Assembly: GCA_020853635.1 (NCBI GenBank)
Contig: JADYYN010000177.1
Coordinates: forward strand, 1 to 64,000
Origin: Gemmatimonadaceae bacterium
GTDB taxonomy: Bacteria; Gemmatimonadota; Gemmatimonadetes; Gemmatimonadales; Gemmatimonadaceae
Reading direction: 5' to 3'
DNA length: 64,000 nt
Shown: piece after piece, positions 1 to 64,000 of the stretch
How the letters are laid out: each line of letters starts with the position of its first letter
Numbering within the stretch: the first letter of the stretch is position 1
Notes under the pieces: generated by a model
Databases searched by the model: none
What the model saw: only the letters and a program-made list of their open reading frames with translations
Told to the model about the DNA's origin: nothing
Program-made: the position numbers and the translations under genes

Positions 1-1401
1 CCACGTACCGCCGGGGATTTCGCGATGGCCTAGCGAAGTTTCTGGCTTCAGCTCGTTCAGCACGTCCGCGCCGAACGATGCGTGCGCGGCGGCAAAGCTC
101 GAAAACGGAAGCGCCGCGAGATCGATGTTCTTCTCCTCAGCCTCGCGCACCAAACGGCCGACGGCGCCGTGCGCTTCGCGAAACGTCACGCGCTTGCGAA
201 CGAGATAGTCGGCGAGGTCCGTCGCCATCATCGCGCCGCTCACCGCTGCGCGCATACGCGGCCGATCGAACGTCAGCGTGGCGATGGACCCCGCGACCGC
301 CGGAAGCAGAAGCGACATGCCGTCGACCGCATCGAACAGATTCCGCTTGTCCTCCTGCAGATCCTTGTTGTAGCCGCTCGGCAATCCCTTGAGCGTCACG
401 AGAATCGCGGTGAGATCGCCGAGCATGCGCGCACTCGACCCGCGGGCGAGCTCCAGTGCGTCGGGGTTCCGCTTCTGCGGCATCATCGACGATCCGGTCG
501 AGTACGCATCGCCGAAGCGCACGAAGCCGAACTCGCTCGAGCCGAACAGGATGAGATCCTCGGCCACGCGGGAGAGATGGGTGCCCACGAGCGTCAGCGC
601 GTACAACGCATCCGCGATGAAGTCGCGATCGCCGACGGCATCGATGGAGTTCGGCGAGATGGACTCGAAGCCGAGTTCGCGCTGCAGCTGCTCGCGCGGC
701 ACCGCGAACGCGCTGCCGGCGATCGCGCCGCTCCCGAGTGGGAGGACGGCCGCGGCACGACGCGCGGCAGCGAGACGAGTGCGGTCGCGTGAGAGCGCCC
801 AGAAGTGCGCAAGCATCCAATGCGCGACCGAAACCGGTTGAGCACGCTGGAGGTGCGTATACGCCGGCATGAGCGCGTCGAGCTGTGCGTCGGCCTGATC
901 GACGATCGCGCGCTGCACATCACGCACGAGGGCATCGACCCGAGTCAACGCGTCCATCGTCCAGAGGCGCGTGCCCGTCGCCACTTGATCGTTGCGACTG
1001 CGTCCGGTGTGGAGCCGCCCCGCCGGCTCACCCGCCTCCTCATGGAGGAGACGGTCGACGAAGGTATGCACGTCTTCGTCCGAGGGAATGGGCTGCTCCC
1101 CCGCGCCGATCCGCTTGCCCACGCGATCGAGTCCGGTTCGGATCGCGCTCACGTCGGCGTCGCTCAGTACACCCGCCGACCCGAGCGCCGAAGCCCAGGC
1201 TTGGGACAGGCGAACATCGAAGGGCCAGAGCCGGATGTCGGTCCCAATGGACCGGTTCACGGCTTCCAGCTCGGGCGCGGGGCCGCCGGCGAAACGCCCG
1301 CCCCAGAGTTTGTGCTGCGTACCGTCTGCCACGTGCACCCCGCGCGGACGTCGGTATCCGCAGAAAGGAAGGTCGGGTGCGCCGCTCAATCGCGGGCGCA
1401 T
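1..1401 (-). CDS. argH: argininosuccinate lyase (C-terminal end beyond left edge)
   Basis: Cleaves argininosuccinate to arginine and fumarate, the last step of arginine synthesis, in the cytoplasm. The reverse-strand frame reads LWGGRFAGGPAPE near the N-terminus, HTGRSRNDQVATGTRLW in the middle, the lyase signature GSSMMPQKRNPD (near 475-510), and a C-terminal segment TDLADYLVRKRVTFREAHG typical of ArgH. About 467 codons are present, so only a few residues are lost off the left edge. I chose the ATG at 1401; in-frame GTGs at 1338 and 1332 are alternatives and would give an N-terminus closer to the family norm. argR lies 59 bases upstream on the same strand, so read-through from argR or a promoter in that gap may drive it. 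Confidence 0.95.
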   Translation of the reverse strand, partial: MRPRLSGAPDLPFCGYRRPRGVHVADGTQHKLWGGRFAGGPAPELEAVNRSIGTDIRLWPFDVRLSQAWASALGSAGVLSDADVSAIRTGLDRVGKRIGAGEQPIPSDEDVHTFVDRLLHEEAGEPAGRLHTGRSRNDQVATGTRLWTMDALTRVDALVRDVQRAIVDQADAQLDALMPAYTHLQRAQPVSVAHWMLAHFWALSRDRTRLAAARRAAAVLPLGSGAIAGSAFAVPREQLQRELGFESISPNSIDAVGDRDFIADALYALTLVGTHLSRVAEDLILFGSSEFGFVRFGDAYSTGSSMMPQKRNPDALELARGSSARMLGDLTAILVTLKGLPSGYNKDLQEDKRNLFDAVDGMSLLLPAVAGSIATLTFDRPRMRAAVSGAMMATDLADYLVRKRVTFREAHGAVGRLVREAEEKNIDLAALPFSSFAAAHASFGADVLNELKPETSLGHREIPGGTW

Positions 1402-1429
1402 GGATCGCTAAATGTGCTTCAAGAATAAT

Positions 1430-1443
1430 CGCATAAGTATGCG
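1430..1443. repeat. perfect 6-2-6 inverted repeat between argR and argH
   Basis: CGCATA-AG-TATGCG forms a perfect palindrome in the 59-base argR-argH gap. Its TATGC half-sites match those of the proposed argC operator, but here they point outward, so it is not a standard ARG box. It could be part of an ArgR site for argH. This is a weak inference. Confidence 0.3.
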
Positions 1444-1460
1444 AAGGCCATCAGCGAATA

Positions 1461-1925
1461 CTAAGGGCGTCGGCCGAGGCTGCTGAGCCGCTTGGCAACG
1501 CGCTCCCGTGCCTGTTCGGAGCGGCAGATCATGAGAATGGTGTCGTCGCCGGCGATCGTGCCGAGGATGTCGCTGCTGGCCTCGCGATCCAAGGCGTGTG
1601 CAACGGTCTGCGCGCCACCCGAGACGGTCTTGAGCACGATCAAATGGCTCACGCCGTCCAGTCGCACGAAGAGCTGCGGCAGAATCGCCGAGAGCGGCGC
1701 GCGGGCGGCCTCTTCACCCCCGCCTTCCGCGACGACGTACCGCAGTCCGCGGTCCGTCGGCACACGCGCGATACGAAGGTCGCGGAGATCGCGGGACAGC
1801 GTGGACTGCGTGACTTCCCAGCCTCGCTTCAAGAGCAGCTGGCGGAGCTCCTCCTGGGACGCGACTTCGCGGCTCGCGATCAGCTCGAGGATGGCATGTT
1901 GGCGTTCGCGCTTGCTGACCGTCAC
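1461..1925 (-). CDS. argR: arginine repressor ArgR
   Basis: Arginine-sensing transcriptional regulator of the ArgR/AhrC family, 154 aa, the usual length. The N-terminal winged helix (residues about 1-70) includes QSTLSRDLRDLRI, the recognition-helix region with the conserved Ser-Arg. The C-terminal hexamerisation and arginine-binding domain carries GTIAGDDTILMICR. The GTG start at 1925 is preceded by GGAGAG at proper spacing. It is divergent from argC and upstream of argH, so it probably regulates both. A -10-like TAGACT lies in the divergent region on its strand. Confidence 0.96.
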   Translation of the reverse strand: MTVSKRERQHAILELIASREVASQEELRQLLLKRGWEVTQSTLSRDLRDLRIARVPTDRGLRYVVAEGGGEEAARAPLSAILPQLFVRLDGVSHLIVLKTVSGGAQTVAHALDREASSDILGTIAGDDTILMICRSEQARERVAKRLSSLGRRP

Positions 1926-1985
1926 GTGAGGCTCTCCGGGTTACGGGAGTCTAGCACCGACGCCCACCCGGCGGGAAGCCGAATA

Positions 1986-2027
1986 TTGACATTGCAGTGC
2001 GGCATGAGTATGCATTATATGTGCATA
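1986..2027 (+). promoter_or_regulatory. argC promoter with overlapping ARG-box-like operator
   Basis: TTGACA (1986-1991), a 17-base spacer and TATGCA (2009-2014) form a sigma70-type promoter. TATGCA-N7-TGCATA (2009-2027) is a perfect inverted repeat covering the -10 box and the GTG at 2021. Its TGCAT/ATGCA half-sites resemble ARG boxes of high-GC bacteria such as Streptomyces. ArgR is encoded next door. Bound ArgR-arginine would block RNA polymerase directly. The predicted transcription start, 6-7 bases after the -10 box, coincides with the GTG. Confidence 0.7.
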
Positions 2028-2986
2028 AGATTCCAGTCGGCGTGCTCGGCGCCTCCGGTTACGCGGGGCGCGAGCTGTGTGCGCTCATCCAGCGCCACCC
2101 GCGACTCACGCTCGCGTACGCCACCGCGAACTCCCAGCGTGGAGAGACCGCCCAGCTTCCGGGTGGCGGCTCGGTCACGTTCGTCGCTGCGGACGACGTC
2201 ACGCTCGGCCACGCGACGCTGGCGTTCTCGGCGTTGCCACATGGCGCGAGCGCCGAGTGGGTCGCGCGTGCGCGCGAGGACGGCGTGAAAGTGGTCGATC
2301 TCTCGGCCGACCTCCGAATCGGCAACGGATCGAGCGACGGAATTCCGTACGGACTCACCGAATGGAACCGTCAGGCGGTGCGCGGCGCGACGCTCGTCGC
2401 CAACCCCGGGTGTTATCCGACATCGGCGCTCATGGCGATCCTGCCGTTGCTCGAACAGGGGCTCGTCGCCGATGGCGCCACGATCAACATCAACGCGGCA
2501 AGCGGCGTGACGGGTGCGGGCCTGACCGCGCGCCTCGACCTGTTGTTCGGCGAAGTCACGGAGAACTTCCGTGCCTACGGCGTCGGGAACGGCCACCGTC
2601 ATCTCAAGGAGATGCGCGCCATGGTCGCCGCGATGCCCACCGACGTCGACCTCATCTTCACGCCGCATCTGCTGCCGGTGGCGCGGGGCATCCTGTCCAC
2701 GATCACCGTGCCCCTGCGAGCACCGCTGAGCGATCCGCTGGCGCCCTTCGCCGCGCGCTACGCGAACGAGCCGTTCATCGAGGTGTCACCAGACCTGCCC
2801 GAACTGCGTCATGTGCAAGGGCGCAACGTCGTGCGCCTCACCGTGCGCCGCCTCGAGGGGGTCCGCACGCCGACGATCCAGGTCTTCAGCGCAATCGACA
2901 ATCTCATGAAGGGTGCCGCCGGACAGGCCATGCAGAACGCGAATCTGATGCTCGGACTCGACGAGACGATGGGGCTCCCCGCGTGA
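2021..2986 (+). CDS. argC: N-acetyl-gamma-glutamyl-phosphate reductase
   Basis: NADPH-dependent reduction of N-acetylglutamyl-5-phosphate to the semialdehyde, third step of arginine synthesis. The N-terminal Rossmann motif GVLGASGYAGRELC, the catalytic-cysteine motif VANPGCYPTSA and the GNGHRHLKEM segment are diagnostic. From GTG 2021 the product is 321 aa and starts MHKIPVGVLGASG, matching the family's short N-terminus. An in-frame GTG at 1997 would add eight residues but lies inside the promoter. No Shine-Dalgarno is visible for either, so a leaderless mRNA is likely. First gene of argCBD, overlapping argB by four bases. Confidence 0.95.
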   Translation: MHKIPVGVLGASGYAGRELCALIQRHPRLTLAYATANSQRGETAQLPGGGSVTFVAADDVTLGHATLAFSALPHGASAEWVARAREDGVKVVDLSADLRIGNGSSDGIPYGLTEWNRQAVRGATLVANPGCYPTSALMAILPLLEQGLVADGATININAASGVTGAGLTARLDLLFGEVTENFRAYGVGNGHRHLKEMRAMVAAMPTDVDLIFTPHLLPVARGILSTITVPLRAPLSDPLAPFAARYANEPFIEVSPDLPELRHVQGRNVVRLTVRRLEGVRTPTIQVFSAIDNLMKGAAGQAMQNANLMLGLDETMGLPA

Positions 2987-3855
2987 CGCGGCAGCGCCGT
3001 CGTTCGGATCCGCATCACGTCGCGGTGCGTTTGCGCGCCGCGGCCACCGCGCACGTCGCCTCCCATACGACGCCCGACGTCTTCATTCGCGTGATCAAGA
3101 TCGGTGGACGGGCGCAGGCGGATGCGCGACTCATGCCGTTGCTCCGCGACGCCGTGGCAACGCCGGGTGCGCGCGTCGTGGTCGTGCACGGCGGCGGCGA
3201 CGAGGTGACCGCGCTCCAGCGCAAGATGGGTGTGGAACCGGTGTTCATCGGCGGTCGTCGCGTGACCAGCGCCGAGGACCTCGACGTGGTGCGGATGATC
3301 CTCTCGGGGACGGTGAATAAACGCTTGGTCGCACAACTCCTCTCGGTCGGCGTTCGCGCCGTCGGGGTGAGCGGTGAGGACGGGGCGTTGCTCACGGCGC
3401 GCGCGGGCGACGCCCAGTTCGGACGCGTGGGGCGTGAGGTGTTCGCGGATGCCACGCTCATCGCCGATCTCGTGAACGGCGCGTGGGTGCCGGTGATCTC
3501 GCCACTCGCACGTGATCGAGGCTCGTCCGATGGCGAAGGACTGAACGTCAACGGAGACGACGCGGCGGCCGCGATCGCCGCGAGTCTGGCGGCGGATGAA
3601 CTGTTGTTCGTTGCGGATGTGCCCGGCGTGCTCGATGGGGGTGAGACGGTGAAGGAACTCGCCCCCGAAGCGGTGACCGCGCTCGTGGAGCGCGGGGTCG
3701 TCCAAGGCGGAATGCGCGCGACGCTCGAAGCCGCGCAGCGCGCCCTGCGGAACGGCGTGCGCAGAGTGCGCATCGCCGCCCTTGATGGCGTGACCGACCC
3801 GACGGTCGGCACCGCCATCATGCTCAACCACAATTCGTCGCGAGACCTGCCGTGA
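2983..3855 (+). CDS. argB: acetylglutamate kinase
   Basis: Amino-acid-kinase family enzyme phosphorylating N-acetylglutamate. Family features in order: lysine-containing nucleotide loop VIKIGGRAQ, substrate loop VVVHGGGDEV, RKMGVEPVFIGGRRVTSAEDL, NVNGDDAAAAIAASLAADE and the C-terminal VPGVLDG segment. The chosen GTG at 2983 overlaps the argC stop as GTGA, which fits translational coupling and gives 290 aa. This includes about 35 Arg/Ala-rich residues before the conserved core, so a start nearer 3090 is possible. It overlaps argD by the same four-base arrangement. Confidence 0.93.
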   Translation: MTRQRRRSDPHHVAVRLRAAATAHVASHTTPDVFIRVIKIGGRAQADARLMPLLRDAVATPGARVVVVHGGGDEVTALQRKMGVEPVFIGGRRVTSAEDLDVVRMILSGTVNKRLVAQLLSVGVRAVGVSGEDGALLTARAGDAQFGRVGREVFADATLIADLVNGAWVPVISPLARDRGSSDGEGLNVNGDDAAAAIAASLAADELLFVADVPGVLDGGETVKELAPEAVTALVERGVVQGGMRATLEAAQRALRNGVRRVRIAALDGVTDPTVGTAIMLNHNSSRDLP

Positions 3856-5033
3856 CCGTTGCCGCTGCTCCCCAGACCGATGCCCTCTTGGGTCTCTATC
3901 GCCGTGCACCGATGGAGCTCGTGCGTGCCGATGGCGTGCGTCTCTACGACGCCGACGGCAACGCCTGGCTCGACTTCGCGGCCGGCATCGCCGTGAACGC
4001 CCTGGGCTACAACGACGCGGGTGTGAAGCAGGCGATGCTCGAGGCACTCGACACGGGACTGATCCACGTGTCGAATCTGTTCCGTACGGAACCCGGCGAG
4101 CGTCTCGCGGACAAACTCGTCGCATCGTCGTTCGCGGACCGCGTCTTCTTCTGCAACTCGGGCGCCGAAGCCAACGAAGGCGCGTTCAAGATGGCGCGCA
4201 AATGGGGCAAGGCCGAAGGTGGTGTGGGCAAGCACGAGATCATCTCGTTGCGCGGCGCGTTCCACGGTCGGTTGTTCGGCACGGTGGCAGCGACGGATCG
4301 TCCGCAATACCGCAACGCATTCCGGCCGCTCGCTGGTGGTATCCACATCCACGAGCGCGACCTGACCGAACTCGCCCGTGTGATCTCGGACGAGACGACG
4401 TGCGCGGTGATCCTCGAGCCGGTGCAGGGCGAGGGCGGCGTGCGCGTGCTCGACACCGGCTTCGTTCGCGAACTCCGCGCGTTGACGACCGAGCGCAACG
4501 TGTTGCTCATCCTCGACGAGATCCAGTGCGGCTACGGGCGCACCGGGACGTTCTTCGCCTACGAACAGTTCGGCATCACGCCGGACCTGCTGACGATCGC
4601 GAAGCCGATGGCCGCGGGACTCCCCATGGGCGCGGTGCTCCTCACGGAACGCGTCGCACAGGTGATGCAGCCGGGCGACCACGGTACGACGTTCGGTGGT
4701 GGTCCGCTCGTCGCGCACGTCGCCAACCACGTGTTCGACCGCCTCTCGGACCCTGATCTCCTCGCGCACGTCGTGAAGGAAGGGAAGTGGCTGGGCGCGC
4801 AGTTGGAGAAGATCAAGCAGCGCTCACCCAAGTTGCGCGCGGTGCGTGGACGCGGCTTCATGTGGGGCGTCGATGTGACCGACCCGGCGAAGGACGTCGT
4901 GGGACGCGCACTGGAGCAGGGGCTCATGATCGTATCGGCGGGTGATCACACGCTCCGTCTGCTGCCGCCGCTCGTGATGTCGCGCGACGACTTGAAGATC
5001 GGCGTCGAGAAGCTCGAAGCGGCGATCGGATGA
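3852..5033 (+). CDS. argD: acetylornithine aminotransferase
   Basis: Class III PLP aminotransferase converting N-acetylglutamate semialdehyde to N-acetylornithine with glutamate as donor; 393 aa. The substrate and PLP region includes FFCNSGAEANEGAFK, the aspartate motif LILDEIQCGYGRTG and the Schiff-base lysine in LLTIAKPMAAGLPMG. The GTG start overlaps the argB stop by four bases, making argCBD one translationally coupled operon. It may also act in lysine synthesis or ornithine transamination; neither can be excluded from sequence. Confidence 0.95.
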   Translation: MTVAAAPQTDALLGLYRRAPMELVRADGVRLYDADGNAWLDFAAGIAVNALGYNDAGVKQAMLEALDTGLIHVSNLFRTEPGERLADKLVASSFADRVFFCNSGAEANEGAFKMARKWGKAEGGVGKHEIISLRGAFHGRLFGTVAATDRPQYRNAFRPLAGGIHIHERDLTELARVISDETTCAVILEPVQGEGGVRVLDTGFVRELRALTTERNVLLILDEIQCGYGRTGTFFAYEQFGITPDLLTIAKPMAAGLPMGAVLLTERVAQVMQPGDHGTTFGGGPLVAHVANHVFDRLSDPDLLAHVVKEGKWLGAQLEKIKQRSPKLRAVRGRGFMWGVDVTDPAKDVVGRALEQGLMIVSAGDHTLRLLPPLVMSRDDLKIGVEKLEAAIG

Positions 5034-5078
5034 GCTGACGGACCGACCTGCGGATGACATCCCGCGGTCGATCCGAAC

Positions 5079-5120
5079 ACGCAGATGGCCGTCGCGCAGC
5101 CGCGCGACGGCCTTCTGCGT
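5079..5120. terminator. bidirectional hairpin terminator between convergent genes
   Basis: GGCCGTCGCGC (5087-5097) pairs perfectly with GCGCGACGGCC (5102-5112) around an AGCC loop. An outer ACGCAGA / TCTGCGT pair extends the stem to 5079-5120. It lies between the ends of argD (+) and the gene ending at 5138 (-), so it probably serves both. There is no long T-run. Confidence 0.75.
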
Positions 5121-5137
5121 TCATCGAGTCATGTCGC

Positions 5138-8100
5138 TCACATGATCGGCTTGGGCTTCGGCTTCGGAATGATGAGCCCCGGGATGTTCGCGCGTTCGAG
5201 CAGGCGATTGAACGCGGCGACGTCGGCGGTCTCCAGCACCTCGACCTCGGCGCGCACCTTCTCCCATGCCCGTTCCAACTCCGCGAGGCGCTCCTTCACG
5301 GGCGCGGTGAGCGCCGGGTGCCCTTCGACTTGGCCGAGCAAGAAGCCGAACTGTCCGTTGATCCCGTTGGCGTAGTTGATGATGTCTTGGCCGTTGCCGG
5401 CCTTGGTGGTCATCCGCGGATCGAGCTTGTCGATCTTGCCGGTGATCTGCTTGCCCTGCGTGGCGATCGAATCGGCGAGCGTCTCGTTGGTGGTGCGCGA
5501 GACGATCCCGGTGACCTGCGTCTTGAGATCGCGCACGCGAAGCACCGCGTCGTGGATCTCACCGATGCGCTTCACGAGATGGTTCGCGATCGAATCGCGT
5601 TCGGCGAGCACGGCCGCGGGGATGGGATCGAGTCGGGGATCCTGCAGCACGTCGAAGCTCCGCGTCTGCGATATGCCGCCCGCGGTCAGTCGAACCTGAT
5701 AGCGGCCGGGCAGCACCTTCGCGCCGCCGCCACTCGGTGCGCCGAACAGCACGACACCTTGCAACGATGTGGGCGCCTCGCGCCGCAGATCCCACGTGAA
5801 GCTGTTGAGCCCGGCGCGTGGCGTGATGCGCGGCGCCCCGACCCCGGCGCCCGCGGCTGGGCGGCTTGAGTAGCTGCGCACGACCACACCGCGCGCGTCG
5901 AGGAACTCGAGCGAGACGCTCGTGGACGAATCCGCGGCGGCGAGTCGGAAGTGTACGGTCGCCCCGGTGGGCGGATTACGTCCGACGCGATTCCCGCCCC
6001 CACCGCCGAAGCCGCCACCACCCGGCAACAGGATCGCCGCACGCGGTTCGAAGAGATGCGCCGCCGCGCGCGCGACCTCGGCACTCCACTGCCGCAGCGG
6101 CGCGATGTCGTCGAGAATCCAGAATGCGCGGCCTTCCGTGGATGCGATGAGATCACCGTGGCGGACTTCGAGGTCGGTCACCGGCACGACCGGCATGCCG
6201 CTGAACGGCTGCCAGCGCGCGCCGTTGTCGACGGAGAACCAGGCGCCGGTCTCGGTGCCCGCGTAGAGCAGTCCACGACGCTCGGGGTCCTCGCGCACGA
6301 CACGGACCGGCTCACCGTCGCGGAGTCCGTCGACGAGGCGTGACCAGGTGCGGCCGTAGTCGGTGGAGCGGAAGAGGTACGGTGCGGGATCGCCAAGGCG
6401 ATCCTTCCGGAACGCCACCCAGACCGTCGCCGGATCGTGCGGGGAGACCTCGATCTCATTCACGAGTCCGTCGGTGGCGGTGGGCGGCGTTACGACCGTC
6501 CAGGTGCTGCCGCCATCGCGCGTGAGCTGCACCACGCCGTCGTCGGTCCCGACATAGATGGTCCGCGCGTCATGCTTGGATTCATGGATCACGAAGATGG
6601 TGCCGTACACCTCACCACCGGCGCCTTCGTTCGTGATCGGTCCACCGCCCCAGCCCTGACGCGCCGGATCGTCCTTGGTGAGATCCGAGGAGATGGGGCG
6701 CCACGTGGTGCCGCGATCCGTGCTGCGGAAGAGCACGTTGCCGCCGTGGTAGATCACGTTGGCATCGTGCTGCGAGACGACGATGGGCGCGGTCCAGTTG
6801 AAGCGATAGCGCGTGCTGTCCGTGCGCTCCGTGAGGTTCATCTCCGGCCACGGCATGATGTCGCGCGACAGGCCGGTCTTCTGGTCGAGTTCGTCGATCA
6901 ATCCCTGATAACATCCGCCATACACGAAGCGGGGCTCCCGGGCGCTCACGCCGATGTTCGCGCTCTCGCAGCCGGCCCCGTTCCACCAATCGCGGATGGA
7001 GACCGAGCCTTCGAGTCCGCGGCTCCGGATGACGACGGACGAGTTGTCCTGCTGTCCGCTGTAGAGCTTGTACGGGAAATCATCGTCGACCGTGACGTGA
7101 TAGAACTGCGCCGTGGGCTGGTTGTCCTGCGCGCTCCAGCTGCGGCCACCGTTGAGCGAGATCGATGCGCCGCCGTCGTTGCCGTTGATCATGCGCCGCG
7201 GATCGGTGGGGTCGATCCAGAGCGCATGATTGTCACCGTGCGTCGCCGGCACCGCCGCGAAGGTCGCGCCGCCGTCGATCGAGCGGAGCACGGGGGCGTT
7301 GAGCACCCACACCACATCGGCGTTCTTGGGGTCGGCGAACACCTTCATGTAGTACCATGAGCGCGTCTGGATCAGACGATCACCGGAGAGGCGGCGCCAG
7401 GTGCGGCCCGCGTCGTCCGAGCGGAACAGTCCGCCCTGTTCGGCCTCGACGATCGCGAAAACGCGGTCGGGGTTCGCCGGGGAGACCGCGACGCCGATCT
7501 TGCCCATGAGCTTGGGCAAGCCCTGTGACAAACGCGTCCAGGTGTCGCCGCCGTCGGTGGACTTCCAAAGACCACTCCCGGCGCCACCGGAGCGCACATA
7601 CCATGGCGTGCGCTGATGGTCCCAGAACGCGGCGTAGAGGATACGCGGGTTGGTGGGGTCGATCGAGAGATCGCTCGCGCCGCTGTTGGCGTTCTCCCCC
7701 TTGAGCACGAGTGTCCACGAGGCGCCGCCGTCCTTGGAGCGATAGATGCCGCGCTCGGCGCTGCCCTTCCAGCGGTCACCCTGCGCAGCGACATACACCA
7801 CATTGGGCTCGGCGGGATGCACGCGCACCGCCGAGATCTGGCGCGTGGCGCTGAGCCCGACATGCGTCCAGGTGCGACCCTGATCGGTGCTGCGGTAGAC
7901 GCCGTCGCCGTAGGTGGACGACTGGCCGCGAATGGCGTGTTCGCCGGTCCCGACGTAGATCACGTTCTGATCGGACGGGGCGACCGCGATCGCGCCGATG
8001 GATCCGGTGCGGAACTGGCCATCGGAGATGTTGCGCCAGTTGATGCCGGCGTCATCGGTGCGCCAGAGGCCGCCACCGGTGTAGCCGGCGAAGAACGTGA

Positions 8101-8338
8101 GCGGTTCTCCGGGGATGCCGGAGACCGCGACGCTGCGGCCACCGCGAGACGGACCGACATTGCGCCACGACATCGCGGCCCAGTCGCGGACCGCGGAATC
8201 CGGGCGCGATTCGCTGCGCGCGTCACTCCGTGACTCCGTACGCGCGGTGCTTCGGTTGGACGATGAGGCCGCGGCGGCTTGCGCGTGCAGCAGGGCAGGG
8301 GTCGCGAACGCGACGAGGAGCAGGGCGGGGAGGCGCAT
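5138..8338 (-). CDS. exported giant BNR/VPS10-like beta-propeller protein
   Basis: A 1066-aa protein with signal peptide MRLPALLLVAFATPALLHAQ, so secreted or periplasmic. The body repeats BNR/Asp-box-like units such as GVYRSTDQGRTWTHV, GIYRSKDGGASWTLV, GLWKSTDGGDTWTRL and LFRSDDAGRTWRRL, as in VPS10/sortilin-like propellers and BNR glycosyl hydrolases. Later come a Gly-rich linker (GGGGFGGGGGNRVG), an Ig-like segment and a helical C-terminus ending in PKPKPKPIM. I start it at ATG 8338 because the upstream in-frame extension would bury the signal peptide. A paralogue with the same plan lies at 41096-44467. The substrate is unknown; sialidase activity should not be assumed. Confidence 0.85.
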   Translation of the reverse strand: MRLPALLLVAFATPALLHAQAAAASSSNRSTARTESRSDARSESRPDSAVRDWAAMSWRNVGPSRGGRSVAVSGIPGEPLTFFAGYTGGGLWRTDDAGINWRNISDGQFRTGSIGAIAVAPSDQNVIYVGTGEHAIRGQSSTYGDGVYRSTDQGRTWTHVGLSATRQISAVRVHPAEPNVVYVAAQGDRWKGSAERGIYRSKDGGASWTLVLKGENANSGASDLSIDPTNPRILYAAFWDHQRTPWYVRSGGAGSGLWKSTDGGDTWTRLSQGLPKLMGKIGVAVSPANPDRVFAIVEAEQGGLFRSDDAGRTWRRLSGDRLIQTRSWYYMKVFADPKNADVVWVLNAPVLRSIDGGATFAAVPATHGDNHALWIDPTDPRRMINGNDGGASISLNGGRSWSAQDNQPTAQFYHVTVDDDFPYKLYSGQQDNSSVVIRSRGLEGSVSIRDWWNGAGCESANIGVSAREPRFVYGGCYQGLIDELDQKTGLSRDIMPWPEMNLTERTDSTRYRFNWTAPIVVSQHDANVIYHGGNVLFRSTDRGTTWRPISSDLTKDDPARQGWGGGPITNEGAGGEVYGTIFVIHESKHDARTIYVGTDDGVVQLTRDGGSTWTVVTPPTATDGLVNEIEVSPHDPATVWVAFRKDRLGDPAPYLFRSTDYGRTWSRLVDGLRDGEPVRVVREDPERRGLLYAGTETGAWFSVDNGARWQPFSGMPVVPVTDLEVRHGDLIASTEGRAFWILDDIAPLRQWSAEVARAAAHLFEPRAAILLPGGGGFGGGGGNRVGRNPPTGATVHFRLAAADSSTSVSLEFLDARGVVVRSYSSRPAAGAGVGAPRITPRAGLNSFTWDLRREAPTSLQGVVLFGAPSGGGAKVLPGRYQVRLTAGGISQTRSFDVLQDPRLDPIPAAVLAERDSIANHLVKRIGEIHDAVLRVRDLKTQVTGIVSRTTNETLADSIATQGKQITGKIDKLDPRMTTKAGNGQDIINYANGINGQFGFLLGQVEGHPALTAPVKERLAELERAWEKVRAEVEVLETADVAAFNRLLERANIPGLIIPKPKPKPIM

Positions 8339-8478
8339 TTCGATGGGAAATGGGTTCGCGGCACGTTCGCTGTCCCCGACCCATGCGTCAAGCGGTCGAA
8401 TGAAATGTGTTCCCCTCTGGTGGGATGCCCGGTTCGTGAACACCGTTGCGGAAGTCCGTGGCGTCTTTCTTTCATCAC

Positions 8479-10113
8479 ATGATGCGACTCTCGATCCCCC
8501 GCTCCGCGCGCCGGCTGTTGCTCGCGTTGCCGCTCCTACTCGGCTGCCGCGCCAACGCGCAGGGCAGCACTCCGGCGCGTGTCGGCACGACGCCGGCGTC
8601 GACCTCGTCAGCGCGCAAGCCGACGCTGGTGCTGTTCCTTACCATCGACCAGTTCGGAAGCGACTACTTCGAGCGCTACGGTGGCAATCTCACCGCCGGG
8701 CTCCGCCGACTGCGCGACGAGGGTGCCGTCTGGATGCGCGGCCGCCACGATCACGCGATCGCGGAGACGGCGCCGGGCCATGCGACGACCATGTCGGGGC
8801 GTTTCCCAGTGCGCACGGGCATCGCCAGCAACTCGCAGGGCGTGAACACGGCCGACGCCCCGCTGATCGGGTCGAGCGACGCTGGTGCGTCACCGTTCCG
8901 GTTCCAGGGCACCACGCTGTTCGACTGGATGCGAGCGGTCGACCCCGCGACGCGTGCACTCTCGGTCTCGCGCAAGGATCGCGGGGCGATCCTCCCGATC
9001 GGGCGCGCGCGCACCGACGTGTACTGGTACGCGTCGAACGGCGTGTTCACGACCTCGACGTACTACCGCGACACGCTGCCGAGTTGGGTCCAGGCATTCA
9101 ATGCGCAGCAGCACCCGCTCGCGTATGCCGGGAAGTCCTGGACGCCGTTGCTGTCGGATGATCGCTATAACGAGCCCGATACGGTGTTGATCGAATCGGG
9201 CGGTCGCGACTTCACGTTCCCGCATCGGCTCGCCATGGGCCGCGACACGGTGTTCCGCGACATCCGCGACACACCCTGGATGGATTCACTCACACTGGCG
9301 TTCGCGCTCGAGGGCGTGCGCACCCTCGGACTCGGCGCGTCGGCTGGTCGCACCGACTTGTTGGCGGTCTCGCTCTCGAGCACCGATGCGATCGGCCACA
9401 AGTACGGGCCGGACTCGAAGGAGATCCACGATCAGATCCTCCGACTCGATCGGTATCTCGGTGCGTTCCTCGACGCGCTCTTCGCGCTGCGCGGGACGGA
9501 CAACATCGTGATCGCCTTGACGGCGGATCACGGCGTCGCCCCGTACCCGGAGCTGCGTTCACCGTACTATGACAACCATGGCGCGCAGCGCATCGATACA
9601 CGGAACGCTTGGCGTGTCGCGTATGCCGCGCTCAAGGCGGCTGGCATGGATACGGCGGCCGTGGAGAACGACGATGGCTTCCGTGTGCGCGATCGCGCGG
9701 CATTCACGCGTGCCGGCGTGGACCCCGATGCGATCGCGGCACTCTGGGTGCGGGAGCTGCGGCAGTTGACCGGGGTGTTGCGCGCCGATCTCCTTCGTGA
9801 CCTCGCGCAGGCGGACACCGTGCAGGATGTCATCGCGCGCCGCTGGCTGCACATGCTTCCGGTGGACGGCGCCGTGCGCGCGGTGGTGACGCCCAAGCCG
9901 TTCGGCTACTACCAGGGCGTGACCTACGCGACGCATGGACTCCCGCACGACTACGATACGCAGGTCCCAGTGTTGTTCTGGGGCACAGGGATCGCGGCCG
10001 GGCGGCGCGCCGGCGAGGCGCGCGTGGTCGACATGGCACCGACACTCGCCGCCCGCCTTGGCATCACTCCTCTCGAACGGCTCGACGGTCGAGCTCTCCC
10101 TCTCGCGCCATGA
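8479..10113 (+). CDS. alkaline phosphatase superfamily phosphodiesterase/phosphatase (exported)
   Basis: Type I phosphodiesterase/PafA-like member of the alkaline phosphatase superfamily. It has a signal or lipoprotein leader (LLLALPLLLGC), the first metal-ligand region LFLTIDQFGSDY, and the nucleophile region AETAPGHATTMSGR in which the Thr (about residue 97) should be the nucleophile. Further ligand motifs are SSTDAIGHKYGPDS and TADHGVAPYPE. It probably hydrolyses phosphate mono- or diesters in the periplasm. ATGs at 8479 and 8482 both fit the leader; no clear Shine-Dalgarno is seen. It overlaps the next gene by ATGA, implying coupled translation. Confidence 0.88.
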   Translation: MMRLSIPRSARRLLLALPLLLGCRANAQGSTPARVGTTPASTSSARKPTLVLFLTIDQFGSDYFERYGGNLTAGLRRLRDEGAVWMRGRHDHAIAETAPGHATTMSGRFPVRTGIASNSQGVNTADAPLIGSSDAGASPFRFQGTTLFDWMRAVDPATRALSVSRKDRGAILPIGRARTDVYWYASNGVFTTSTYYRDTLPSWVQAFNAQQHPLAYAGKSWTPLLSDDRYNEPDTVLIESGGRDFTFPHRLAMGRDTVFRDIRDTPWMDSLTLAFALEGVRTLGLGASAGRTDLLAVSLSSTDAIGHKYGPDSKEIHDQILRLDRYLGAFLDALFALRGTDNIVIALTADHGVAPYPELRSPYYDNHGAQRIDTRNAWRVAYAALKAAGMDTAAVENDDGFRVRDRAAFTRAGVDPDAIAALWVRELRQLTGVLRADLLRDLAQADTVQDVIARRWLHMLPVDGAVRAVVTPKPFGYYQGVTYATHGLPHDYDTQVPVLFWGTGIAAGRRAGEARVVDMAPTLAARLGITPLERLDGRALPLAP

Positions 10114-11027
10114 CGCCGAAAGTCCTTGCCCCTCTCGAGCACCGCGCCCTCGGCCGACGCGACGGCGCGACGAGCATCCTCGGACTCAGTACACGACGTC
10201 TCGCCGATGCCGGTCAGCAGGAGACCATCCGCGTGGTGCGCGAGGCGATCGACCACGGCGTGACCGTGCTCGAGGTCGCGCCGGAGTACGGCGAAGGTCG
10301 CACCGAGCGCTGGATCGGGCTCGCGCTCAAGGACGGCTATCGCGAGCGCGTACAGCTGATCTGGCAGTGCTCGGCGCATCTGCGCGACTACAAGACGTCG
10401 ATGCAGCAGTTCGAAGCCTCGCTCAAGCATCTGCAGACCGACCGGTTCGACTTCTGGTCCTTCTATCAGGTGATCTACGACAACGATCCGGAGTGGATGG
10501 CCGATCACGGCGGGCTCGACGCCGCGCAGGAGGCGCGCGACCAGGGTCTGGTGAAGTGGATCGCGTTCCACTGCGAGAAGTCGCCGCACATCGCGCTCAA
10601 GCTGCTCGCCCGCGGTTTCGCGTGGGACGCGGTGTTGATGCCGCTCAATCCGTTCGACGCGAGCTACCGCTCGTTCGAGAAGCAGGTGCTGCCCGAGGTC
10701 ATCCGACGTGGGGCTGCCGTGATCGGCACAAAAGCGATGGCGGGTGGTGCGATCCCCAACGGGAAGGTCATCAAACCGGAGGAGGCGTTGCGATACGTCT
10801 GGTCGCTGCCCGTCTCCTCGGTGCTGGTGGGCTGTGAGTCGAGTGCGATCCTCAAGAAGACGCTGAAGAGTGCCACGGGATTCAAGCCGTTCCACGCCGG
10901 CGAGATGGACGCGTTGCGTCAGAAAGCGCGCCCGACCGCCGGGGATGGACGATTCGAACGCTACAAGTCCACGCAGGAGTTCGATGGCCTGCCGGGACGC
11001 ATCGCGCACGGGTACGAACCGAAGTAG
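10110..11027 (+). CDS. aldo/keto reductase family protein with degenerate catalytic tetrad
   Basis: The 305-aa sequence follows the AKR TIM-barrel fold: VREAIDHGVTVLEVAPEYGEG, SLKHLQTDRFDFW, AQEARDQGLVKWIAFH and AVIGTKAMAGGAI. Aligned by eye with standard AKRs, the tetrad Asp/Tyr/Lys/His reads Glu55/Tyr60/Gln86/Tyr119: VLEVAPEY for FDTAPAY, LIWQCS for FLATKV, and FYQV for IHDV. The lysine and histidine are therefore lost, so ordinary carbonyl reduction is doubtful. It may bind NADPH or have a different chemistry. It overlaps the upstream phosphatase-like gene by four bases. Confidence 0.82.
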   Translation: MTPKVLAPLEHRALGRRDGATSILGLSTRRLADAGQQETIRVVREAIDHGVTVLEVAPEYGEGRTERWIGLALKDGYRERVQLIWQCSAHLRDYKTSMQQFEASLKHLQTDRFDFWSFYQVIYDNDPEWMADHGGLDAAQEARDQGLVKWIAFHCEKSPHIALKLLARGFAWDAVLMPLNPFDASYRSFEKQVLPEVIRRGAAVIGTKAMAGGAIPNGKVIKPEEALRYVWSLPVSSVLVGCESSAILKKTLKSATGFKPFHAGEMDALRQKARPTAGDGRFERYKSTQEFDGLPGRIAHGYEPK

Positions 11028-11047
11028 TCCCCCTCACAGAGATCCGG

Positions 11048-13168
11048 ATGTCCATTCCTCGTTCTTCGCGATACCTCACCGCGGCGCTCGCCTGCGGCCT
11101 GTTGGTCGCCGCCGTGGCGCCGATCCAGGCGCAGCAGATGACCGGCTACACCGCCCAGCGTGCGGCCGCGCAGCGCGCCGCCGAGGCCGCCGCGATCACC
11201 AAGCCCGATACGGCACGCATCCAGTCACTAGTGCGCGCACTCGCCGACCGACCGCACATCGCCGGCACTCCGGCGCAGGCGCGCACGCGTGACCTCGTGA
11301 TCGACGCGCTCAAGGACGCGGGGCTACAAACCGAAGTACGCGAGTATCACGCGTGGTTGCCGCACACGATCGAGTACGGCGTGTGGCGCATCGCGCCGGC
11401 GCCCAAAGAACTCGATCTGCGCGAAGGCCGCATCGCCGAGGACCCGACCACGCTCGCGCATCCCGAGTATCCCACCGTCAACGGCTACAGCGGCACCGGT
11501 GACGTGACCGGTGACGTGGTCTACGTGAACTACGGACTGATCGAGGACTACGCACAGCTCGACTCGCTCGGTGTGTCGGTGAAGGGCAAGATCGCGATCG
11601 CGCGCTACGGGCGGTCGTTCCGCGGGATCAAGGCGCGCGAAGCGGAGAAGCGCGGCGCGCTGGCACTGCTCATGTACAGTGACCCGGCAGACGATGGCTA
11701 CGTGCAGGGCGATGTGTATCCCGAGGGCCCGTTCCGCAACGACCGTGGCGTGCAGCGCGGCAGCGTGATGAACGGCGCGGGCGATCCGAGCACGCCGGGA
11801 TATCCATCCACCGCCACCGCCAAGCGGATCCCGCTCGAGGCGATGCCGGTGCCGCGCATCCCGGTGCTGCCGCTCTCGTATGGCAATGCGGTGGAGTTGC
11901 TCAAGGACGTGCGCGGGTCCACGATCCCGCGGGGATGGCAGGGTGGCCTCGCGTTCCGTTATCACGTCGGCCCGGGCCCTGTGAAGGCGCGCGTGAAGGT
12001 GTGGAGCGATTCCGCGACGGCCGCGATCAAGCCGATCTGGAATACCTTCGGCATCATCCGCGGGACCGACTTCCCTGACGAGGTGATCATCATCGGCGGG
12101 CATCGCGACGCGTGGAGCCCGGGTGCCGTCGACAACGTGTCGGGCACGGTGAGCGTGGTGGAAGCCGCGCGGGCGGTGGCGGCGCAGATGAAGAGCGGCT
12201 GGCGTCCGCGTCGCACGCTGTTGTTCGCCACGTGGGACGCGGAGGAGTGGGGCTTGGTGGGGTCGTCGGAGTACGTCGAGGACGACTCGCTGCGACTCAT
12301 GCGCGGCGGGGTGGCGTATCTCAATCAGGATGTGAGCGCGAGCGGACCGAACTTCGGGGGCGGTGGGACGCCCACGCTGCGCGCGACGCTACGTGATGTA
12401 GCGCGCGTGGTCCCCGATCCGAGTGGTGGCGGCAGCGTGTACGACGTGTGGCGGAAGAAGGCCAATGTGCGCGCCGACGACGAACCCGCGATGGGCGATC
12501 CGGGCGGTGGCTCCGACTTCGCCGGCTTCTACAACCACCTCGGCATCCCGCACTCGGACTGGGGCTTCGGTGGCGGTAGCGGCATCTACCACTCGAACTA
12601 CGACACCTACACGTTCATGGAGCGGTTCGGCGATCCGGGGTATCGCTACCACGCCGCTGCGGCGCGCATCGGCACCGCGATGATGATGCGACTCGCGAAC
12701 GCCGACGTGCTCCCCTACGACTACGTCGAGTTCGCGCGCACCATGCGGCGCTACCTGCCACCGATCGACCAGAATCTGAAGTCGAAGGGCTGGCCGGTGT
12801 CGAGCGCGCCGCTCGCGGGGGCCATCGATCGCCTCGAGCGCGCAGCCTCGGCGTTCGCCACGGCGCGCGATGCGGCCCTTGCGACCTCGATGACGAACGC
12901 GACGGCGCAGGCGACGAACCGCGCGCTGCTCCAGGTGGAGCGTGCGATGACACGACCGGAGGGCTTGCGCTCGCGGCCGTGGTATAGGAATCTCATATAC
13001 GTCGCCGACGTTGATAACGGGTACAGCAACATGGTGTTCCCGTCAGTCAACGAAGCGATCCGCTACGGCGACGCGGCGCTGTTCGAGCGCGAACTCGCCG
13101 ATCTCGTGAAGCGGTTCGATGCGGCGTCCGCCGCACTCGATGCAGCACGGATGGCGGTGCAGCGGTAG
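11048..13168 (+). CDS. exported M28 family metallopeptidase (glutamate carboxypeptidase II-like)
   Basis: A 706-aa secreted zinc peptidase. Signal peptide about residues 1-29 (ending IQAQQ). A protease-associated (PA) domain lies around 110-300 (VVYVNYGLIEDY, KGKIAIARYGRSF). The M28 catalytic domain carries the full ligand set: His352 and Asp362 (GGHRDAW, GAVDNVSG), general base in DAEEWG (399-400), Asp428 (YLNQD) and His515 (IYHSNYDT). A helical C-terminal region of about 150 residues matches the dimerisation domain of GCPII/PSMA relatives. It likely trims peptides in the periplasm. It follows the AKR-like gene by 20 bases and is probably in the same transcript. Confidence 0.93.
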   Translation: MSIPRSSRYLTAALACGLLVAAVAPIQAQQMTGYTAQRAAAQRAAEAAAITKPDTARIQSLVRALADRPHIAGTPAQARTRDLVIDALKDAGLQTEVREYHAWLPHTIEYGVWRIAPAPKELDLREGRIAEDPTTLAHPEYPTVNGYSGTGDVTGDVVYVNYGLIEDYAQLDSLGVSVKGKIAIARYGRSFRGIKAREAEKRGALALLMYSDPADDGYVQGDVYPEGPFRNDRGVQRGSVMNGAGDPSTPGYPSTATAKRIPLEAMPVPRIPVLPLSYGNAVELLKDVRGSTIPRGWQGGLAFRYHVGPGPVKARVKVWSDSATAAIKPIWNTFGIIRGTDFPDEVIIIGGHRDAWSPGAVDNVSGTVSVVEAARAVAAQMKSGWRPRRTLLFATWDAEEWGLVGSSEYVEDDSLRLMRGGVAYLNQDVSASGPNFGGGGTPTLRATLRDVARVVPDPSGGGSVYDVWRKKANVRADDEPAMGDPGGGSDFAGFYNHLGIPHSDWGFGGGSGIYHSNYDTYTFMERFGDPGYRYHAAAARIGTAMMMRLANADVLPYDYVEFARTMRRYLPPIDQNLKSKGWPVSSAPLAGAIDRLERAASAFATARDAALATSMTNATAQATNRALLQVERAMTRPEGLRSRPWYRNLIYVADVDNGYSNMVFPSVNEAIRYGDAALFERELADLVKRFDAASAALDAARMAVQR

Positions 13169-13223
13169 TATTCTGTAGCAGTCGCACGTTTCCCCGACGA
13201 CGCGTCGCGCGTCACAGGGAAGA

Positions 13224-13298
13224 GCGGGGGTGGTTCCGGGACCACTCCCGCGCACGACGGAAGGGGCATCATGCGGCCGACGGCCCGTGATGCCCCTT
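13224..13298 (+). terminator. two tandem hairpins after the M28 peptidase gene
   Basis: The first stem, GCGGGGGTGGT (13224-13234) with ACCACTCCCGC (13241-13251), is 11 bp with one G-U. The second, AAGGGGCATCA (13261-13271) with TGATGCCCCTT (13288-13298), is a perfect 11-bp stem. They lie between the peptidase and the ThiF-like gene. I read them as terminator structures. A 5' regulatory RNA is less likely, because the promoter-like box at 13303 lies downstream of both. Confidence 0.65.
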
Positions 13299-13302
13299 CG
13301 CG

Positions 13303-13317
13303 TATATTCCTCCGATG
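13303..13317 (+). promoter_or_regulatory. -10 box directly upstream of ThiF/MoeB gene (leaderless arrangement)
   Basis: TATATT (13303-13308) is followed by exactly six bases and the ATG at 13315, which places the expected transcription start on the start codon. No Shine-Dalgarno is present and no good -35 is visible. Confidence 0.55.
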
Positions 13318-14487
13318 CCGCTCACTTCCGACGAACTCCAGCGCTACGCGCGCCACGTCGTACTGCCGCAGGTCGGCAGCGATGGTCAGGAGCGACTGCG
13401 TGCCGCGTCGGTGTTGATCATCGGCCTCGGTGGGCTCGGCTCGCCGGCTGCGCTCTACCTCGCCGCGGCGGGCGTCGGGCGGCTCGGACTCCTCGATGGC
13501 GACACGGTCGCGGTGCACAACCTGCAGCGACAGGTCCTCCACGACACGGTGAGCGTCGGCGAGGCGAAGACGCAGTCTGCACGCGTACGAGTGGAGGCAC
13601 TGAATCCGCACGTGCGGGTCGAGACTTGGCAGACCATGCTCACGCGGGAGAACGCGCGCGGCATCCTGAGTGACTACGATGTGGTGATCGACGGCACCGA
13701 CTCGTTCGCGACCCGGTACCTGATCAACGACGCCTGTGTGCTCGAACGGCGTTCGCTCGTGCAGGCCAGCGTCCACCGCTTCGAGGGACAGCTCTCGGTG
13801 TTCGCGACCGCTCACGGACCCTGCTACCGCTGCCTGCATCCGGAGCCGCCGCCCGCTGGCTCGGTGCCGAACTGTGCCGAGGGCGGTGTGCTCGGCGTGC
13901 TCCCCGGGTTGCTCGGAACGCTGCAAGCGACCGAGGCGCTGAAGCTCCTTCTTGGCATCGGGACGAGCATGGCCGGGCGTCTCCTCGTCGTCGACGCGCT
14001 CACGATGCGATTCCACGAGGTCGGCATCGAGCGCGACCCCGCGTGCGCGTGGTGTGCGACGCGTACGGCCACCGCGCTGCTGGACGACTACGCGGCGTTC
14101 TGTGGCGAATCCCCGGCGACGGTCGCGACGACGAGCGGGTCCGCTACCGCGGCGATCACCGCTGATACTCCCACCGAGATCGCTCCCGCCGCGCTCGCCG
14201 TGCGCCTCGCCCGCGGCGATGCGCTCCGCGTCATCGACGTGCGCGAGCCGTGGGAGCACCAGATCGCACACCTCGAGTCTGCGACCCTGGTGCCGATGCA
14301 GACGATCCCATCGGCGCATCACGCGTGGGACCGTCACGCCGAGTATGTGGTGTACTGTCATCACGGGATGCGCAGTGGGATGGTCGCGGACTATCTGCGC
14401 GCGACCGGATTCACGCGCGTGCTCAATCTCGAGGGCGGGATCGACCGCTGGAGTGTGGAAGTGGACCCGAGCGTGGCGCGCTACTGA
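13315..14487 (+). CDS. ThiF/MoeB-type adenylyltransferase fused to rhodanese
   Basis: A 390-aa MoeZ-like fusion. The E1-like domain (about 1-245) has the ATP loop IIGLGGLGSPAALYLAAAGVG, the adenylation segment DGDTVAVHNLQRQ, two zinc CxxC pairs (CYRCLH, CAWCAT) and a candidate thioester cysteine in VPNCAEGGVLG. The rhodanese domain (about 285-385) has the persulfide cysteine in VVYCHHGMRSG. It adenylates the C-terminus of a ThiS/MoaD-like sulfur carrier and passes sulfur to it, for molybdopterin, thiamine or cysteine synthesis. No sulfur-carrier gene is nearby, so the pathway is undecided. A molybdopterin enzyme is encoded at 56551. Confidence 0.92.
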   Translation: MPLTSDELQRYARHVVLPQVGSDGQERLRAASVLIIGLGGLGSPAALYLAAAGVGRLGLLDGDTVAVHNLQRQVLHDTVSVGEAKTQSARVRVEALNPHVRVETWQTMLTRENARGILSDYDVVIDGTDSFATRYLINDACVLERRSLVQASVHRFEGQLSVFATAHGPCYRCLHPEPPPAGSVPNCAEGGVLGVLPGLLGTLQATEALKLLLGIGTSMAGRLLVVDALTMRFHEVGIERDPACAWCATRTATALLDDYAAFCGESPATVATTSGSATAAITADTPTEIAPAALAVRLARGDALRVIDVREPWEHQIAHLESATLVPMQTIPSAHHAWDRHAEYVVYCHHGMRSGMVADYLRATGFTRVLNLEGGIDRWSVEVDPSVARY

Positions 14488-14489
14488 CG

Positions 14490-15386
14490 ATGGCGAGCGC
14501 ACTCATCTGGCTCGGTGGTGTGCTCGTGGCCGGGTGGGCGCAACGCGCCGTACGTGCCCGACTGAAGGAGTGGTCGTGGCGCACGCGTTTCCCGGCCAAT
14601 CCCGACGGCGTCGCGCGCGGTGCGGAACCGCGCACGTACGGTGCGCATGGAGGCCGTGCGATCCTGCTCATCCACGGGTACAACGACTCACCGCACTCGC
14701 TCGACGCGATCGGCAAGGCGCTGCAGGCGGCCGGATGGACCGTGCGATTGCCGCTCCTGGTGGGGCATGGGCGCTCGCTCGCGGCGTTCGACGCGTGGAC
14801 GGCCGACGAAGTCGTCGCGCAGGTGCGTGATGAGTACGCGGCGCTGCGCGCGACGCACCACACCGTAGTGGTCGGCGGGCTCTCGATGGGCGGCGCACTG
14901 GCGTGCTGGCTCGCCTCGGAAACGGATGCGGCGGGAGTGGTCCTCTTCGCGCCGATGTTGTTCGTTCCCGCGCCGATGCAGGTGGCGGTGAGCACCGCGC
15001 GATTGTGGGGGCTTGTCACGCGCTACATGAGCGGCGGTGGCAAGCGCAGCATCCACGATCCCGAGGCGGCCGCGCGGATGATCTCCTACGGCTGCTCGAC
15101 GCGGCGCTCACTCGAGGCACTCGAGCACATCGCGAAGGGGACGACGGTGCGGCTCGGGTTCGTGCACGCACCCACGCTCGTGTTCCAGAGCGAAGAGGAC
15201 AATCGGCTCCCGCACGAGCAGTCCACGCATGCGTTCGCGCGTATCGGCGCGGCAGATCGCACGGTGGTGTGGACCCGCGGTGCGGGGCACGTCATCACCG
15301 TCGACCACGGCTGGGAGGCGTTGGCCGCGCAGACCGTGGACTGGCTCAACGCACGCTACGGACCGCGCGCGTCTCACCCGGATTGA
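14490..15386 (+). CDS. alpha/beta hydrolase (carboxylesterase-like)
   Basis: A 298-aa hydrolase beginning with a hydrophobic segment (LIWLGGVLVAGWA) that may anchor it in the membrane. It has the oxyanion-region motif ILLIHGYNDSPHSL, the nucleophile elbow GGLSMGGA (Ser), an acid in LVFQSEEDNRLP and a terminal His in GAGHVITVDHG. The fold resembles monoacylglycerol lipase/carboxylesterase Est30-type enzymes. The ATG at 14490 lies two bases after the preceding stop, so it is probably co-transcribed with the ThiF-like gene. Its end overlaps the convergent MBL gene by 41 bases. Confidence 0.87.
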   Translation: MASALIWLGGVLVAGWAQRAVRARLKEWSWRTRFPANPDGVARGAEPRTYGAHGGRAILLIHGYNDSPHSLDAIGKALQAAGWTVRLPLLVGHGRSLAAFDAWTADEVVAQVRDEYAALRATHHTVVVGGLSMGGALACWLASETDAAGVVLFAPMLFVPAPMQVAVSTARLWGLVTRYMSGGGKRSIHDPEAAARMISYGCSTRRSLEALEHIAKGTTVRLGFVHAPTLVFQSEEDNRLPHEQSTHAFARIGAADRTVVWTRGAGHVITVDHGWEALAAQTVDWLNARYGPRASHPD

Positions 15387-16377
15387 GGATCCAGAGTCGG
15401 TCGGCCGCCCAGCCGCGGTGCGCCCACCCGATCTGTGTGCGTCGCGGCGGTTCGTCCATCGGTTCGTCGGTGAGCGTGAACGTCCCCCAATGCATCGCCA
15501 CCATGATCGTCGCGTGCGTGTCGTGCGGACGCGTGAGACCGGCGAACGCCTCCAAGGCTTCGTCGGGATCGAGATGCACCGGCTTCATGAACCAGCGCGG
15601 CTCGTATGCGCCGACGGGCATGAAGACCATGTCGATGGGACCGAGACGCGCGCCGATCTCGGGGAAGAGTGGATGGAATCCGGTGTCGCCGACGAAGTAG
15701 ATACGGCGGTCGCCGATGGTGACGGCCCAGCCGCACCAGAGCGTGCGGTCGCGGTCGAACGGCGTGCGACCGGAGAAGTGTGCTGCCGGCACACAGGTGA
15801 CGGCCGCGGCGCCCACGTGGGCGGAGCCCCACCAGTCGCGTTCGACGATCTCCCGCACGCCCCGCTCGCGCAGTCGTGCCGCGACACCGAGCGGCGCGCA
15901 CCAGGTGGCGGCCGGATGTGCCTGCGCGATGTGACGCACCGCCGCATCGTCGAGGTGGTCGTAGTGGTCGTGTGACTGCAGCACGATATCGATCGGCGGC
16001 AGCGCCTCGAGCGCGAGTCCTGGCTCGTGGTGCCGACGCGGCCCCGCAAACGGCAGCGGGGAGGCGCCTTCGCCGAACACGGGATCCGTGAGGATGTTGA
16101 GTCCCCCGATCTGCAGCAGGAACGTCGAGTGGCCGATGGCGGTCACGCGCAGGTCGCTCGCCTCGCCGCGCGGTCGCACGACGGCGGGCGTGTGGAGTTG
16201 CGGCGGAGCGGGCACAGCGGGTCGCGTCTGCCGCGAGCGCTCGATCGCCCAACGGAAGAGTCCGGAGAAGCCGGTGGGTGTAGAGCCCGGCCACGGATTC
16301 CGGAAGCCCCCGGTCGGCGCGTGATGCGATGGCGGGCTCTGCGTCGAGGGCGCGAGCGGTGTAGATTCCGGGTTCAC
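15346..16377 (-). CDS. MBL-fold metal-dependent hydrolase (NAPE-PLD/UlaG-like)
   Basis: Metallo-beta-lactamase-fold hydrolase of about 343 aa. It opens with HHAPTGGFRNPWPGS, as in NAPE-phospholipase D-like bacterial proteins. Metal motifs are HSTFLLQIGG, SHDHYDHLDD (HxHxDH), PAAHFSGR, FVGDTGFHP and a late MHWGTF. It could be a phospholipase D-like or lactone/phosphodiester hydrolase; the substrate is unknown. The start is uncertain: I use GTG 16377, because further upstream the frame runs into the divergent gene and loses family similarity. No Shine-Dalgarno is seen. The start lies only 24 bases from the divergent ATG at 16402. Confidence 0.82.
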   Translation of the reverse strand: MNPESTPLAPSTQSPPSHHAPTGGFRNPWPGSTPTGFSGLFRWAIERSRQTRPAVPAPPQLHTPAVVRPRGEASDLRVTAIGHSTFLLQIGGLNILTDPVFGEGASPLPFAGPRRHHEPGLALEALPPIDIVLQSHDHYDHLDDAAVRHIAQAHPAATWCAPLGVAARLRERGVREIVERDWWGSAHVGAAAVTCVPAAHFSGRTPFDRDRTLWCGWAVTIGDRRIYFVGDTGFHPLFPEIGARLGPIDMVFMPVGAYEPRWFMKPVHLDPDEALEAFAGLTRPHDTHATIMVAMHWGTFTLTDEPMDEPPRRTQIGWAHRGWAADRLWILNPGETRAVRSVR

Positions 16378-16401
16378 GCGAAGGGAATGGAGTGGAGCGC
16401 G

Positions 16402-16680
16402 ATGGCCGAGATCACGTGCCAGAAGTGCGGGACCAAGAAGGAAGGATTCGACCGACCCCCGTTCCCCGGGGCGATCGGCGCGCGTATCCTCGAGGGCACC
16501 TGCAAGGACTGCTGGGGCCTGTGGTTGAAACAACAGACCATGCTGATCAACCACTACGGTCTGAACGTAATGGATCCGCAGGCGCGGCAGTTCCTCACGC
16601 GCAACATGGAAGCGTTCCTGTTCCGCACCGGCGCGACGGACGAGGTCGACACCTCCAAGCAGGGCACCATCACGCACTGA
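16402..16680 (+). CDS. YggX-like (Fe(II)-trafficking family) protein with two CxxC pairs
   Basis: A 92-aa cytoplasmic protein. Residues 20-75 match the Fe(2+)-trafficking/oxidative-damage family: FPGAIGARIL, WGLWLKQQTMLINHYGLN, MDPQARQFL and MEAFLF. Unlike E. coli YggX, which has a single Cys, it carries CQKC at 6-9 and CKDC at 34-37, a possible zinc or Fe-S site. The start at 16402 follows GGAG at good spacing; the frame is open upstream, but MAEITCQKC is the natural N-terminus. A role in iron or Fe-S protection is inferred from the family only. Confidence 0.85.
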   Translation: MAEITCQKCGTKKEGFDRPPFPGAIGARILEGTCKDCWGLWLKQQTMLINHYGLNVMDPQARQFLTRNMEAFLFRTGATDEVDTSKQGTITH

Positions 16681-16729
16681 GGTCGTGTGTGCGACGCACA
16701 CGTGCGTGAGGTACGTTGCAGTGGCCGGG

Positions 16730-16760
16730 TTGACTTTAGTAGCTAGTCGATACTTATTAG
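16730..16760 (+). promoter_or_regulatory. NrtR-gene promoter with spacer inverted repeat
   Basis: TTGACT (16730-16735), a 17-base spacer and CTTATT (16753-16758) form a promoter ending about nine bases before the ATG at 16768. Inside it, TTAGTA (16736-16741) and TACTTA (16751-16756) make an imperfect inverted repeat. It is placed where an autoregulatory operator would be. Confidence 0.45.
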
Positions 16761-16767
16761 GCGGACG

Positions 16768-17448
16768 ATGCGCGACCGCACCTCCTCTGTCGCGCGCGCC
16801 GGCCGTTCGCCGGCCGCCGCCTCCCTCGACCTCGTCTGCTGCAGCGCCGAGCACCGCCGCCTGGTGGTGGCTGTGGACGTCGCGGCGCGCGGACCTGCGA
16901 GCATCCCATGGCAGGCACTCGACCCGTCGGTGGGTCTCGATGCCGCCGCGGCACGCCTTGCACGCGAACGACTCGGCCGCGCGCCGGCGTGGATCGCGGC
17001 CCTCGGCGCGTTCGGTGACCAACGGAAGCATCCGTCGCAGGCGGCGCTGTCGGTGGGCTACGTCGCCGTGGTGCCGATGGGCACCGCCGCACCGGTGGGG
17101 ATGGTCTGGGCCGATGTGACGGACCTCCCCGCGCTCCCGGCGCGACAGGCGGCGATGGTGACCGCAGCCGTGTCAGCGTTGCGCGACCGGATGGATCTGG
17201 TGCCGATCGCATTCCGCCTGCTCCCGTCGGAGTTCACACTCAGTGAACTGCAGGAGATGTACGAACTCCTGTTGGGGCGCCGGCTCCACAAGGCGAGCTT
17301 CCGCCGCGCGCTGCAGGGCGCCTATCTGGTGGAGCCGACGGATTCGTGGCGTTCCGAAGGCCGGGGTCGGCCGGCGCAGCTCTTCCGATATGCGCCGCGG
17401 CGGCGTCGCGGGCATCGGCGGTCGGTGCGGTTCGAACTCCTGACCTGA
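16768..17448 (+). CDS. NrtR-like transcriptional regulator (Nudix-like + winged helix)
   Basis: A 226-aa protein. The N-terminal 150 residues resemble a Nudix fold lacking the catalytic Nudix box (VVVAVDVAARG, LGAFGDQRKHPSQAALSVGYVAVV). The C-terminal winged helix is typical of NrtR (FTLSELQEMYELLLGRRLHKASFRRAL, GRGRPAQLFRYAPR). NrtR proteins bind ADP-ribose-type ligands and repress NAD or pentose genes. No NAD-synthesis gene is nearby, so targets other than itself cannot be named. The ATG at 16768 sits close to its promoter, with AGGCGG three bases upstream. Confidence 0.8.
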   Translation: MRDRTSSVARAGRSPAAASLDLVCCSAEHRRLVVAVDVAARGPASIPWQALDPSVGLDAAAARLARERLGRAPAWIAALGAFGDQRKHPSQAALSVGYVAVVPMGTAAPVGMVWADVTDLPALPARQAAMVTAAVSALRDRMDLVPIAFRLLPSEFTLSELQEMYELLLGRRLHKASFRRALQGAYLVEPTDSWRSEGRGRPAQLFRYAPRRRRGHRRSVRFELLT

Positions 17449-17545
17449 CCCGCGACGGGATCGCGACAGGGCCGTGACACCATCTCCGCCTCGCGGAGTA
17501 GTATTATTAGTTGCAAGGTGTACATAACGGCCAAAGGAGGGGGGA

Positions 17546-17899
17546 ATGCTCGCCTACCTGGATGCCCTGATCGCGGCGCTCGCGGCACGCGACATGATGG
17601 AGATCGACCGGCTCATCACGCACCCGCTCGCGCGGATCCTCCCGCCCGACGTGCGTGACGAGGCCACGGTGTTCCTCTCCGGTCACGCGGATCCGCTCGC
17701 AGCGCCGCTGCGTGCGATGCGGCTCCGGCACCAGACGGCTGAGCTTCTCCGCGAGGTGCCCGAGGTCGCGGATCGTCCGTCGGTGGAGCCGGCGGCCCAG
17801 CCCCTCGCCGCGCGGCGCCCGGGTCGCGAATCTCATGTAGCCGTCCGGTCCGCGCAGGGTGCCGGACTGGCGCAGATGGAGCTCTCGCTGAGCGCCTGA
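17546..17899 (+). CDS. hypothetical protein with very strong ribosome binding site
   Basis: I do not recognise this 117-aa protein. AAAGGAGG (17533-17540), five bases before the ATG, is the best Shine-Dalgarno in the window and supports it as a real gene. An AT-rich promoter-like stretch (TAGTAT/TATTAT near 17500) precedes it. The N-terminal half is helical (LDALIAALAARDMMEIDRLI, then THPLARILPPDV); the rest is Arg/Ala/Pro-rich and may be disordered. No signal peptide or membrane segment is seen. It ends just before the hairpin shared with the convergent cold-shock gene. Confidence 0.6.
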   Translation: MLAYLDALIAALAARDMMEIDRLITHPLARILPPDVRDEATVFLSGHADPLAAPLRAMRLRHQTAELLREVPEVADRPSVEPAAQPLAARRPGRESHVAVRSAQGAGLAQMELSLSA

Positions 17900-17920
17900 C
17901 CACGGAGTCAGCGTGGAACG

Positions 17921-17952
17921 AAAAAGCCCCCGTGCCATGGCACGGGGGCTTC
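17921..17952 (-). terminator. intrinsic terminator of the cold-shock gene
   Basis: AGCCCCCGTGCC (17925-17936) pairs with GGCACGGGGGCT (17939-17950). On the minus strand the stem is followed by a run of T (AAAAA at 17921-17925 on the plus strand), a textbook intrinsic terminator. The hairpin may also stop the convergent transcript ending at 17899. Confidence 0.9.
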
Positions 17953-17972
17953 GTACTTCCGCTGCGGCGGTC

Positions 17973-18179
17973 TCAGACCTTGGTGACGTTCGCGGCCTGC
18001 GGACCCTTCTGCCCGTCGACGATCTCGAACTCGACCTTGTCCCCCTCGGCGAGGGACTTGAAGCCGTTCGATTGGATCGCGCTGAAGTGCACGAAGACGT
18101 CCGGCCCACCCTCACGCTGGATGAATCCAAAGCCCTTCGCGTCATTGAACCACTTCACGGTGCCACTGATTCGTGCCAT
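17973..18179 (-). CDS. cold shock domain protein
   Basis: A 68-aa CspA-family OB-fold protein that binds single-stranded RNA/DNA as an RNA chaperone. Both RNA-binding motifs are present, KGFGFI and VFVHFSAI, in the standard frame [20 protein letters not shown]. The start at 18179 gives the classical [12 protein letters not shown]-terminus; AAGG and AGGAG lie just upstream. It lies 34 bases downstream of a small zinc-ribbon gene on the same strand and ends at a strong terminator, so the two probably share a transcript. Confidence 0.95.
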
Positions 18180-18213
18180 TGCCTTCGTACTCCTATGACG
18201 GGAGGGGTGAGGG

Positions 18214-18423
18214 TTACGCGGCGCCCGCGATGTAGCGAGCGACACGTCCGCAGGCGGTGCACTTGAGCGTCACGTGCGTCCGGGGCGGTGGAGGTGCATT
18301 ACCCGGCTCGCGCAGAATCGATCCCGCGCAGGACGGGCAACTGAGCGCGTCGCCGTTGCGATCGCTCGAAATAAGGTGGAGGGCCTGCGCGGGGTTGTAC
18401 GAATTCGGTCGTGGCTTCCGCAT
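18214..18423 (-). CDS. small zinc-ribbon protein upstream of cold-shock gene
   Basis: A 69-aa protein with two cysteine pairs, CPSC (29-32) and CTAC (55-58), predicting one zinc ribbon around a Pro-rich linker ([10 protein letters not shown]). GGAG six bases before the ATG supports the start. No enzyme domain is present. Its position directly upstream of the cold-shock gene suggests a nucleic-acid-related partner or a co-regulated protein; this is inference. Confidence 0.7.
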
Positions 18424-18667
18424 ACGGTCTCCGGCTGAGTCTTGCGCGGCAAGCCGTCCGTGGATCGCCGCGGCTTACATGGTTGGTAACTTAATCCAAA
18501 ATCAGCTAAAGCCAATAGTGGCTACAGGTTGCGCTAATTTTACACATGAACTAAAAATCAATTCCAGACCACGTAGTCCGATAAACCCTTGCGCCGCAAC
18601 AGTTTCCGTTCGCATGTCGAACTTGTACAGCTGCTCAGGAGCGGGCTCGTCAATGCGCGTCTTTGTG
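18424..18667. other. AT-rich intergenic region
   Basis: About 244 bases between two leftward genes. The part at roughly 18472-18620 is far lower in GC than its surroundings. It contains a small hairpin (AGCCA-ATAG-TGGCT near 18513-18526) that could end the 18668-19171 transcript. On the minus strand, TTGG- and TTAAG-like boxes could drive the zinc-ribbon/cold-shock pair. I see no open gene or recognisable RNA here. Confidence 0.4.
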
Positions 18668-19171
18668 TCAATTCGGGCCGCTTTGCGGAGCGGGCGCACA
18701 TCCGGTCGTTCGCCGCGTGTCGACGACCGAGAAGACGCGCCATCGACCCTCTTGCCGGTGCAAGAGGAACGCATCGACCCCACAGTGGGAAAACCGCTCG
18801 CCTACATACAGCCAGTAGTCGACCCAGATCGACGCCAGATCCCCATCGACATGGATGACAGGATTCGCGAGGCGCTCATCGATGACCACGCCCGCGGGTG
18901 CCCGCGAGACGCCGGTGAGCCAGCCGTCGATGGGCTCGAACGAGACGCCGCGCTGCGGATGCAGCGACTGCATCGCGGCGTTGGCGACGAACGCACTCCG
19001 CATGGCCGCAGTGTCCCGCGCCCGCATGGCGTCGAACAGGCGCGTGACGACCTGATATGCGGCATCCTGGTCAGCGGACTGCGCTCGCGCCAAGGTGCTG
19101 GAAACGCAGAACGTCGCGGACAGCCCGAAGGCCGCCGCGACGAAGCGGAGCGAGGACGTGCGAAAGACCAT
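18668..19171 (-). CDS. exported NTF2/SnoaL-like protein
   Basis: A 167-aa protein with a signal peptide (about 1-31, ending LARAQS) followed by one NTF2-like cone domain: VVTRLFDAMRARDTAAMRSAF, then VIDERLANPVIHVDGDLASIWVDYWLYVG and RWRVFSVVDTRR. NTF2-like periplasmic proteins range from steroid-isomerase-like enzymes to binding proteins; no catalytic residues can be assigned. The ATG at 19171 fits the signal peptide; no Shine-Dalgarno is obvious. Confidence 0.8.
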   Translation of the reverse strand: MVFRTSSLRFVAAAFGLSATFCVSSTLARAQSADQDAAYQVVTRLFDAMRARDTAAMRSAFVANAAMQSLHPQRGVSFEPIDGWLTGVSRAPAGVVIDERLANPVIHVDGDLASIWVDYWLYVGERFSHCGVDAFLLHRQEGRWRVFSVVDTRRTTGCAPAPQSGPN

Positions 19172-19246
19172 GTGAACGCTCGGACGGAGGGTGGGATGAT
19201 CCGAAGCGAGCGTGGACTGCGGGAACGACCCGGAAGCTACGCGCGC

Positions 19247-20770
19247 CTACCCCTGTAGTACCGGCAATCCTCGAATCCGTTCCTTCCACTCCTTCGGCCC
19301 CGATTCGTGCACGTTCTGTCCCGCCGCGTCGACCGCCACGGTGACCGGCATCTCCTCGACATCGAACTCATAGATCGCCTCCATGCCGAGGTCCTCGAAG
19401 GCGACGACACGGGAGGCGCGGACGGCTTTGGACACCAGATACGCCGCGCCGCCGACGGCCATGAGATACGCCGCGCGGTGCTTGCGGATGGCGTCCAATC
19501 CGGTCGGCCCGCGCTCGGCCTTGCCGATCATGGCGATGAGGCCCGTCTTCTCGAGCATCATCTCGGTGAACTTGTCCATGCGGGTCGCGGTGGTCGGTCC
19601 GGCCGGGCCCACGGCTTCGTCGCGCACCGGATCGACGGGACCGACGTAGTAGATGACGCGATCGGTGAAGTCGACCCCCGGCGGCAGTCCCTGGCCCGAG
19701 GCGTAGAGATCCGCGATGCGCTTGTGCGCGGCGTCGCGGCCGGTGAGCAGCTTCCCGTTCAGGAGCAGGCGATCACCCGCCCTCCACGTGGCCACCTCGG
19801 CGGCGGTGAGTGTGTTGAGGTTCACGCGCTTGGCGTTCACATCGGGCTTCCAAGTGACGTCCGGCCAATCGGCGAGCTTGGGCACCGGCAGCGTCGCGAC
19901 TCCGGAGCCATCGAGCGTGAAGTGCGCATGACGAGTCGCCGCGCAGTTCGGGATCATGGCGATGGGCTTCGACGCTGCATGCGTGGGATAGTCGAAGATC
20001 TTCACGTCGAGCACCGTCGACAGTCCGCCCAAGCCCTGCGCACCGATCCCGAGCGCGTTGACCTTGTCGTGCAGCTCGATGCGCAACTCTTCGATCTTGT
20101 TCTGCGGTCCGCGCGCCTTGAGCTGCGCCATGTCGATGTGTTCCATCAACGCCTCCTTGGCCATCAGCATCGCCTTCTCCGCGCTACCGCCGATGCCGAT
20201 GCCGAGCATGCCCGGCGGGCACCAGCCGGCGCCCATCAAGGGCACGGTCTTGAGCACCCAGTCGACGATGGAGTCGCTCGGGTTGAGCATGGCGAACTTG
20301 CTCTTGTTCTCCGAGCCGCCGCCCTTGGCCGCGAGCTTGACCTCGACGGTGTTGCCGGGCACGATCTCATAGTGCACGACGGCCGGCGTGTTGTCGCGCG
20401 TGTTCTTGCGAGTGAACGCCGGGTCGGAGACGATCGAGGCGCGCAGCACGTTCTCAGGCAGCAGGTAGGCGCGACGCACGCCTTCGTTGACCATCTCCTG
20501 CACGGACATGGTCGAATCCCATCGGACGTCCATGCCGACCTTGAGGAAGACCACCACGATCCCGGTGTCCTGGCAGATCGGACGGTGGCCCTCGGCGCAC
20601 ATGCGCGAGTTGGTCAAGATCTGTGCGATCGCGTCCTTCGCGGCGGCGCTCTGCTCCTTGTTGTACGCGTCCGCCAATGCCGTGATGTAGTCGAGCGGAT
20701 GGTAGTACGAGATGTGCTGGAGCGCGTCGGCGATGGACTGGATGAAGTCCTGCTGCTTGATGGTCGTCAT
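19247..20770 (-). CDS. class I fumarate hydratase (iron-sulfur)
   Basis: Interconverts fumarate and malate in the TCA cycle; oxygen-sensitive 4Fe-4S class. At 507 aa it is the fused alpha+beta form. Cluster cysteines lie in RPICQDTGIV, GAGWCPPGML and IPNCAATRHAHF. Other conserved segments are ENVLRASIVSDP, KGGGSENKSKF, IGIGGSAEKAML and, in the beta part, GPTTATRMDKF and VDAAGQNVHESGP. It is the last gene of a leftward run starting with the SPFH gene at 23962, and the 74-base gap to its upstream neighbour may hold its own promoter. Confidence 0.95.
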   Translation of the reverse strand: MTTIKQQDFIQSIADALQHISYYHPLDYITALADAYNKEQSAAAKDAIAQILTNSRMCAEGHRPICQDTGIVVVFLKVGMDVRWDSTMSVQEMVNEGVRRAYLLPENVLRASIVSDPAFTRKNTRDNTPAVVHYEIVPGNTVEVKLAAKGGGSENKSKFAMLNPSDSIVDWVLKTVPLMGAGWCPPGMLGIGIGGSAEKAMLMAKEALMEHIDMAQLKARGPQNKIEELRIELHDKVNALGIGAQGLGGLSTVLDVKIFDYPTHAASKPIAMIPNCAATRHAHFTLDGSGVATLPVPKLADWPDVTWKPDVNAKRVNLNTLTAAEVATWRAGDRLLLNGKLLTGRDAAHKRIADLYASGQGLPPGVDFTDRVIYYVGPVDPVRDEAVGPAGPTTATRMDKFTEMMLEKTGLIAMIGKAERGPTGLDAIRKHRAAYLMAVGGAAYLVSKAVRASRVVAFEDLGMEAIYEFDVEEMPVTVAVDAAGQNVHESGPKEWKERIRGLPVLQG

Positions 20771-20844
20771 GCGGGAGTCGGCTCAGGGGGCGGGCGATGA
20801 TGCAAGTTAGTATCGACCAGCGGTGAGGCGAACCTCGCGAAGTA

Positions 20845-21822
20845 TCAGTCCCAACCGTGCGCGCGGCGCCACACCCGCCGCTCGAGCCGCCATGAGCGGC
20901 GCGACGAGAACTCGGCGTCCTCGGAGGAGAAAATCTCGCTGTCGGTCATGGCCTCATTGAAGTCGTTGCCCTTGGCCGACGATTGATCGGCGTAGTGCAG
21001 GAGTTCGGCTTCGAGCGTCATGGGGCGGACGGCGGCGCCGAACTCCGGGATGCCATGATGCGACTGGACGAAGTGATGCAGCTCCAGCCGCTGCGCCTCA
21101 CTGACGGTCCCCGCCGGCAAGGTGCGCAGACGTTCGTCGAGCATGAGCGAACCAAGCACGATGTGGCCGACCAGTTGGCCGGACTGCGTGTAGTCGAACC
21201 CGGCGAGGTCCACGCTGTACGATTCGACCTTGCCGATGTCGTGGAGCAACGCGCCGGCCGTCACGAGGGGGACGTTGCCGCGCATGGTCTGCACCGAGGC
21301 GCGCGCGATATTGGCGACCTCGCAGCTGTGCAGCAGCAGCCCGCCGATCATCGCGTGGTGCCCTTTGGTGGCGCCGGGCGCGCGCGCGAAGCGTTCGCGG
21401 AAGACATCATCGACGAAGAAGAGATCAACCGCAGCGCGCAGCGGGCCCTTCATCTCGGCGCGCCACGCGTCGACCCGCGACCACAGCTCGTCGATGCTGA
21501 CGCTGACGCGCGGAAGGAACTCGTCCGCATTCGCGGCCGAGTGGGCGACGACGCGTGGTGCGGTGGTGAGCTTGAGTTGCTTGGCCCCGCGATAACTCTC
21601 CACGGTCCCGATGACCTGCACCACCTGCCCGGGGCGAACGCCCTCCATGAGCGGCACGAACTCCTTCCAGACGTTCACCGTGAGCTGGCCGGTGGCATTG
21701 CCCAGCTTGAGGATGACGAACGGATCGCCGGCCTTGGTGGTCTTGTCGTCGCGCTCGCGGACGAGCAGTTCGTGCTGGACGCGATCACCGATGGTGAGGC
21801 GTGGGATGTCGAGCGGGACCAT
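20845..21822 (-). CDS. YhaM-like 3'-5' exoribonuclease (OB fold + HD domain)
   Basis: A 325-aa protein. Residues about 5-95 form an OB fold (DPFVILKLGNATGQLTVNVW). Residues about 130-285 form an HD phosphohydrolase domain with HHAMIGGLLLHSCEVA, the HD dyad ALLHDIGKVESY, GHIVLGSL and ELHHFVQSHHG. This matches the YhaM/CBF1 exonuclease family acting on RNA and single-stranded DNA. CGGAG six bases before the ATG supports the start. The gene lies 45 bases behind a methyltransferase gene on the same strand. Confidence 0.88.
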   Translation of the reverse strand: MVPLDIPRLTIGDRVQHELLVRERDDKTTKAGDPFVILKLGNATGQLTVNVWKEFVPLMEGVRPGQVVQVIGTVESYRGAKQLKLTTAPRVVAHSAANADEFLPRVSVSIDELWSRVDAWRAEMKGPLRAAVDLFFVDDVFRERFARAPGATKGHHAMIGGLLLHSCEVANIARASVQTMRGNVPLVTAGALLHDIGKVESYSVDLAGFDYTQSGQLVGHIVLGSLMLDERLRTLPAGTVSEAQRLELHHFVQSHHGIPEFGAAVRPMTLEAELLHYADQSSAKGNDFNEAMTDSEIFSSEDAEFSSRRSWRLERRVWRRAHGWD

Positions 21823-21867
21823 CGGCTACTCCGTGAGCGCGGGTCGGTGCCGTGCGCTACGCACGCG

Positions 21868-22707
21868 CTACGCACGGGCGACGCACACCAGCCAGGATTG
21901 TGGGACGTGGCGGAACTCGTCGAGGAGCCCCTGCGCGGTCGCCGCCGGAAGATCGGACAACTCCGGGTAGTCGGCCACCGTGCGCGAGGCGATCTCGATG
22001 CGTTGGATATGGTGTGACGAGGCGAACCGTTCCGACAAGCGCGCCGTCACGCCGGGCCGAGCGAAATCATGCGTCTCTATGAGGAGGTCGGCACGGCGCA
22101 GGGCGGGTGCTACCATGGGATCGAGCAACGAATCTTCGAAGCCTTCGCAATCGACCACACAGAGCGCGCGAGCGCCGTCCGACGCGCCAGTGCCCTCGCT
22201 GACGCTCGCCAGTTCGCGTTGCAGCGCCGGCGCGTCGAGGAGGACATGATGGGCCAGCCGGTCAGCGACATGATTCTGCTGTGCTGTCTCCCGGCAGGCG
22301 CGCTGCGCGATGGGATCGGGGTCGACGGCGAGGACACGGGCGCCAGGGACGCGACGCGCGAGCCCGACGACATAGTACCCGTCGCCGGAGCCGATGTTGA
22401 TGATCAGCGTCGGTGCACGTGCGATGAGGCCCTCGAGCGCGTCGTGCAGCTCCCGCTCGTACGCGCCGAGGAGTTTGGCGGCGTGGACGATATCGCCGCG
22501 CCGACGGGGATACCGCATCGCGGCGAAGGGTCCGCGTCGCACCTGCGAGGCGAGTGCCGCATCGAGCCGCGTGGCGGCGTCGCGCAGTCCACGTGCGGCG
22601 AGGAGTGACTCCGCCTGACCGCGCGTGCGCCAAGCGACGAGGGCGCGTCCGGTCGGCGTCCGCTCCAGCCACCGACGCAGGAGCTGTCGCGGTGACGCCG
22701 GCGTCAC
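21868..22707 (-). CDS. SAM-dependent methyltransferase (FkbM-like)
   Basis: A 279-aa class I methyltransferase. Motif I is TLIINIGSGDGYYVVGLARRV and the following acidic strand is ARVLAVDPDP. The motif IV region reads ALCVVDCEGFEDSLL, close to FkbM-type VDVEGFE, and motif VI reads DLLIETHDF. The substrate is unknown; FkbM-like enzymes methylate sugars or small molecules. The GTG at 22707 starts two bases after the stop of the small zinc-ribbon gene. Two adjacent copies of GCGCTACGCAC occur near its end (21854-21876). Confidence 0.83.
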   Translation of the reverse strand: MTPASPRQLLRRWLERTPTGRALVAWRTRGQAESLLAARGLRDAATRLDAALASQVRRGPFAAMRYPRRRGDIVHAAKLLGAYERELHDALEGLIARAPTLIINIGSGDGYYVVGLARRVPGARVLAVDPDPIAQRACRETAQQNHVADRLAHHVLLDAPALQRELASVSEGTGASDGARALCVVDCEGFEDSLLDPMVAPALRRADLLIETHDFARPGVTARLSERFASSHHIQRIEIASRTVADYPELSDLPAATAQGLLDEFRHVPQSWLVCVARA

Positions 22708-22709
22708 GC

Positions 22710-22931
22710 TCAGCTCTCGAACACGATGTCGCCGTCCGCCTCGAGACCGAGCTCGCTCTGGTAGCCGCAGACTCCGCAGGTCCGGGTCACGACCCAGACC
22801 GCACCGAGTTCGGCGGTGATCGACTCCGGTGCGGGCTTCACGACGAGCTTCTTGAACGAGTATTCCTTGCAATGCGTGCACGCGTGGGACTTGCCGATGC
22901 GTTCCGCGCGCTCGCGGGTGATGGCGGCCAC
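22710..22931 (-). CDS. small zinc-ribbon protein
   Basis: A 73-aa protein with CTHC and CGVC about 35 residues apart, forming a probable zinc ribbon similar to those of translation or RNA-associated proteins. I choose GTG 22931, which overlaps the upstream SPFH stop by one base (TAGTG); a TTG at 22958 is also in frame. Sandwiched between the SPFH and methyltransferase genes with essentially no spacing, it must be co-translated with them. No function can be assigned. Confidence 0.72.
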   Translation of the reverse strand: MAAITRERAERIGKSHACTHCKEYSFKKLVVKPAPESITAELGAVWVVTRTCGVCGYQSELGLEADGDIVFES

Positions 22932-23962
22932 TACTTGCCCTCGCCTTTGAGCGGCCAATCGGTCGGTGCGACCGGTGTGACATCGCCGCGAGGCGCACCG
23001 CTGGCACGCAGCAGTTCCTTGATCCCGCCGATCGCCCCGAGCACGCCGGTGGCTTCGCTCGGCAGGAACACCGTGGTGCCCTTGCCTTGCGCCAACTGCG
23101 GCAACGCCTCGAGGTACTTGAGCCCGAGCAGATACGTCGCCGCTTCGCCGGGCGGCAGCGCCGCCGCGATACGCTTCACGGCCTCCGCCTCCGCGTCGGC
23201 CATCGCGAGACGCGCGGTCGCGAGTCCCTCGGCGCGCAAAATCGCGGCGCCCTTCTCGCCTTCGGCTTTGCGGATCTGCGCTTCTTTCTGCCCCTCGGAC
23301 TCGAGGATCGCGGCGCGCTTGGAGGCTTCGGCGTTGGTGACCGCCGCGCGCCGTTCGCGTTCGGCGCGCATCTGCAGTTCCATCGACTGTTGGATGTCGC
23401 GCGGCGGTTCGATGCTCTGCAGTTCGACGCGTGTGACGTCGACGCCCCAGCCGATGGACGCCTCTTCGATCACTTCGCGCATCTTGCGATTGATCATGTC
23501 GCGCGACGCGAGCGTCTGGTCGAGTTCGATGTCGCCGACGATGTTGCGGAGCGTGGTGCGCGTGAGCGTCTCGAGCGCGTAAGGGAGGTTCTGCACCGAG
23601 TACGTGGCCTTCTGTGGATCGGCGACGCGATAGTACATCACCGCGTCGATATCGATGGTCACGTTGTCCTTGGTGATCACCGGCTGCGACGGAAAGTTGA
23701 GCACCTGTTCGCGCAGATCGATGCGCGACGTGGTGCTGGAGACGATCTTCTTCAGGCCCGTGACGTCGGACTCGAAGTAGCGGACGTCGATCGACTTGGC
23801 GCGTTCGATGAAAGGAATCAACAGGTTGAGTCCCGATCGCGCGACGCGATGGAACGCGCCGAGTCGTTCCACCACGAGCACCTCCGCCTGGCCGATGATG
23901 CGGATGCTCTTGACGAGCAAAACGGCCACTGCGGCGACCACCAGACCGATCACGACTTCCAT
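22931..23962 (-). CDS. SPFH/stomatin-family membrane protein (QmcA-like)
   Basis: A 343-aa protein with one N-terminal membrane segment (VVIGLVVAAVAVLLV). The SPFH/band-7 domain follows (EVLVVERLGAFHRVARSGLNLL, DVRYFESDV, VMYYRV, RTTLRNIVGDIELDQTLASRD). A long Ala/Glu coiled coil (about 205-275) precedes a short C-terminal tail. Such proteins form large oligomers that scaffold membrane domains and proteases; the usual NfeD partner is not present here. GGAGGGA just before the ATG is a strong ribosome site. First gene of the leftward run toward fumarase. Confidence 0.93.
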   Translation of the reverse strand: MEVVIGLVVAAVAVLLVKSIRIIGQAEVLVVERLGAFHRVARSGLNLLIPFIERAKSIDVRYFESDVTGLKKIVSSTTSRIDLREQVLNFPSQPVITKDNVTIDIDAVMYYRVADPQKATYSVQNLPYALETLTRTTLRNIVGDIELDQTLASRDMINRKMREVIEEASIGWGVDVTRVELQSIEPPRDIQQSMELQMRAERERRAAVTNAEASKRAAILESEGQKEAQIRKAEGEKGAAILRAEGLATARLAMADAEAEAVKRIAAALPPGEAATYLLGLKYLEALPQLAQGKGTTVFLPSEATGVLGAIGGIKELLRASGAPRGDVTPVAPTDWPLKGEGK

Positions 23963-23995
23963 TGCGTCCCTCCGGGGAGATGCCGTGATACTAGC

Positions 23996-24027
23996 GAGGG
24001 ACCCGGTGGGCGTCCACCGGGTCCCTC
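23996..24027 (-). terminator. hairpin terminator after the TolB-like gene
   Basis: GAGGGACCCGGTGG (23996-24009) pairs perfectly with CCACCGGGTCCCTC (24014-24027) around a four-base loop. It separates the gene ending at 24094 from the SPFH gene starting at 23962, both leftward. A long T-run is absent. Confidence 0.8.
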
Positions 24028-24093
24028 GGTCGTTGTCACAGCAGGCGTCCGATCCTCACGCGTGGGGCGATGCCTGACGCGGTGCTGGCGGCG

Positions 24094-25161
24094 CTATTCC
24101 CAACGGAAATCCGCCACGAAGACGTTCGTCTCGCCTTCCGTCTTGGCATTGCGGTTGCTCGCCCAGAGGAGCTGCTTGCCGTTGGGGCTGAACATCGCGA
24201 AGCCGTCGAACGACTCGTGCGTGGTGATCTTCTCCAGCTTCTCGGCGGTCGCCATCGACTCCGACGCGTCGACGAGGTAGAGCTCGAAGTTGCGGCTGCG
24301 CGGCGCGACGAAGTTGGACGAGAAGATGATCTGCGTGCCGTCCGGGCTCCATGACGGGCCGAAGTTCGCCCCGCCGAGCGCGGTGACCTGTCGCTGCTCG
24401 GTGCCGTCGGCGTTCATCACGAAGAGTTCGACCTTGCTGGGGCGGATGAGGCCCTGTGCCAGGAGCTCCTGGTACTGCAGCAGCTCGGCGGCGTCCTTCG
24501 GGTGGTGCGCGCGGTAGACGATCTTGGTGCCGTCGGGCGACCACCAGGGTCCACCGTCGTAGCCCGGCGTGTTGGTGAGCCGGCGGACATCGGAGCCATC
24601 GACGTTCATCGTGTAGATGTCGAGGTCGCCGTCCTTGAGCGACGTGAACACGATGCGCTTGCCGTCCGGGGAGAGGACGCCTTCGGCGGTGTACACGTCG
24701 TAGTTCGTGAGGCGCTTCATCTCCGTTCCGTCACGATTGGCCGTGTAGATGTCGTACTTGTCTAGCGGCCAGACATAGCCCTTGGACGGATCGGGGCGCG
24801 CGGGGCAGATGGAGTCGTGTGCGGTGGACGACGCGAAGAAGAGCTTGTCGCTGCCGGGGAAGAACCAGCCGCAGGTGGTCTTGCCGCGGCCATCGGAGAC
24901 ACGAGTGATGTCGGAGCCGTCGGCGCGCATGACGAACTGCTCGTCGCAGGTACGGCCGTCGCGTGTGGACTGGAACGTGATCCAGCGCGCGTCGGGGCTC
25001 CAATACGCTTCGGCGTTCTCGCCACCGAAGGTGAGCTGCCGAATGTTGGAGAGGCGGGTCTCGCCCGCTTCGGGGGCAACGGTGACGGCGGGCGTGGACG
25101 ACGACCGGTCACAGGCCGACGCGCTGATGAGCGCGACGGCCCAGAAGAAACGCTTGGACAT
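24094..25161 (-). CDS. TolB-like beta-propeller lipoprotein
   Basis: A 355-aa lipoprotein; the leader FFWAVALISASAC ends in a lipobox-type cysteine. The rest is a PD40/WD40-like propeller with repeats of the form LSPDGKRIVFTSLKDGDLDIY, WSPDGTKIVY and WSPDGTQIIFSS, each about 45 residues. TolB-like propellers are usually protein-binding scaffolds in the periplasm. The classical tol/pal genes are not nearby, so it should not be named tolB. It ends at the hairpin at 23996. The ATG at 25161 has no clear Shine-Dalgarno. Confidence 0.86.
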   Translation of the reverse strand: MSKRFFWAVALISASACDRSSSTPAVTVAPEAGETRLSNIRQLTFGGENAEAYWSPDARWITFQSTRDGRTCDEQFVMRADGSDITRVSDGRGKTTCGWFFPGSDKLFFASSTAHDSICPARPDPSKGYVWPLDKYDIYTANRDGTEMKRLTNYDVYTAEGVLSPDGKRIVFTSLKDGDLDIYTMNVDGSDVRRLTNTPGYDGGPWWSPDGTKIVYRAHHPKDAAELLQYQELLAQGLIRPSKVELFVMNADGTEQRQVTALGGANFGPSWSPDGTQIIFSSNFVAPRSRNFELYLVDASESMATAEKLEKITTHESFDGFAMFSPNGKQLLWASNRNAKTEGETNVFVADFRWE

Positions 25162-25191
25162 CAGAGAGGGGGGAGAGTCTATTGGGTTACA

Positions 25192-26787
25192 TCAGTCGCG
25201 TCGGGCCGGCGTGGCCGGAGCCGTGCTGGCGAGCGCGATGAGTTCGGCCGTGGTCCGGCCCTTCTTGAGGAGCTCGATGGCGCGCGTGAGCTGCACGTCC
25301 TCGGAGACGTCACGACGCTTCCAGGTGGAATCACCGAACGCGCGGCGCGCGATGCGGTCCGAGAGCAGACGATCGACGTAGCGGCGTCCGGCGTCCCACT
25401 CCGCGCGATCGAGGTTCACGCCCTTGGCGACCAAGCGCTTGTGCAACTCATCGCGCATCGCCGGCGTGACGGCGAACTGTGGCGTCAGACCGCTCTTGAG
25501 GCTGAACGCGTACTCGTCGAGCACGATGTAGACCTCCTGCGAGCGCGGCACGATCGCGCGCGCGAGCTTCTGCTCGGCGGTGGTCAGCGTGTCGTAGGGC
25601 ACGATGACGTCCGGCGTGATGGCGCCGCCGCCGTAGACGACACGACCGCTGGCCGACTTGAACGTCGGGCGGGCGAGTCGATCCTTCTCGGTCTCAAGCG
25701 AGTCCGGGTGCACCTCGACGAAGTTGCCCGCGGCATCGAGCACGCGCTCCTTCTGGATGCTGCGGCCCGCGGGCGTGTACCACTTGCCCGTGGTGAGCTT
25801 GATCGCGTAGCCACCGTCAAGGCGATAGACCGACTGCACCAGGCCCTTCCCGAACGAGGTCGTGCCAAGCACCACCGCGCGGTCATGGTCCTGCAACGCT
25901 CCGGCGACGATTTCGGACGCCGAGGCCGTGTAGCCGTCGGTGAGCACGACGATCGGGATCTTCGGCGCGATGGGATCGACTTCCGCGACGTAACGTTCCG
26001 GCGGACCCACGCGACCGCGCACGGTCGCGAGTTCCTTGCCGCGCGGCAGGAAGAAGTTCGTGAGTTCGAGCGCCTGGTCGAGATAGCCGCCCGTATTGCG
26101 GCGGAGGTCGATGACGAGACCGGTGGCGCCTTCGGCGGTGAGGCGGCGGAGATTCTCCGCGAACTCGCGCGTGGTGGTCTCGTTGAACTGCTGCAGCGGG
26201 ATGTACGCGGTCTTGCCTTCGAGCATGAGCGCGTACGGGATGGCTGGGATGCGGATGGTGCGGCGGGTGAACTCCACCTCGAACGGCTGCGGCACGCCCG
26301 GGCGAGCGAAGCGCGCTTTCACGCGCGAGCCCGGCACACCCTTCAAGCCGGCCGACACCTGATCGACCTTCCAGCCCGCGGTGCTCGACGTGTCGACAGC
26401 GACGATGCGGTCACCCTCGCGAATGCCGGCCTCTTCGGCCGGCGTATTCGGGTAGACCTTGGAGATCATGATGGTGCCGTTCTGGTCCTCGATCAGCATG
26501 CCGATGCCGCCGTAGAACCCGCCGGTCTCGACGTTGAACTTCTCGAGATCCTTCGGCGTGAACAGCTCGGAGTACGGATCCTTGAGCTCCGCGATGAGTC
26601 CGCGCGCGGCCTTCTCGTAGAGGGCGCCGGTGCCGACCGAGTCCACGAAGCGATCGTTGACGATCGCGAGGACCTGATCGAAGAGTCGGGCGCTGTTGAG
26701 CGTGGCGCGCGCCTGCACGACGAACGCCCCCCCGGCGAGCGGGATGGCGATGAGGGCGGCGAGAGCGAGCGTGCGCGAACGGGACAT
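25192..26787 (-). CDS. S41 family C-terminal processing peptidase
   Basis: A 531-aa exported or membrane-anchored serine protease. The leader is LALAALIAIPLAGGAFVV. A PDZ domain (about 85-170) shows YGGIGMLI and VYPNTPAEEAGIREGDRI. The tail-specific protease domain carries the Ser/Lys dyad: Ser289 in GYTASASEIVAGAL and Lys314 in TTSFGKGLVQ, 25 residues apart as in CtpA/Prc. It cleaves proteins at their C-termini in the periplasm. AGAGAGGT precedes the ATG. Confidence 0.95.
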   Translation of the reverse strand: MSRSRTLALAALIAIPLAGGAFVVQARATLNSARLFDQVLAIVNDRFVDSVGTGALYEKAARGLIAELKDPYSELFTPKDLEKFNVETGGFYGGIGMLIEDQNGTIMISKVYPNTPAEEAGIREGDRIVAVDTSSTAGWKVDQVSAGLKGVPGSRVKARFARPGVPQPFEVEFTRRTIRIPAIPYALMLEGKTAYIPLQQFNETTTREFAENLRRLTAEGATGLVIDLRRNTGGYLDQALELTNFFLPRGKELATVRGRVGPPERYVAEVDPIAPKIPIVVLTDGYTASASEIVAGALQDHDRAVVLGTTSFGKGLVQSVYRLDGGYAIKLTTGKWYTPAGRSIQKERVLDAAGNFVEVHPDSLETEKDRLARPTFKSASGRVVYGGGAITPDVIVPYDTLTTAEQKLARAIVPRSQEVYIVLDEYAFSLKSGLTPQFAVTPAMRDELHKRLVAKGVNLDRAEWDAGRRYVDRLLSDRIARRAFGDSTWKRRDVSEDVQLTRAIELLKKGRTTAELIALASTAPATPARRD

Positions 26788-26922
26788 GCGGATGACCTCT
26801 CTGAGGGCAGAGGGAAGGTTACAGAGGAAATACGCCCGGGGCCACCGTAAAGTTCGGGGGTGGACGGGATCCGGGCTGCCCAGTGTGAGATTGTGCCACC
26901 GCGGGGGCCGGGGAAGCTCTTG

Positions 26923-26942
26923 CCGGCGCCGGACGGCGCCGG
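26923..26942 (-). terminator. short GC hairpin at end of RepA-like gene
   Basis: CCGGCGCC (26923-26930) pairs with GGCGCCGG (26935-26942) around GGAC, directly abutting the stop codon at 26943. No T-run follows, so termination strength is uncertain. Confidence 0.45.
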
Positions 26943-27779
26943 TCAGCGTCCGTACACCGCCGACCAGGCCCGTCCGTCCTGCAGGAAGCGCGCGTCCTTC
27001 ACGATCTCGGCCGCCAGCAGCATCTCATGGGCTGGTTGGAGGACGCGCTGCAGGTGCGAAGGGTATCGCTGCGCGAGCGGCAGGAGCTCGGCGAGGCGCT
27101 CCAGCGGTACCGTCCACGGCGTCCCCGTCTGCAGTCCGACGGCCTCGAGCAGCCGATACAGGCGTCGTGCGACGGGTGACGTCAGCTCGAAATAGCGCGG
27201 GGCGTTGAGCGTGGTGCTGAAGCCGGCGAGGAGGTTCGCCCGGACCTGCGTCGCGAGGACCACGCGCGCGTCGCCGGGTTCGTTCGAGGCGAGCGCGGGG
27301 AACAGCGCGAGTTGATCGCGGTCCGTGCTGCGCCGCCGATCGATCGCCACGCTCGAGAGCAATGCGAAGCGGGTGTGGCCCGGCTTGCCGGTCTTCGCGT
27401 CGAACCAACCGCCTTCGCTCTCCAGCACGGTGCGTTCAAGCCGCCCGAGCGCGCCGCGGAGCTGCTCGTACGTGCGACCGTCGACGCGGCGGCCCATGGA
27501 GCGGAGGAACGCGTGCAGCGTGAAAGTGAGCGCTCCGTCGGCCGGCTGCTCCGCCTCGTGGAATCGGCGCAGAAGCTCGACGAAGACGTCCTGGTCGAAT
27601 GTGCCCGGGATCCGCTCGCCGGGTGCCGGCAGGACACGCCAGCGCCCGCCGTCGTCGGTGGTGAAGGAGACAGCGGCATCCTCCGAGCTATCCGAGAGCC
27701 GGAAGAGCGGAAGGAGTTCAAGCGCGCGGTCGAGAATGACCGTGCGCGAAGGCGGCCGGCGACGCGGGGCGGCGGGCAT
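26943..27779 (-). CDS. plasmid replication initiator RepA-like protein
   Basis: A 278-aa protein resembling the replication initiator protein A family. Features are LLPLFRLSDS near the N-terminus, then FDQDVFVELLRRFHE, ALTFTLHAFLRSMGRRVDGRTYEQLRGALGRLERT, and a second winged-helix-like half (LTSPVARRLYRLLEAV, LERLAELLPLAQRYP). In plasmids such proteins bind iterons and open the origin. Here no iterons, parA/parB or other plasmid genes are visible, so it is probably a chromosomal relative acting as a DNA-binding regulator. The assignment rests on pattern similarity. Confidence 0.65.
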   Translation of the reverse strand: MPAAPRRRPPSRTVILDRALELLPLFRLSDSSEDAAVSFTTDDGGRWRVLPAPGERIPGTFDQDVFVELLRRFHEAEQPADGALTFTLHAFLRSMGRRVDGRTYEQLRGALGRLERTVLESEGGWFDAKTGKPGHTRFALLSSVAIDRRRSTDRDQLALFPALASNEPGDARVVLATQVRANLLAGFSTTLNAPRYFELTSPVARRLYRLLEAVGLQTGTPWTVPLERLAELLPLAQRYPSHLQRVLQPAHEMLLAAEIVKDARFLQDGRAWSAVYGR

Positions 27780-27856
27780 CAGACTCTAATGTTGGTCCGC
27801 ACGTGATTGCAGGCAAGAGGCACGCCGAAGATTTTCGTCCGCCCGCCCGGACCACC

Positions 27857-28402
27857 TCAGCGATGTTCTTCTCGCCCCAGCGCGGCGCGCGCGGACTCGC
27901 GGATCGCGATCAACGTGCTCTCGCGCGCGGCGGGTGAGTCCTCGCGGACGTGCAACTCGATCCCGTCCGCGATCTGGACACGGCGCCAGGCCGCGAACGA
28001 GTCGTCGGCCGCGCGGCTGACCACGTCAGCGCCGACGCCCAGCGCCGGTGCGAGCGCGGTGGCGACGCGTTTCTCGAGCTGGTCGCCTTGCACGTCGGCC
28101 AGCTCGCCCTTGATGATGTCGAGGGTCTGTCCTTCGCGCTGGCGGATCTTGATGGCGAGCAGCTGGAGCAGGTGGCGGTAGTGATACGTCGCGGCCGTTC
28201 CCTTGCCCTCGGGATGGTCGAGCAGGCCGTTGGCGACGTAGAACCGGATCGCGCGGGCACTGGGGGTGGCGCGCGCAGAGGTGTTGGTGGGGCGCATACC
28301 CGCAGCATCGACGAGCGCGGTCGCGTGTGAGGCGAGACCACGTGCGTTCCACGGGGCGTGACGCGCGTGAGCGCGAAGCAGGGCGACGGGCGAATCCGAC
28401 AT
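27857..28402 (-). CDS. MerR family transcriptional regulator
   Basis: A 181-aa protein whose central part is a MerR-type winged helix: ATPSARAIRFYVANGLLDHP, then a wing (EGKGTAATYHYRHLLQLLAI) and helix KIRQREGQTLDIIKGELA. A preceding stretch of about 40 residues is unusual for the family, and the effector region lacks metal-binding cysteines, so the ligand is unknown. TAATCT lies nine bases upstream of the ATG, suggesting a very short or absent leader. It lies 77 bases downstream of the RepA-like start region on the same strand. Confidence 0.8.
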   Translation of the reverse strand: MSDSPVALLRAHARHAPWNARGLASHATALVDAAGMRPTNTSARATPSARAIRFYVANGLLDHPEGKGTAATYHYRHLLQLLAIKIRQREGQTLDIIKGELADVQGDQLEKRVATALAPALGVGADVVSRAADDSFAAWRRVQIADGIELHVREDSPAARESTLIAIRESARAALGREEHR

Positions 28403-28493
28403 CGTGGGGAAAGATTAGCGCGGATCGGGACTGCTGGATAGGCGATGCTCGCCGACTGCGGCCCCTTGCCGCGCGCCGCGCGATGGCGCAGCA

Positions 28494-28528
28494 CAGAGCC
28501 CGCCGGTGCTGGGCACCGGCGGGCTCTG
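28494..28528 (-). terminator. strong hairpin terminator after H1-like gene
   Basis: CAGAGCCCGCCGGTGC (28494-28509) pairs perfectly with GCACCGGCGGGCTCTG (28513-28528) around a TGG loop, a 16-bp stem. It lies 32 bases beyond the stop of the leftward gene at 28560. Confidence 0.85.
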
Positions 28529-28559
28529 GTGATGACGCGCTGAGCGTACGGAGGGGCGG

Positions 28560-29273
28560 CTACTTCTTCCCGGCCGGCTTCTTCTTGGCGGCGGGTTTCT
28601 TCGCCGGCGCCTTCTTCACGGGCTTCTTCGCGGCCTTGGCGGGTTTGGTCGCCTTTTTTGCCGCAGGCTTGACGACCTTCTTCGCTGGCTTCGCCGCCGG
28701 CTTCTTGGCCACCTTCGCGGCAGGCTTTGCGGCAGGCTTCGCCGCGGCCTTCACGGCCTTGGCCGCGGGCTTCGCTGCCGGCTTGGCGGCGGCCTTCGCG
28801 GAGGACTTCACGGCGGACTTGGCTTCCACCTTCGGCGCCGGTTTCGCCGGAGCCACGGGTTTCGCCGCGACCTTGGCTGCTGGCGCAGCAGCCTTGGGCT
28901 GGGCTACCGGCTTCGCGGCGGCGGGCACTTCGCTCTCGCCCGTCTCGAAGATGCTCGGCACCCGCGGCTTCTCGGCCGGCTTCCGTCCGCGACGGCGCGG
29001 GGCGATGGAGTCGCCGAAGAGATCGGACTCCTCGTCGTCCTCGCCCGCGTCGGCGACGGGGGCGACACCACCCTCTTCGTCATCATCGTCCGAATCGTCG
29101 GTCGAATCCCACAGCGAGTCGGAGTGGTCCTTGTTGATGGCCCACCCGCCGTCCTCGTCCTCGTCGTCGTCGTAGGAGGCGCTGCTGCCGCCACCACCAC
29201 CGTATCCCGATTCCTCGGAGTCGTCATCGCGATCCGAGAACAACGCATCGATCAAATCCCAGCCGAGCGGCAT
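28560..29273 (-). CDS. charge-segregated protein with acidic N-terminus and histone H1-like tail
   Basis: A 237-aa protein in two opposite halves. Residues 1-90 are strongly acidic and Gly/Ser-rich (YDDDEDEDGG, DDSDDDDEEGG). Residues 92-100 read APRRRGRKPA, an AT-hook-like element. Residues about 118-237 are Lys/Ala/Pro repeats (AAKPAAKPAAK, KKPVKKAPAKKPAAKKK) like histone H1, Hc1 and AlgP tails. The tail should bind DNA or RNA; the acidic half may self-inhibit or recruit a basic partner. GGAGG close to the ATG supports the start. It is monocistronic with a strong terminator. Confidence 0.78.
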   Translation of the reverse strand: MPLGWDLIDALFSDRDDDSEESGYGGGGGSSASYDDDEDEDGGWAINKDHSDSLWDSTDDSDDDDEEGGVAPVADAGEDDEESDLFGDSIAPRRRGRKPAEKPRVPSIFETGESEVPAAAKPVAQPKAAAPAAKVAAKPVAPAKPAPKVEAKSAVKSSAKAAAKPAAKPAAKAVKAAAKPAAKPAAKVAKKPAAKPAKKVVKPAAKKATKPAKAAKKPVKKAPAKKPAAKKKPAGKK

Positions 29274-29341
29274 CGTAGCCTCCGTTACAAGTGTTTCGCC
29301 GTACGCTCAGGACGCTGAATACACTAGAGGACCCCGTTCCG

Positions 29342-32300
29342 TCAAGCGGGATTCTCCGCGCGCTGATCGGCGAGGACCGGAGTGTCGCGGCGGGCCCCCT
29401 CTTCAGCCCGGGGTTCGGCGTCCCGACGGCCGAGCGCCCAGCCAGCCATATCGTCGAGCAATGTATAGACTGCGGGGACCACGAAGAGCGTGAGCAGGGT
29501 CGACGTGATGAGCCCGCCGATGACCGCGTGGGCCATGGGGGAGCGCTGTTCGGCGCCTTCGCCGATCGCCATAGCGAGCGGGATCATGCCGAAGATCATC
29601 GCGGCCGTGGTCATGATGATGGGCCGCAGACGGATGCGCCCGGCTTCGAGGATCGCGGACATCCGATCCTTGCCCTCCGAGCGCGCCTGATTGACGAAGT
29701 CGATGAGCAGGATGCCGTTCTTGGTGACGAGACCCATGAGCATGATGATGCCGATCATGGACATCACGTTGAGCGTGCCACCGGTGATCCACAGTGCGAG
29801 TGAGACCCCGAGGAGCGAAAGCGGCAGCGAGAGCATGATCGCGAGCGGCTGCAGGAACGAGCCGAAGAGCGACGCGAGGATCAAGTAGATGAAGATGATC
29901 GCGAGCACGATGGCTTCGAGCACGAAGCCCTTCGTCTCGTTGAGGTTCTGCACGTCGCCTGTGAACACCGTGCGATAGCCGGCCGGGAGCACCAGCGAGT
30001 CGAGCGCGCGCAGCGTGGCGTCGGCAACGTCACCCACGGGTGCGCCCGGCAGCACGCCGGAGGACACGGAGATCTGGCGTTCGAGCTGGCGGCGTTCGAT
30101 CTGCTGCGGACCCACGCCGGCGCGCACGTCGGCGACCTGCGCGAGCGGGATGGCGACCGGGAGCCCTGTGCGCACGTCCATCGCGGTGCCGGTGACCGGG
30201 ATGTTCGCGACGTCCTCGGCCGAGGTGCGCAGGGAGTCCGGATAGACCACGCGCACGTCGTGGGTGTAGCCCTGTTCGTCCTGCCAGAGCGTGGCGCGCG
30301 AGCCGCTGAAGAGCGGCTGCAGTGTCGCCGCGATCGAGCCCACGCCGAGTCCCGCGGCCCAGGCCTGCTGACGATCGACGCGCACGTCGAGCTGCGGGAT
30401 ATCGCCTTGGTCGCTGGAGGTGGGTTCGCCCATGCCGGGGATGTCCTGCATGACCGCGAGCACCTGACCGGCGATGAGCTTGAGGCGCTGCGGCTCGGGA
30501 CCCTGGACCTTCACGTCGATGGGTTGACGGTAACCGCCGAAAATGGAACGCGTGCCGTCGATGCTCGCGCGCGCGCCACTGACCATGCGCAGTTTGGGAC
30601 GGAGGTCATTCTGGATCTCGGCCATCGAGCGCGTGCGGTCGTGCTGCGGCTTGAGTCGCACGAAGAGCTGCCCGCCGGTTCCGGACCCACGCCCGCCGCC
30701 GCCGCCGACGGTGAGGTACGTGAACTCCACTTCCGGGATACGCTTCACGATGGTGTCGAGCGACTGCCCCTTGCTGACGACGTATTCGACGCGCGAGCCC
30801 GGCGTGACGCGATACGAGACGTTGAACTCGCCTGCGTCGTAGTCCGGCATGAATGTGAAGCCCAACTGACCGGCGATGAGGAACGCGATGACGACCGAGC
30901 CGACGGCGCCACCGAGGACGAGCCAACGGTGCTGGATCGCCCGATGGAGCAGTGGCGGATACTTGTCGGAGAGCCGCTCGAACCAGTCGTCGAAGGCGAG
31001 CGCGATACGGCGGATCGGGCCGGCCTTGGCGCGCGCTTCGGGTCCGTGCTGCTCGGCTTCCGGGTCGTGCCAGATGCTCGAGAGCATCGGGTCGAGCGTG
31101 AACGACACGAAGAGGGAGACCGCCACGGCGAACGCGACCGTGACGCCGAACTGATAGAAGATCTTGCCGATCATGCCGCCCATGAAGGCGACGGGCACGA
31201 ACACCGCGATGACGGCGAGGGTCGTCGCGAACACCGCGAGCCCGATCTCGTCGGTGCCTTCCTTGGACGCGCGATGATGGTCTTTGCCCATCGCGACGTG
31301 GCGCACGATGTTCTCACGGACCACGATGGCGTCGTCGATGAGCAGGCCGATCGCGAGCGACAAGGCGAGCAATGTCATGGTGTTCAGCGTGAAGCCGAAC
31401 ATCCACATCGCGAAGAAGCTGGAGATGATCGCCACCGGGAGGGTGAGTCCGGTGATGACGGTGGAGCGCCAGGAGTTGAGGAACAGATAGATGATCATCA
31501 CCGTGAGCAACGCGCCGAGGACGAGCGTGAGCTCGACGTCGAAGAGCGCCTCGCGGATCTTGCTCGAATCGTCGCGGATGATGGTGAGCGCGATGTCGCT
31601 CGGGAGTTGCTCCTGCAGTTCCCCGATGACGATGCGGACCTGATCGGCGACTTCCACCGTGTTGGAGCCGGTGATCTTGAGCACCTCGAGCGAAAGCGCC
31701 GGATCGATGCCCATGAGCGAGGCGCTGCGCTTCTCGGCGGTGCCATCGACGACCTTACCGACATCGCGCACGCGGATGGGCGTGCCGTTGCGGACGACGA
31801 CCGTCACGTCACCGAACGCGAGCGGATCACCGACGCGACCGGTGATGCGCACCAGTCGTTCGGAATCGCCGCGCTGGATGCGGCCCGCCGGCACTTCCTG
31901 ATTCTCGCGCTGGAGCGCCGCGACGACCTGAGCCGGCGAGATGCCGTAGGCGCGCAGCGCGGAGGGGTCGAGCTCCACGCGGATCTCGCGGGCTGTGCCA
32001 CCGACCACATTCACGCCGCCGACGCCAGGGATCGACTCGATCCGCTTGCCGATCACCTCTTCGGCGAGGTCGGTGAGCTCGCGCATGGGCCGCGTCTGGC
32101 TCTGCATGACGATGCTCATGATGGGCCGGTCGTTCGGATCGAAGCGGATGATGACCGGCTCTTCGATCTCACGCGGCAGCACACGACGGATCCGTGCGAC
32201 CTTGCCCTGCACCTCCGGCTGCATCTTCATCACGTCGACGCCGAGGTTGAACTGCAGGCGGACGAACGAGGAGCCTTCGGTGGAGGTCGACGTGATCTCC

Positions 32301-32533
32301 TTGAGACCTTCGGTGGTGTTGAGCGCTTCCTCGATCGGCTTGGAGACCTCGCGCTCGACGACTTCCGGTGATGCCCCGGGGTACGCGGTCTGCGCGACGA
32401 TGACGGGATACGTGACGTCGGGGTACTCGTCGACCGCCAGGCGGAAGAACGAGACGCCGCCGAGCACCACGAGCGCCACCATGAGCATGGTGGCGAAGAC
32501 GGGGCGCTTGATGGAAACGTCGGAGAGGAACAT
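29342..32533 (-). CDS. RND efflux pump inner-membrane transporter (HAE1/AcrB type)
   Basis: A 1063-aa proton-driven inner-membrane exporter. It has the usual 12 membrane helices and two large periplasmic loops: N-terminal IKRPVFATMLMVALVVLGG, TM4 proton relay LSLAIGLLIDDAIVVREN with the Asp-Asp pair, and the C-terminal LVTKNGILLIDFVN. The Asp pair indicates the hydrophobe/amphiphile (drug) family rather than the CusA metal family. It is the last gene of a leftward operon with a TolC-type protein and fusion protein. TAGGAT six bases before the ATG could be a Shine-Dalgarno (AGGA) or a -10 box. Confidence 0.95.
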   Translation of the reverse strand: MFLSDVSIKRPVFATMLMVALVVLGGVSFFRLAVDEYPDVTYPVIVAQTAYPGASPEVVEREVSKPIEEALNTTEGLKEITSTSTEGSSFVRLQFNLGVDVMKMQPEVQGKVARIRRVLPREIEEPVIIRFDPNDRPIMSIVMQSQTRPMRELTDLAEEVIGKRIESIPGVGGVNVVGGTAREIRVELDPSALRAYGISPAQVVAALQRENQEVPAGRIQRGDSERLVRITGRVGDPLAFGDVTVVVRNGTPIRVRDVGKVVDGTAEKRSASLMGIDPALSLEVLKITGSNTVEVADQVRIVIGELQEQLPSDIALTIIRDDSSKIREALFDVELTLVLGALLTVMIIYLFLNSWRSTVITGLTLPVAIISSFFAMWMFGFTLNTMTLLALSLAIGLLIDDAIVVRENIVRHVAMGKDHHRASKEGTDEIGLAVFATTLAVIAVFVPVAFMGGMIGKIFYQFGVTVAFAVAVSLFVSFTLDPMLSSIWHDPEAEQHGPEARAKAGPIRRIALAFDDWFERLSDKYPPLLHRAIQHRWLVLGGAVGSVVIAFLIAGQLGFTFMPDYDAGEFNVSYRVTPGSRVEYVVSKGQSLDTIVKRIPEVEFTYLTVGGGGGRGSGTGGQLFVRLKPQHDRTRSMAEIQNDLRPKLRMVSGARASIDGTRSIFGGYRQPIDVKVQGPEPQRLKLIAGQVLAVMQDIPGMGEPTSSDQGDIPQLDVRVDRQQAWAAGLGVGSIAATLQPLFSGSRATLWQDEQGYTHDVRVVYPDSLRTSAEDVANIPVTGTAMDVRTGLPVAIPLAQVADVRAGVGPQQIERRQLERQISVSSGVLPGAPVGDVADATLRALDSLVLPAGYRTVFTGDVQNLNETKGFVLEAIVLAIIFIYLILASLFGSFLQPLAIMLSLPLSLLGVSLALWITGGTLNVMSMIGIIMLMGLVTKNGILLIDFVNQARSEGKDRMSAILEAGRIRLRPIIMTTAAMIFGMIPLAMAIGEGAEQRSPMAHAVIGGLITSTLLTLFVVPAVYTLLDDMAGWALGRRDAEPRAEEGARRDTPVLADQRAENPA

Positions 32534-32586
32534 CAGTGGATCCTAGGTAGAAGGCAGCGGAACGCGGGGCGCAGCGGCGACAGGGA

Positions 32587-33843
32587 CTACGGTCGTCCGC
32601 GGTTCGCTTCGGTCCCGATCACTTGCACTTGCATGCCGGCACCGAGCAGGCCGACGTTGCCGACGACGATCTCATCGCCGGCTGCGAGGCCTTCGACGAT
32701 CTGCACGACGCCACGCGCCTCGTCGACGATGCCGAGTCGCACATCGGCGCGGGCGAGGGTGCCGCCACCGATCTTCCACACGAACGTCTGAGCCCCGGCA
32801 TTCTGTGCCGTCTGGCGGATCGCGGCGGCGGGGATGACCAAGCCGTCTCGGATGGTGTTCTCGATGATCTGACCGGTGGCGAACGCATTGCCCTTGAGCG
32901 CGCCGTTGCCATTGGGCACCTGCACGAAGACCGTGACCGACTGCGACTGCAGGTCGATCGTCGGGCTCACTCGTGAGACCCGGCCCTCGATGGTGCGGCC
33001 ATCGGCCGTGAACCGTACGACCTGGCCGCGCTTGAGCGCACTCGCGCGCCGGGCCGGGACCGCGGCCGTGAGTTCGAGCACGTCGTTGCGCACCACGGTG
33101 AACAGCTCGGCGCCGCGGGAGACGCGTTCTCCGTTCTCCACGTTGCGGCGTTCCACCATCCCGTCGACGGGCGAGACCACTTTGGTGTCCCGCGCGAGTG
33201 AGCTGGCTGCGCGCACACGCGATTCGGCGGCCGCGAGCCGAGCCGTCGCGGTGAGGGCGGTCTGTTCGGCCGTGCGCATGTCGCGTTCGGCGACCGCGCC
33301 GGCCTTGAAGAGGTCGCGCGTCTGCTCGAGGTTCCATTGCGCGGTCTGCGCGTCGGCCTTCGCCGCGAGTTCATCGGCTTCAGCCGACCGGAGGGCGGCT
33401 TCTTGCTCGGAGCGCTCGAACTCGGCGAGGACCGTTCCGACGCGCACCGGATCGCCCTCGCGCACGAGCAATGCGGTGAGGTCGCCTTCGATCCGCGCGC
33501 GGATGCTCACGGTCTCGACCGGGCGCAGGTTCCCGCTGATGGCGATGCCGGCTTCGATGAGTCCTGGTCCGACCTTGTGGATGTCCGCGCCGGAGAGCAC
33601 CACGGAGCCGCCGGCGCGGCCGCCCGGTCCGCCGGACGGTGCGCCCGGACTACCTGGGGCCTTGCCGGACGCCGGGGCATTCCCGCCGCCGGGGCCGGGT
33701 GTCGCGGCGGAGGCGGCAGAGTCGTCACCGCCACAGGCGGTGAGCGCCAGCGCGAGCGTGAGTGCGAGCGTGAGTGCGCCGAGCGCGCGCGACGGCGCGT
33801 GACGGGTGCTGCGATGGCAGGACTGCATCATCGGTGAGGTCAT
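32587..33843 (-). CDS. RND efflux membrane fusion lipoprotein
   Basis: A 418-aa periplasmic adaptor. The leader with lipobox LALALTACGG anchors it in the inner membrane, followed by a Gly/Pro-rich linker. The biotinyl-lipoyl halves are VSIRARIEGDLTALLVREGDPV and DTKVVSPVDGMVERRNVENGERV, flanking an Ala-rich helical hairpin (about 135-210). Beta-barrel and membrane-proximal domains follow (VRFTADGRTIEGRVSRVSP). The ATG at 33843 overlaps the stop of the TolC-type gene (ATGA), and the transporter gene starts 53 bases downstream. Confidence 0.94.
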   Translation of the reverse strand: MTSPMMQSCHRSTRHAPSRALGALTLALTLALALTACGGDDSAASAATPGPGGGNAPASGKAPGSPGAPSGGPGGRAGGSVVLSGADIHKVGPGLIEAGIAISGNLRPVETVSIRARIEGDLTALLVREGDPVRVGTVLAEFERSEQEAALRSAEADELAAKADAQTAQWNLEQTRDLFKAGAVAERDMRTAEQTALTATARLAAAESRVRAASSLARDTKVVSPVDGMVERRNVENGERVSRGAELFTVVRNDVLELTAAVPARRASALKRGQVVRFTADGRTIEGRVSRVSPTIDLQSQSVTVFVQVPNGNGALKGNAFATGQIIENTIRDGLVIPAAAIRQTAQNAGAQTFVWKIGGGTLARADVRLGIVDEARGVVQIVEGLAAGDEIVVGNVGLLGAGMQVQVIGTEANRGRP

Positions 33844-35267
33844 CGGGTGGCACCGGGCGTGACGGTGCTCCCGTCCGGAAGCGGGATGGGTTTGGCGCGC
33901 ACGCGAGCGAGCTCGGCGACGGCCAAGTGAAGATCGAATGTGGCGCGGGCCTCGGTGGACCGCGCGGTGAGCAACGCGAGTTGCGCGTCGGAGACTTCGA
34001 GCTGCGTGCCGATGCCACGCGCGAAGCGGAGCGACGCGAGCTGGAACGCCTCGTCGGCTTCGCGGACGTTGCCTGCTCGCGCAGTGAACGTCGCGCGGGC
34101 GCGGGTCAACTCGGCGCGGGCGCGTTCGATGTCGACCGACGCCTGCTCCCGTGCCTGCCGGACCTGAAGATCGGCGACGCGGGCCTGCGCCTGCGCGAGA
34201 TCGATCGCGCCCTTCGCGCGGAACCCGTCGAAGACCGGCCACGTCAGCTGCACGTTGAAGCTCCGATCCGGGAACCAGCCGTTGTTCTGGCAGGGTCGTG
34301 TGGCCGTGCCCGGATTGGGGCAGAACGCGAGAGACGTCGAGCCGCGCTGCGTGGGCAACCCGTTGAAGGCGGGGAGCGCGAGATACCCGAACGTGAGCGA
34401 GGCGTTGAGCGTGGGCAGGAGATCCGCGCGTGCGACCTTGATGGCGGCTTCCCGTGCGCTCGCCGTGAGCTCGATCGCACGCACGCCGGGGCGGACGCCG
34501 TCGGGCGAGGCATCGTCGATGGCCGCTTGCGCGAGAGTGGCGATGGCGGCGCCGTCGAGTTCGGTGGTGAGCGCGACCGGCTGTGTCAGTGGCAGTTGCA
34601 GCAGTCGCTTGAGCTCCAACTCCGCCGCGGCGCGATCGTTCTCCGCCTGCAGGGCGAGGGGTTCGAGGTTGGCGCGTTCGACGCGGGCCCGCAGCACATC
34701 GTAGCGTGAGGCCCGGCCGGACTTCTCGAGTTGTTCGACCTGCGCGAGTCGCTCGTCGGCGATCACGAGGTTGCGCCGCTGGATGTCGACGAGCCGGCCC
34801 GCGAGTGCGGTGGTGAGATAGGCCCGCTGCGCGAGCACGGTGAGTTCGCCGCGGGTCTCGTCGCGACTCAGCCGTGCCGCGCGCTCGGCGCGCGCAGCCA
34901 CCTGCGAGGCGGCGACGATGCGCCCGCCCTGGAAGAACGACTGCTGGAGCAGGAGGTTGGTGTTGTACGTGTAGGCCTGACCGAAGACGTTGCCCACGAT
35001 GAGGGCGCGGGCGTTCTCGATCTGCTGTCCGTAGGTGGAGTTGAGGCGCAGTTGCGGCAGCCCCGCCGCGCGGGCGGAAGTGACCTGCGCGTCGGCGACA
35101 TCGACCTGCGCGCTCGCGATGCGAGCCTCGTCGGACGAGCGGAGCATGCGCTGTACGGCGTCGGCGATGGTCAGCCGAAGCGTATCAGCGGACTGCGCGT
35201 GCAGCGGTGGCGCGAGCAGCAGCAGCGCGGCGGACACACGCGCGAGAAGGAATCTGGACACAATCAT
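33840..35267 (-). CDS. TolC-type outer-membrane efflux protein
   Basis: About 475 aa with signal peptide (FLLARVSAALLLLAPPLHAQ) and two TolC/OEP repeats: LTIADAVQRMLRSSDEARIASAQVDVADAQ in the first, and later VQLTWPVFDGFRAKGAIDLAQAQ with a helical VRQAREQASVDIERAR segment. It forms the trimeric outer-membrane tunnel for the adjoining pump. ATG 35267 gives the natural signal peptide; the frame remains open 12 codons upstream. First gene of the three-gene efflux operon, overlapping the fusion-protein gene by four bases. Confidence 0.93.
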   Translation of the reverse strand: MIVSRFLLARVSAALLLLAPPLHAQSADTLRLTIADAVQRMLRSSDEARIASAQVDVADAQVTSARAAGLPQLRLNSTYGQQIENARALIVGNVFGQAYTYNTNLLLQQSFFQGGRIVAASQVAARAERAARLSRDETRGELTVLAQRAYLTTALAGRLVDIQRRNLVIADERLAQVEQLEKSGRASRYDVLRARVERANLEPLALQAENDRAAAELELKRLLQLPLTQPVALTTELDGAAIATLAQAAIDDASPDGVRPGVRAIELTASAREAAIKVARADLLPTLNASLTFGYLALPAFNGLPTQRGSTSLAFCPNPGTATRPCQNNGWFPDRSFNVQLTWPVFDGFRAKGAIDLAQAQARVADLQVRQAREQASVDIERARAELTRARATFTARAGNVREADEAFQLASLRFARGIGTQLEVSDAQLALLTARSTEARATFDLHLAVAELARVRAKPIPLPDGSTVTPGATR

Positions 35268-35356
35268 CAGAGGGTTAACGTAGAACCCCGCCGTCCCGTT
35301 CAAGATTCCCGGGCAGGGCGGGGGTCAGGTCTGACGATCGGTCGGGGCGGCGGGTT

Positions 35357-36472
35357 TTACTCGTTCGTGGCGTCGAGGAATTGCAACGTCTTGCGGCGTG
35401 TGACGACGACGTGCAGGGCCTCGAAGACGATCGGGTCGATGAGTGTCCCCTTCCGTTCGTGCAGGAACTCGATGGCCGCCTGCGGCGTGAGCGGGTCGCG
35501 CCAGGCGCGGCTCGAGGTGAGCGCGTCGAAGGCGTCGGCTGCCGCGAGGATGCGACCGCCAAGATCGATGTCCTCGCCCTTGATGCCGTTCGGGTATCCG
35601 TTGCCGTCGAAGTGTTCGTGGTGGTCCCGGATGGCCGGAAGGATGCGGGCGAGCGGCTTGAGCGAGGCGAGGATGTTGAGGCCGATCTGCACGTGTTCCT
35701 TCACGTGCCCAAACTCCTCCGCCGTGAGGGCGCCGGGCTTGTTGAGCACCGACTCCCGGATGCCGATCTTGCCCACGTCCATCACGCGGCCGGCGAGGCG
35801 CATGTCCTCGACTTCGTCGTCGTCGAGTCCGAGCTGTGTGGCGATGGACGCCGCGAGATCGGCGACGCGGTCGGAGTGCCCGCGGAGGAACGGGTCCTTG
35901 GCTTCCTGCGCGTTGACGAGCGCTTTGACGACGTCGACAACGACGCCGTGCAGCATGAGGCGCTCGCGCTGGAGCTCCTCCGTCTGCGCGGCCACTTCCT
36001 CGCGGATGAGCCGTTCGACTTTGCGCTGCTCGATCGAGAGATCGCGCTTGTGCAGCACGCGCTCGACGGCGGCCGCAAGGTCGGCGAGCTCGATCGGCTT
36101 CATGAGGTAGTCCATCGCCCCGTGCGCGAGCGCTTCGGTGGCGGTGGGCGCGTCGTTGACGGCCGTGAGCATCATCACCGCGAGATCGGGGTCGATCGCG
36201 AGCGCCGCCGGTACGAGGGCCAAGCCGGTCATGCCGGGCATGCGCACGTCGGCGAGCATGAGGACGTGCTTCTCGCGCTCGAGCGCCTCAAGCGCGGCGG
36301 GCCCCGAGTCGCAGGTGGAAACTTCGTACCCCTTGGAGCGAAGGAACTTCGCGAGCGCACTACGGATCAACTCCTCGTCGTCGACGACGAGGATACGGCG
36401 CACCTGGGGCTCGGTGATGGCCCGGATGGCGCGGCTGAGTCGAGAAGGTTGGGAGATACGACGATCAGTCAT
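35357..36472 (-). CDS. response regulator with HD-GYP domain (HD dyad altered)
   Basis: A 371-aa two-domain protein. The receiver (25-145) has acidic pair Asp31-Asp32 and phospho-acceptor Asp75 (LMLADVRMPG), with the conserved Lys in LMKPIE. A coiled linker precedes an HD-GYP domain (about 180-350): FLRGHSDRVADLA, then RVMDVGKIGIRES where canonical proteins have LHDIGKIGI, and HHEHFDGNGYPNGIKG. The HD dyad is thus Met231-Asp232, while GYP is intact. Cyclic-di-GMP hydrolysis may be lost. No histidine kinase is adjacent. The efflux operon starts downstream on the same strand, 89 bases away. Confidence 0.9.
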   Translation of the reverse strand: MTDRRISQPSRLSRAIRAITEPQVRRILVVDDEELIRSALAKFLRSKGYEVSTCDSGPAALEALEREKHVLMLADVRMPGMTGLALVPAALAIDPDLAVMMLTAVNDAPTATEALAHGAMDYLMKPIELADLAAAVERVLHKRDLSIEQRKVERLIREEVAAQTEELQRERLMLHGVVVDVVKALVNAQEAKDPFLRGHSDRVADLAASIATQLGLDDDEVEDMRLAGRVMDVGKIGIRESVLNKPGALTAEEFGHVKEHVQIGLNILASLKPLARILPAIRDHHEHFDGNGYPNGIKGEDIDLGGRILAAADAFDALTSSRAWRDPLTPQAAIEFLHERKGTLIDPIVFEALHVVVTRRKTLQFLDATNE

Positions 36473-36783
36473 GAGGGACGGACGTCCACGAGGGGGCCAG
36501 AGGTGCCATGGCTAAGATATGCCCTGGCGCGGGAAGGGCCACCCGTCGCCGCGGGGTCCCCCAAGTATCGGACCAAGTAGAGAAAATCGGGGTGATGGGC
36601 GCTCGAGGGACCATCCGCGCCGGAATGGACCGCAAACGCACATGCCGAACGAGCCGACCTAACGAACAATCGCGCCTGTCCGGGAGTGAGACTCGAACGA
36701 CGATAATCCGTACTGTGTCTTTATAAAGGCGCTTTAGTGCCTTTTCAGTGTCGCTATTTGGACTAGCACTAAAACAGCTTCAA
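36473..36783. other. 311-base intergenic region
   Basis: The left part (36473-36650) is GC-rich and should hold the promoter of the HD-GYP regulator; TATCTT on the minus strand near 36513-36520 is a possible -10 box. The right part (about 36655-36780) is AT-rich. It holds a terminator-like hairpin and an 8-bp inverted repeat, TTTAGTGC (36733-36740) with GCACTAAA (36766-36773). I find no convincing gene or tRNA. Confidence 0.4.
36725..36745 (-). terminator. hairpin terminator after zinc-ribbon membrane protein gene
   Basis: AAAGGCGC (36725-36732) pairs with GTGCCTTT (36737-36744) around TTTA, with one G-U pair. A/T-rich sequence flanks both sides. It lies about 40 bases beyond the stop at 36784 of the leftward gene. 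The right arm can alternatively pair within a longer inverted repeat reaching 36773. Confidence 0.55.
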
Positions 36784-37527
36784 CTACCTCGGAGACGGTG
36801 GAATCGTAGGCGGGACCACCGTCGGGCCACTGGCTTCGCGGATGGCCGCATCGATATCCGGGCCGTGATCAACGTACTCGGAGAGGTTCTTCGCGCGCTC
36901 GGAGCGCGCGAGCAGCAGCAGTTTCTCCGCGTAGCCGCGCCGAGCGAGCGTGTCGCGTTGCATGCCTGCGGTACGCATCGCGAGCACGAGGCCGAGGAGA
37001 TGGCTCGGCTGCTGCGTCAGGATGCTGTCCGCTTGGGCCCGCGCCATCAACCCGTCGCCAGTGACCAAGCCGAGCAAGCCGAGGTCGTAGCGGCGATGGG
37101 CGTCAAGCGGGCTGAGGGCCATCATTGATTGGATCGCCATGGGGGCGAAGAACTGCACGCTGTCCGTCTTGCCCTCCGCGACGTACGTCATGATCCGCTG
37201 GAAGAGTCGATCGGCGCGCTCTTCGGGGCTCATGGCGGAGATGTCGGGTGCGCGTCCCGGTGTGTCGCCGCTCGGCAAGGCGGCGGTCGCCGCAGCCGGA
37301 GCGGCCGGTGCGCGTCGGAAGTTCTGACCGACGATGAAGGCGAAGAGACAGAGCAGCGCGATGCCCGCGACGCTCCAGGGAAGGATGTTGCTCTTGGTGC
37401 CGGCCGACCCCGCGACGTGCGGGCTGATCGGGGCGGACCCGTCGGTCGGAGTGCCGCAGCGGTGGCAGAACTTCGCGGTGGCGCTCAGGGGGGCGCCGCA
37501 GCTGACGCAGAATCGGGAAGCGGTCAT
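36784..37527 (-). CDS. zinc-ribbon single-pass membrane protein
   Basis: A 247-aa protein. The N-terminal double-cysteine zinc ribbon (CVSCGAPLSATAKFCHRCG, residues 7-25) is followed by a membrane helix (WSVAGIALLCLFAFIVGQ) and a mostly helical extracytoplasmic domain of about 150 residues. That domain contains TPR-like stretches (RADRLFQRIMTYVAEGKTDS, DAHRRYDLGLLGLVTGD). Such proteins are often annotated only as zinc ribbon domain-containing. TAGTTT nine bases before the ATG is a possible -10 box. It diverges from glnA with 73 bases between starts. Confidence 0.75.
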   Translation of the reverse strand: MTASRFCVSCGAPLSATAKFCHRCGTPTDGSAPISPHVAGSAGTKSNILPWSVAGIALLCLFAFIVGQNFRRAPAAPAAATAALPSGDTPGRAPDISAMSPEERADRLFQRIMTYVAEGKTDSVQFFAPMAIQSMMALSPLDAHRRYDLGLLGLVTGDGLMARAQADSILTQQPSHLLGLVLAMRTAGMQRDTLARRGYAEKLLLLARSERAKNLSEYVDHGPDIDAAIREASGPTVVPPTIPPSPR

Positions 37528-37600
37528 CGTGCGCGAAAACTAATCGCTCGCCGGTCCGCAGCGTGGCGTGGGCCGCGCTCCGGACCGATATTGGGGGACG

Positions 37601-38962
37601 ATGAACGCTCCACGTCCAGTCCCTACCGACCTGTCCGGCGCCACCGCGAAGGACATCCTCGAGCTCGCGCACTCCCACCAGGTGCGTTTCCTCCGGCTGC
37701 AGTTCACCGACATCCTCGGCGTGAACAAGAACGTCGAGGTGCCGGCGTCGCAGTTCGCGAAGGCGCTGGAGGGCGACATCCTGTTCGATGGTTCGAGCAT
37801 CGAAGGATTCGTGCGGGTGGAGGAGTCGGACATGCTCCTCGCCCCGGATCTCTCGACCTTCCGGATCTTCCCGTGGGGAGAACCGCAGACTCGGGTGGCG
37901 CGCGTGATCTGCGACGTGACGACGCCCGAGGGACAACCGTTCGCCGGCGACCCGCGGCAGGTGCTCAAGCGGCAGGTCGCGCGCGCCGCGAAGCAGGGCT
38001 ACGTGATGAACGCGGGCATGGAAGCGGAGTTCTTCCTGTTCCGTCCGGCCGCCGATGGGTCGGCAGCGACGCTCACGCACGATGTGGGGAGCTATTTCGA
38101 CCTCGCGCCGATGGACCGTGGCGAGGAGGCGCGGCGCGCCATCGTCGCCACGCTCGAACAGCTCGGCTTCGAAGTGGAAGCCGCCCACCATGAAGTCGCG
38201 CATGGGCAGCACGAGATCGACTTCCGTTACGCCGACGCGCTCACCACTGCCGACAACATCGCGACGTTCCGTTTTGTGGTGAAGCATGTCGCACAGCAGT
38301 TCGGCCTGATCGCGTCGTTCATGCCCAAGCCGATCTTCGGGCAGAACGGCAGCGGGATGCACACGCACCAGTCGCTGTTCAAGAAGGGCGAGAACGCGTT
38401 CTTCGATGCGAAGGGCGAGTATCAGCTCTCAAGCGTCGCGCATCACTACATCGGCGGGTTGCTCAAGCATGCGCGTGGCATGAGTGCCATCACGAACCCG
38501 CTCGTGAACTCGTACAAGCGGCTCGTGCCGGGCTACGAAGCGCCGATCAACGTGGCGTGGTCGATGCGCAATCGTTCACCGCTCATCCGCGTGCCGGCGC
38601 GTCGTGGGACCGGTACCCGCGTGGAGCTGCGCTCGCCGGACCCGGCGGCGAACCCGTACCTCGCGCTCGCGGTGATGCTGGCCGCTGGGCTCGACGGCAT
38701 CGCGACCGAAGCGACGAGTCGCGAGCCGGTGAACGAGAATATCTGGGAGATGAGTCATCGAGAGCGGCGCCGTCTGCGGATCGACGATCTGCCGCGCGAT
38801 CTCAACGAGGCCTGTGACGAACTCGAGAAGGATGCCGAGATCGTCGAGGCGCTCGGCGAGCATGTGACCGCACACTTCCTCGACGCGAAGCGCTCGGAGT
38901 GGCGCGAGTACATCTCGCAGGTCTCGGCCTGGGAGTTGGATCAGTATCTCGCGAAGTACTGA
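37601..38962 (+). CDS. glnA: glutamine synthetase type I
   Basis: Makes glutamine from glutamate, ammonia and ATP; 453 aa. GSI motifs are FDGSSIEGF, GMEAEFFLF, the substrate and metal signature FGQNGSGMHTHQSLF, and the ATP motif NPLVNSYKRLVPGYEAP. The C-terminal region reads NIWEMSHRERRRLRIDDLPR, lacking the adenylylated Tyr of the GSI-beta group. It resembles the Bacillus-type GSI-alpha form, so regulation by adenylylation is unlikely. GGGGGACG before the ATG serves as ribosome site, and GATATT at -14 to -9 may be the -10 box of a very short leader. Confidence 0.95.
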   Translation: MNAPRPVPTDLSGATAKDILELAHSHQVRFLRLQFTDILGVNKNVEVPASQFAKALEGDILFDGSSIEGFVRVEESDMLLAPDLSTFRIFPWGEPQTRVARVICDVTTPEGQPFAGDPRQVLKRQVARAAKQGYVMNAGMEAEFFLFRPAADGSAATLTHDVGSYFDLAPMDRGEEARRAIVATLEQLGFEVEAAHHEVAHGQHEIDFRYADALTTADNIATFRFVVKHVAQQFGLIASFMPKPIFGQNGSGMHTHQSLFKKGENAFFDAKGEYQLSSVAHHYIGGLLKHARGMSAITNPLVNSYKRLVPGYEAPINVAWSMRNRSPLIRVPARRGTGTRVELRSPDPAANPYLALAVMLAAGLDGIATEATSREPVNENIWEMSHRERRRLRIDDLPRDLNEACDELEKDAEIVEALGEHVTAHFLDAKRSEWREYISQVSAWELDQYLAKY

Positions 38963-39084
38963 TCCACGCTCGGGCGAACCCTGACAGGATGTGAGGAAGG
39001 TCGCCATCGACGGCGGCCTGTCGGTGCTACATCGTGCAAGAGCAGCGATGTCGCAACGGTCCCCTCGTGGCGCGGGAGTGCCTC

Positions 39085-39984
39085 ATGATCACGACCATCC
39101 TTGTTCCGGTCGACGGCTCGAAGCTCTCTGAGCGCGCATTGGCACTGGCCATCCCGCTGGCGGAGCAGCACGGTGCCAGGATCGTCACGATCCTGGTGCA
39201 TGAACCGATCCTCCCGCTCGTGTCGGGTGGTGGCGCACCGGTACGTGATGCGGCACTCGACGAGCGTCATCGCGCGGAGCAGGAAACGAGCGTGTTGAAG
39301 CTCGCGCAGCGGACGCGGAAGCTGACGTCCGCGCCCGTGGAGGCGAAGTTCGCCTACGGACGGATCGTCCCGACGCTGGTGGAGCAGGCCAAGTCGCTCA
39401 ACGCCGAGTTGATCGTGGCGAGTACACACGGGCGCGGCGGGATCCAGCGCTTCTGGCTTGGGAGCGTGGCCGACGGACTGGTGCGTCACGCCTTGGTGCC
39501 GGTGTTGTTGGTGCGCGGGAATCGCCCCACGGCAAAACGCGTCGCAGGGGCACCGGCGTTCACACGCGCGCTTGTTCCGCTCGATGGATCGGCGCGCGCG
39601 GAAGAGGCCGCGGACGCCGCGGTGACGTTGCTGCGCGGCGTGGCGGCCAAGCTCACGCTGCTGCACGTGGTCCACCCGATGACGGCCGTGGCCGCGGCGG
39701 CGTCGGAGTTGCCTGATGGACCGGAACAGGAAGTGGTGACGAACTACCTCGAGCCGGTCGCACGCCGATTCGCGAGCGCTCAGCTTGAGGTCCGCCTCGA
39801 CGTGCGCGTGGACGCCAATGTGGCGCGCGTGGTATTGGAGGCCGCCGAGGCACACGACGCCGAGCTGATCGCCATCGCCGGGCAGGGCATGAGCGGCGTG
39901 CAGCGGTTCATCGTGGGCAGCGTGGCGGACAAGCTGATTCGGACATCGCCGGTGCCGGTGCTCGTGGTGCCGCCGCGCGGGTAG
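39085..39984 (+). CDS. tandem universal stress protein
   Basis: A 299-aa protein made of two UspA domains (about 1-145 and 155-299). Each starts with a short strand and Asp (ILVPVDGSKLSERAL; ALVPLDGSARAEEAA) and ends with an ATP-binding loop (THGRGGIQRFWLGSVADGL; GQGMSGVQRFIVGSVADKL). Nucleotide binding in both halves is therefore likely. ATG 39085 follows GGGAG at good spacing and gives the usual N-terminus. It stands alone after glnA. Confidence 0.92.
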   Translation: MITTILVPVDGSKLSERALALAIPLAEQHGARIVTILVHEPILPLVSGGGAPVRDAALDERHRAEQETSVLKLAQRTRKLTSAPVEAKFAYGRIVPTLVEQAKSLNAELIVASTHGRGGIQRFWLGSVADGLVRHALVPVLLVRGNRPTAKRVAGAPAFTRALVPLDGSARAEEAADAAVTLLRGVAAKLTLLHVVHPMTAVAAAASELPDGPEQEVVTNYLEPVARRFASAQLEVRLDVRVDANVARVVLEAAEAHDAELIAIAGQGMSGVQRFIVGSVADKLIRTSPVPVLVVPPRG

Positions 39985-39987
39985 CGG

Positions 39988-40002
39988 TACAATAGAAGGA
40001 TG
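39988..40002 (+). promoter_or_regulatory. -10 box at leaderless distance from FKBP gene
   Basis: TACAAT (39988-39993) is followed by six bases and ATG 40000, predicting transcription start at or beside the start codon. GAAGG touches the ATG and is too close to act as a normal Shine-Dalgarno. Confidence 0.5.
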
Positions 40003-40539
40003 ACGAATTCATTCTCTGTGCGGCGCTCGTCGCGGCGCCTGTGCTCGTTCTTGCTCGTCGCGACGATGTCGGCGGCGTGCGCCGCATCCGCTCCGGCGAC
40101 CGAGGAGGCGCCGGTGCCGCTGGAGGATCCGGCGCTCGCCGCACCGGTGGGCGAAGTGGAGCGCACAACGTTCGCGGATGATCTGAACGTCGTGCTGCTC
40201 GCGATGACGCGGCTTCCGACGGGGATCTACTATCGCGATATCGAAGAGGGCAACGGCGTGCCGGCGATGCCCGGTCGCGAAGTGCTGATGACCTACGTCG
40301 CGTATCTCTCCGACGGAAAAGAGGTCGATCGCACGGCGCCCGGGGCGCGGCCGCTCGCGTTCAAGGTCGGCGAGGGGCAGGTGATCCGCGGCTGGGACCT
40401 GGGCGTGCGCGGCATGAAGACCGGCGGCACACGGCAGCTGGTGGTGCCGTCGCGCTATGCGTACGGCTCACGCGAGGTGGGGAAAATCCCGCCCAATAGC
40501 GTGCTGGTGTTCGTGGTGCGGTTGGATGGCGTGCGCTAG
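40000..40539 (+). CDS. FKBP-type peptidyl-prolyl isomerase lipoprotein
   Basis: A 179-aa exported isomerase. The leader ends in a lipobox (VATMSAACAAS), followed by an acidic/Pro linker. The FKBP domain spans about 75-179: GIYYRDIEEGNGVPAMPGREVLMTYVAYLSDGKEVDRT, then VIRGWDLGVRGMKTGGTRQLVVPSRYAYG and IPPNSVLVFVVRL. The catalytic-pocket residues usual for FKBP (Tyr, Asp/Glu, Trp, Tyr) appear retained. It likely assists folding of outer-membrane or periplasmic proteins. Confidence 0.92.
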   Translation: MTNSFSVRRSSRRLCSFLLVATMSAACAASAPATEEAPVPLEDPALAAPVGEVERTTFADDLNVVLLAMTRLPTGIYYRDIEEGNGVPAMPGREVLMTYVAYLSDGKEVDRTAPGARPLAFKVGEGQVIRGWDLGVRGMKTGGTRQLVVPSRYAYGSREVGKIPPNSVLVFVVRLDGVR

Positions 40540-40574
40540 CGGCGCGAGACTGACGCAGGGACGCAGCCACCGTG

Positions 40575-40603
40575 GCGCGCCGGATCGGGATGATCCGGCG
40601 CGC
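40575..40603. terminator. bidirectional hairpin between convergent genes
   Basis: GCGCGCCGGATC (40575-40586) pairs perfectly with GATCCGGCGCGC (40592-40603) around GGGAT. It lies between the stop of the FKBP gene (40539) and the stop of the leftward gene (40617). Confidence 0.8.
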
Positions 40604-40616
40604 TGTTCGTTGTGGC

Positions 40617-41024
40617 CTACTTCGGAACCTGCCGCGACCCGGTGAACTTCGCACCGCCCTGACCGGCGAAGTCGACGAAACCCTGGAGGTTGTCCTTGTC
40701 CACGACGACACCCGCGAAAGTCAACGTGACGCCATCGGGCCCGTTGGCCGCGAGATCGAACTTGATCGAGTCGCCCTTCTGCGTGCCGGAGATCGCGCGC
40801 ACGCCCATCATGCGCGACTCGTACGTGCCGGAGATCTTCTCGCCTTCCTGCTTGATCTTCACCGTCGGCGTGCCGGTGCCGTTCTCGGTGATGACCTGGA
40901 AGTCCCAGGTCCCGGTGAGATCGTGCGCGATGACGGCAGCGACCGCGACCGTGGCGGAGAACGCGAGGGCGAGTACCGCGGCGGCGACACGCGAGAGGGG
41001 ACGAACGATCGGATGACGACGCAT
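40617..41024 (-). CDS. small exported beta-rich protein, unknown
   Basis: A 135-aa protein with a signal peptide (LAFSATVAVAAVIA). The mature part is beta-rich: LTGTWDFQVITENGTGTPTVKIKQEGEKISGTYESR, then FDLAANGPDGVTLTFAGVVV and KFTGSRQ. This recalls small lipocalin-like or extracellular barrel proteins of many Gram-negative genomes with no assigned ligand. GAGG seven to eight bases before the ATG supports the start. Confidence 0.75.
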   Translation of the reverse strand: MRRHPIVRPLSRVAAAVLALAFSATVAVAAVIAHDLTGTWDFQVITENGTGTPTVKIKQEGEKISGTYESRMMGVRAISGTQKGDSIKFDLAANGPDGVTLTFAGVVVDKDNLQGFVDFAGQGGAKFTGSRQVPK

Positions 41025-41045
41025 GGGAAGTCCTCGGGAAAAAGA

Positions 41046-41078
41046 ACGGGGGCGCGCCCGGTAGGACGCGCCCCCCGT
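41046..41078 (-). terminator. hairpin terminator after giant BNR-like gene
   Basis: ACGGGGGCGCG (41046-41056) pairs with CGCGCCCCCCGT (41067-41078), with one unpaired C. It sits 18 bases beyond the stop of the leftward gene ending at 41096. Confidence 0.7.
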
Positions 41079-41095
41079 GATACCCCAGAAACTAA

Positions 41096-44000
41096 CTAGG
41101 GCATCGTGATGGCGAGACCCGTAGTTCTCAGGGTCTCGTTCACTCCGCCGATCTTAGCCATCAAGGCATCGGCTTCCTTCATCGCATCGGCGAGCGCCTT
41201 GCTCGCGTCGGCGGCCTGCTTGAGGCTCGCGGCACTCGGCGTCTCCCACACGCCGACCAGCAGCCCCTTCACCTGTCCGACGCGGCCGAGTGCGTTGTTC
41301 GCTGCGGCGAATCCGCCGCCGAAGCCACCGCCACCGCCTGGGCCACCGGCACCCGGACCACCAGCGCCCGGCGCCGCCGCACCCGGTAGACGACCCGGCT
41401 GCACCCCGAACTTCACGCGGAGATCGTCGAACTCCTTCTTGAAGGCGGTGTAGCGCGACTTCATGTCCGGCGTGACGGACGCCGTGGAGTCGATCTTCGA
41501 ATCCATGATCGCGACCTGCGTCGCGAGCGTCGTGAGCTTCGCCGCGGTGGCGGAGCCGGTGGTCTGCAATGCGTGCAGGTCGTTCACGACCTTGTCGTAC
41601 GCGATGCGCGCCGAGCCCGTGAAGTGCTTCTCGACTTCCGGATCCATGACGATGGTAAGCGGCTTGCTGTCGACGACGTTGCCGTCGGCGACGAGGGCGA
41701 CGGTGTACGTACCAGGCGTGGCGTACGGGCCTGCGTTGGCGCCGCCTCCGCCGAAGCCGCCGAAGCCCCCACCCGGACCACCCGCCGCACAGGGGTTGAG
41801 CGGCTGATACCCTGCGGTGGGCAACGGTGCACGCACACCGGGTACCGGACGCGCCGCGCCCTGGCCGCCTCCGAACTGGCCTCCGCCTGCACCGCCGCGT
41901 CCGCCGGGACCGCCGGGCTGCGGGCCGGCCGCCGCGGGGATCGGCGCCGTGCGCTGATCCCAGCACACGGTCTGGATGCCCGGGCGGTTCTTCGCCGCGG
42001 GCACCGGGATCTCGCGGATCACGTTCGCACCGCGTGAGATGCGCAGCGTGAGCTCCTTCGCGGTGCCCTTCACGTTGAACTGGATGACCGCGTCGGTCGG
42101 CGGGTTCTCGCCGATGAACGTCTGATGGCCCCAGAACTCATCGTTGCGATCGTCCTTGAACTTCCACTGCAATGCCGTCGGCACGGTGAAGAGCCGCGAC
42201 TGTGCGGCGCTCTGTGTTGCGGCGTACTCCTGGATGGGCTCAAGGTGGTCGAGCACCCAGATAGAGCGGCCATGCGACGCGACGAGCATCGCGTTGTCAC
42301 GGTGGTGGAGCGTGATCTCGTCGACGCGGACGGTGGGGAAGTTCGCCTTGAGGCGACGCCACGTCTTGCCGCGATCGATGGTGAGGAAGATGCCCGACTC
42401 GGTGCCCGCGTAGAGCACGTCGGCGTTGCGATGGTCTTCCGTGATGGTGTGCACCACTTCACCGGCGAGTCCGCTGTCGATGCGACGGAACGTCGCGCCG
42501 AAGTCGTTGCTCACCCAGATGTAGGGGTTGTAGTCGTTCTCGCGGTGGTTGTCGACCGCGATGTAGACCGTGCCCGCCGCGTGCGCCGACGGCACGACTT
42601 CCGCGACGAACGCGTTGGCCGGGAAGCCGCTGAGGCGCGACGTGATGTCGGTCCACGTCTTGCCCGCATCGCGCGTCATCTGCACGACGCCGTCATCGGT
42701 GCCCGCGTAGAGCAGCCCCGCCGTACGCGGCGACTCGGCGAGTGCGACGACCGCCGGCCACGCCGAGATGCCGTCGTTGCGCGCGAGTTTGATGTCGCTG
42801 TTCTTCACGCCCATCGTGATGAGGTCGTTGCGACTCTGATTGCGCGTGAGGTCGGGGCTGATCATCGCCCACGAATCGCCGCGGTTGTCGGTGCGGAACA
42901 CGCGGTTCGCGCCCACGTAGAGCACACCCGGATTGTGCGGCGAGCGGATGAGCGGCGTGTCCCAATGGAAGCGGAACGCTTCGCCCGCGGCCGGCGCCGG
43001 CGTGACGTTGAGCGGCGTGGGCCGGATGGAACGCGACTCGCCGGTCACCGTGTTGCGACGGATCAGGTTGCCGTCCTGCGACTCGGTGTAGACGATGCGC
43101 GAATCGCGATGGTCCGGCAGCGCGACGAAGCCGTCGCCGCCGAGGATCTGGAACCAGTCGTAGTTGTAGATGCCGGCGCCGTGGCGCGAGGCGCTGGGTC
43201 CGCACCAGTTGTAGTTGTCCTGCATGCCGCCGCAGATGTTGAACGGCCGCTCCATGTCGTAGCTCACATGGTAGAACAGTCCGACCGGCAGGTTGGGGAT
43301 AAACGACCAGCTCTTGGCCTGGTCGTACGAGACCGCGAGACCACCGTCGTTGCCGATCAGCACGTGCTGCGGATTGCGCGGGTTCACCCAGATGGCATGC
43401 ACGTCGTCGTGCGTGACCATCGCCGCGTCGGTCTCCACCGACTTGCCGCCGTCGATGCTCATCTGCAGACCGACGCCGCCGTAGTACACGGTCTCGGCGT
43501 TGGACGGGTCGATGCGGAGCTTGGAGAAGTACATCGGACGCGGGTTGGTGTTGCTCACCTTGCGCCAGGTCGCGCCCGCGTCGTTGGAGCGCCAGAGGCC
43601 CGTCTTGCCCGAGTCGAGCGGGACCGCACTCGGCGCCTCGACGAGCGAATACACGATGGACGGATCGGACGGCGCGATATCGACCGCGATGCGGCCGAGG
43701 TCACCGGTGGGGTAGCCACCACCGAGCTTGGTCCAGTTCTCGCCGCCGTCGACGGACTTGTAGAGCGCCGAACCGGGGCCACCGCCGTTCATGCAGCAGG
43801 TGGTGCGGCGGCGCTGATACATGGAAGCGAAGAGGACCTTCGGATTCGCCGCCGACATCACGACGTCGTTCGCGCCCGTGTCGTCGTCACCCTTGAGGAT
43901 GAGGCGCCAGGTCTTGCCGCCGTCGATGGTCTTGTAGACGCCGCGCTCGCCGCCGGAGCCCCAGAGCGGACCGGTCGCAGCGACGTACACGATGTCGTTG

Positions 44001-44467
44001 TTCGTTGGATCGATGACGATCTCGTTGATGTGCTTCGAGTTGCGCAGCCCCATGTGCGCGAAGGTCTTGCCGCCGTCGGTCGACTTGTAGACGCCTTCGC
44101 CCCAACTGATCGACTGGCGGTTGTTCGATTCACCCGTGCCGACCCAGAGCAGGTCCGGATTGGTCTGCGAGATGGTCACGTCGCCGATCGACATGAGCCC
44201 CTCGTGCTGGAGGAGCGGGGTCCAGGTGGCGCCGTTGGACGTCGTCTTCCAGACGCCGCCGTGTGCGGTGCCGACATAGTAGACGGCCGGGTTCGCCTCG
44301 TAGACCGCGACGTCGGCGATACGGCCCGACATCGTCGCCGGTCCGACAGACCGGAAGTGGAGCGACTCGAACTCGGTCGCGACGGGAATCTGAGCTTGGA
44401 CCGCGGTCGCTGCGAAGGCGCTCGCGAGAAGCGCGGCAGCAAGGGTCCGGGAACGCTGGTGGATCAC
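41096..44467 (-). CDS. exported giant BNR/VPS10-like beta-propeller protein
   Basis: A 1123-aa secreted protein. The signal peptide ends TAVQAQIP. Asp-box units repeat through the first 700 residues (GVYKSTDGGKTFAHM, GVYKTIDGGKTWRLI, LYKSVDGGENWTKL, GLWRSNDAGATWRKV). A Gly/Pro-rich disordered linker (GGPGGRGGAGGGQFGGG) and a helical C-terminus follow. Its plan matches the protein at 5138-8338, including shared phrases such as LYAGTDDGVVQMTRD versus IYVGTDDGVVQLTRD, so they are paralogues. The role is unknown; sortilin-like ligand binding or glycan recognition are possible. GGAG lies ten bases before the ATG. Confidence 0.86.
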   Translation of the reverse strand: MIHQRSRTLAAALLASAFAATAVQAQIPVATEFESLHFRSVGPATMSGRIADVAVYEANPAVYYVGTAHGGVWKTTSNGATWTPLLQHEGLMSIGDVTISQTNPDLLWVGTGESNNRQSISWGEGVYKSTDGGKTFAHMGLRNSKHINEIVIDPTNNDIVYVAATGPLWGSGGERGVYKTIDGGKTWRLILKGDDDTGANDVVMSAANPKVLFASMYQRRRTTCCMNGGGPGSALYKSVDGGENWTKLGGGYPTGDLGRIAVDIAPSDPSIVYSLVEAPSAVPLDSGKTGLWRSNDAGATWRKVSNTNPRPMYFSKLRIDPSNAETVYYGGVGLQMSIDGGKSVETDAAMVTHDDVHAIWVNPRNPQHVLIGNDGGLAVSYDQAKSWSFIPNLPVGLFYHVSYDMERPFNICGGMQDNYNWCGPSASRHGAGIYNYDWFQILGGDGFVALPDHRDSRIVYTESQDGNLIRRNTVTGESRSIRPTPLNVTPAPAAGEAFRFHWDTPLIRSPHNPGVLYVGANRVFRTDNRGDSWAMISPDLTRNQSRNDLITMGVKNSDIKLARNDGISAWPAVVALAESPRTAGLLYAGTDDGVVQMTRDAGKTWTDITSRLSGFPANAFVAEVVPSAHAAGTVYIAVDNHRENDYNPYIWVSNDFGATFRRIDSGLAGEVVHTITEDHRNADVLYAGTESGIFLTIDRGKTWRRLKANFPTVRVDEITLHHRDNAMLVASHGRSIWVLDHLEPIQEYAATQSAAQSRLFTVPTALQWKFKDDRNDEFWGHQTFIGENPPTDAVIQFNVKGTAKELTLRISRGANVIREIPVPAAKNRPGIQTVCWDQRTAPIPAAAGPQPGGPGGRGGAGGGQFGGGQGAARPVPGVRAPLPTAGYQPLNPCAAGGPGGGFGGFGGGGANAGPYATPGTYTVALVADGNVVDSKPLTIVMDPEVEKHFTGSARIAYDKVVNDLHALQTTGSATAAKLTTLATQVAIMDSKIDSTASVTPDMKSRYTAFKKEFDDLRVKFGVQPGRLPGAAAPGAGGPGAGGPGGGGGFGGGFAAANNALGRVGQVKGLLVGVWETPSAASLKQAADASKALADAMKEADALMAKIGGVNETLRTTGLAITMP

Positions 44468-44549
44468 GGTGGATCTCCACGCACTGGGGTGGGATGAGCA
44501 GGGACAACGCTAGAACGTACGACGCTCGTGCTTCGCTGGGGAGGACGCG

Positions 44550-44564
44550 TAGTTTCCAGCCATG
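44550..44564 (+). promoter_or_regulatory. -10 box at leaderless distance from penicillin acylase gene
   Basis: TAGTTT (44550-44555), six bases, then ATG 44562. The spacing equals that before argC, the ThiF-like gene and the FKBP gene. A weaker GGGGAGG further upstream is too far away for translation initiation. Confidence 0.45.
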
Positions 44565-46880
44565 CGCCGACTCTCCCGCTTCCTGACGGGCCTGCTGCTC
44601 GTCCTCTTCGTGCTGGCTCTGGCCTTCTGGTTTGGCGGGCGATCCTATCTCGCCAAGTCGGTGGCGAAGGAAACCGGCAGCGTCACGCTCGCCGGCCTCG
44701 GGGCGCCGGTGGAGATCCTGTTCGATGCGCGCGGCGTGCCACAGGTGTACGCGAAGACGAACGCCGACGCGCGCTTCGCGCTCGGCTGGGTGCATGCGTC
44801 GGAGCGCTTGTTCCAGATGGAGCTCACCCGGCGCATGGCGCGCGGGCAACTCTCGGAACTGTTCGGGCCGATCGCCAAGGACCTGGACGCGGCGCAGCGG
44901 CGGCTCGGGTTCGATGGGCAAACCCGCCGCGATCTCGCGTCGCTCGACCCGACGGTGAAGCGCGAGCTGGACGAGTACGTGGCGGGGGTGAACGCGTGGG
45001 TCGCGCAGGCGCGGCCCCTGCCGCCCGAGTTCACGCTACTTGGCTTCGCGCCGGCGCCGTGGACGGCGGAGGACGTGACGCTGGTGGGTTTCTATCAGAG
45101 CTGGTTCGCGCTCACGCTCATGGACCGCGGCGCGGACTTTCGCGAGATCTTCGATCGATTGGGCGGTGATGCCACCCGCTTGGCGGCCGCGGTGCAGGCA
45201 TGGTCGCCACCGACGGTACCGAGCGCGGTCGCGGCGATCAGTGGCGGCGCGCCCAAGATGACGAAGGCGTCGAACTCGTGGGTGGTCGCGCCGGTGCACT
45301 CGAAGAGCGGTGCGGCGTTGCATGCGTCGGATCCGCATCTCGAGCTCTCGAGCGCACCAGGGCTCTGGTACGTGGTCGGACTCCACACGCAGGAAGGGCT
45401 CGATGCCGTTGGGGTCACCGCACCTGGGATCCCGGCGATCTCGATGGGCCACAACGGCACGATCAGTTGGGCGTTCACGGTGGCACCCATCGACCTCGTC
45501 GACGAGACGCTGGAGATCATCGAGGGTGCCGAGACGGATGCACCGCGCGTACGCACCGCCGAGGGGTGGGCTGACGTGACGGTGCAGGTGGAATCGATCA
45601 CGGTGAAGGGCGAGCCGCCGATGGTCGTGCGCATGCTTCGCACGCCGCGGGGCCCGGTGATGGACCTGCGCGGCGATACCGCGCGGGTCATGCACTGGGC
45701 GGGCTACGACTTCCCGGCGTGGGGTGTAGTGGTCGGCGCGGGGTCGCTGATGCGCGCGAAGGACTTCGCCGCGTTCCGTTCGGCCGTGACGATGGCTGGC
45801 GCGCTGAGCGTGAACTGGACTTACGCGGACAAGTCCGGGAACATCGGCTACCAACTCGGCGCGCCACTGCCCGAGCGCGGGGCGTACGACACGTTCACGC
45901 CGCAACTCGGCACCGACAGTGTGGCGGCGTGGCGCGGATACCGCCTGCTCGCGCAGACGCCGTACGCACTCAACCCGGCACAAGGATGGATCGCGACGAC
46001 CAACAGTCAGATCGTCGATGCGAACTGGCCGTATGCGATTCCCGGCTTCTACAACGTGGCGCGCAAGATCCGCGCGAGCGCGCTGTTGTCCGCCGCCATC
46101 GCCGACAGTGCACGGACGGACGCGGCCGCGATGACCGCGATGCAGATGGATCTCGTCTCGGGGAACGCGGTGAAGTGGAAAGAACTCGCGGCAGCCGGCG
46201 CGCGGGGTGCCGGTGATGCCGCGGCGGCCGCACGCATCGAGCGGTGGAGCGGTGCGATGACGGCGAGCGATACGGTCGCCTCACTCTTCGCGTACTGGTG
46301 GGCGCGGCTGCCGCGCGAAGTGTTCGAGGATGAGCTCGGTGAGGCGTGGGGCAAGGCAGCGACGCTGGTCCCAGCGGTGCTGAGCGACAACGCGGCCGCG
46401 TTCGTCGACGATGCGCGCACCGCGACGATCGAGACGCTCGACGCGATCAGCGCACGCGCGATGCGCGCCGCACTCGCCGAGCCGTGGCAACGGCCGTTCG
46501 GCGATGTGCAGACGCTCACCATCCGCCATCCGCTCGCGACTGTGCCGGCGCTCGATCGCTGGCTGCGTCTCACGCGTGGGCCGTACCCGAGTGCCGGCGA
46601 CGATGCGACACTCAATGCCGCGTTCGTGCGGTTCGACACTGCCACGCGCACCTTCCACAACGAAGCCGGCCCGAGCATGCGGTTCGTGATGGACTGGGCG
46701 GACATCGACGGGTTCACGCTGAGCCGCCATCTCGGACAATCGGGCAATCCGTTCAGTCCGCACTTCGACGACTTCCTTCAGCCGCATCTCGCGGGTGAAA
46801 CCTGGCCGCTGCCGTTCTCACGCTCGCGGGTCGAGTCGCGGGCGGTGAACACGCTGCGACTGCTACCGGCTCCTCAATAG
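44562..46880 (+). CDS. penicillin acylase family N-terminal nucleophile hydrolase
   Basis: A 772-aa proenzyme. An N-terminal hydrophobic segment (FLTGLLLVLFVLALAFWFGG) leads it to the envelope. The alpha-chain part has VEILFDARGVPQVYAKT and GWVHASERLFQMELTRR. Autocatalytic cleavage is predicted before Ser237 in KASNSWVVAP, which becomes the nucleophile. The beta chain continues with DPHLELSSAPGLWYVV and MGHNGTISWAFTVAP. Members hydrolyse amides such as acyl-homoserine lactones, beta-lactam side chains or bile-salt-like conjugates; the true substrate is not deducible. It stands alone, divergent from the BNR-like gene. Confidence 0.92.
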   Translation: MRRLSRFLTGLLLVLFVLALAFWFGGRSYLAKSVAKETGSVTLAGLGAPVEILFDARGVPQVYAKTNADARFALGWVHASERLFQMELTRRMARGQLSELFGPIAKDLDAAQRRLGFDGQTRRDLASLDPTVKRELDEYVAGVNAWVAQARPLPPEFTLLGFAPAPWTAEDVTLVGFYQSWFALTLMDRGADFREIFDRLGGDATRLAAAVQAWSPPTVPSAVAAISGGAPKMTKASNSWVVAPVHSKSGAALHASDPHLELSSAPGLWYVVGLHTQEGLDAVGVTAPGIPAISMGHNGTISWAFTVAPIDLVDETLEIIEGAETDAPRVRTAEGWADVTVQVESITVKGEPPMVVRMLRTPRGPVMDLRGDTARVMHWAGYDFPAWGVVVGAGSLMRAKDFAAFRSAVTMAGALSVNWTYADKSGNIGYQLGAPLPERGAYDTFTPQLGTDSVAAWRGYRLLAQTPYALNPAQGWIATTNSQIVDANWPYAIPGFYNVARKIRASALLSAAIADSARTDAAAMTAMQMDLVSGNAVKWKELAAAGARGAGDAAAAARIERWSGAMTASDTVASLFAYWWARLPREVFEDELGEAWGKAATLVPAVLSDNAAAFVDDARTATIETLDAISARAMRAALAEPWQRPFGDVQTLTIRHPLATVPALDRWLRLTRGPYPSAGDDATLNAAFVRFDTATRTFHNEAGPSMRFVMDWADIDGFTLSRHLGQSGNPFSPHFDDFLQPHLAGETWPLPFSRSRVESRAVNTLRLLPAPQ

Positions 46881-46942
46881 AAGGGGAGTCCGGGCGGGGC
46901 TCACGGTCCGGCGACTGCCGCCGATACTGATGGCGAGCCCCT

Positions 46943-47635
46943 ATGCCCACTCCTACTCCGCTTCGCCTCATCATCGGGTTCCTCGGAGCCCTCGCGGTCC
47001 TCGGCAGCGCGGCTTGCGCCAAGGATGTCGCGGCACCTGCGCCGCTGGCCTCGATCGTCGTCGTGCAAGGCGACAATCAGTCCGGTCAGGTGGGGCGCGC
47101 ACTCTCGACGCCGGTGATCTTCCGTGCGCTGGACTCGACGGGGTCGGCAGTGGAGGGGCGCACGCTGACGTTGTTGGTGGGCGCGGGCAGTGGCACGGTG
47201 ACGCCGACCGCAGCCGAGACGAACGCGACCGGTGAGATCACCGCGACGTGGACGCTCGGCCCGAGCGAGACCGCGCAATCGCTGATGGCGACGGCACCGG
47301 GACTCGAGCCCGTGATCGTGTCGGCGACTGGCTTGGTGCCGGCGCAGGTGGTGATCGCGCAGGGGAACAACCAAAGTGCGCGTGCCGGGAGCGCGTTGCC
47401 GGTGCAGATCGTGATCCGCGTGCTCGGCTCTGGGAACGTGCCGCTGGTCGGTGTGCCCGTGGCGTTGCAGGTGACGTCGGGCGGTGGTTCGTTCACGCCG
47501 CAGACGGCGCTCACGAATGCGACCGGCGAAGTGACCGTGCGGTGGACGACGAGCACGACGGCTGGAACGAACACCGCGAGCGTGCAGGTGTGGACGCTCG
47601 ATCCGGTGACGCTGACCGCGACCGGGACGCCGTAG
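46943..47635 (+). CDS. lipoprotein with two Big-1-like Ig domains
   Basis: A 230-aa lipoprotein (lipobox LGSAACAKD). Two tandem bacterial Ig-like (Big-1/invasin) domains follow: VVQGDNQSGQVGRALSTPVIFRALD with TNATGEITATWTLG, and VIAQGNNQSARAGSALPV with TNATGEVTVRWTTS. The repeats are close to each other, suggesting internal duplication. Such domains act as surface or periplasmic spacers or adhesins. No clear Shine-Dalgarno is present. Confidence 0.82.
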   Translation: MPTPTPLRLIIGFLGALAVLGSAACAKDVAAPAPLASIVVVQGDNQSGQVGRALSTPVIFRALDSTGSAVEGRTLTLLVGAGSGTVTPTAAETNATGEITATWTLGPSETAQSLMATAPGLEPVIVSATGLVPAQVVIAQGNNQSARAGSALPVQIVIRVLGSGNVPLVGVPVALQVTSGGGSFTPQTALTNATGEVTVRWTTSTTAGTNTASVQVWTLDPVTLTATGTP

Positions 47636-47673
47636 GCGGGAGCTGCGCTCCGCGCGGACGCTACCAGCCGCCG

Positions 47674-49605
47674 CTACCAGCCGCCGCTACGCCCACCACC
47701 CGACGAACCACCGCCACCGCGCGATCCACCCGAGCTCGAACTCGGCGCGGACACTGCGGCGGCCATGCCGCCAACGGCTGACGCGAAGCTCGCGCTCGCA
47801 CCTGCGCCAGAGAAACCACCACCGCCTCCGAACCCACTCCATCCACCGGAGCCGCTGCTCATGCTGCCGCCGCTCGATGCAGTGCGTCCGAGCGCGCTCG
47901 TGGAGCGCGCGGCGGCGGTGCCGGCGAACGCACGGAACCACTTGTCGACTGAACGCCCGAGCCCGAATGCGATGAGATACGGGTACCACGCGTCCTGCAG
48001 CTGCGGCGCCGGTGAGCGCAGTTGCTCGACGAAGAACCGACGCGCGGCCATCAAACGTTGCCGCAGCGCGATGCGCTCTGGTGCGTGACGCGTGTACGCG
48101 GAGTTGGCGACGCTCTGTGTGAGCATCGCCCCCCAGAGCGCGATGCCGAGCCACGTGAAGAACCCGGCCTGGAGCGGGAGATAGAGGGCGAAGGCGGCGA
48201 ACGCGACGGCGAACACCGAGACCGGCACCACGACCAGGAGTGCCGTGATCACGCCGATCGACGCCGCATGGCGGTACGCGGTCGCGAGTCCCGTGGCGAC
48301 GACCAGGGCGAAGAGACTCACGAACACCGCGAGGAGCGACATCGGGATCTCCTCGACCCGTTGCATCGCGCCGATGATCATGCACGCGATCGCCGTGACC
48401 GCGAGGATCGCCGTCCGGCGCGCCGAGGTCTTGGTCCCGGCACCCGTCGCGGCCTCGAGTGCGCGTTCGAGGTGTGGCTTGATGAGGTTCGCGGGATTGA
48501 AGCCCGTCTTCTTGTAGCGCTCGCGCACGCGCTGTGTGTCGGTGGTGTCCTCGTGCTTCTGGAAGAGGCCGTCGATGAGCGCGCGCTCGTGCTCGGTCAG
48601 CACATTGCGCCGCACCTCGAGCTTGAGATGCAGGATCTCGTTGGAGAAGATCCAGAGTTTCTCGGTTTTCACCTCGCTGGAGAGTTTGCCCTCCTGCACC
48701 AGGCGTGCGAGTACCGCTCCGACCTCGGCCGCGGAGGTGTTCTCGTCCCATGCGGCCCCCGCGACTTCCGGCAGCATGGAGAACACGTGCTCCTTGAGCC
48801 ACTCCGGCGTGATGCTGCGATGGTCCGGGATCCGGCGGAACCGACCGAGCTGTGCCTCACGCGCGAAGTGCACGATGAGCAGGACGAGCGCGAAGACACC
48901 GAGGGCGCTCGCGATGGCGAGCCGTGCGCTGCTCGTTGCGCCGTGGAAGACACCGGACGGGCGTCCGGCACCCAGGAAGCGCAGGGGTACGGTGAGCACG
49001 ATTACGGAGTCCGCCGGCACGACGATGTGCTCGACGCGCAGCGGCATGGGGAGGTCCGTCGCCCACACCGAGTCCATCGTGAACGTGAGTGAGTAGTCCT
49101 CGATCGGCGACATGCGTGCGCCGATACCGAAGTCATGGTCGAAGCTGTAGCCCTTGCCGTTCTCGAATCGCAGCAACTGCTGGTAGGTATAGACGAGCGT
49201 ATAGGTGCGCAGCACGCGATCGAACGGCGGGTCCTCGGGCAGACGTCCGCGCCACCGCAACGTGCGTGAGTCGGTCCAGTCGAACTCGTCGACTCGCGCG
49301 AGATCCCCCGCACGCAACGCGCGCCCCTCGCCGGTCTCGCCGGAGTCGAGCCGCGTGAGTGAGTGCAGCGCGACCTCCTGTCCGCCACGCAGATCGAAGT
49401 AGCGCTCGCCGCCGTTCCAGTCGCCGGTGAATCGGATGGTCTGCGTTTCGCGCACGTGCAGGGCGCCGGTGGAATCGAGGTGCGCGGCGACGGTGACGCG
49501 CGGCCACTCGAGGAGGCCGCTCTGGGCGGGGAGGAGTTGGGGGGCGACTGCGAGGATGGCGCCGAGGAGCGCGGCGCGAAGACGGCGTGAACGGCGCGTG
49601 TGCAT
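47674..49605 (-). CDS. DUF2207 family membrane protein
   Basis: A 643-aa protein. The signal peptide ends LLPAQSG. An extracytoplasmic beta domain (about 30-200) has the DUF2207 hallmark phrases ALHVRETQTIRFTGDWNGGERYFDLR and YTLVYTYQQLLRF. A membrane helix (LGVFALVLLIVHF), a cytoplasmic helical region and three to four more membrane helices follow (VITALLVVVPVSVFAVAFAAF). The C-terminal tail is Gly/Ser-rich (GGGGFSGAG, SRGGGGSSGGGRSGGW). Function of the family is unknown. ATG 49605 follows GGGAG. The stop lies inside a tandem 13-bp repeat (CTACCAGCCGCCG, 47661-47686). Confidence 0.83.
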   Translation of the reverse strand: MHTRRSRRLRAALLGAILAVAPQLLPAQSGLLEWPRVTVAAHLDSTGALHVRETQTIRFTGDWNGGERYFDLRGGQEVALHSLTRLDSGETGEGRALRAGDLARVDEFDWTDSRTLRWRGRLPEDPPFDRVLRTYTLVYTYQQLLRFENGKGYSFDHDFGIGARMSPIEDYSLTFTMDSVWATDLPMPLRVEHIVVPADSVIVLTVPLRFLGAGRPSGVFHGATSSARLAIASALGVFALVLLIVHFAREAQLGRFRRIPDHRSITPEWLKEHVFSMLPEVAGAAWDENTSAAEVGAVLARLVQEGKLSSEVKTEKLWIFSNEILHLKLEVRRNVLTEHERALIDGLFQKHEDTTDTQRVRERYKKTGFNPANLIKPHLERALEAATGAGTKTSARRTAILAVTAIACMIIGAMQRVEEIPMSLLAVFVSLFALVVATGLATAYRHAASIGVITALLVVVPVSVFAVAFAAFALYLPLQAGFFTWLGIALWGAMLTQSVANSAYTRHAPERIALRQRLMAARRFFVEQLRSPAPQLQDAWYPYLIAFGLGRSVDKWFRAFAGTAAARSTSALGRTASSGGSMSSGSGGWSGFGGGGGFSGAGASASFASAVGGMAAAVSAPSSSSGGSRGGGGSSGGGRSGGW

Positions 49606-49765
49606 GGGGGGAATCTCCCATTCAATGTGTGGATGCGCCAATGCGGAGGCTATACGTCGCATCGGCTGCGTGACCTGAATCACACGACTAACACCGCGCC
49701 GCCTCGTGCGTCCCATGTGGAGACGCGCCAATCCCGGCGCACCCCACCACACAGAGGACCACACC

Positions 49766-50206
49766 ATGCGCCCCACCATCTTCGTCGCCACCCTCGCTGC
49801 GCTCACCTTCGCCGCGGCTCCGGCCACCGGCGAGGCCCAGGACGCCAGCAAGGTCAAGGTCACCCGCAAGTGCGCGGAAGGCAGCAAGTGCGACACGGTC
49901 GAAGACCGCGTCGACCGACGTGAAGACGTGCGCGACCGCCGCGAGAACGTGCGGGACCGTCGTGAGGACGTCCGCGATCGCAAGGAAGACGTGCGCGACA
50001 AGCGTGAAGATGTGCGTGATGCGAAGGTCGACGGCGGGAAGCTGGACAAGCTCGAGGACCGTCGCGACAAGCGCGAGGACGTGCGCGACAAGCGGGAAGA
50101 CGTCCGCGATCGCGCCGAGGACCGTGCAGACCGTCGTGAGAACGTCCGCGACAAGCAGGAAGACGTGCGCGAGAAGAAGCGCGAAGTGAAGAAGCCGGGC
50201 CGCTGA
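49766..50206 (+). CDS. exported charged heptad-repeat protein
   Basis: A 146-aa protein. The signal peptide (about 1-25, ATLAALTFAAAPATGEAQ) is followed by a short segment with two cysteines (Cys36, Cys42). About 95 residues then repeat a seven-residue unit close to DVRDRRE or DVRDKRE. Asp/Glu and Arg/Lys alternate, with Val or Asn the only uncharged regular positions, so it should form a long stable single helix or a coiled coil bridged by salt pairs. I know no function for it. AGAGGA precedes the ATG. It is divergent from the DUF2207 gene. Confidence 0.8.
   Translation: MRPTIFVATLAALTFAAAPATGEAQDASKVKVTRKCAEGSKCDTVEDRVDRREDVRDRRENVRDRREDVRDRKEDVRDKREDVRDAKVDGGKLDKLEDRRDKREDVRDKREDVRDRAEDRADRRENVRDKQEDVREKKREVKKPGR
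49905..50180 (+). repeat. 21-bp tandem repeats encoding heptads
   Basis: About a dozen imperfect 21-base units (for example GACGTGCGCGACCGCCGCGAG and variants) run head to tail, in frame with the heptads of the exported protein. Third-base variation between units shows that the repeats are old or selected at protein level. Confidence 0.75.
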
Positions 50207-50236
50207 ATCGCCGAGGGCCAGCTCGCGCGCTGCAGG

Positions 50237-51058
50237 CTAACGCGGTGCGCGCAGTACGACGGTTGCGATGACCGGGCGGTGATCGGACGCAAGGCGTTCG
50301 GTCACCGCCTTCGCCGTTCCCGGGCCCCAGGCGGCGGCCGGCGCGACGAACACGAAGTCAATCTCCTTGACGGGTTCGGTGCTGGAGAACGTGAAGTGAT
50401 CGTCGCGCGGCTTCTTCAGTTCGGTCGCGCGCGCCTCGAACAGTGACAGGGTCCGCGATCCCGGCTCGTCGTTGAAGTCGCCAAGCAGCACATAGGGCAC
50501 GGAGAGTGTGTCGAGCACTCGTGTGAGCGCGGTGGCTTGGGCGAATCGGAAGCCGTCGTCCTTCACCCAGTCGAAGTGCACGTTCACCACGGCGAGCGGG
50601 CGCCCGTCCGGCAAGCGCACGCGCGCGAGCAGTGCGACGCGCGGCTCGTTACCGTCGGGGAGCCGAATCGCGGTGTGTGACTCTATGGGATACCGCGAGA
50701 GGATGGCGAGGCCGTACTCCCCACCCTGATACGGCATGAACGCCCCGAACGCGTGTTGCATGCCGAGGGAGCGTCCGAGCCAGTCGGCTTCGTTCACGCG
50801 GCCGCTCCGCTCGACGCGATCGTCGACTTCCTGCAGTCCGACGATGTCCGGCGTGAGCGTGCGGAGCACGTTCGCGGTCCGCGCGAGGTCGAGGGCGTCG
50901 TCGCTGCCGCGTCCATGGCGGATGTTGTAGGACGCGATGCGCAGCGGGGTCTCGCGCGTGGTGACGACCGTGGCCGGCGCCGCGCAGGCGGCGGCAGAGA
51001 ACAGAGCCGCCAAAAGAAGCAGCGAAGTTGGAACGCGGGTGGCGCGTGATGGTGGCAT
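50237..51058 (-). CDS. endonuclease/exonuclease/phosphatase family lipoprotein
   Basis: A 273-aa exported EEP-fold hydrolase. The leader LLLLAALFSAAACAAP holds a lipobox. Catalytic motifs in order are RIASYNIRHG, DIVGLQEVDD (metal Glu), VVNVHFDW, LLGDFNDEPGS (Asp-Asn pair) and ASDHRPVIATV (catalytic His). Substrates in the family include DNA, phosphoinositides and sphingomyelin; which applies here is unknown. ATG 51058 is preceded by GGAGG; a GTG seven codons upstream is possible. Confidence 0.88.
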   Translation of the reverse strand: MPPSRATRVPTSLLLLAALFSAAACAAPATVVTTRETPLRIASYNIRHGRGSDDALDLARTANVLRTLTPDIVGLQEVDDRVERSGRVNEADWLGRSLGMQHAFGAFMPYQGGEYGLAILSRYPIESHTAIRLPDGNEPRVALLARVRLPDGRPLAVVNVHFDWVKDDGFRFAQATALTRVLDTLSVPYVLLGDFNDEPGSRTLSLFEARATELKKPRDDHFTFSSTEPVKEIDFVFVAPAAAWGPGTAKAVTERLASDHRPVIATVVLRAPR

Positions 51059-51139
51059 GCCGAAACATGCCTCCGTCACGCCGCCGCCGGTACGCGCGAG
51101 TGGTTCGGCGGCACCTGACCCAGTAGTCTTCTGGGTCTC

Positions 51140-52594
51140 GTGCCCGACGTTCTTCCGCCAGACGACCTCGCGTCACTCGACGTCTCTCCCGCGCACATGC
51201 AAGCGATGGGTGAGGCGGTGGTCTCGCGTGCGGTGGCCCACCTCGCCTCGCTCGCCGCGCAGCCGAGTCATGGCGATCTCGATGCGGCGGCACGCTGTCG
51301 TGCGTTGAGCGAACCTGTGCCGGAACACGGGACCACGCTCGAGCCGCTACTCGATCTCCTGTTCGACGATCTCATCCCGCGCTCGTTCACTACCGCCGGA
51401 CCGGGCTACCTCGCGTACATCCCAGGCGGCGGCGTGTACCCGGCGGCACTCGCGGACTTCATCGCCGACACCACCAACCGCTTCACGGGCATCCGGGCCG
51501 CCGCACCGGCGCTGGTGCAACTCGAAGCCACCGCGCTCGACTGGCTGCGCGACTGGATGCAGTTCCCGGCCACCACGCGCGGGCTCTTCACCACCGGTGG
51601 CTCGATGGCGACGTTCAACGCCATCCTCTGCGCGCGCGAGCGGCACCTCGGCGTGGACATCCGGCGCGGGACGATGTACACGTCGTCGCAGGCGCATCAC
51701 TGCGTGGAGAAGTCGGCGAAGCTCGCCGGGGTCGCGCATGATCGGGTGCGTCTCATTCCGGTGGATGCGCAGCACCGGATGCGCGTCGACGCGCTCGTCG
51801 ACGCCGTGGCGGCCGATCGCGCGGCGGGACTCACGCCCTTCATGGTCGTCTCGAGCGCCGGAACGACGAACACCGGTGCCGTGGATCCGCTGGACGCCAT
51901 CGCGGATGTCGCTGCGCGCGAAGGCCTCTGGCACCATGTCGACGGCGCCTACGGCGCCTGCTTCCACCTGGTGCCCGACCTGCGTCCGTTGCTCGCCGGC
52001 CTCCCCCGTGCCGACTCGCTCACGCTCGATCCGCACAAGGGCATGTTCCTGCCGTACGGCACCGGGGCGCTGCTCGTGCGTGATGGCGAAGCGCTGCGTG
52101 CCGTGCACGCGTCGACGGCGGGTTACCTCCCCGAGAACCAGAGCGAGTTCTACGACCCGGCGCAGTACGGCCCGGATCTTTCGCGCGGATTCCCGGGCCT
52201 GCGTGTGTGGCTCACGCTCAAGATGTTCGGCGCGGCCCGCTATCGCGCCGCACTCGCCGAGAAGCGGGCGCTCGCGGTGTGGGCAGCGGATCAGGTGGCG
52301 GCGATTCCCGGGATCGTGCTGGACGCAGCGCCGCAGCTCTCGTTGTTCGCCTTCCATGTGCAGGCCCAGGATCTCGCAACGGAGAACGCGGCCACGCACG
52401 CGGTGATCGACGCCGTGACCGCGCGCGGGAAAGTGATGCTCACCGGTTGCATGGTCGACGGGCGTGCGCTGGCGCGGGTCTGCGTGTTGAGCTTCCGCAC
52501 ACGCCGCGCCGAGGTGGAGCTCGCGGTCACGCAGCTCCGCGAGGAGACGGCGCGCATCCGCGTTGCGATGGGCTTGAGCGAAGGACCGTCGTGA
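51140..52594 (+). CDS. PLP-dependent decarboxylase (aromatic-L-amino-acid decarboxylase family)
   Basis: A 484-aa group II decarboxylase. It shows YLAYIPGGGVYPAALADFI, the segment LFTTGGSMATFNAI, SSQAHHCVEKSAKLAG, the PLP aspartate region HHVDGAYGACF and the Schiff-base lysine in LDPHKGMFLPYGTG. It most likely decarboxylates an aromatic amino acid; glutamate or other substrates are possible. The start is GTG 51140; TAGTCT ten bases upstream may be its -10 box. Its stop overlaps the start of an MFS transporter gene (GTGA), so uptake or export of the amine or precursor may be linked. Confidence 0.92.
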   Translation: MPDVLPPDDLASLDVSPAHMQAMGEAVVSRAVAHLASLAAQPSHGDLDAAARCRALSEPVPEHGTTLEPLLDLLFDDLIPRSFTTAGPGYLAYIPGGGVYPAALADFIADTTNRFTGIRAAAPALVQLEATALDWLRDWMQFPATTRGLFTTGGSMATFNAILCARERHLGVDIRRGTMYTSSQAHHCVEKSAKLAGVAHDRVRLIPVDAQHRMRVDALVDAVAADRAAGLTPFMVVSSAGTTNTGAVDPLDAIADVAAREGLWHHVDGAYGACFHLVPDLRPLLAGLPRADSLTLDPHKGMFLPYGTGALLVRDGEALRAVHASTAGYLPENQSEFYDPAQYGPDLSRGFPGLRVWLTLKMFGAARYRAALAEKRALAVWAADQVAAIPGIVLDAAPQLSLFAFHVQAQDLATENAATHAVIDAVTARGKVMLTGCMVDGRALARVCVLSFRTRRAEVELAVTQLREETARIRVAMGLSEGPS

Positions 52595-53853
52595 CCGCTC
52601 CGCGCGACCCGTACATCGCACTCCGCCAGCCGCACTTCACGCGCTATCTCGTCGGCCTTTTCACGCTCACCATCGGCATCCAGATCCAAGGGACGGTCGT
52701 GGGCTGGCAGATCTACGATCTCACCAAGGACCCGCTCGCGCTCGGCTTGATCGGGCTCGCCGAGGCGTTGCCAGCGATCTCGTTCGCGCTCTACGCGGGA
52801 CATGTGGTCGATCGCCACGACCGGCGACGCGTGGTGATGCTCGCGCTCGCGGTGCTGGTCGCGTGTAGTGCGGCGCTGTGGGTGTTGGCCGCGCCGTTGA
52901 GCGAGGGTGTGGTGGCGTCGGCGCGGATCAACGCGATCTATGGTGTGATCGTCGTGAGTGGGATCGCGCGGTCGTTCCTGCAGCCGGCGCGCCAGGCGTT
53001 GTCGGCGGAGATCATGCCGCGGCACTTGTTCGCGAACGCCATCACATGGCGCAGCGGCACCTGGCAGCTGGCGGCCGTGCTCGGACCTGCCATGGGTGGC
53101 GTGCTGTACGCACTCGGTGGGACGACCCTCGCGTACTCCGTGGATGCGGTGCTCATGGTGGTCGCCTTGGGGGTCTTCGCGTCGATCGCCCATCGCTCGC
53201 CGGTGCGCGAGGAGACGCATGAGGGCGTGTTCGAGTCGGTCGCTGGCGGTATCCGGTTCGTGTTCCGCGAACCCGTGCTGCTAGGTGCGCTTACGCTGGA
53301 TCTGTTCTCCGTACTCTTCGGCGGGGCGGTGGCGCTGTTGCCCATCTTCGCCGCCGAGATCCTCGCCGTCGGGCCGACGGGTCTCGGGGTCCTGCGCGCC
53401 GCACCGGCGGTCGGCGCGGTGGCGACGAGCATCTTCGTCGCGCGGCACCACGACTTCACGCATACCGGACGGGTGCTGCTGATCGCCGTCGCGGGCTTCG
53501 GGCTGTCGATGATCGCGTTCGGACTCTCGACGAGCTTCTACCTCTCGGTGGCGATCCTCGTGGTGAGCGGCATGTGCGACATGGTCAGCGTGGTCGTACG
53601 GAGCACGCTGCTGCAGTCGCGGACGCCGGAGGGCATGCTCGGGCGCGTCTCGGCGGTGAACCAGATCTTCATCGGCTCGTCGAACGAGATCGGCGCGTTC
53701 GAGTCCGGCGTGACGGCCCGCTGGTGGGGCGCCGCACGCGCCGTGGTGGTGGGCGGCGTGCTCACGCTCGGCGTGGTCGCGAGTGTGGGGTGGTTCGTTC
53801 CCGCGCTCCGACGGCTGGGGCGGCTCCACCCGGAAGAGAAGAGCGGCGTCTAG
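52591..53853 (+). CDS. MFS transporter (EntS/DHA3-like)
   Basis: A 420-aa major facilitator with about 11-12 membrane helices. Features are YLVGLFTLTIGIQIQGTVVGWQIY, the loop motif GHVVDRHDRRRVVM after TM2, SFLQPARQALSAEIMPRHLF and the C-terminal half FGGAVALLPIFAAEILAVG. This organisation matches the EntS/MFS_3 group of exporters (siderophores, drugs). GTG 52591 overlaps the decarboxylase stop by four bases, so the two are co-translated; export of the decarboxylase product is a reasonable but untested idea. Confidence 0.88.
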   Translation: MTAPRDPYIALRQPHFTRYLVGLFTLTIGIQIQGTVVGWQIYDLTKDPLALGLIGLAEALPAISFALYAGHVVDRHDRRRVVMLALAVLVACSAALWVLAAPLSEGVVASARINAIYGVIVVSGIARSFLQPARQALSAEIMPRHLFANAITWRSGTWQLAAVLGPAMGGVLYALGGTTLAYSVDAVLMVVALGVFASIAHRSPVREETHEGVFESVAGGIRFVFREPVLLGALTLDLFSVLFGGAVALLPIFAAEILAVGPTGLGVLRAAPAVGAVATSIFVARHHDFTHTGRVLLIAVAGFGLSMIAFGLSTSFYLSVAILVVSGMCDMVSVVVRSTLLQSRTPEGMLGRVSAVNQIFIGSSNEIGAFESGVTARWWGAARAVVVGGVLTLGVVASVGWFVPALRRLGRLHPEEKSGV

Positions 53854-53919
53854 GCCAACAGGGCGGGCGCCGGATACGTACGGTAGCGAGTCGCTGGTCC
53901 TCCCCCCACTTTCCCCTGA

Positions 53920-55344
53920 ATGTCCGCACCCGCGCCGGCCAAGCCCAAGAAGACCTTCGACCGTTCCATCGTCGAAGGGCCGATCATCGCCTCGGTGTGG
54001 AAGATCGCGTGGCCGACCGTGTTGCAGAACGTGATCGGCGGTCTCCAGGGCATCGTCGACCACGCGATGGTCGGCCACTACGTCGGCTTCAACGGCAATG
54101 CCGCGGTGGGGGTGGCGTTCCAGATCTTCCTGGTGGTGATCGTGTTCGTGATGTCGATCTTCACCGGGATGGGTGTGCTCGTCGCGCGATTCGCTGGCGC
54201 CGGGGACGAACACGCGGTGAATCGCACGGTCTATCAGGCGTATCTCGCGACGCTGGTGCTCTGCCTCGGGGTGTTCGCGCCCATCGGCTGGTTCGCGTCG
54301 CCGTACCTCCTCGATCTCGTGCACGCGGCCCCCGCGGTGCAGGTGGAGGCCATCGCGTATCTCCGCACGATGTTCGTCGGTGGGATCGGCATGATGTCGC
54401 TGTTCTTCCTGGGCGGCGCGTTGCGTGCGGCGGGCGATGCGAAGACCGGACTGCACCTGGGCGTCGCGATGACCGTGCTCAATGTGCTCCTCAACATCGT
54501 CTTCATCCGTGGGCTCGGACCGATCCCGCCGATGGGCGTGATGGGCGCAGCGCTCGGTACGGTGATCGCCGGAGTGATCGTGAGTGCGTACGGCTTCTCC
54601 AAGCTCTTCTCGGGCAAGCTCGTGATCCACTGGGAGCCCGGGATGGACCGTCGCTGGGACTGGACGACGGTGAAGCAACTGTTCCGGTTCGGATTGCCGG
54701 CCGGGCTTCAAGGCATCGCGATGATCGTCGGTGGTGTGCTGCTCCTGCGCTTCATGGGCTCGCTGAAGAACAGCGCCGAGACCCAGGCGGCGTATGCGGT
54801 GGGCTACTCGGAGCTGTTCTCGTTCATCACATGGACGAGTGTCGGGTTGATGGGCGCGGCGGCGACGGTGGCGGGGCAGAATCTCGGCGCGGGGAAGCCC
54901 GAGCGTGTGGAGCGCACCGTGCAGATCGCGTCGCGTTTGGGACTCGGGATCGCGGTGTTCATCGGTCTGCTGTTCCTCACCATCCCCAAACTGCTCCTCG
55001 GCATCTTCGGCATGGATGATCCGACCGTGCTCGGCATCGGTACGGAGCTGCTGCGTTGGTTGAGTCTCTCGGGGCTCTTCATCACGGTGGCGCTCACCTA
55101 CACCGGCGGCTTGCAGGGCACGGGCGATACCAAGGGCCCGCTCTACATCACGTTGGTCTCGCAGCTCGGGATCCCGCTCGGATTGTTGACGGTGTTGCAG
55201 CTCACGCGGCCGTTGGTGCCGTCGGACATCTGGTTGGCGATCCTGCTGGGGCACATGATGCGCGCGACGTTGAGTGTGCGGCGATTCAAGGCGGGAGCGT
55301 GGCGGTCGATCCGGATCGAGGCGGAGCCGGCGCGGGTGGGGTGA
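53920..55344 (+). CDS. MATE family efflux transporter
   Basis: A 474-aa multidrug and toxin extrusion transporter with 12 predicted helices. Family signatures are WKIAWPTVLQNVIGGLQGIVDHAMVGH, LGGALRAAGDAKTG and, in the second half, TWTSVGLMGAAATVAGQNLGAGKPERV and YTGGLQGTGDTKGPLY. It exchanges cationic compounds for sodium or protons. No Shine-Dalgarno is visible before the ATG. It follows the MFS gene by 66 bases. Confidence 0.93.
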   Translation: MSAPAPAKPKKTFDRSIVEGPIIASVWKIAWPTVLQNVIGGLQGIVDHAMVGHYVGFNGNAAVGVAFQIFLVVIVFVMSIFTGMGVLVARFAGAGDEHAVNRTVYQAYLATLVLCLGVFAPIGWFASPYLLDLVHAAPAVQVEAIAYLRTMFVGGIGMMSLFFLGGALRAAGDAKTGLHLGVAMTVLNVLLNIVFIRGLGPIPPMGVMGAALGTVIAGVIVSAYGFSKLFSGKLVIHWEPGMDRRWDWTTVKQLFRFGLPAGLQGIAMIVGGVLLLRFMGSLKNSAETQAAYAVGYSELFSFITWTSVGLMGAAATVAGQNLGAGKPERVERTVQIASRLGLGIAVFIGLLFLTIPKLLLGIFGMDDPTVLGIGTELLRWLSLSGLFITVALTYTGGLQGTGDTKGPLYITLVSQLGIPLGLLTVLQLTRPLVPSDIWLAILLGHMMRATLSVRRFKAGAWRSIRIEAEPARVG

Positions 55345-55431
55345 GGGGCTGACGCGCGTCGCAGACTTGTAGGCGATGATGTGGCACAAAACGGACTGGC
55401 GCGCGGACGAGACCGGCGGAATTGTTTGGGC

Positions 55432-56517
55432 ATGAACCGTCTACATTTTGTCCTCTCCGCCTTCGTCTTGCCCGCGATGCTCGCGTGCACCCCGCGGCAG
55501 CAGACCGTTCCGGCACCGGTCGCACCGGTCGCACCGGTCGCACTGGCGCGGATGACCAGCGCGGTGTCACCGCCAGCCGAACTCTTCGTGAGCGACTCGT
55601 TCTCGGTGCGCGTGTGGGTTGATGCGAGCGGGCGGCCGCGGATGGAGACGTTCGAGACGACAGGGCTTCCGTTCCCGAGTCAGGTGGCGACTGCTCGTGC
55701 GTGGGTCGAGCGCGCGACATACACCGTGCCGACCAAGGACGGCATCTCAGTTGCAGCACCCTTCCAACTCATCGCGCGCCGCAGCGCGGCTACTGCGGCA
55801 CAGCAGTCCCGTGACACGGAGATGGGGACCGCGCGCGAGATGGGTCTGGCCGCTGGCGGCCGAATGGAGTTCGCCAGCATGGTCCCCATGTCGGCTCCGC
55901 CGCGCGCCGCGCTGGGAGATCAACCACTCACGGTCTCGGTGACCATCGGCGCTGATGCGCGGCCACGAATGGAAACCATCGTCATCGAAGGGGCCTCGTC
56001 GAGCGCCGCGGAACTCGCCATCCGGCAATGGATCGAGTCAGCGACGTATCGAGTCCCGATGCGAGATGGAGTCCCGGTCGAAGCACCACTTCGGGCGCGG
56101 ACACAGATCGCGCCGGACGGACAGTTCTCCATCGGATTCAGTTCAACCGTCAGTCGGAGCCCGATGCGCCGGCGCGATGGTGACCTCGATGCCGCCGCAC
56201 GCCGCGCTGCGGCCCCAAAAGCGGCGCGACTCAGCATCGATGTTGATACGCTTCGTCTCCGTCCCGGTCAGCGCGCCGGTTTCGGCGAAGCGTTTCGCGT
56301 GATGGTCATCGACAGCACCGGCGCATCGCTCGGCTACCTGGGTACATTCACCAGCCAACTCCGAGGGGACGCCGCGACGATCGACGGCTCGTCGGTCACC
56401 GGCGTCAAGCCAGGAGTCGCGCAACTCCGGCTCCTCTGGCCGACTGCACAGTGGGAAGGACGAAGCGACCCGCCGCTCTCGGTGACCGTGTTCGTGATCG
56501 TGGGCGAGTCACCGTAG
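55432..56517 (+). CDS. lipoprotein with two TonB-C-like repeats and an Ig-like domain
   Basis: A 361-aa lipoprotein (lipobox VLPAMLACTP, then an APVAPVAPVA linker). Two related segments, FSVRVWVDASGRPRMETFETTG...WVERATYTVPTKDGISVAAP and LTVSVTIGADARPRMETIVIEG...WIESATYRVPMRDGVPVEAP, follow the beta-alpha-beta pattern of TonB C-terminal domains without a TonB N-terminus. The C-terminal 90 residues resemble a Big-2-like Ig domain (LRLRPGQRAGFGEAF, GSSVTGVKPGVAQLRL). The function is unknown; ATG 55432 gives the lipoprotein leader. Confidence 0.72.
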   Translation: MNRLHFVLSAFVLPAMLACTPRQQTVPAPVAPVAPVALARMTSAVSPPAELFVSDSFSVRVWVDASGRPRMETFETTGLPFPSQVATARAWVERATYTVPTKDGISVAAPFQLIARRSAATAAQQSRDTEMGTAREMGLAAGGRMEFASMVPMSAPPRAALGDQPLTVSVTIGADARPRMETIVIEGASSSAAELAIRQWIESATYRVPMRDGVPVEAPLRARTQIAPDGQFSIGFSSTVSRSPMRRRDGDLDAAARRAAAPKAARLSIDVDTLRLRPGQRAGFGEAFRVMVIDSTGASLGYLGTFTSQLRGDAATIDGSSVTGVKPGVAQLRLLWPTAQWEGRSDPPLSVTVFVIVGESP

Positions 56518-56550
56518 CGGAAGCTCGGCCACGGTACCACCTTCCCCCGC

Positions 56551-58719
56551 ATGGCTCCCACGCGCCACACGCGCACCTGCACACTTTGCGAGGCCATGTG
56601 CGGCCTCGTCATCACCACCGAGGGCGACCGCGTCACCGACATCCGCGGTGACGCGGATGATTCGCTGAGTCGCGGGCATATCTGTCCGAAAGCGGTCGCG
56701 CTGCAGGACATCCACACCGACCCCGACCGCATCCGCACGCCGATGCGCCGTATGGGCACGCGATGGGAAGCGATCAGCTGGGACCAGGCGCTGCATGAAG
56801 CGATCGATGGACTCGCCCGTGTGCGCGCCGCCCACGGCCGCGATGCCGTCGCCACGTACGCGGGCAACCCGACCGTGCATTCGCTCGGCGCGATGCTGTT
56901 CCTGCCGGAGTTCACGCGCGCCCTCGGCAGCCGCAACCGCTACACGGCGACCTCGGTCGATCAGCTGCCCGCGCACGTCGCGGCGATGCACTGCTTCGGG
57001 CATCCGCTGCTCATCCCGATCCCCGACCTCGATCGCACCGAGCATCTGGTGATCCTCGGTGCGAATCCGGTGGTGTCGAACGGGAGCTTGATGACCGCAC
57101 CCGGTGTGGGTGATCGGTTGCGGGCGATCCAAGCGCGCGGCGGACGGGTGGTGGTGATCGATCCGCGCCGCACCGAGACCGCTGCGCTCGCCGACCAGCA
57201 CCTGTTCATCGTACCGGGCACGGACGCACTGCGGCTCGCCGCATTGCTGCAGGTGATCTTCGCCGAAGGACTCGCGCAACTCGGTCGACTCGGCACGTTC
57301 ACGCATGGACTCGATGCGCTCAAGGCGGCGGTCGCACCGTTCACGCCCGACCGCGTCAGCGCCGCGACAGGCATCGATGCGCCGACCATCCGCACACTGG
57401 CGGTGGACATCGCCACGGCCACGCGCGGCGCGGTGTACGGTCGCGTGGGTGTGTCGATGCAGGAGTTCGGCGGTGTCGCGACCTGGCTGATCACGGCGCT
57501 CAACGTGGTGTGCGGGCGAATCGACGCCGAGGGCGGCGCGATGTTTGCGACGCCGGCGGTTGATCTCGTCCGCGATGATCAACGCGGACGCGCGGTGCGC
57601 TTCGGTCGATGGACGAGTCGCGTGCGCGGTCTGCCGGAGTTCGCCGGCGAACTGCCCGTCGCCACGCTGGCCGACGAGCTCGACACGCCGGGCACGGGCC
57701 AAGTGCGCGCACTCGTCACGCATGCGGGCAATCCGGTGTTGTCCACACCGAACGGCGGGCGACTCGACCGAGCGATCGCGGGACTCGATTTCTTCGTCGC
57801 GATCGATTTCTACCGCAACGAGACCACGCGTCACGCACATCTGATCCTTCCGCCGACATCGCCGCTGGAGCGCGAGCACTACGATCTCGCGTTCCACATG
57901 CTCGCCGTGCGCGACACCGCGAAGTACTCGGCGCCGGTGTTCCCGCGACCCGCCGAAGCGCGCCATGACTGGGAGATCCTCGCGGCGTTGACCGCCGGAC
58001 TCGGGGACTCGGCCACGATCCGCTGGCGTGCGCGAGTGCTCGGCACGCTCGGGCCCGCGCGCATGCTCGACCACGCGTTGCGCACCGGCGTGTACGGCAG
58101 TGGCTACTCGCCGTTCGGCAAGGGCGCTTCACTGAGCCAGCTGCGCCGGGCGCCGCACGGCGTCGACTTGGGCGCGCTCAAGCCAGTGCTTCCGGATCGG
58201 CTCCGCACTGCCGACCGCCGCATCCACCTCGCGCCGGATCTCTTCCTGCGCGATCTGTTGCGGCTCGAGCAGTCGCTCGCGCAATCATCGAACGGTCTCG
58301 CGCTCATCGGTCGCCGCGCACTCCGCTCCTGCAACAGCTGGATGCACAACAGCGAGCGATTGGTGCGCGGCAAGCGCCGCTGCACCTTGCTCATGCATCC
58401 ACTCGATGCTGAACAACGCGGTCTCGCCGACGGCGACCAGGTCCGCGTGACGTCGCGCGCCGGCAGCGTGGATGTGGAGCTCGAGGTCAGTGATGAAGTC
58501 ATGGCCGGCGTCGTGAGCCTGCCACACGGCTGGGGCCACGGGCGCGACGGCACCGCGATGGGTGTCGCGGCGCGACACCCTGGCGTGAGCATCAACGACC
58601 TCACCGACGAATGGCGCATCGACGTGCTCACCGGCAACGCGGCGTTCAGCGGCGTGCCCGTGAAGGTCCAGGCCGCCGCGTTCGTCCCTGACTTCGACAC
58701 CGCAGGATTGCGCGCATGA
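56551..58719 (+). CDS. molybdopterin-dependent oxidoreductase (4Fe-4S)
   Basis: A 722-aa DMSO-reductase-family enzyme. The N-terminal cluster ligands are CTLCEAMCG followed by HICPKA. MoCo-binding segments are YAGNPTVHSL, LVILGANPVVSNG, GGRVVVIDPRRTETA and, near the C-terminus, the MopB dinucleotide-binding domain (DGDQVRVTSRAGSVDVELEV, LPHGWGHGRDG). No twin-arginine leader is seen, so it is cytoplasmic and probably acts like a soluble formate-dehydrogenase or nitrate-reductase-type enzyme with a small-molecule substrate. It overlaps the DUF2779 gene by ATGA. No electron-transfer subunit is adjacent. Confidence 0.92.
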   Translation: MAPTRHTRTCTLCEAMCGLVITTEGDRVTDIRGDADDSLSRGHICPKAVALQDIHTDPDRIRTPMRRMGTRWEAISWDQALHEAIDGLARVRAAHGRDAVATYAGNPTVHSLGAMLFLPEFTRALGSRNRYTATSVDQLPAHVAAMHCFGHPLLIPIPDLDRTEHLVILGANPVVSNGSLMTAPGVGDRLRAIQARGGRVVVIDPRRTETAALADQHLFIVPGTDALRLAALLQVIFAEGLAQLGRLGTFTHGLDALKAAVAPFTPDRVSAATGIDAPTIRTLAVDIATATRGAVYGRVGVSMQEFGGVATWLITALNVVCGRIDAEGGAMFATPAVDLVRDDQRGRAVRFGRWTSRVRGLPEFAGELPVATLADELDTPGTGQVRALVTHAGNPVLSTPNGGRLDRAIAGLDFFVAIDFYRNETTRHAHLILPPTSPLEREHYDLAFHMLAVRDTAKYSAPVFPRPAEARHDWEILAALTAGLGDSATIRWRARVLGTLGPARMLDHALRTGVYGSGYSPFGKGASLSQLRRAPHGVDLGALKPVLPDRLRTADRRIHLAPDLFLRDLLRLEQSLAQSSNGLALIGRRALRSCNSWMHNSERLVRGKRRCTLLMHPLDAEQRGLADGDQVRVTSRAGSVDVELEVSDEVMAGVVSLPHGWGHGRDGTAMGVAARHPGVSINDLTDEWRIDVLTGNAAFSGVPVKVQAAAFVPDFDTAGLRA

Positions 58720-60593
58720 CTTCTCCCGATTCGTCGAGCCACTCGACCGCCACCCCGCGCACACACACGTTGTCGAAGTCGGACTTCAAACTCGCGCGCA
58801 GCTGCCCCAGCAAGCTCTACTACCGCGAGCTGCGCTACCCCGACGTGCTCGCCGAGGACGAATATCTCGCGTTCCTCGCCGAGGGCGGCTACATGGTGGA
58901 AGCGCTCGCCAAACAGCTCTTCCCCGGCGGCATCACGCTCGAGTACGGGAAGAGTCCGCAGCAAGACTATGAGACCACGCGTGCACATCTCGATGCGGCA
59001 GCGACGGTCACGCTCTTCGAAGCCACGCTGTTCGACGGACAGCGCCTCGCGCGCGTCGACATCCTCAAGCGCACGCCGGCCGGCTTCGACCTGTACGAGG
59101 TGAAGTCGTCGTCCTTCGATCCCGAGGACGCGACGAAGCGCTTCGACAAGACGGGCAGCTACTTCAAGAACATGACCAAGCCCTTCAGCATCAACGCGAA
59201 GTGGCGGGACTATCTCGAGGACGTCACATATCAGGTCGCGTTGCTCAAGGACCTGTTCCCGGGTGTGCCGGTGCGGCCGCACCTCATCCTCATGAACAAG
59301 GACAGCGTCGCCGCCTACGACGGCATGCCGAGCTGGGTGCAAGTGCGCCGCAGTCCGGACGGGCGATTGCACAGCGCGGAGTTCGTGGGTGACGCAGAGG
59401 CCGTGCGTCGCGACCCGCTCACCATCGGACTCGATGTGAGCGACGAGGTCGCCGAATTGGAGCGCGAGGTGCGGGAGGCCACGCAGATGTTCCTCGGCAC
59501 ACTCGCCCCGCAGCTCACGCGGTTGGTCGCACCGCTGGGCAGTCATTGCAAGAAATGCGAGTTCCGCGTCGCTCCGGAGGAGTCGCGCAACGGCTTCCTC
59601 GAATGCTGGGGGGCGCGCGGCAACGTGACACCGCACGTACTCGATCTCTATCGCGGCGGCCCGCTCGTCGACACGCTCATCGAACTGGGCGTCGATCACC
59701 TGCATGACATCACCGAAGAGCACTTCGGTGGCAAGTCCGGCGTGTACGCCGAGCGGCAGCGCGTGCAGGTCACACAATCAAGAAAAGGCGAGGAGTGGTT
59801 CGACGCCGCGTTGCACGAAGCGATGGCCACGGCGCGGTATCCGCTGCACTTCGTCGACTTCGAGGCGGCGACCATCGCGGTCCCGCACCACAAGGGCATG
59901 GGACCTTACGGACAACTCGCGTTTCAGTGGAGCTGCCACACGCTGCGCGCACCCGGCGCGCCGCTCGAGCATCGCGCGTTCCTTAACCGCGACGACCGTT
60001 GGCCCAACGAGGAGTTCGCGCGCACACTGCGCGACGCACTCGGCGCGGCCGGCACGATCCTCGTGTGGTCGGACTTCGAGCGCACGGTCATGAATCGGGT
60101 CGCTGGCGAGCTCACCACACTCGGCAGCGGTGACGCGACACTCGCCGAGTGGCTGACGCTGGCCGCACGGAAGCCGGGGGACGACGGCGCGCGCATGCTC
60201 GATATGCTCAAGCTCTGTCGCGCGTTCTACTATCACCCAGGCATGGGGGGCAGCAACAGCATCAAGATGGTGCTCGACGCACTCTGGAAGTCGTCGGAGA
60301 CCGTGCGCACGCGCTTCGTCGCACTCGCCGGCCGCGACGGCGATCCGGAGCGCGGGCCGTATGCGACGCTGCCGTCGTCATTGATCGACGAGTCCGAGGA
60401 GAAGGTGAACGAAGGCACCGGCGCCATGCGGGCCTACTTCGCGATGGCCTACGGCGCGGAGAAGGACGACCCTGCGGCGAAGGAGCAGTGGGCCAACCTC
60501 CTGCTCGAGTACTGCAAACTCGACACACTCGCCATGGTGCTCATCTGGGAGCACTGGGAGCGGCTCATGGGACGCGGGGCGGCACCCGGTTGA
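58716..60593 (+). CDS. DUF2779 protein: Cas4-like nuclease fused to DEDD exonuclease-like domain
   Basis: A 625-aa protein. The N-terminal part has a PD-(D/E)XK RecB/Cas4-type nuclease pattern: Asp115 (LARVDIL), Glu128-Val-Lys130 (FDLYEVKSSS) and Gln173 (TYQVALLK). Candidate Fe-S cysteines are Cys30 (ARSCPSKLYY), Cys278, Cys281 (HCKKCEF) and Cys297. The C-terminal part looks like a DEDD 3'-5' exonuclease fold: Asp381/Glu383 (HFVDFEAAT), Asp453 (VWSDFERTV) and an Asp in YCKLDTLAM. It probably acts on DNA or RNA in repair or defence. ATG 58716 overlaps the molybdoenzyme stop, an unexpected coupling. Confidence 0.82.
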   Translation: MTSPDSSSHSTATPRTHTLSKSDFKLARSCPSKLYYRELRYPDVLAEDEYLAFLAEGGYMVEALAKQLFPGGITLEYGKSPQQDYETTRAHLDAAATVTLFEATLFDGQRLARVDILKRTPAGFDLYEVKSSSFDPEDATKRFDKTGSYFKNMTKPFSINAKWRDYLEDVTYQVALLKDLFPGVPVRPHLILMNKDSVAAYDGMPSWVQVRRSPDGRLHSAEFVGDAEAVRRDPLTIGLDVSDEVAELEREVREATQMFLGTLAPQLTRLVAPLGSHCKKCEFRVAPEESRNGFLECWGARGNVTPHVLDLYRGGPLVDTLIELGVDHLHDITEEHFGGKSGVYAERQRVQVTQSRKGEEWFDAALHEAMATARYPLHFVDFEAATIAVPHHKGMGPYGQLAFQWSCHTLRAPGAPLEHRAFLNRDDRWPNEEFARTLRDALGAAGTILVWSDFERTVMNRVAGELTTLGSGDATLAEWLTLAARKPGDDGARMLDMLKLCRAFYYHPGMGGSNSIKMVLDALWKSSETVRTRFVALAGRDGDPERGPYATLPSSLIDESEEKVNEGTGAMRAYFAMAYGAEKDDPAAKEQWANLLLEYCKLDTLAMVLIWEHWERLMGRGAAPG

Positions 60594-62013
60594 GTGCCCG
60601 CGTCGCCGGTGCGACCGATTGCGTACGCTCGTCGCCCTGCACTTCCCACTTGAGCACGTACGAACGATCCGGCGGCAGGTCGCAAAGGATCCATCCCCCG
60701 TCCTCGTCGGTCATCGTCTCGCGCACGTGCTCGCGCGCGCCGAACGTCGTGCGGTCGATGATCACCGGCTCGTTCCACACCGCGCGCAGCACGATCCCGC
60801 TCGCGGTCATCGTCGAGTCGTCGACCGGAAGCTTGCCCTCGGCCACGGCCGTCGTGCGCCCGACCGCTCGCTCGGCACAGCGAGTCGCGGCGCGTGACGC
60901 GGGGATCGCGTCCGTGATCGGATCGCGCTGCCAGATGGTGCTCCCCTCGCGACCGACGGCCGTCATGAAGCCCCCGAGCGAGCGATACCCCGTCACGTCG
61001 GTCAGCATGGTGGACGAACGCACGAACGTCGTCACGCCATCGACGGTGCGATAGCCGAGGAGCGGGAAGCGCTGCTCCCACGACGTGATCACGTGGTCGC
61101 CGCTGCGGAGGGCGGCGATCTCGAGCATGCCGGCGACGAGCGGTGACCGCTCGTCCGCTTTGAGCCCCTCGTACTGGAACTCGACCCGCGACAACGCGAG
61201 CGTCTGCGCGTTGAACCGATAGCTTCCCGAGATCTCGACGAAGTTGCGCGCTTCCCGTGTGGGACGGAACCGCAGCACCGGGACGACGTCGCGTTCCAAC
61301 GCGAGCGTGAAGCAGTGCCGCTCCGTGAACCAGGGATCCGCGAGAATCGCGGCGCTCGGCGCGCGATACACGCGCTCGCCGGCGATGTTCGCGAAGAATC
61401 CGTCCTTCTCGAGTTCCTGTACCGTGGTCGTGCGGAACGTCTCCGGCGGGGCGCCCTGCACCCGCCGGAGCATCGTGCGCAGGGTGTCCTCGCCGTTCTT
61501 CGCGGTGCGATGGTCGTAGAGCACGGCGCGCGCCTCGAGATCGCGGTCGCCGATGCGCGACTGCACGATGTCGAGCGTCTTGCGCGCTTCCTCGAGGAGC
61601 AGCGCGACCTGCGCGCGGTCCTCCTTGCTGCCTTTGCAACTGCTGGCCCCGACCTTCCACGCCGGACGTGCCACCGGCTGATCGTCGAGCGTCGCGACGA
61701 GATCCACGACCTCGTCCGTGGTGAGACGCTGCGACGGCAGTACGTGGTCCTCGAAGCCCGGACGGAGCAAGCGCACGGTGAGTGTCGTCGCGCTGTCGAC
61801 GAACAACGCGAAGTCACCGGATCCGCGGGTGATCGCGCGGGCGATCACGCGGTGCGCGGTGTCGGTCGCGACGACGAGCACACCGGGTGCTGGGGTCGCA
61901 CCGTCCGACCGAAGCACCGTGCCGAGGATCTGCTGCGCGCGCGCGGGGACTGCGAGCGCGACGAGCAGTCCGAGCGCAGTGATCGCGAGACAGGGGACGG
62001 AGCGGGCCAGCAT
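60565..62013 (-). CDS. exported protein with carboxypeptidase-regulatory-like domain
   Basis: A 482-aa protein with signal peptide (LGLLVALAVPARAQQ). A CarboxypepD_reg-like beta sandwich occupies about 28-115 (ILGTVLRSDGATPAPGVLVVATD). The remaining 350 residues form a beta-rich domain with three notable cysteines and no recognised active site. A second sandwich-like stretch lies near the C-terminus (GWILCDLPPDRSYVLKWEV). Such proteins often sit in the outer membrane or periplasm of bacteria rich in TonB-dependent receptors. Its end overlaps the convergent DUF2779 gene by 29 bases. Confidence 0.78.
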   Translation of the reverse strand: MLARSVPCLAITALGLLVALAVPARAQQILGTVLRSDGATPAPGVLVVATDTAHRVIARAITRGSGDFALFVDSATTLTVRLLRPGFEDHVLPSQRLTTDEVVDLVATLDDQPVARPAWKVGASSCKGSKEDRAQVALLLEEARKTLDIVQSRIGDRDLEARAVLYDHRTAKNGEDTLRTMLRRVQGAPPETFRTTTVQELEKDGFFANIAGERVYRAPSAAILADPWFTERHCFTLALERDVVPVLRFRPTREARNFVEISGSYRFNAQTLALSRVEFQYEGLKADERSPLVAGMLEIAALRSGDHVITSWEQRFPLLGYRTVDGVTTFVRSSTMLTDVTGYRSLGGFMTAVGREGSTIWQRDPITDAIPASRAATRCAERAVGRTTAVAEGKLPVDDSTMTASGIVLRAVWNEPVIIDRTTFGAREHVRETMTDEDGGWILCDLPPDRSYVLKWEVQGDERTQSVAPATRALNRVPPRVP

Positions 62014-62100
62014 CCCTCAACCGTGCGTCCCGCGATGCACGAGCGCAAGTCACAATCCTGTCGATTGACTCCGTGACGGGTGCGTCGCATCTCTCTGCGT

Positions 62101-63240
62101 ATGCCAACGACCCTGCGTTCCCGCCTTCGCGACTGCCTCCGCCGTGCCCTGTGCCTCGTCGCGCTCGCACCATCCATCCTCGTCGCGCAGTCACGGCGCA
62201 CGGAGCACGTCGTGCTCATCGTGAGTGACGGGGTCCGCTGGCAGGAGGTGTTCCGCGGCGCCGAGCAGCGACTCCTCAGTCGGTCACCCGGCGGAGTGGC
62301 GGACACGACTGGACTCCGTCGCGACTTCTGGCGCACGTACTCCGCCGAGCGTCGCGCGACGCTGATGCCGTTCCTCTGGAACACCGTGGCGCGCGACGGA
62401 CAGCTCTACGGCAATCAGGACCTCGGTCGCGTCGCCGAGATCCAGAACCGATTCAAGTTCTCGTATCCCGGCTACAGCGAACTCTTCACGGGGTTCGCCG
62501 ACGAGCGCATCGACAGCAACGAGTATCCGCCCAATCCGAACGTGACGGTGTTCGAGTGGTTGGCGCGGCGACCCGAGTTCCGTGGTAAAGTCGGCGCGGT
62601 CGCCACCTGGGACGCGTTCGGTCGCATCTTCAATCGGGAACGCGCGGGCATCGACGTGTTGTTCGGGTGGAACGCACCGTTCCCCGAAGAGACCGACGCG
62701 ACCTCACGTCGGGCCATGCTCAACGAGTTGTACCGCACCGGCATCCGCTACTGGCCGAGTGTCAGCTTCGACGCGCCGATGCATCAAGTGGCGAAGGAGT
62801 ACATCCGCAGCAAGCAGCCCCGCGTGATGTTCATCGGGTACGGCGAGACCGACGAGTGGGCGCACGGCCGTCGGTATGATCTGGCGCTGCGTGCGACGCA
62901 GCAGGTCGACGCATACATCGCGGACCTGTGGACGATGATGCAGGCGATGCCGGAGTATCGCGATCGCACGACGTTCATCATCACCACCGACCACGGGCGC
63001 GGCAGTGGTGGCGATGACTGGACATCGCACGGCGAACGGATCGACGGCGCGGAAGACATCTGGATGGCCGTGCTCGGTCCCGACACGCCGCCGCGCGGGG
63101 ACCTGGTTCAGACCACCCGCGTGACGCAGTCACAGGTCGCGGCGACCATCGCCGCCGCTCTTGGCCTCGAGCGCGAGTTCCTGGCCGCCTCTCCCCGCTC
63201 GGCGCCGGCGGTCCGGGAGGCGGTCGCCGGGCGCCGCTGA
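62101..63240 (+). CDS. exported alkaline-phosphatase-superfamily protein
   Basis: A 379-aa exported enzyme-like protein. The leader ALCLVALAPSILVAQ is followed by the metal-ligand strand VVLIVSDGVRWQEVF. A Ser-containing nucleophile region, FKFSYPGYSELFTGF, resembles the (S/T)-x-TG sites of phosphodiesterases and sulfatases. Two further ligand motifs are GYGETDEWAHGRRYD and ITTDHGRGSGGDDW. It is a distant relative of the protein at 8479. GTG 62080 is an alternative start; ATG 62101 gives a cleaner leader. TTGACT at 62065-62070 could be its -35. Confidence 0.83.
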   Translation: MPTTLRSRLRDCLRRALCLVALAPSILVAQSRRTEHVVLIVSDGVRWQEVFRGAEQRLLSRSPGGVADTTGLRRDFWRTYSAERRATLMPFLWNTVARDGQLYGNQDLGRVAEIQNRFKFSYPGYSELFTGFADERIDSNEYPPNPNVTVFEWLARRPEFRGKVGAVATWDAFGRIFNRERAGIDVLFGWNAPFPEETDATSRRAMLNELYRTGIRYWPSVSFDAPMHQVAKEYIRSKQPRVMFIGYGETDEWAHGRRYDLALRATQQVDAYIADLWTMMQAMPEYRDRTTFIITTDHGRGSGGDDWTSHGERIDGAEDIWMAVLGPDTPPRGDLVQTTRVTQSQVAATIAAALGLEREFLAASPRSAPAVREAVAGRR

Positions 63241-63415
63241 CCGAACGGAAGACCGGTCGGACCCTTCGGGACCCCTTTCATCTTGTAGAAAGTGAACTGG
63301 GCACCCATCTTGCAAAGCTGGTCGACGGTGGGTCCGACCTAAGTCCTTGTGGAGTAATGACCTTGAGCGTGGTGTGGCGCAATTCGGGTGACTTGCCTTC
63401 CGTGAGGTCAGCCGA
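63241..63415. other. 175-base intergenic region
   Basis: The space between two rightward genes. It has a pyrimidine-rich stretch near 63280 and somewhat lower GC than its neighbours, and should hold the promoter of the lipoprotein gene at 63416. No convincing terminator or small gene is seen. Confidence 0.3.
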
Positions 63416-64000
63416 ATGATCGGCGACTCGGTTCGTCGTCGTGGACGGTTCGCCGCAGTCGTCGCGATGTCGGCGACGGTGTTGTTGTCGAACTGCCGCT
63501 TGAATGAGCTCCTCAGTCCTGGGGAGCTCGGCACACTCTCGGCTGCGCCGGTGTCGTTGATCGACTCCGCGCGCGTGGGAAGCACGGCCGCGCGTGTGAG
63601 CACGGCATCGCTCACGATCAATGGTCCCGGTGAGCTCATCCAGTTCGCCGCACGTGCCGCGCAGAACAGCCCGTGGCTCGATCTCAGTGCCGCGACGGGC
63701 AGCGCGCCTGGTGACTTCGTTGTGTCGCTCGATCCGACCGGACTCGCGGTCGGGGAATACCTCGATACACTCCGCCTGACGGCAGATGGGCCCGAAGAGC
63801 GCACGCTCGACATCCCCGTGCGCTTCACCGTGCAGCCCTGCGCGATCACGGACATCGACGCGGTGCCCGCCACGATCACCGGTACGCTCACGACCGCAGA
63901 CTGTGGGTCCGCCGCGCAGCCCGGACGCTTCGCGCGTCGCTATCGCTTCGCGGGCACGGCGAACGATTCACTCACCATCCAGGTCGCGGCGTCGGGCTTC
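63416..64000 (+). CDS. lipoprotein with BACON/Ig-like domain (C-terminus beyond right edge)
   Basis: The first 195 residues of a lipoprotein (leader VVAMSATVLLSNC). A beta-sandwich region follows that resembles BACON or ASPM-like Ig domains (VSTASLTINGPGELIQFAARA, WLDLSAATG, VGEYLDTLRLTADGPEERTLDIPVRF). A second domain then begins with PCAITDIDAVPATITGTLTTADC, as in pre-peptidase C-terminal-like domains. GAGGT seven bases before the ATG supports the start. The real length and function cannot be seen. Confidence 0.72.
   Translation, partial: MIGDSVRRRGRFAAVVAMSATVLLSNCRLNELLSPGELGTLSAAPVSLIDSARVGSTAARVSTASLTINGPGELIQFAARAAQNSPWLDLSAATGSAPGDFVVSLDPTGLAVGEYLDTLRLTADGPEERTLDIPVRFTVQPCAITDIDAVPATITGTLTTADCGSAAQPGRFARRYRFAGTANDSLTIQVAASGF

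Follow-up and report, generated by a model that had tools for sequence, protein, structure and literature searches.

A long-form DUF2779 protein with predicted Cas4-like nuclease and DEDD-type exonuclease domains and a probably incidental molybdoenzyme neighbour

We analysed a nuclease-like gene in 64,000 nucleotides of DNA from a Gemmatimonadaceae bacterium (the window; positions 1 to 64,000 of contig JADYYN010000177.1) and found that it is an ordinary long-form member of DUF2779, an already described protein family. In the reading we favour, to which we assign a probability of roughly 70%, the DUF2779 long form fuses a Cas4/RecB-type PD-(D/E)XK Fe-S nuclease to a DEDDy 3′–5′ exonuclease and processes DNA ends, and the overlap with an upstream molybdoenzyme gene is incidental. 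The window protein is most likely a single-stranded-DNA end-processing nuclease of a known family; we infer its nuclease activity, Fe-S cluster, substrate and biological role.

Gene and family assignment

The nuclease open reading frame spans exactly 58716–60593 of the plus strand, begins with ATG and encodes 625 amino acids. As the sequence-only reading had reported, its start overlaps the end of a molybdopterin oxidoreductase gene by 4 bp:

56551–58719, plus strand: molybdopterin oxidoreductase, 722 aa (Fe4S4 domain match); probably an incidental neighbour, the pairing not being conserved
58716–58719, plus strand: ATGA stop/start overlap of the molybdoenzyme and nuclease genes, 4 bp, seen in the sequence and shared only with genome G003
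58716–60593, plus strand: DUF2779-family protein, long form (Cas4-like plus DEDD exonuclease-like), 625 aa (open reading frame, PF11074, 36 homologues, AlphaFold pLDDT 93.8)

This is a real gene under purifying selection in both halves: measured along the full chain against a 78%-identical relative, dN/dS is about 0.23, and both halves are constrained. The Pfam model PF11074 (DUF2779) matches residues 378–515 with an E-value of 2.2e-24 and a score of 86.6 bits, the cut-off being 23.3. DUF2779 corresponds to family F.17 of Majorek et al. 2014 (PMC3985635), who placed DUF2779 and COG2251 among 3′–5′ exonucleases carrying a DUF83 (Cas4) domain. The two-nuclease fusion, initially thought to have no obvious precedent, was thus already in print for both families in 2014 (PMC3985635), and the window gene is a further member of a family known from computational work of that year. 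We found no bench testing of DUF2779 in the literature searched. The family is widespread and also occurs on plasmids.

Conserved residues and predicted folds

The chain carries two putative nuclease domains and a linker:

58752–59651, plus strand: Cas4/RecB-type PD-(D/E)XK domain, about aa 13–312 (invariant D115, E128, K130 and four cysteines; profiles in relatives; Foldseek)
58803–58805, plus strand: Cys30, predicted Fe-S ligand 1 (36/36)
59058–59060, plus strand: Asp115, predicted PD-(D/E)XK metal ligand (36/36)
59097–59105, plus strand: Glu128-Val-Lys130, (D/E)XK motif (E128 and K130 36/36)
59547–59606, plus strand: Cys278-x2-Cys281-x15-Cys297, predicted Fe-S ligands 2–4 (36/36)
59652–59840, plus strand: helical linker, about aa 313–375, possibly helix-hairpin-helix-like (AlphaFold helices; weak Pfam)
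59841–60590, plus strand: DEDD-type (RNase H-fold) 3′–5′ exonuclease-like domain, about aa 376–625 (PF11074 at aa 378–515; AlphaFold; Foldseek)
59856–59864, plus strand: Asp381-Phe-Glu383, exonuclease motif I (36/36)
60078–60080, plus strand: Glu455, exonuclease motif II acid, Glu replacing the usual Asp (36/36 Glu; same in COG2251/TM0106)
60510–60524, plus strand: Tyr599-xxx-Asp603, exonuclease motif III, DEDDy type (36/36)

Residue conservation was read from 36 aligned homologues with identity down to 26%. All 36 share C30, D115, E128, K130, C278, C281 and C297 in the N-terminal half and D381, E383, E455, Y599 and D603 in the C-terminal half, and judging from this alignment the conservation of these 12 predicted catalytic and cluster residues is well beyond chance. 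The proposed D...EVK...Q motif with four candidate cluster cysteines is borne out, its glutamine (Q173) being conserved in 32 of the 36. The second proposed pattern, D-F-E...D...D, holds in part: D381-x-E383 is invariant, but the third acid is Glu455, so that the actual pattern is D381-x-E383 / E455 / Y599-xxx-D603. D496 (35/36) probably occupies the position of an Asp that is structural, not catalytic, in related exonucleases. The invariant residues constitute a ready set of point mutants.

Profile searches locate the N-terminal fold mainly through relatives. Pfam Cas_Cas4 matches 8 of the 36 DUF2779 homologues (best E-value 0.0071), and related members are also matched by Pfam PDDEXK_1 and RNase_H_2 and by the NCBIfam TIGR03491 (TM0106) and cas4 models; the window protein itself has no direct match to a Cas4 model in Pfam or NCBIfam. 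An HhH-type Pfam model weakly matches two homologues (E-value up to 0.1, best 0.001), and the AlphaFold model places linker helices at residues 315–323, 334–337 and 343–357.

Structure prediction is confident for the whole protein (pLDDT 93.8, pTM 0.90) and for the C-terminal half modelled alone (pLDDT 94.2, pTM 0.92). Sequence searches with the window protein or the family profile found no PDB relatives. Foldseek returned Cas4, ACE1, MGME1 and AddAB as the best PDB matches of the whole-chain model, and ERI2, 3′hExo, PolB exonuclease domains and RNase H for the C-terminal half alone, every E-value being weak (>0.001) and TM-scores low. Motif III sits inside a long C-terminal helix, 586–617. 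The N-terminal Cas4-like domain of the reported DUF2779 architecture is therefore recognizable in the window protein from its D/E-x-K motif, four cysteines and top Foldseek match to Cas4, as is an RNase H-like 3′–5′ exonuclease fold with DEDD-type acids, Glu being the motif II acid. Motif alignment, profiles in relatives, AlphaFold and Foldseek together support the earlier proposal of both domains in one chain.

The Glu at motif II could weaken or alter exonuclease activity, and it is the argument for a rival reading, that the protein is degenerate or structural, with one nuclease site or both inactive and folds that do no more than bind nucleic acid. We regard this rival as highly improbable: down to 26% identity, none of the residues predicted to be catalytic varies at either site, and COG2251/TM0106 carries the same motif II Glu, which suggests a variant of the active site typical of the whole family and not decay.

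If the fused-nuclease reading is correct, an Fe-S cluster on C30, C278, C281 and C297 would hold together an N-terminal domain that catches single-stranded DNA, whether at an end, in a flap or in a gap, and cuts it with D115, E128 and K130 and a metal ion. The C-terminal domain would trim 3′ ends by two-metal catalysis through D381, E383, E455 and D603, and Y599 would place the water molecule for attack. Jointly, the two domains may process DNA ends in repair, or break down DNA that is damaged or foreign; the sequence would be compatible with either DNA or RNA as substrate.

The molybdoenzyme pairing is confined to one genus

The sequence-only reading had suggested that translational coupling to the molybdoenzyme links redox state with nucleic-acid processing or defence, the two proteins being co-expressed and acting together. 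The ATGA overlap, kept in G003, and the adjacent, non-overlapping genes of G006 favour such a unit, but the two genes are paired in the window genome and these two alone, three genomes of one genus, and at no other full-length homologue locus that was examined. Each gene also occurs without the other. G005, G010, G012 and G016 encode a nuclease 61–65% identical to the window protein and lack a close molybdoenzyme homologue; in G010 MATE and decarboxylase genes still lie upstream beside the nuclease, with the molybdoenzyme missing. Conversely, G008 encodes the molybdoenzyme (70% identity) but has no nuclease match; the genes that follow it there are unrelated. The neighbourhood survey found no conserved pairing in relatives, the outcome that the sequence-only reading had itself named as refuting, and the redox unit is already refuted as a conserved pair. 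Because the two genes are paired in just three genomes of a single genus and either can occur alone, we rejected a redox-coupled operon and consider a functional unit of the two proteins exceedingly unlikely. The overlap would instead be a recent, lineage-specific operon arrangement of no functional meaning, and recognizing it as incidental prevents a misleading redox–nuclease story.

A defence role is judged unlikely

Homologues are patchily distributed: among 298 sampled genomes of the phylum, 84 have one, and 30 plasmid records carry them. This pattern would suit an anti-phage or anti-plasmid nuclease that degrades foreign DNA as an accessory of variable defence islands. Some homologues lie near a DrmD-like helicase with a type III methyltransferase, a ThsA-like protein or PDC-S11, and short-form plasmid copies adjoin AAA ATPase and WYL genes. 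Among the families listed, the PADLOC matches of 20 randomly chosen control regions were mostly to generic kinases, but the numbers of neighbours are low and the comparison is no formal test. PADLOC matches to SspA/DndA and PD-T4-6 near homologues look generic (cysteine desulfurase-like and kinase) and were not counted; kinase models dominate the 20 control regions too.

Against a defence role, the window protein is unmatched by any PADLOC model at E-values up to 10, and no phage record contains a homologue. Neighbours vary from locus to locus, with no conserved gene neighbourhood found across the homologue loci analysed. PHROGs gave a chance-level match only. Around the window copy we saw no defence genes; its identified neighbours are MFS, MATE, decarboxylase, molybdoenzyme and phosphodiesterase genes. 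A role in DNA repair or defence is possible, the defence link in distant relatives is only suggestive, and we judge a dedicated defence nuclease unlikely.

Comparison with known systems

CRISPR-linked Cas4 was also considered and rejected for the window genome (assembly about 84% complete), in which Cas1 was not found; nor was Cas1 found among the Pfam families listed for homologue neighbours. Compared with the Cas4 of CRISPR adaptation, the window protein shares the PD-(D/E)XK core and the one N-terminal and three C-terminal cysteines of a predicted cluster, and Cas4 structures are among its top Foldseek matches, but it differs in its fused exonuclease domain and lack of CRISPR context. It shares a RecB-type nuclease with AddB/Dna2/MGME1-type enzymes (AddAB and MGME1 by Foldseek), without the helicase parts of AddAB and Dna2. 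A DEDD-type exonuclease core is common to the window protein and the DEDDh exonuclease MrfB/YprB (PMC11194089), although MrfB uses His and has a TPR domain, whereas Tyr599 and a Cas4-like domain are present in the window protein.

In translations of TIGR03491 loci, COG2251/TM0106 (TIGR03491, PF13482) has the same domain order, a Cas4-like domain with C-terminal cysteines, a linker and a DEDD domain, and shares the motif II Glu (YHYxxYE) and the Y-N-x-x-D of motif III. TIGR03491 matches 10 of the 36 aligned DUF2779 relatives at E-values up to 0.1 and does not match the window protein at E-values up to 1. COG2251 copies of Gemmatimonadota have a long C-terminal extension (frames of about 930–1310 aa), a region where tandem AAA domains are frequent in COG2251 (PMC3985635), whereas the window protein stops after its exonuclease domain. 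A speculative and rather doubtful extension would unite DUF2779 and COG2251 in one Fe-S nuclease–exonuclease class with a DE-E-D-y site (Glu at motif II), stand-alone DNA-end trimmers that would in effect do the work of Cas4 and a DnaQ-like trimmer without CRISPR and be recruited in some lineages by WYL/PafBC-type DNA-damage or defence regulons.

With DUF2779 itself (PF11074, PMC3985635) the window protein shares the architecture, a DUF83/Cas4-like domain with an RNase H-like domain of the 3′–5′ exonuclease clade. It belongs to the long form of about 600–660 aa, as opposed to the about 490–510 aa of many members, including the copies on most plasmids, and its catalytic residues do not differ from those of other members.

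A conserved ORF with two predicted nuclease domains

A genuine ORF of 625 aa lies immediately downstream of a molybdoenzyme gene, and its start shares an ATGA with the 3′ end of that gene, bearing out the ORF and overlap proposed by the sequence-only reading:

56551–58719, forward strand, molybdopterin oxidoreductase with an Fe4S4 domain
58716–60593, forward strand, DUF2779-family protein

Nei–Gojobori comparison with the nearest relative, G003 (78% identity), gives dN/dS values of ~0.26 for the N-terminal part and ~0.21 for the C-terminal part, and both halves are therefore under purifying selection. Residues 378–515 match DUF2779 (Pfam PF11074; E 2.2e-24). Homologues were collected by scanning genome contigs once and by searching 149 related genomes, 64 of which had a match. 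Across all 36 aligned sequences (identities 26–77%), D115, E128 and K130, cysteines C30/C278/C281/C297, and D381, E383, E455, Y599 and D603 are invariant, and Q173 is kept in 32. Several of these 36 members match nuclease-related models: Cas_Cas4 (8 members; best E 0.0071), PDDEXK_1 (3; 3e-5), RNase_H_2 (3; 0.0013), TM0106 RecB-like nuclease (10; 3e-14) and UU173 (12; 1.5e-13). The window protein itself matches none of the five, so its Cas4 assignment rests on conserved residues, relatives and the predicted model.

AlphaFold, with the homologue alignment as input, modelled the whole chain with mean pLDDT 93.8 and pTM 0.90; the C-terminal half modelled alone reached pLDDT 94.2 and pTM 0.92. In Foldseek searches of the PDB, the top-ranking entries for the whole chain included MGME1, AddAB, complexes of Cas4/Cas1/Cas2 and a Cas4-family protein associated with Argonaute; the C-terminal half listed ERI2, viral family-B polymerases, 3′hExo, Maelstrom and RNase H. 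No match to either reached E 0.001, and the fold assignments thus rest on agreement among motifs, family models and match ranking rather than on a strong structural score.

The protein is most likely a single-stranded-DNA end-processing nuclease, in which the predicted Cas4-like Fe–S domain would capture and cleave DNA and the predicted DEDDy-type domain would trim it 3′–5′. We infer the nuclease activity, Fe–S cluster and substrate, and the fold families favour a role in DNA repair or DNA degradation.

Genomic neighbourhoods of DUF2779 genes

DUF2779 is patchily distributed (84 of 298 sampled genomes of the phylum; 43 of 119 genera), and no neighbour is conserved across lineages at the homologue loci compared. 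Plasmid records mostly carry short-form DUF2779, sometimes adjoining AAA ATPase and WYL genes. Among long-form loci, some have a type III methyltransferase and DrmD-like helicase nearby, others a ThsA-like protein or PDC-S11. Twenty randomly chosen control regions yielded, among the families listed, mostly generic kinase matches, and none for WYL. PADLOC output consists of counts per family without per-locus statistics, so this signal is a lead rather than a test. Such neighbours would suit a defence role, but the window locus has none of these WYL, AAA or defence-gene associations, and we consider that role unlikely for the window protein; repair or degradation remains the favoured reading.

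The gene orders described below were seen at these plasmid loci with short-form DUF2779:

L109, 4941–9675
L110, 5122–9736
L111, 4910–8891
L117, 5995–8334

The short-form order AAA ATPase–DUF2779–WYL occurs on Diaphorobacter and Rhodoferax plasmids, with a PDC-M27 candidate defence system downstream in Rhodoferax. In Sphingobium the three genes also lie together, with their order and orientation changed; Aliarcobacter butzleri has just the DUF2779–WYL pair (short form). Long-form genes at L058 (genome G029) and L059 (G020) are divergent from a type III methyltransferase, L058 additionally having a DrmD-like SNF2 helicase; those at L054 (5939–8088) and L060 (5952–8014) are followed by same-strand tandem WYL/PafBC-like regulator genes.

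Pairing with the molybdoenzyme

NCBIfam matches of the molybdoenzyme, among them formate dehydrogenase and nitrate reductase, all score well short of their cut-offs. When the window's neighbour genes were searched by tblastn against loci of nuclease homologues, the molybdoenzyme adjoined the nuclease only in the window, G003 (L002/L042) and G006 (L044); the ATGA overlap is retained in G003, and a gap separates the two genes in G006. Genome-wide searches found a close molybdoenzyme homologue in 4 of 31 relatives (the window's genome, G003, G006 and G008) and none in G005, G010, G012 or G016 (completeness 96% for G005, 99–100% for the others), which carry the nuclease at 61–65% identity. In G010, MATE and decarboxylase genes still lie upstream of the nuclease without the molybdoenzyme; in G008, an unrelated gene follows the molybdoenzyme and no nuclease match was found. 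Confined to three genomes, with each gene occurring without the other, the pairing is a recent local arrangement, and the meaningful coupling suggested earlier does not hold up in relatives.

The upstream block (51140–58719; decarboxylase, MFS, MATE and molybdoenzyme) is retained in G003. Beside the G010 nuclease it keeps decarboxylase and MATE and lacks MFS and molybdoenzyme, indicating gene gain or loss within the block.

Comparison with known nuclease families

The two-nuclease architecture, initially thought to lack precedent, is already known: Majorek et al. 2014 assign PF11074 (DUF2779) and COG2251 to the 3′–5′ exonuclease clade and report the PD-(D/E)XK-nuclease-like DUF83 in both (PMC3985635). 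At L097–L101 and L103, COG2251/TM0106 frames span ~930–1310 aa and have motif II Glu, not Asp.

Glu455, the third exonuclease acid of the window protein, lies at a helix start. Translated COG2251/TM0106 relatives of the same class carry the Glu in YHYxxYE, with motif III Y-N-x-x-D, so motif II Glu is common to both families; a non-exhaustive look at the literature turned up no statement of this. DUF2779 thus resembles COG2251/TM0106 in having Glu in place of Asp, whereas MrfB has Asp172 at the position of Glu455 (PMC11194089).
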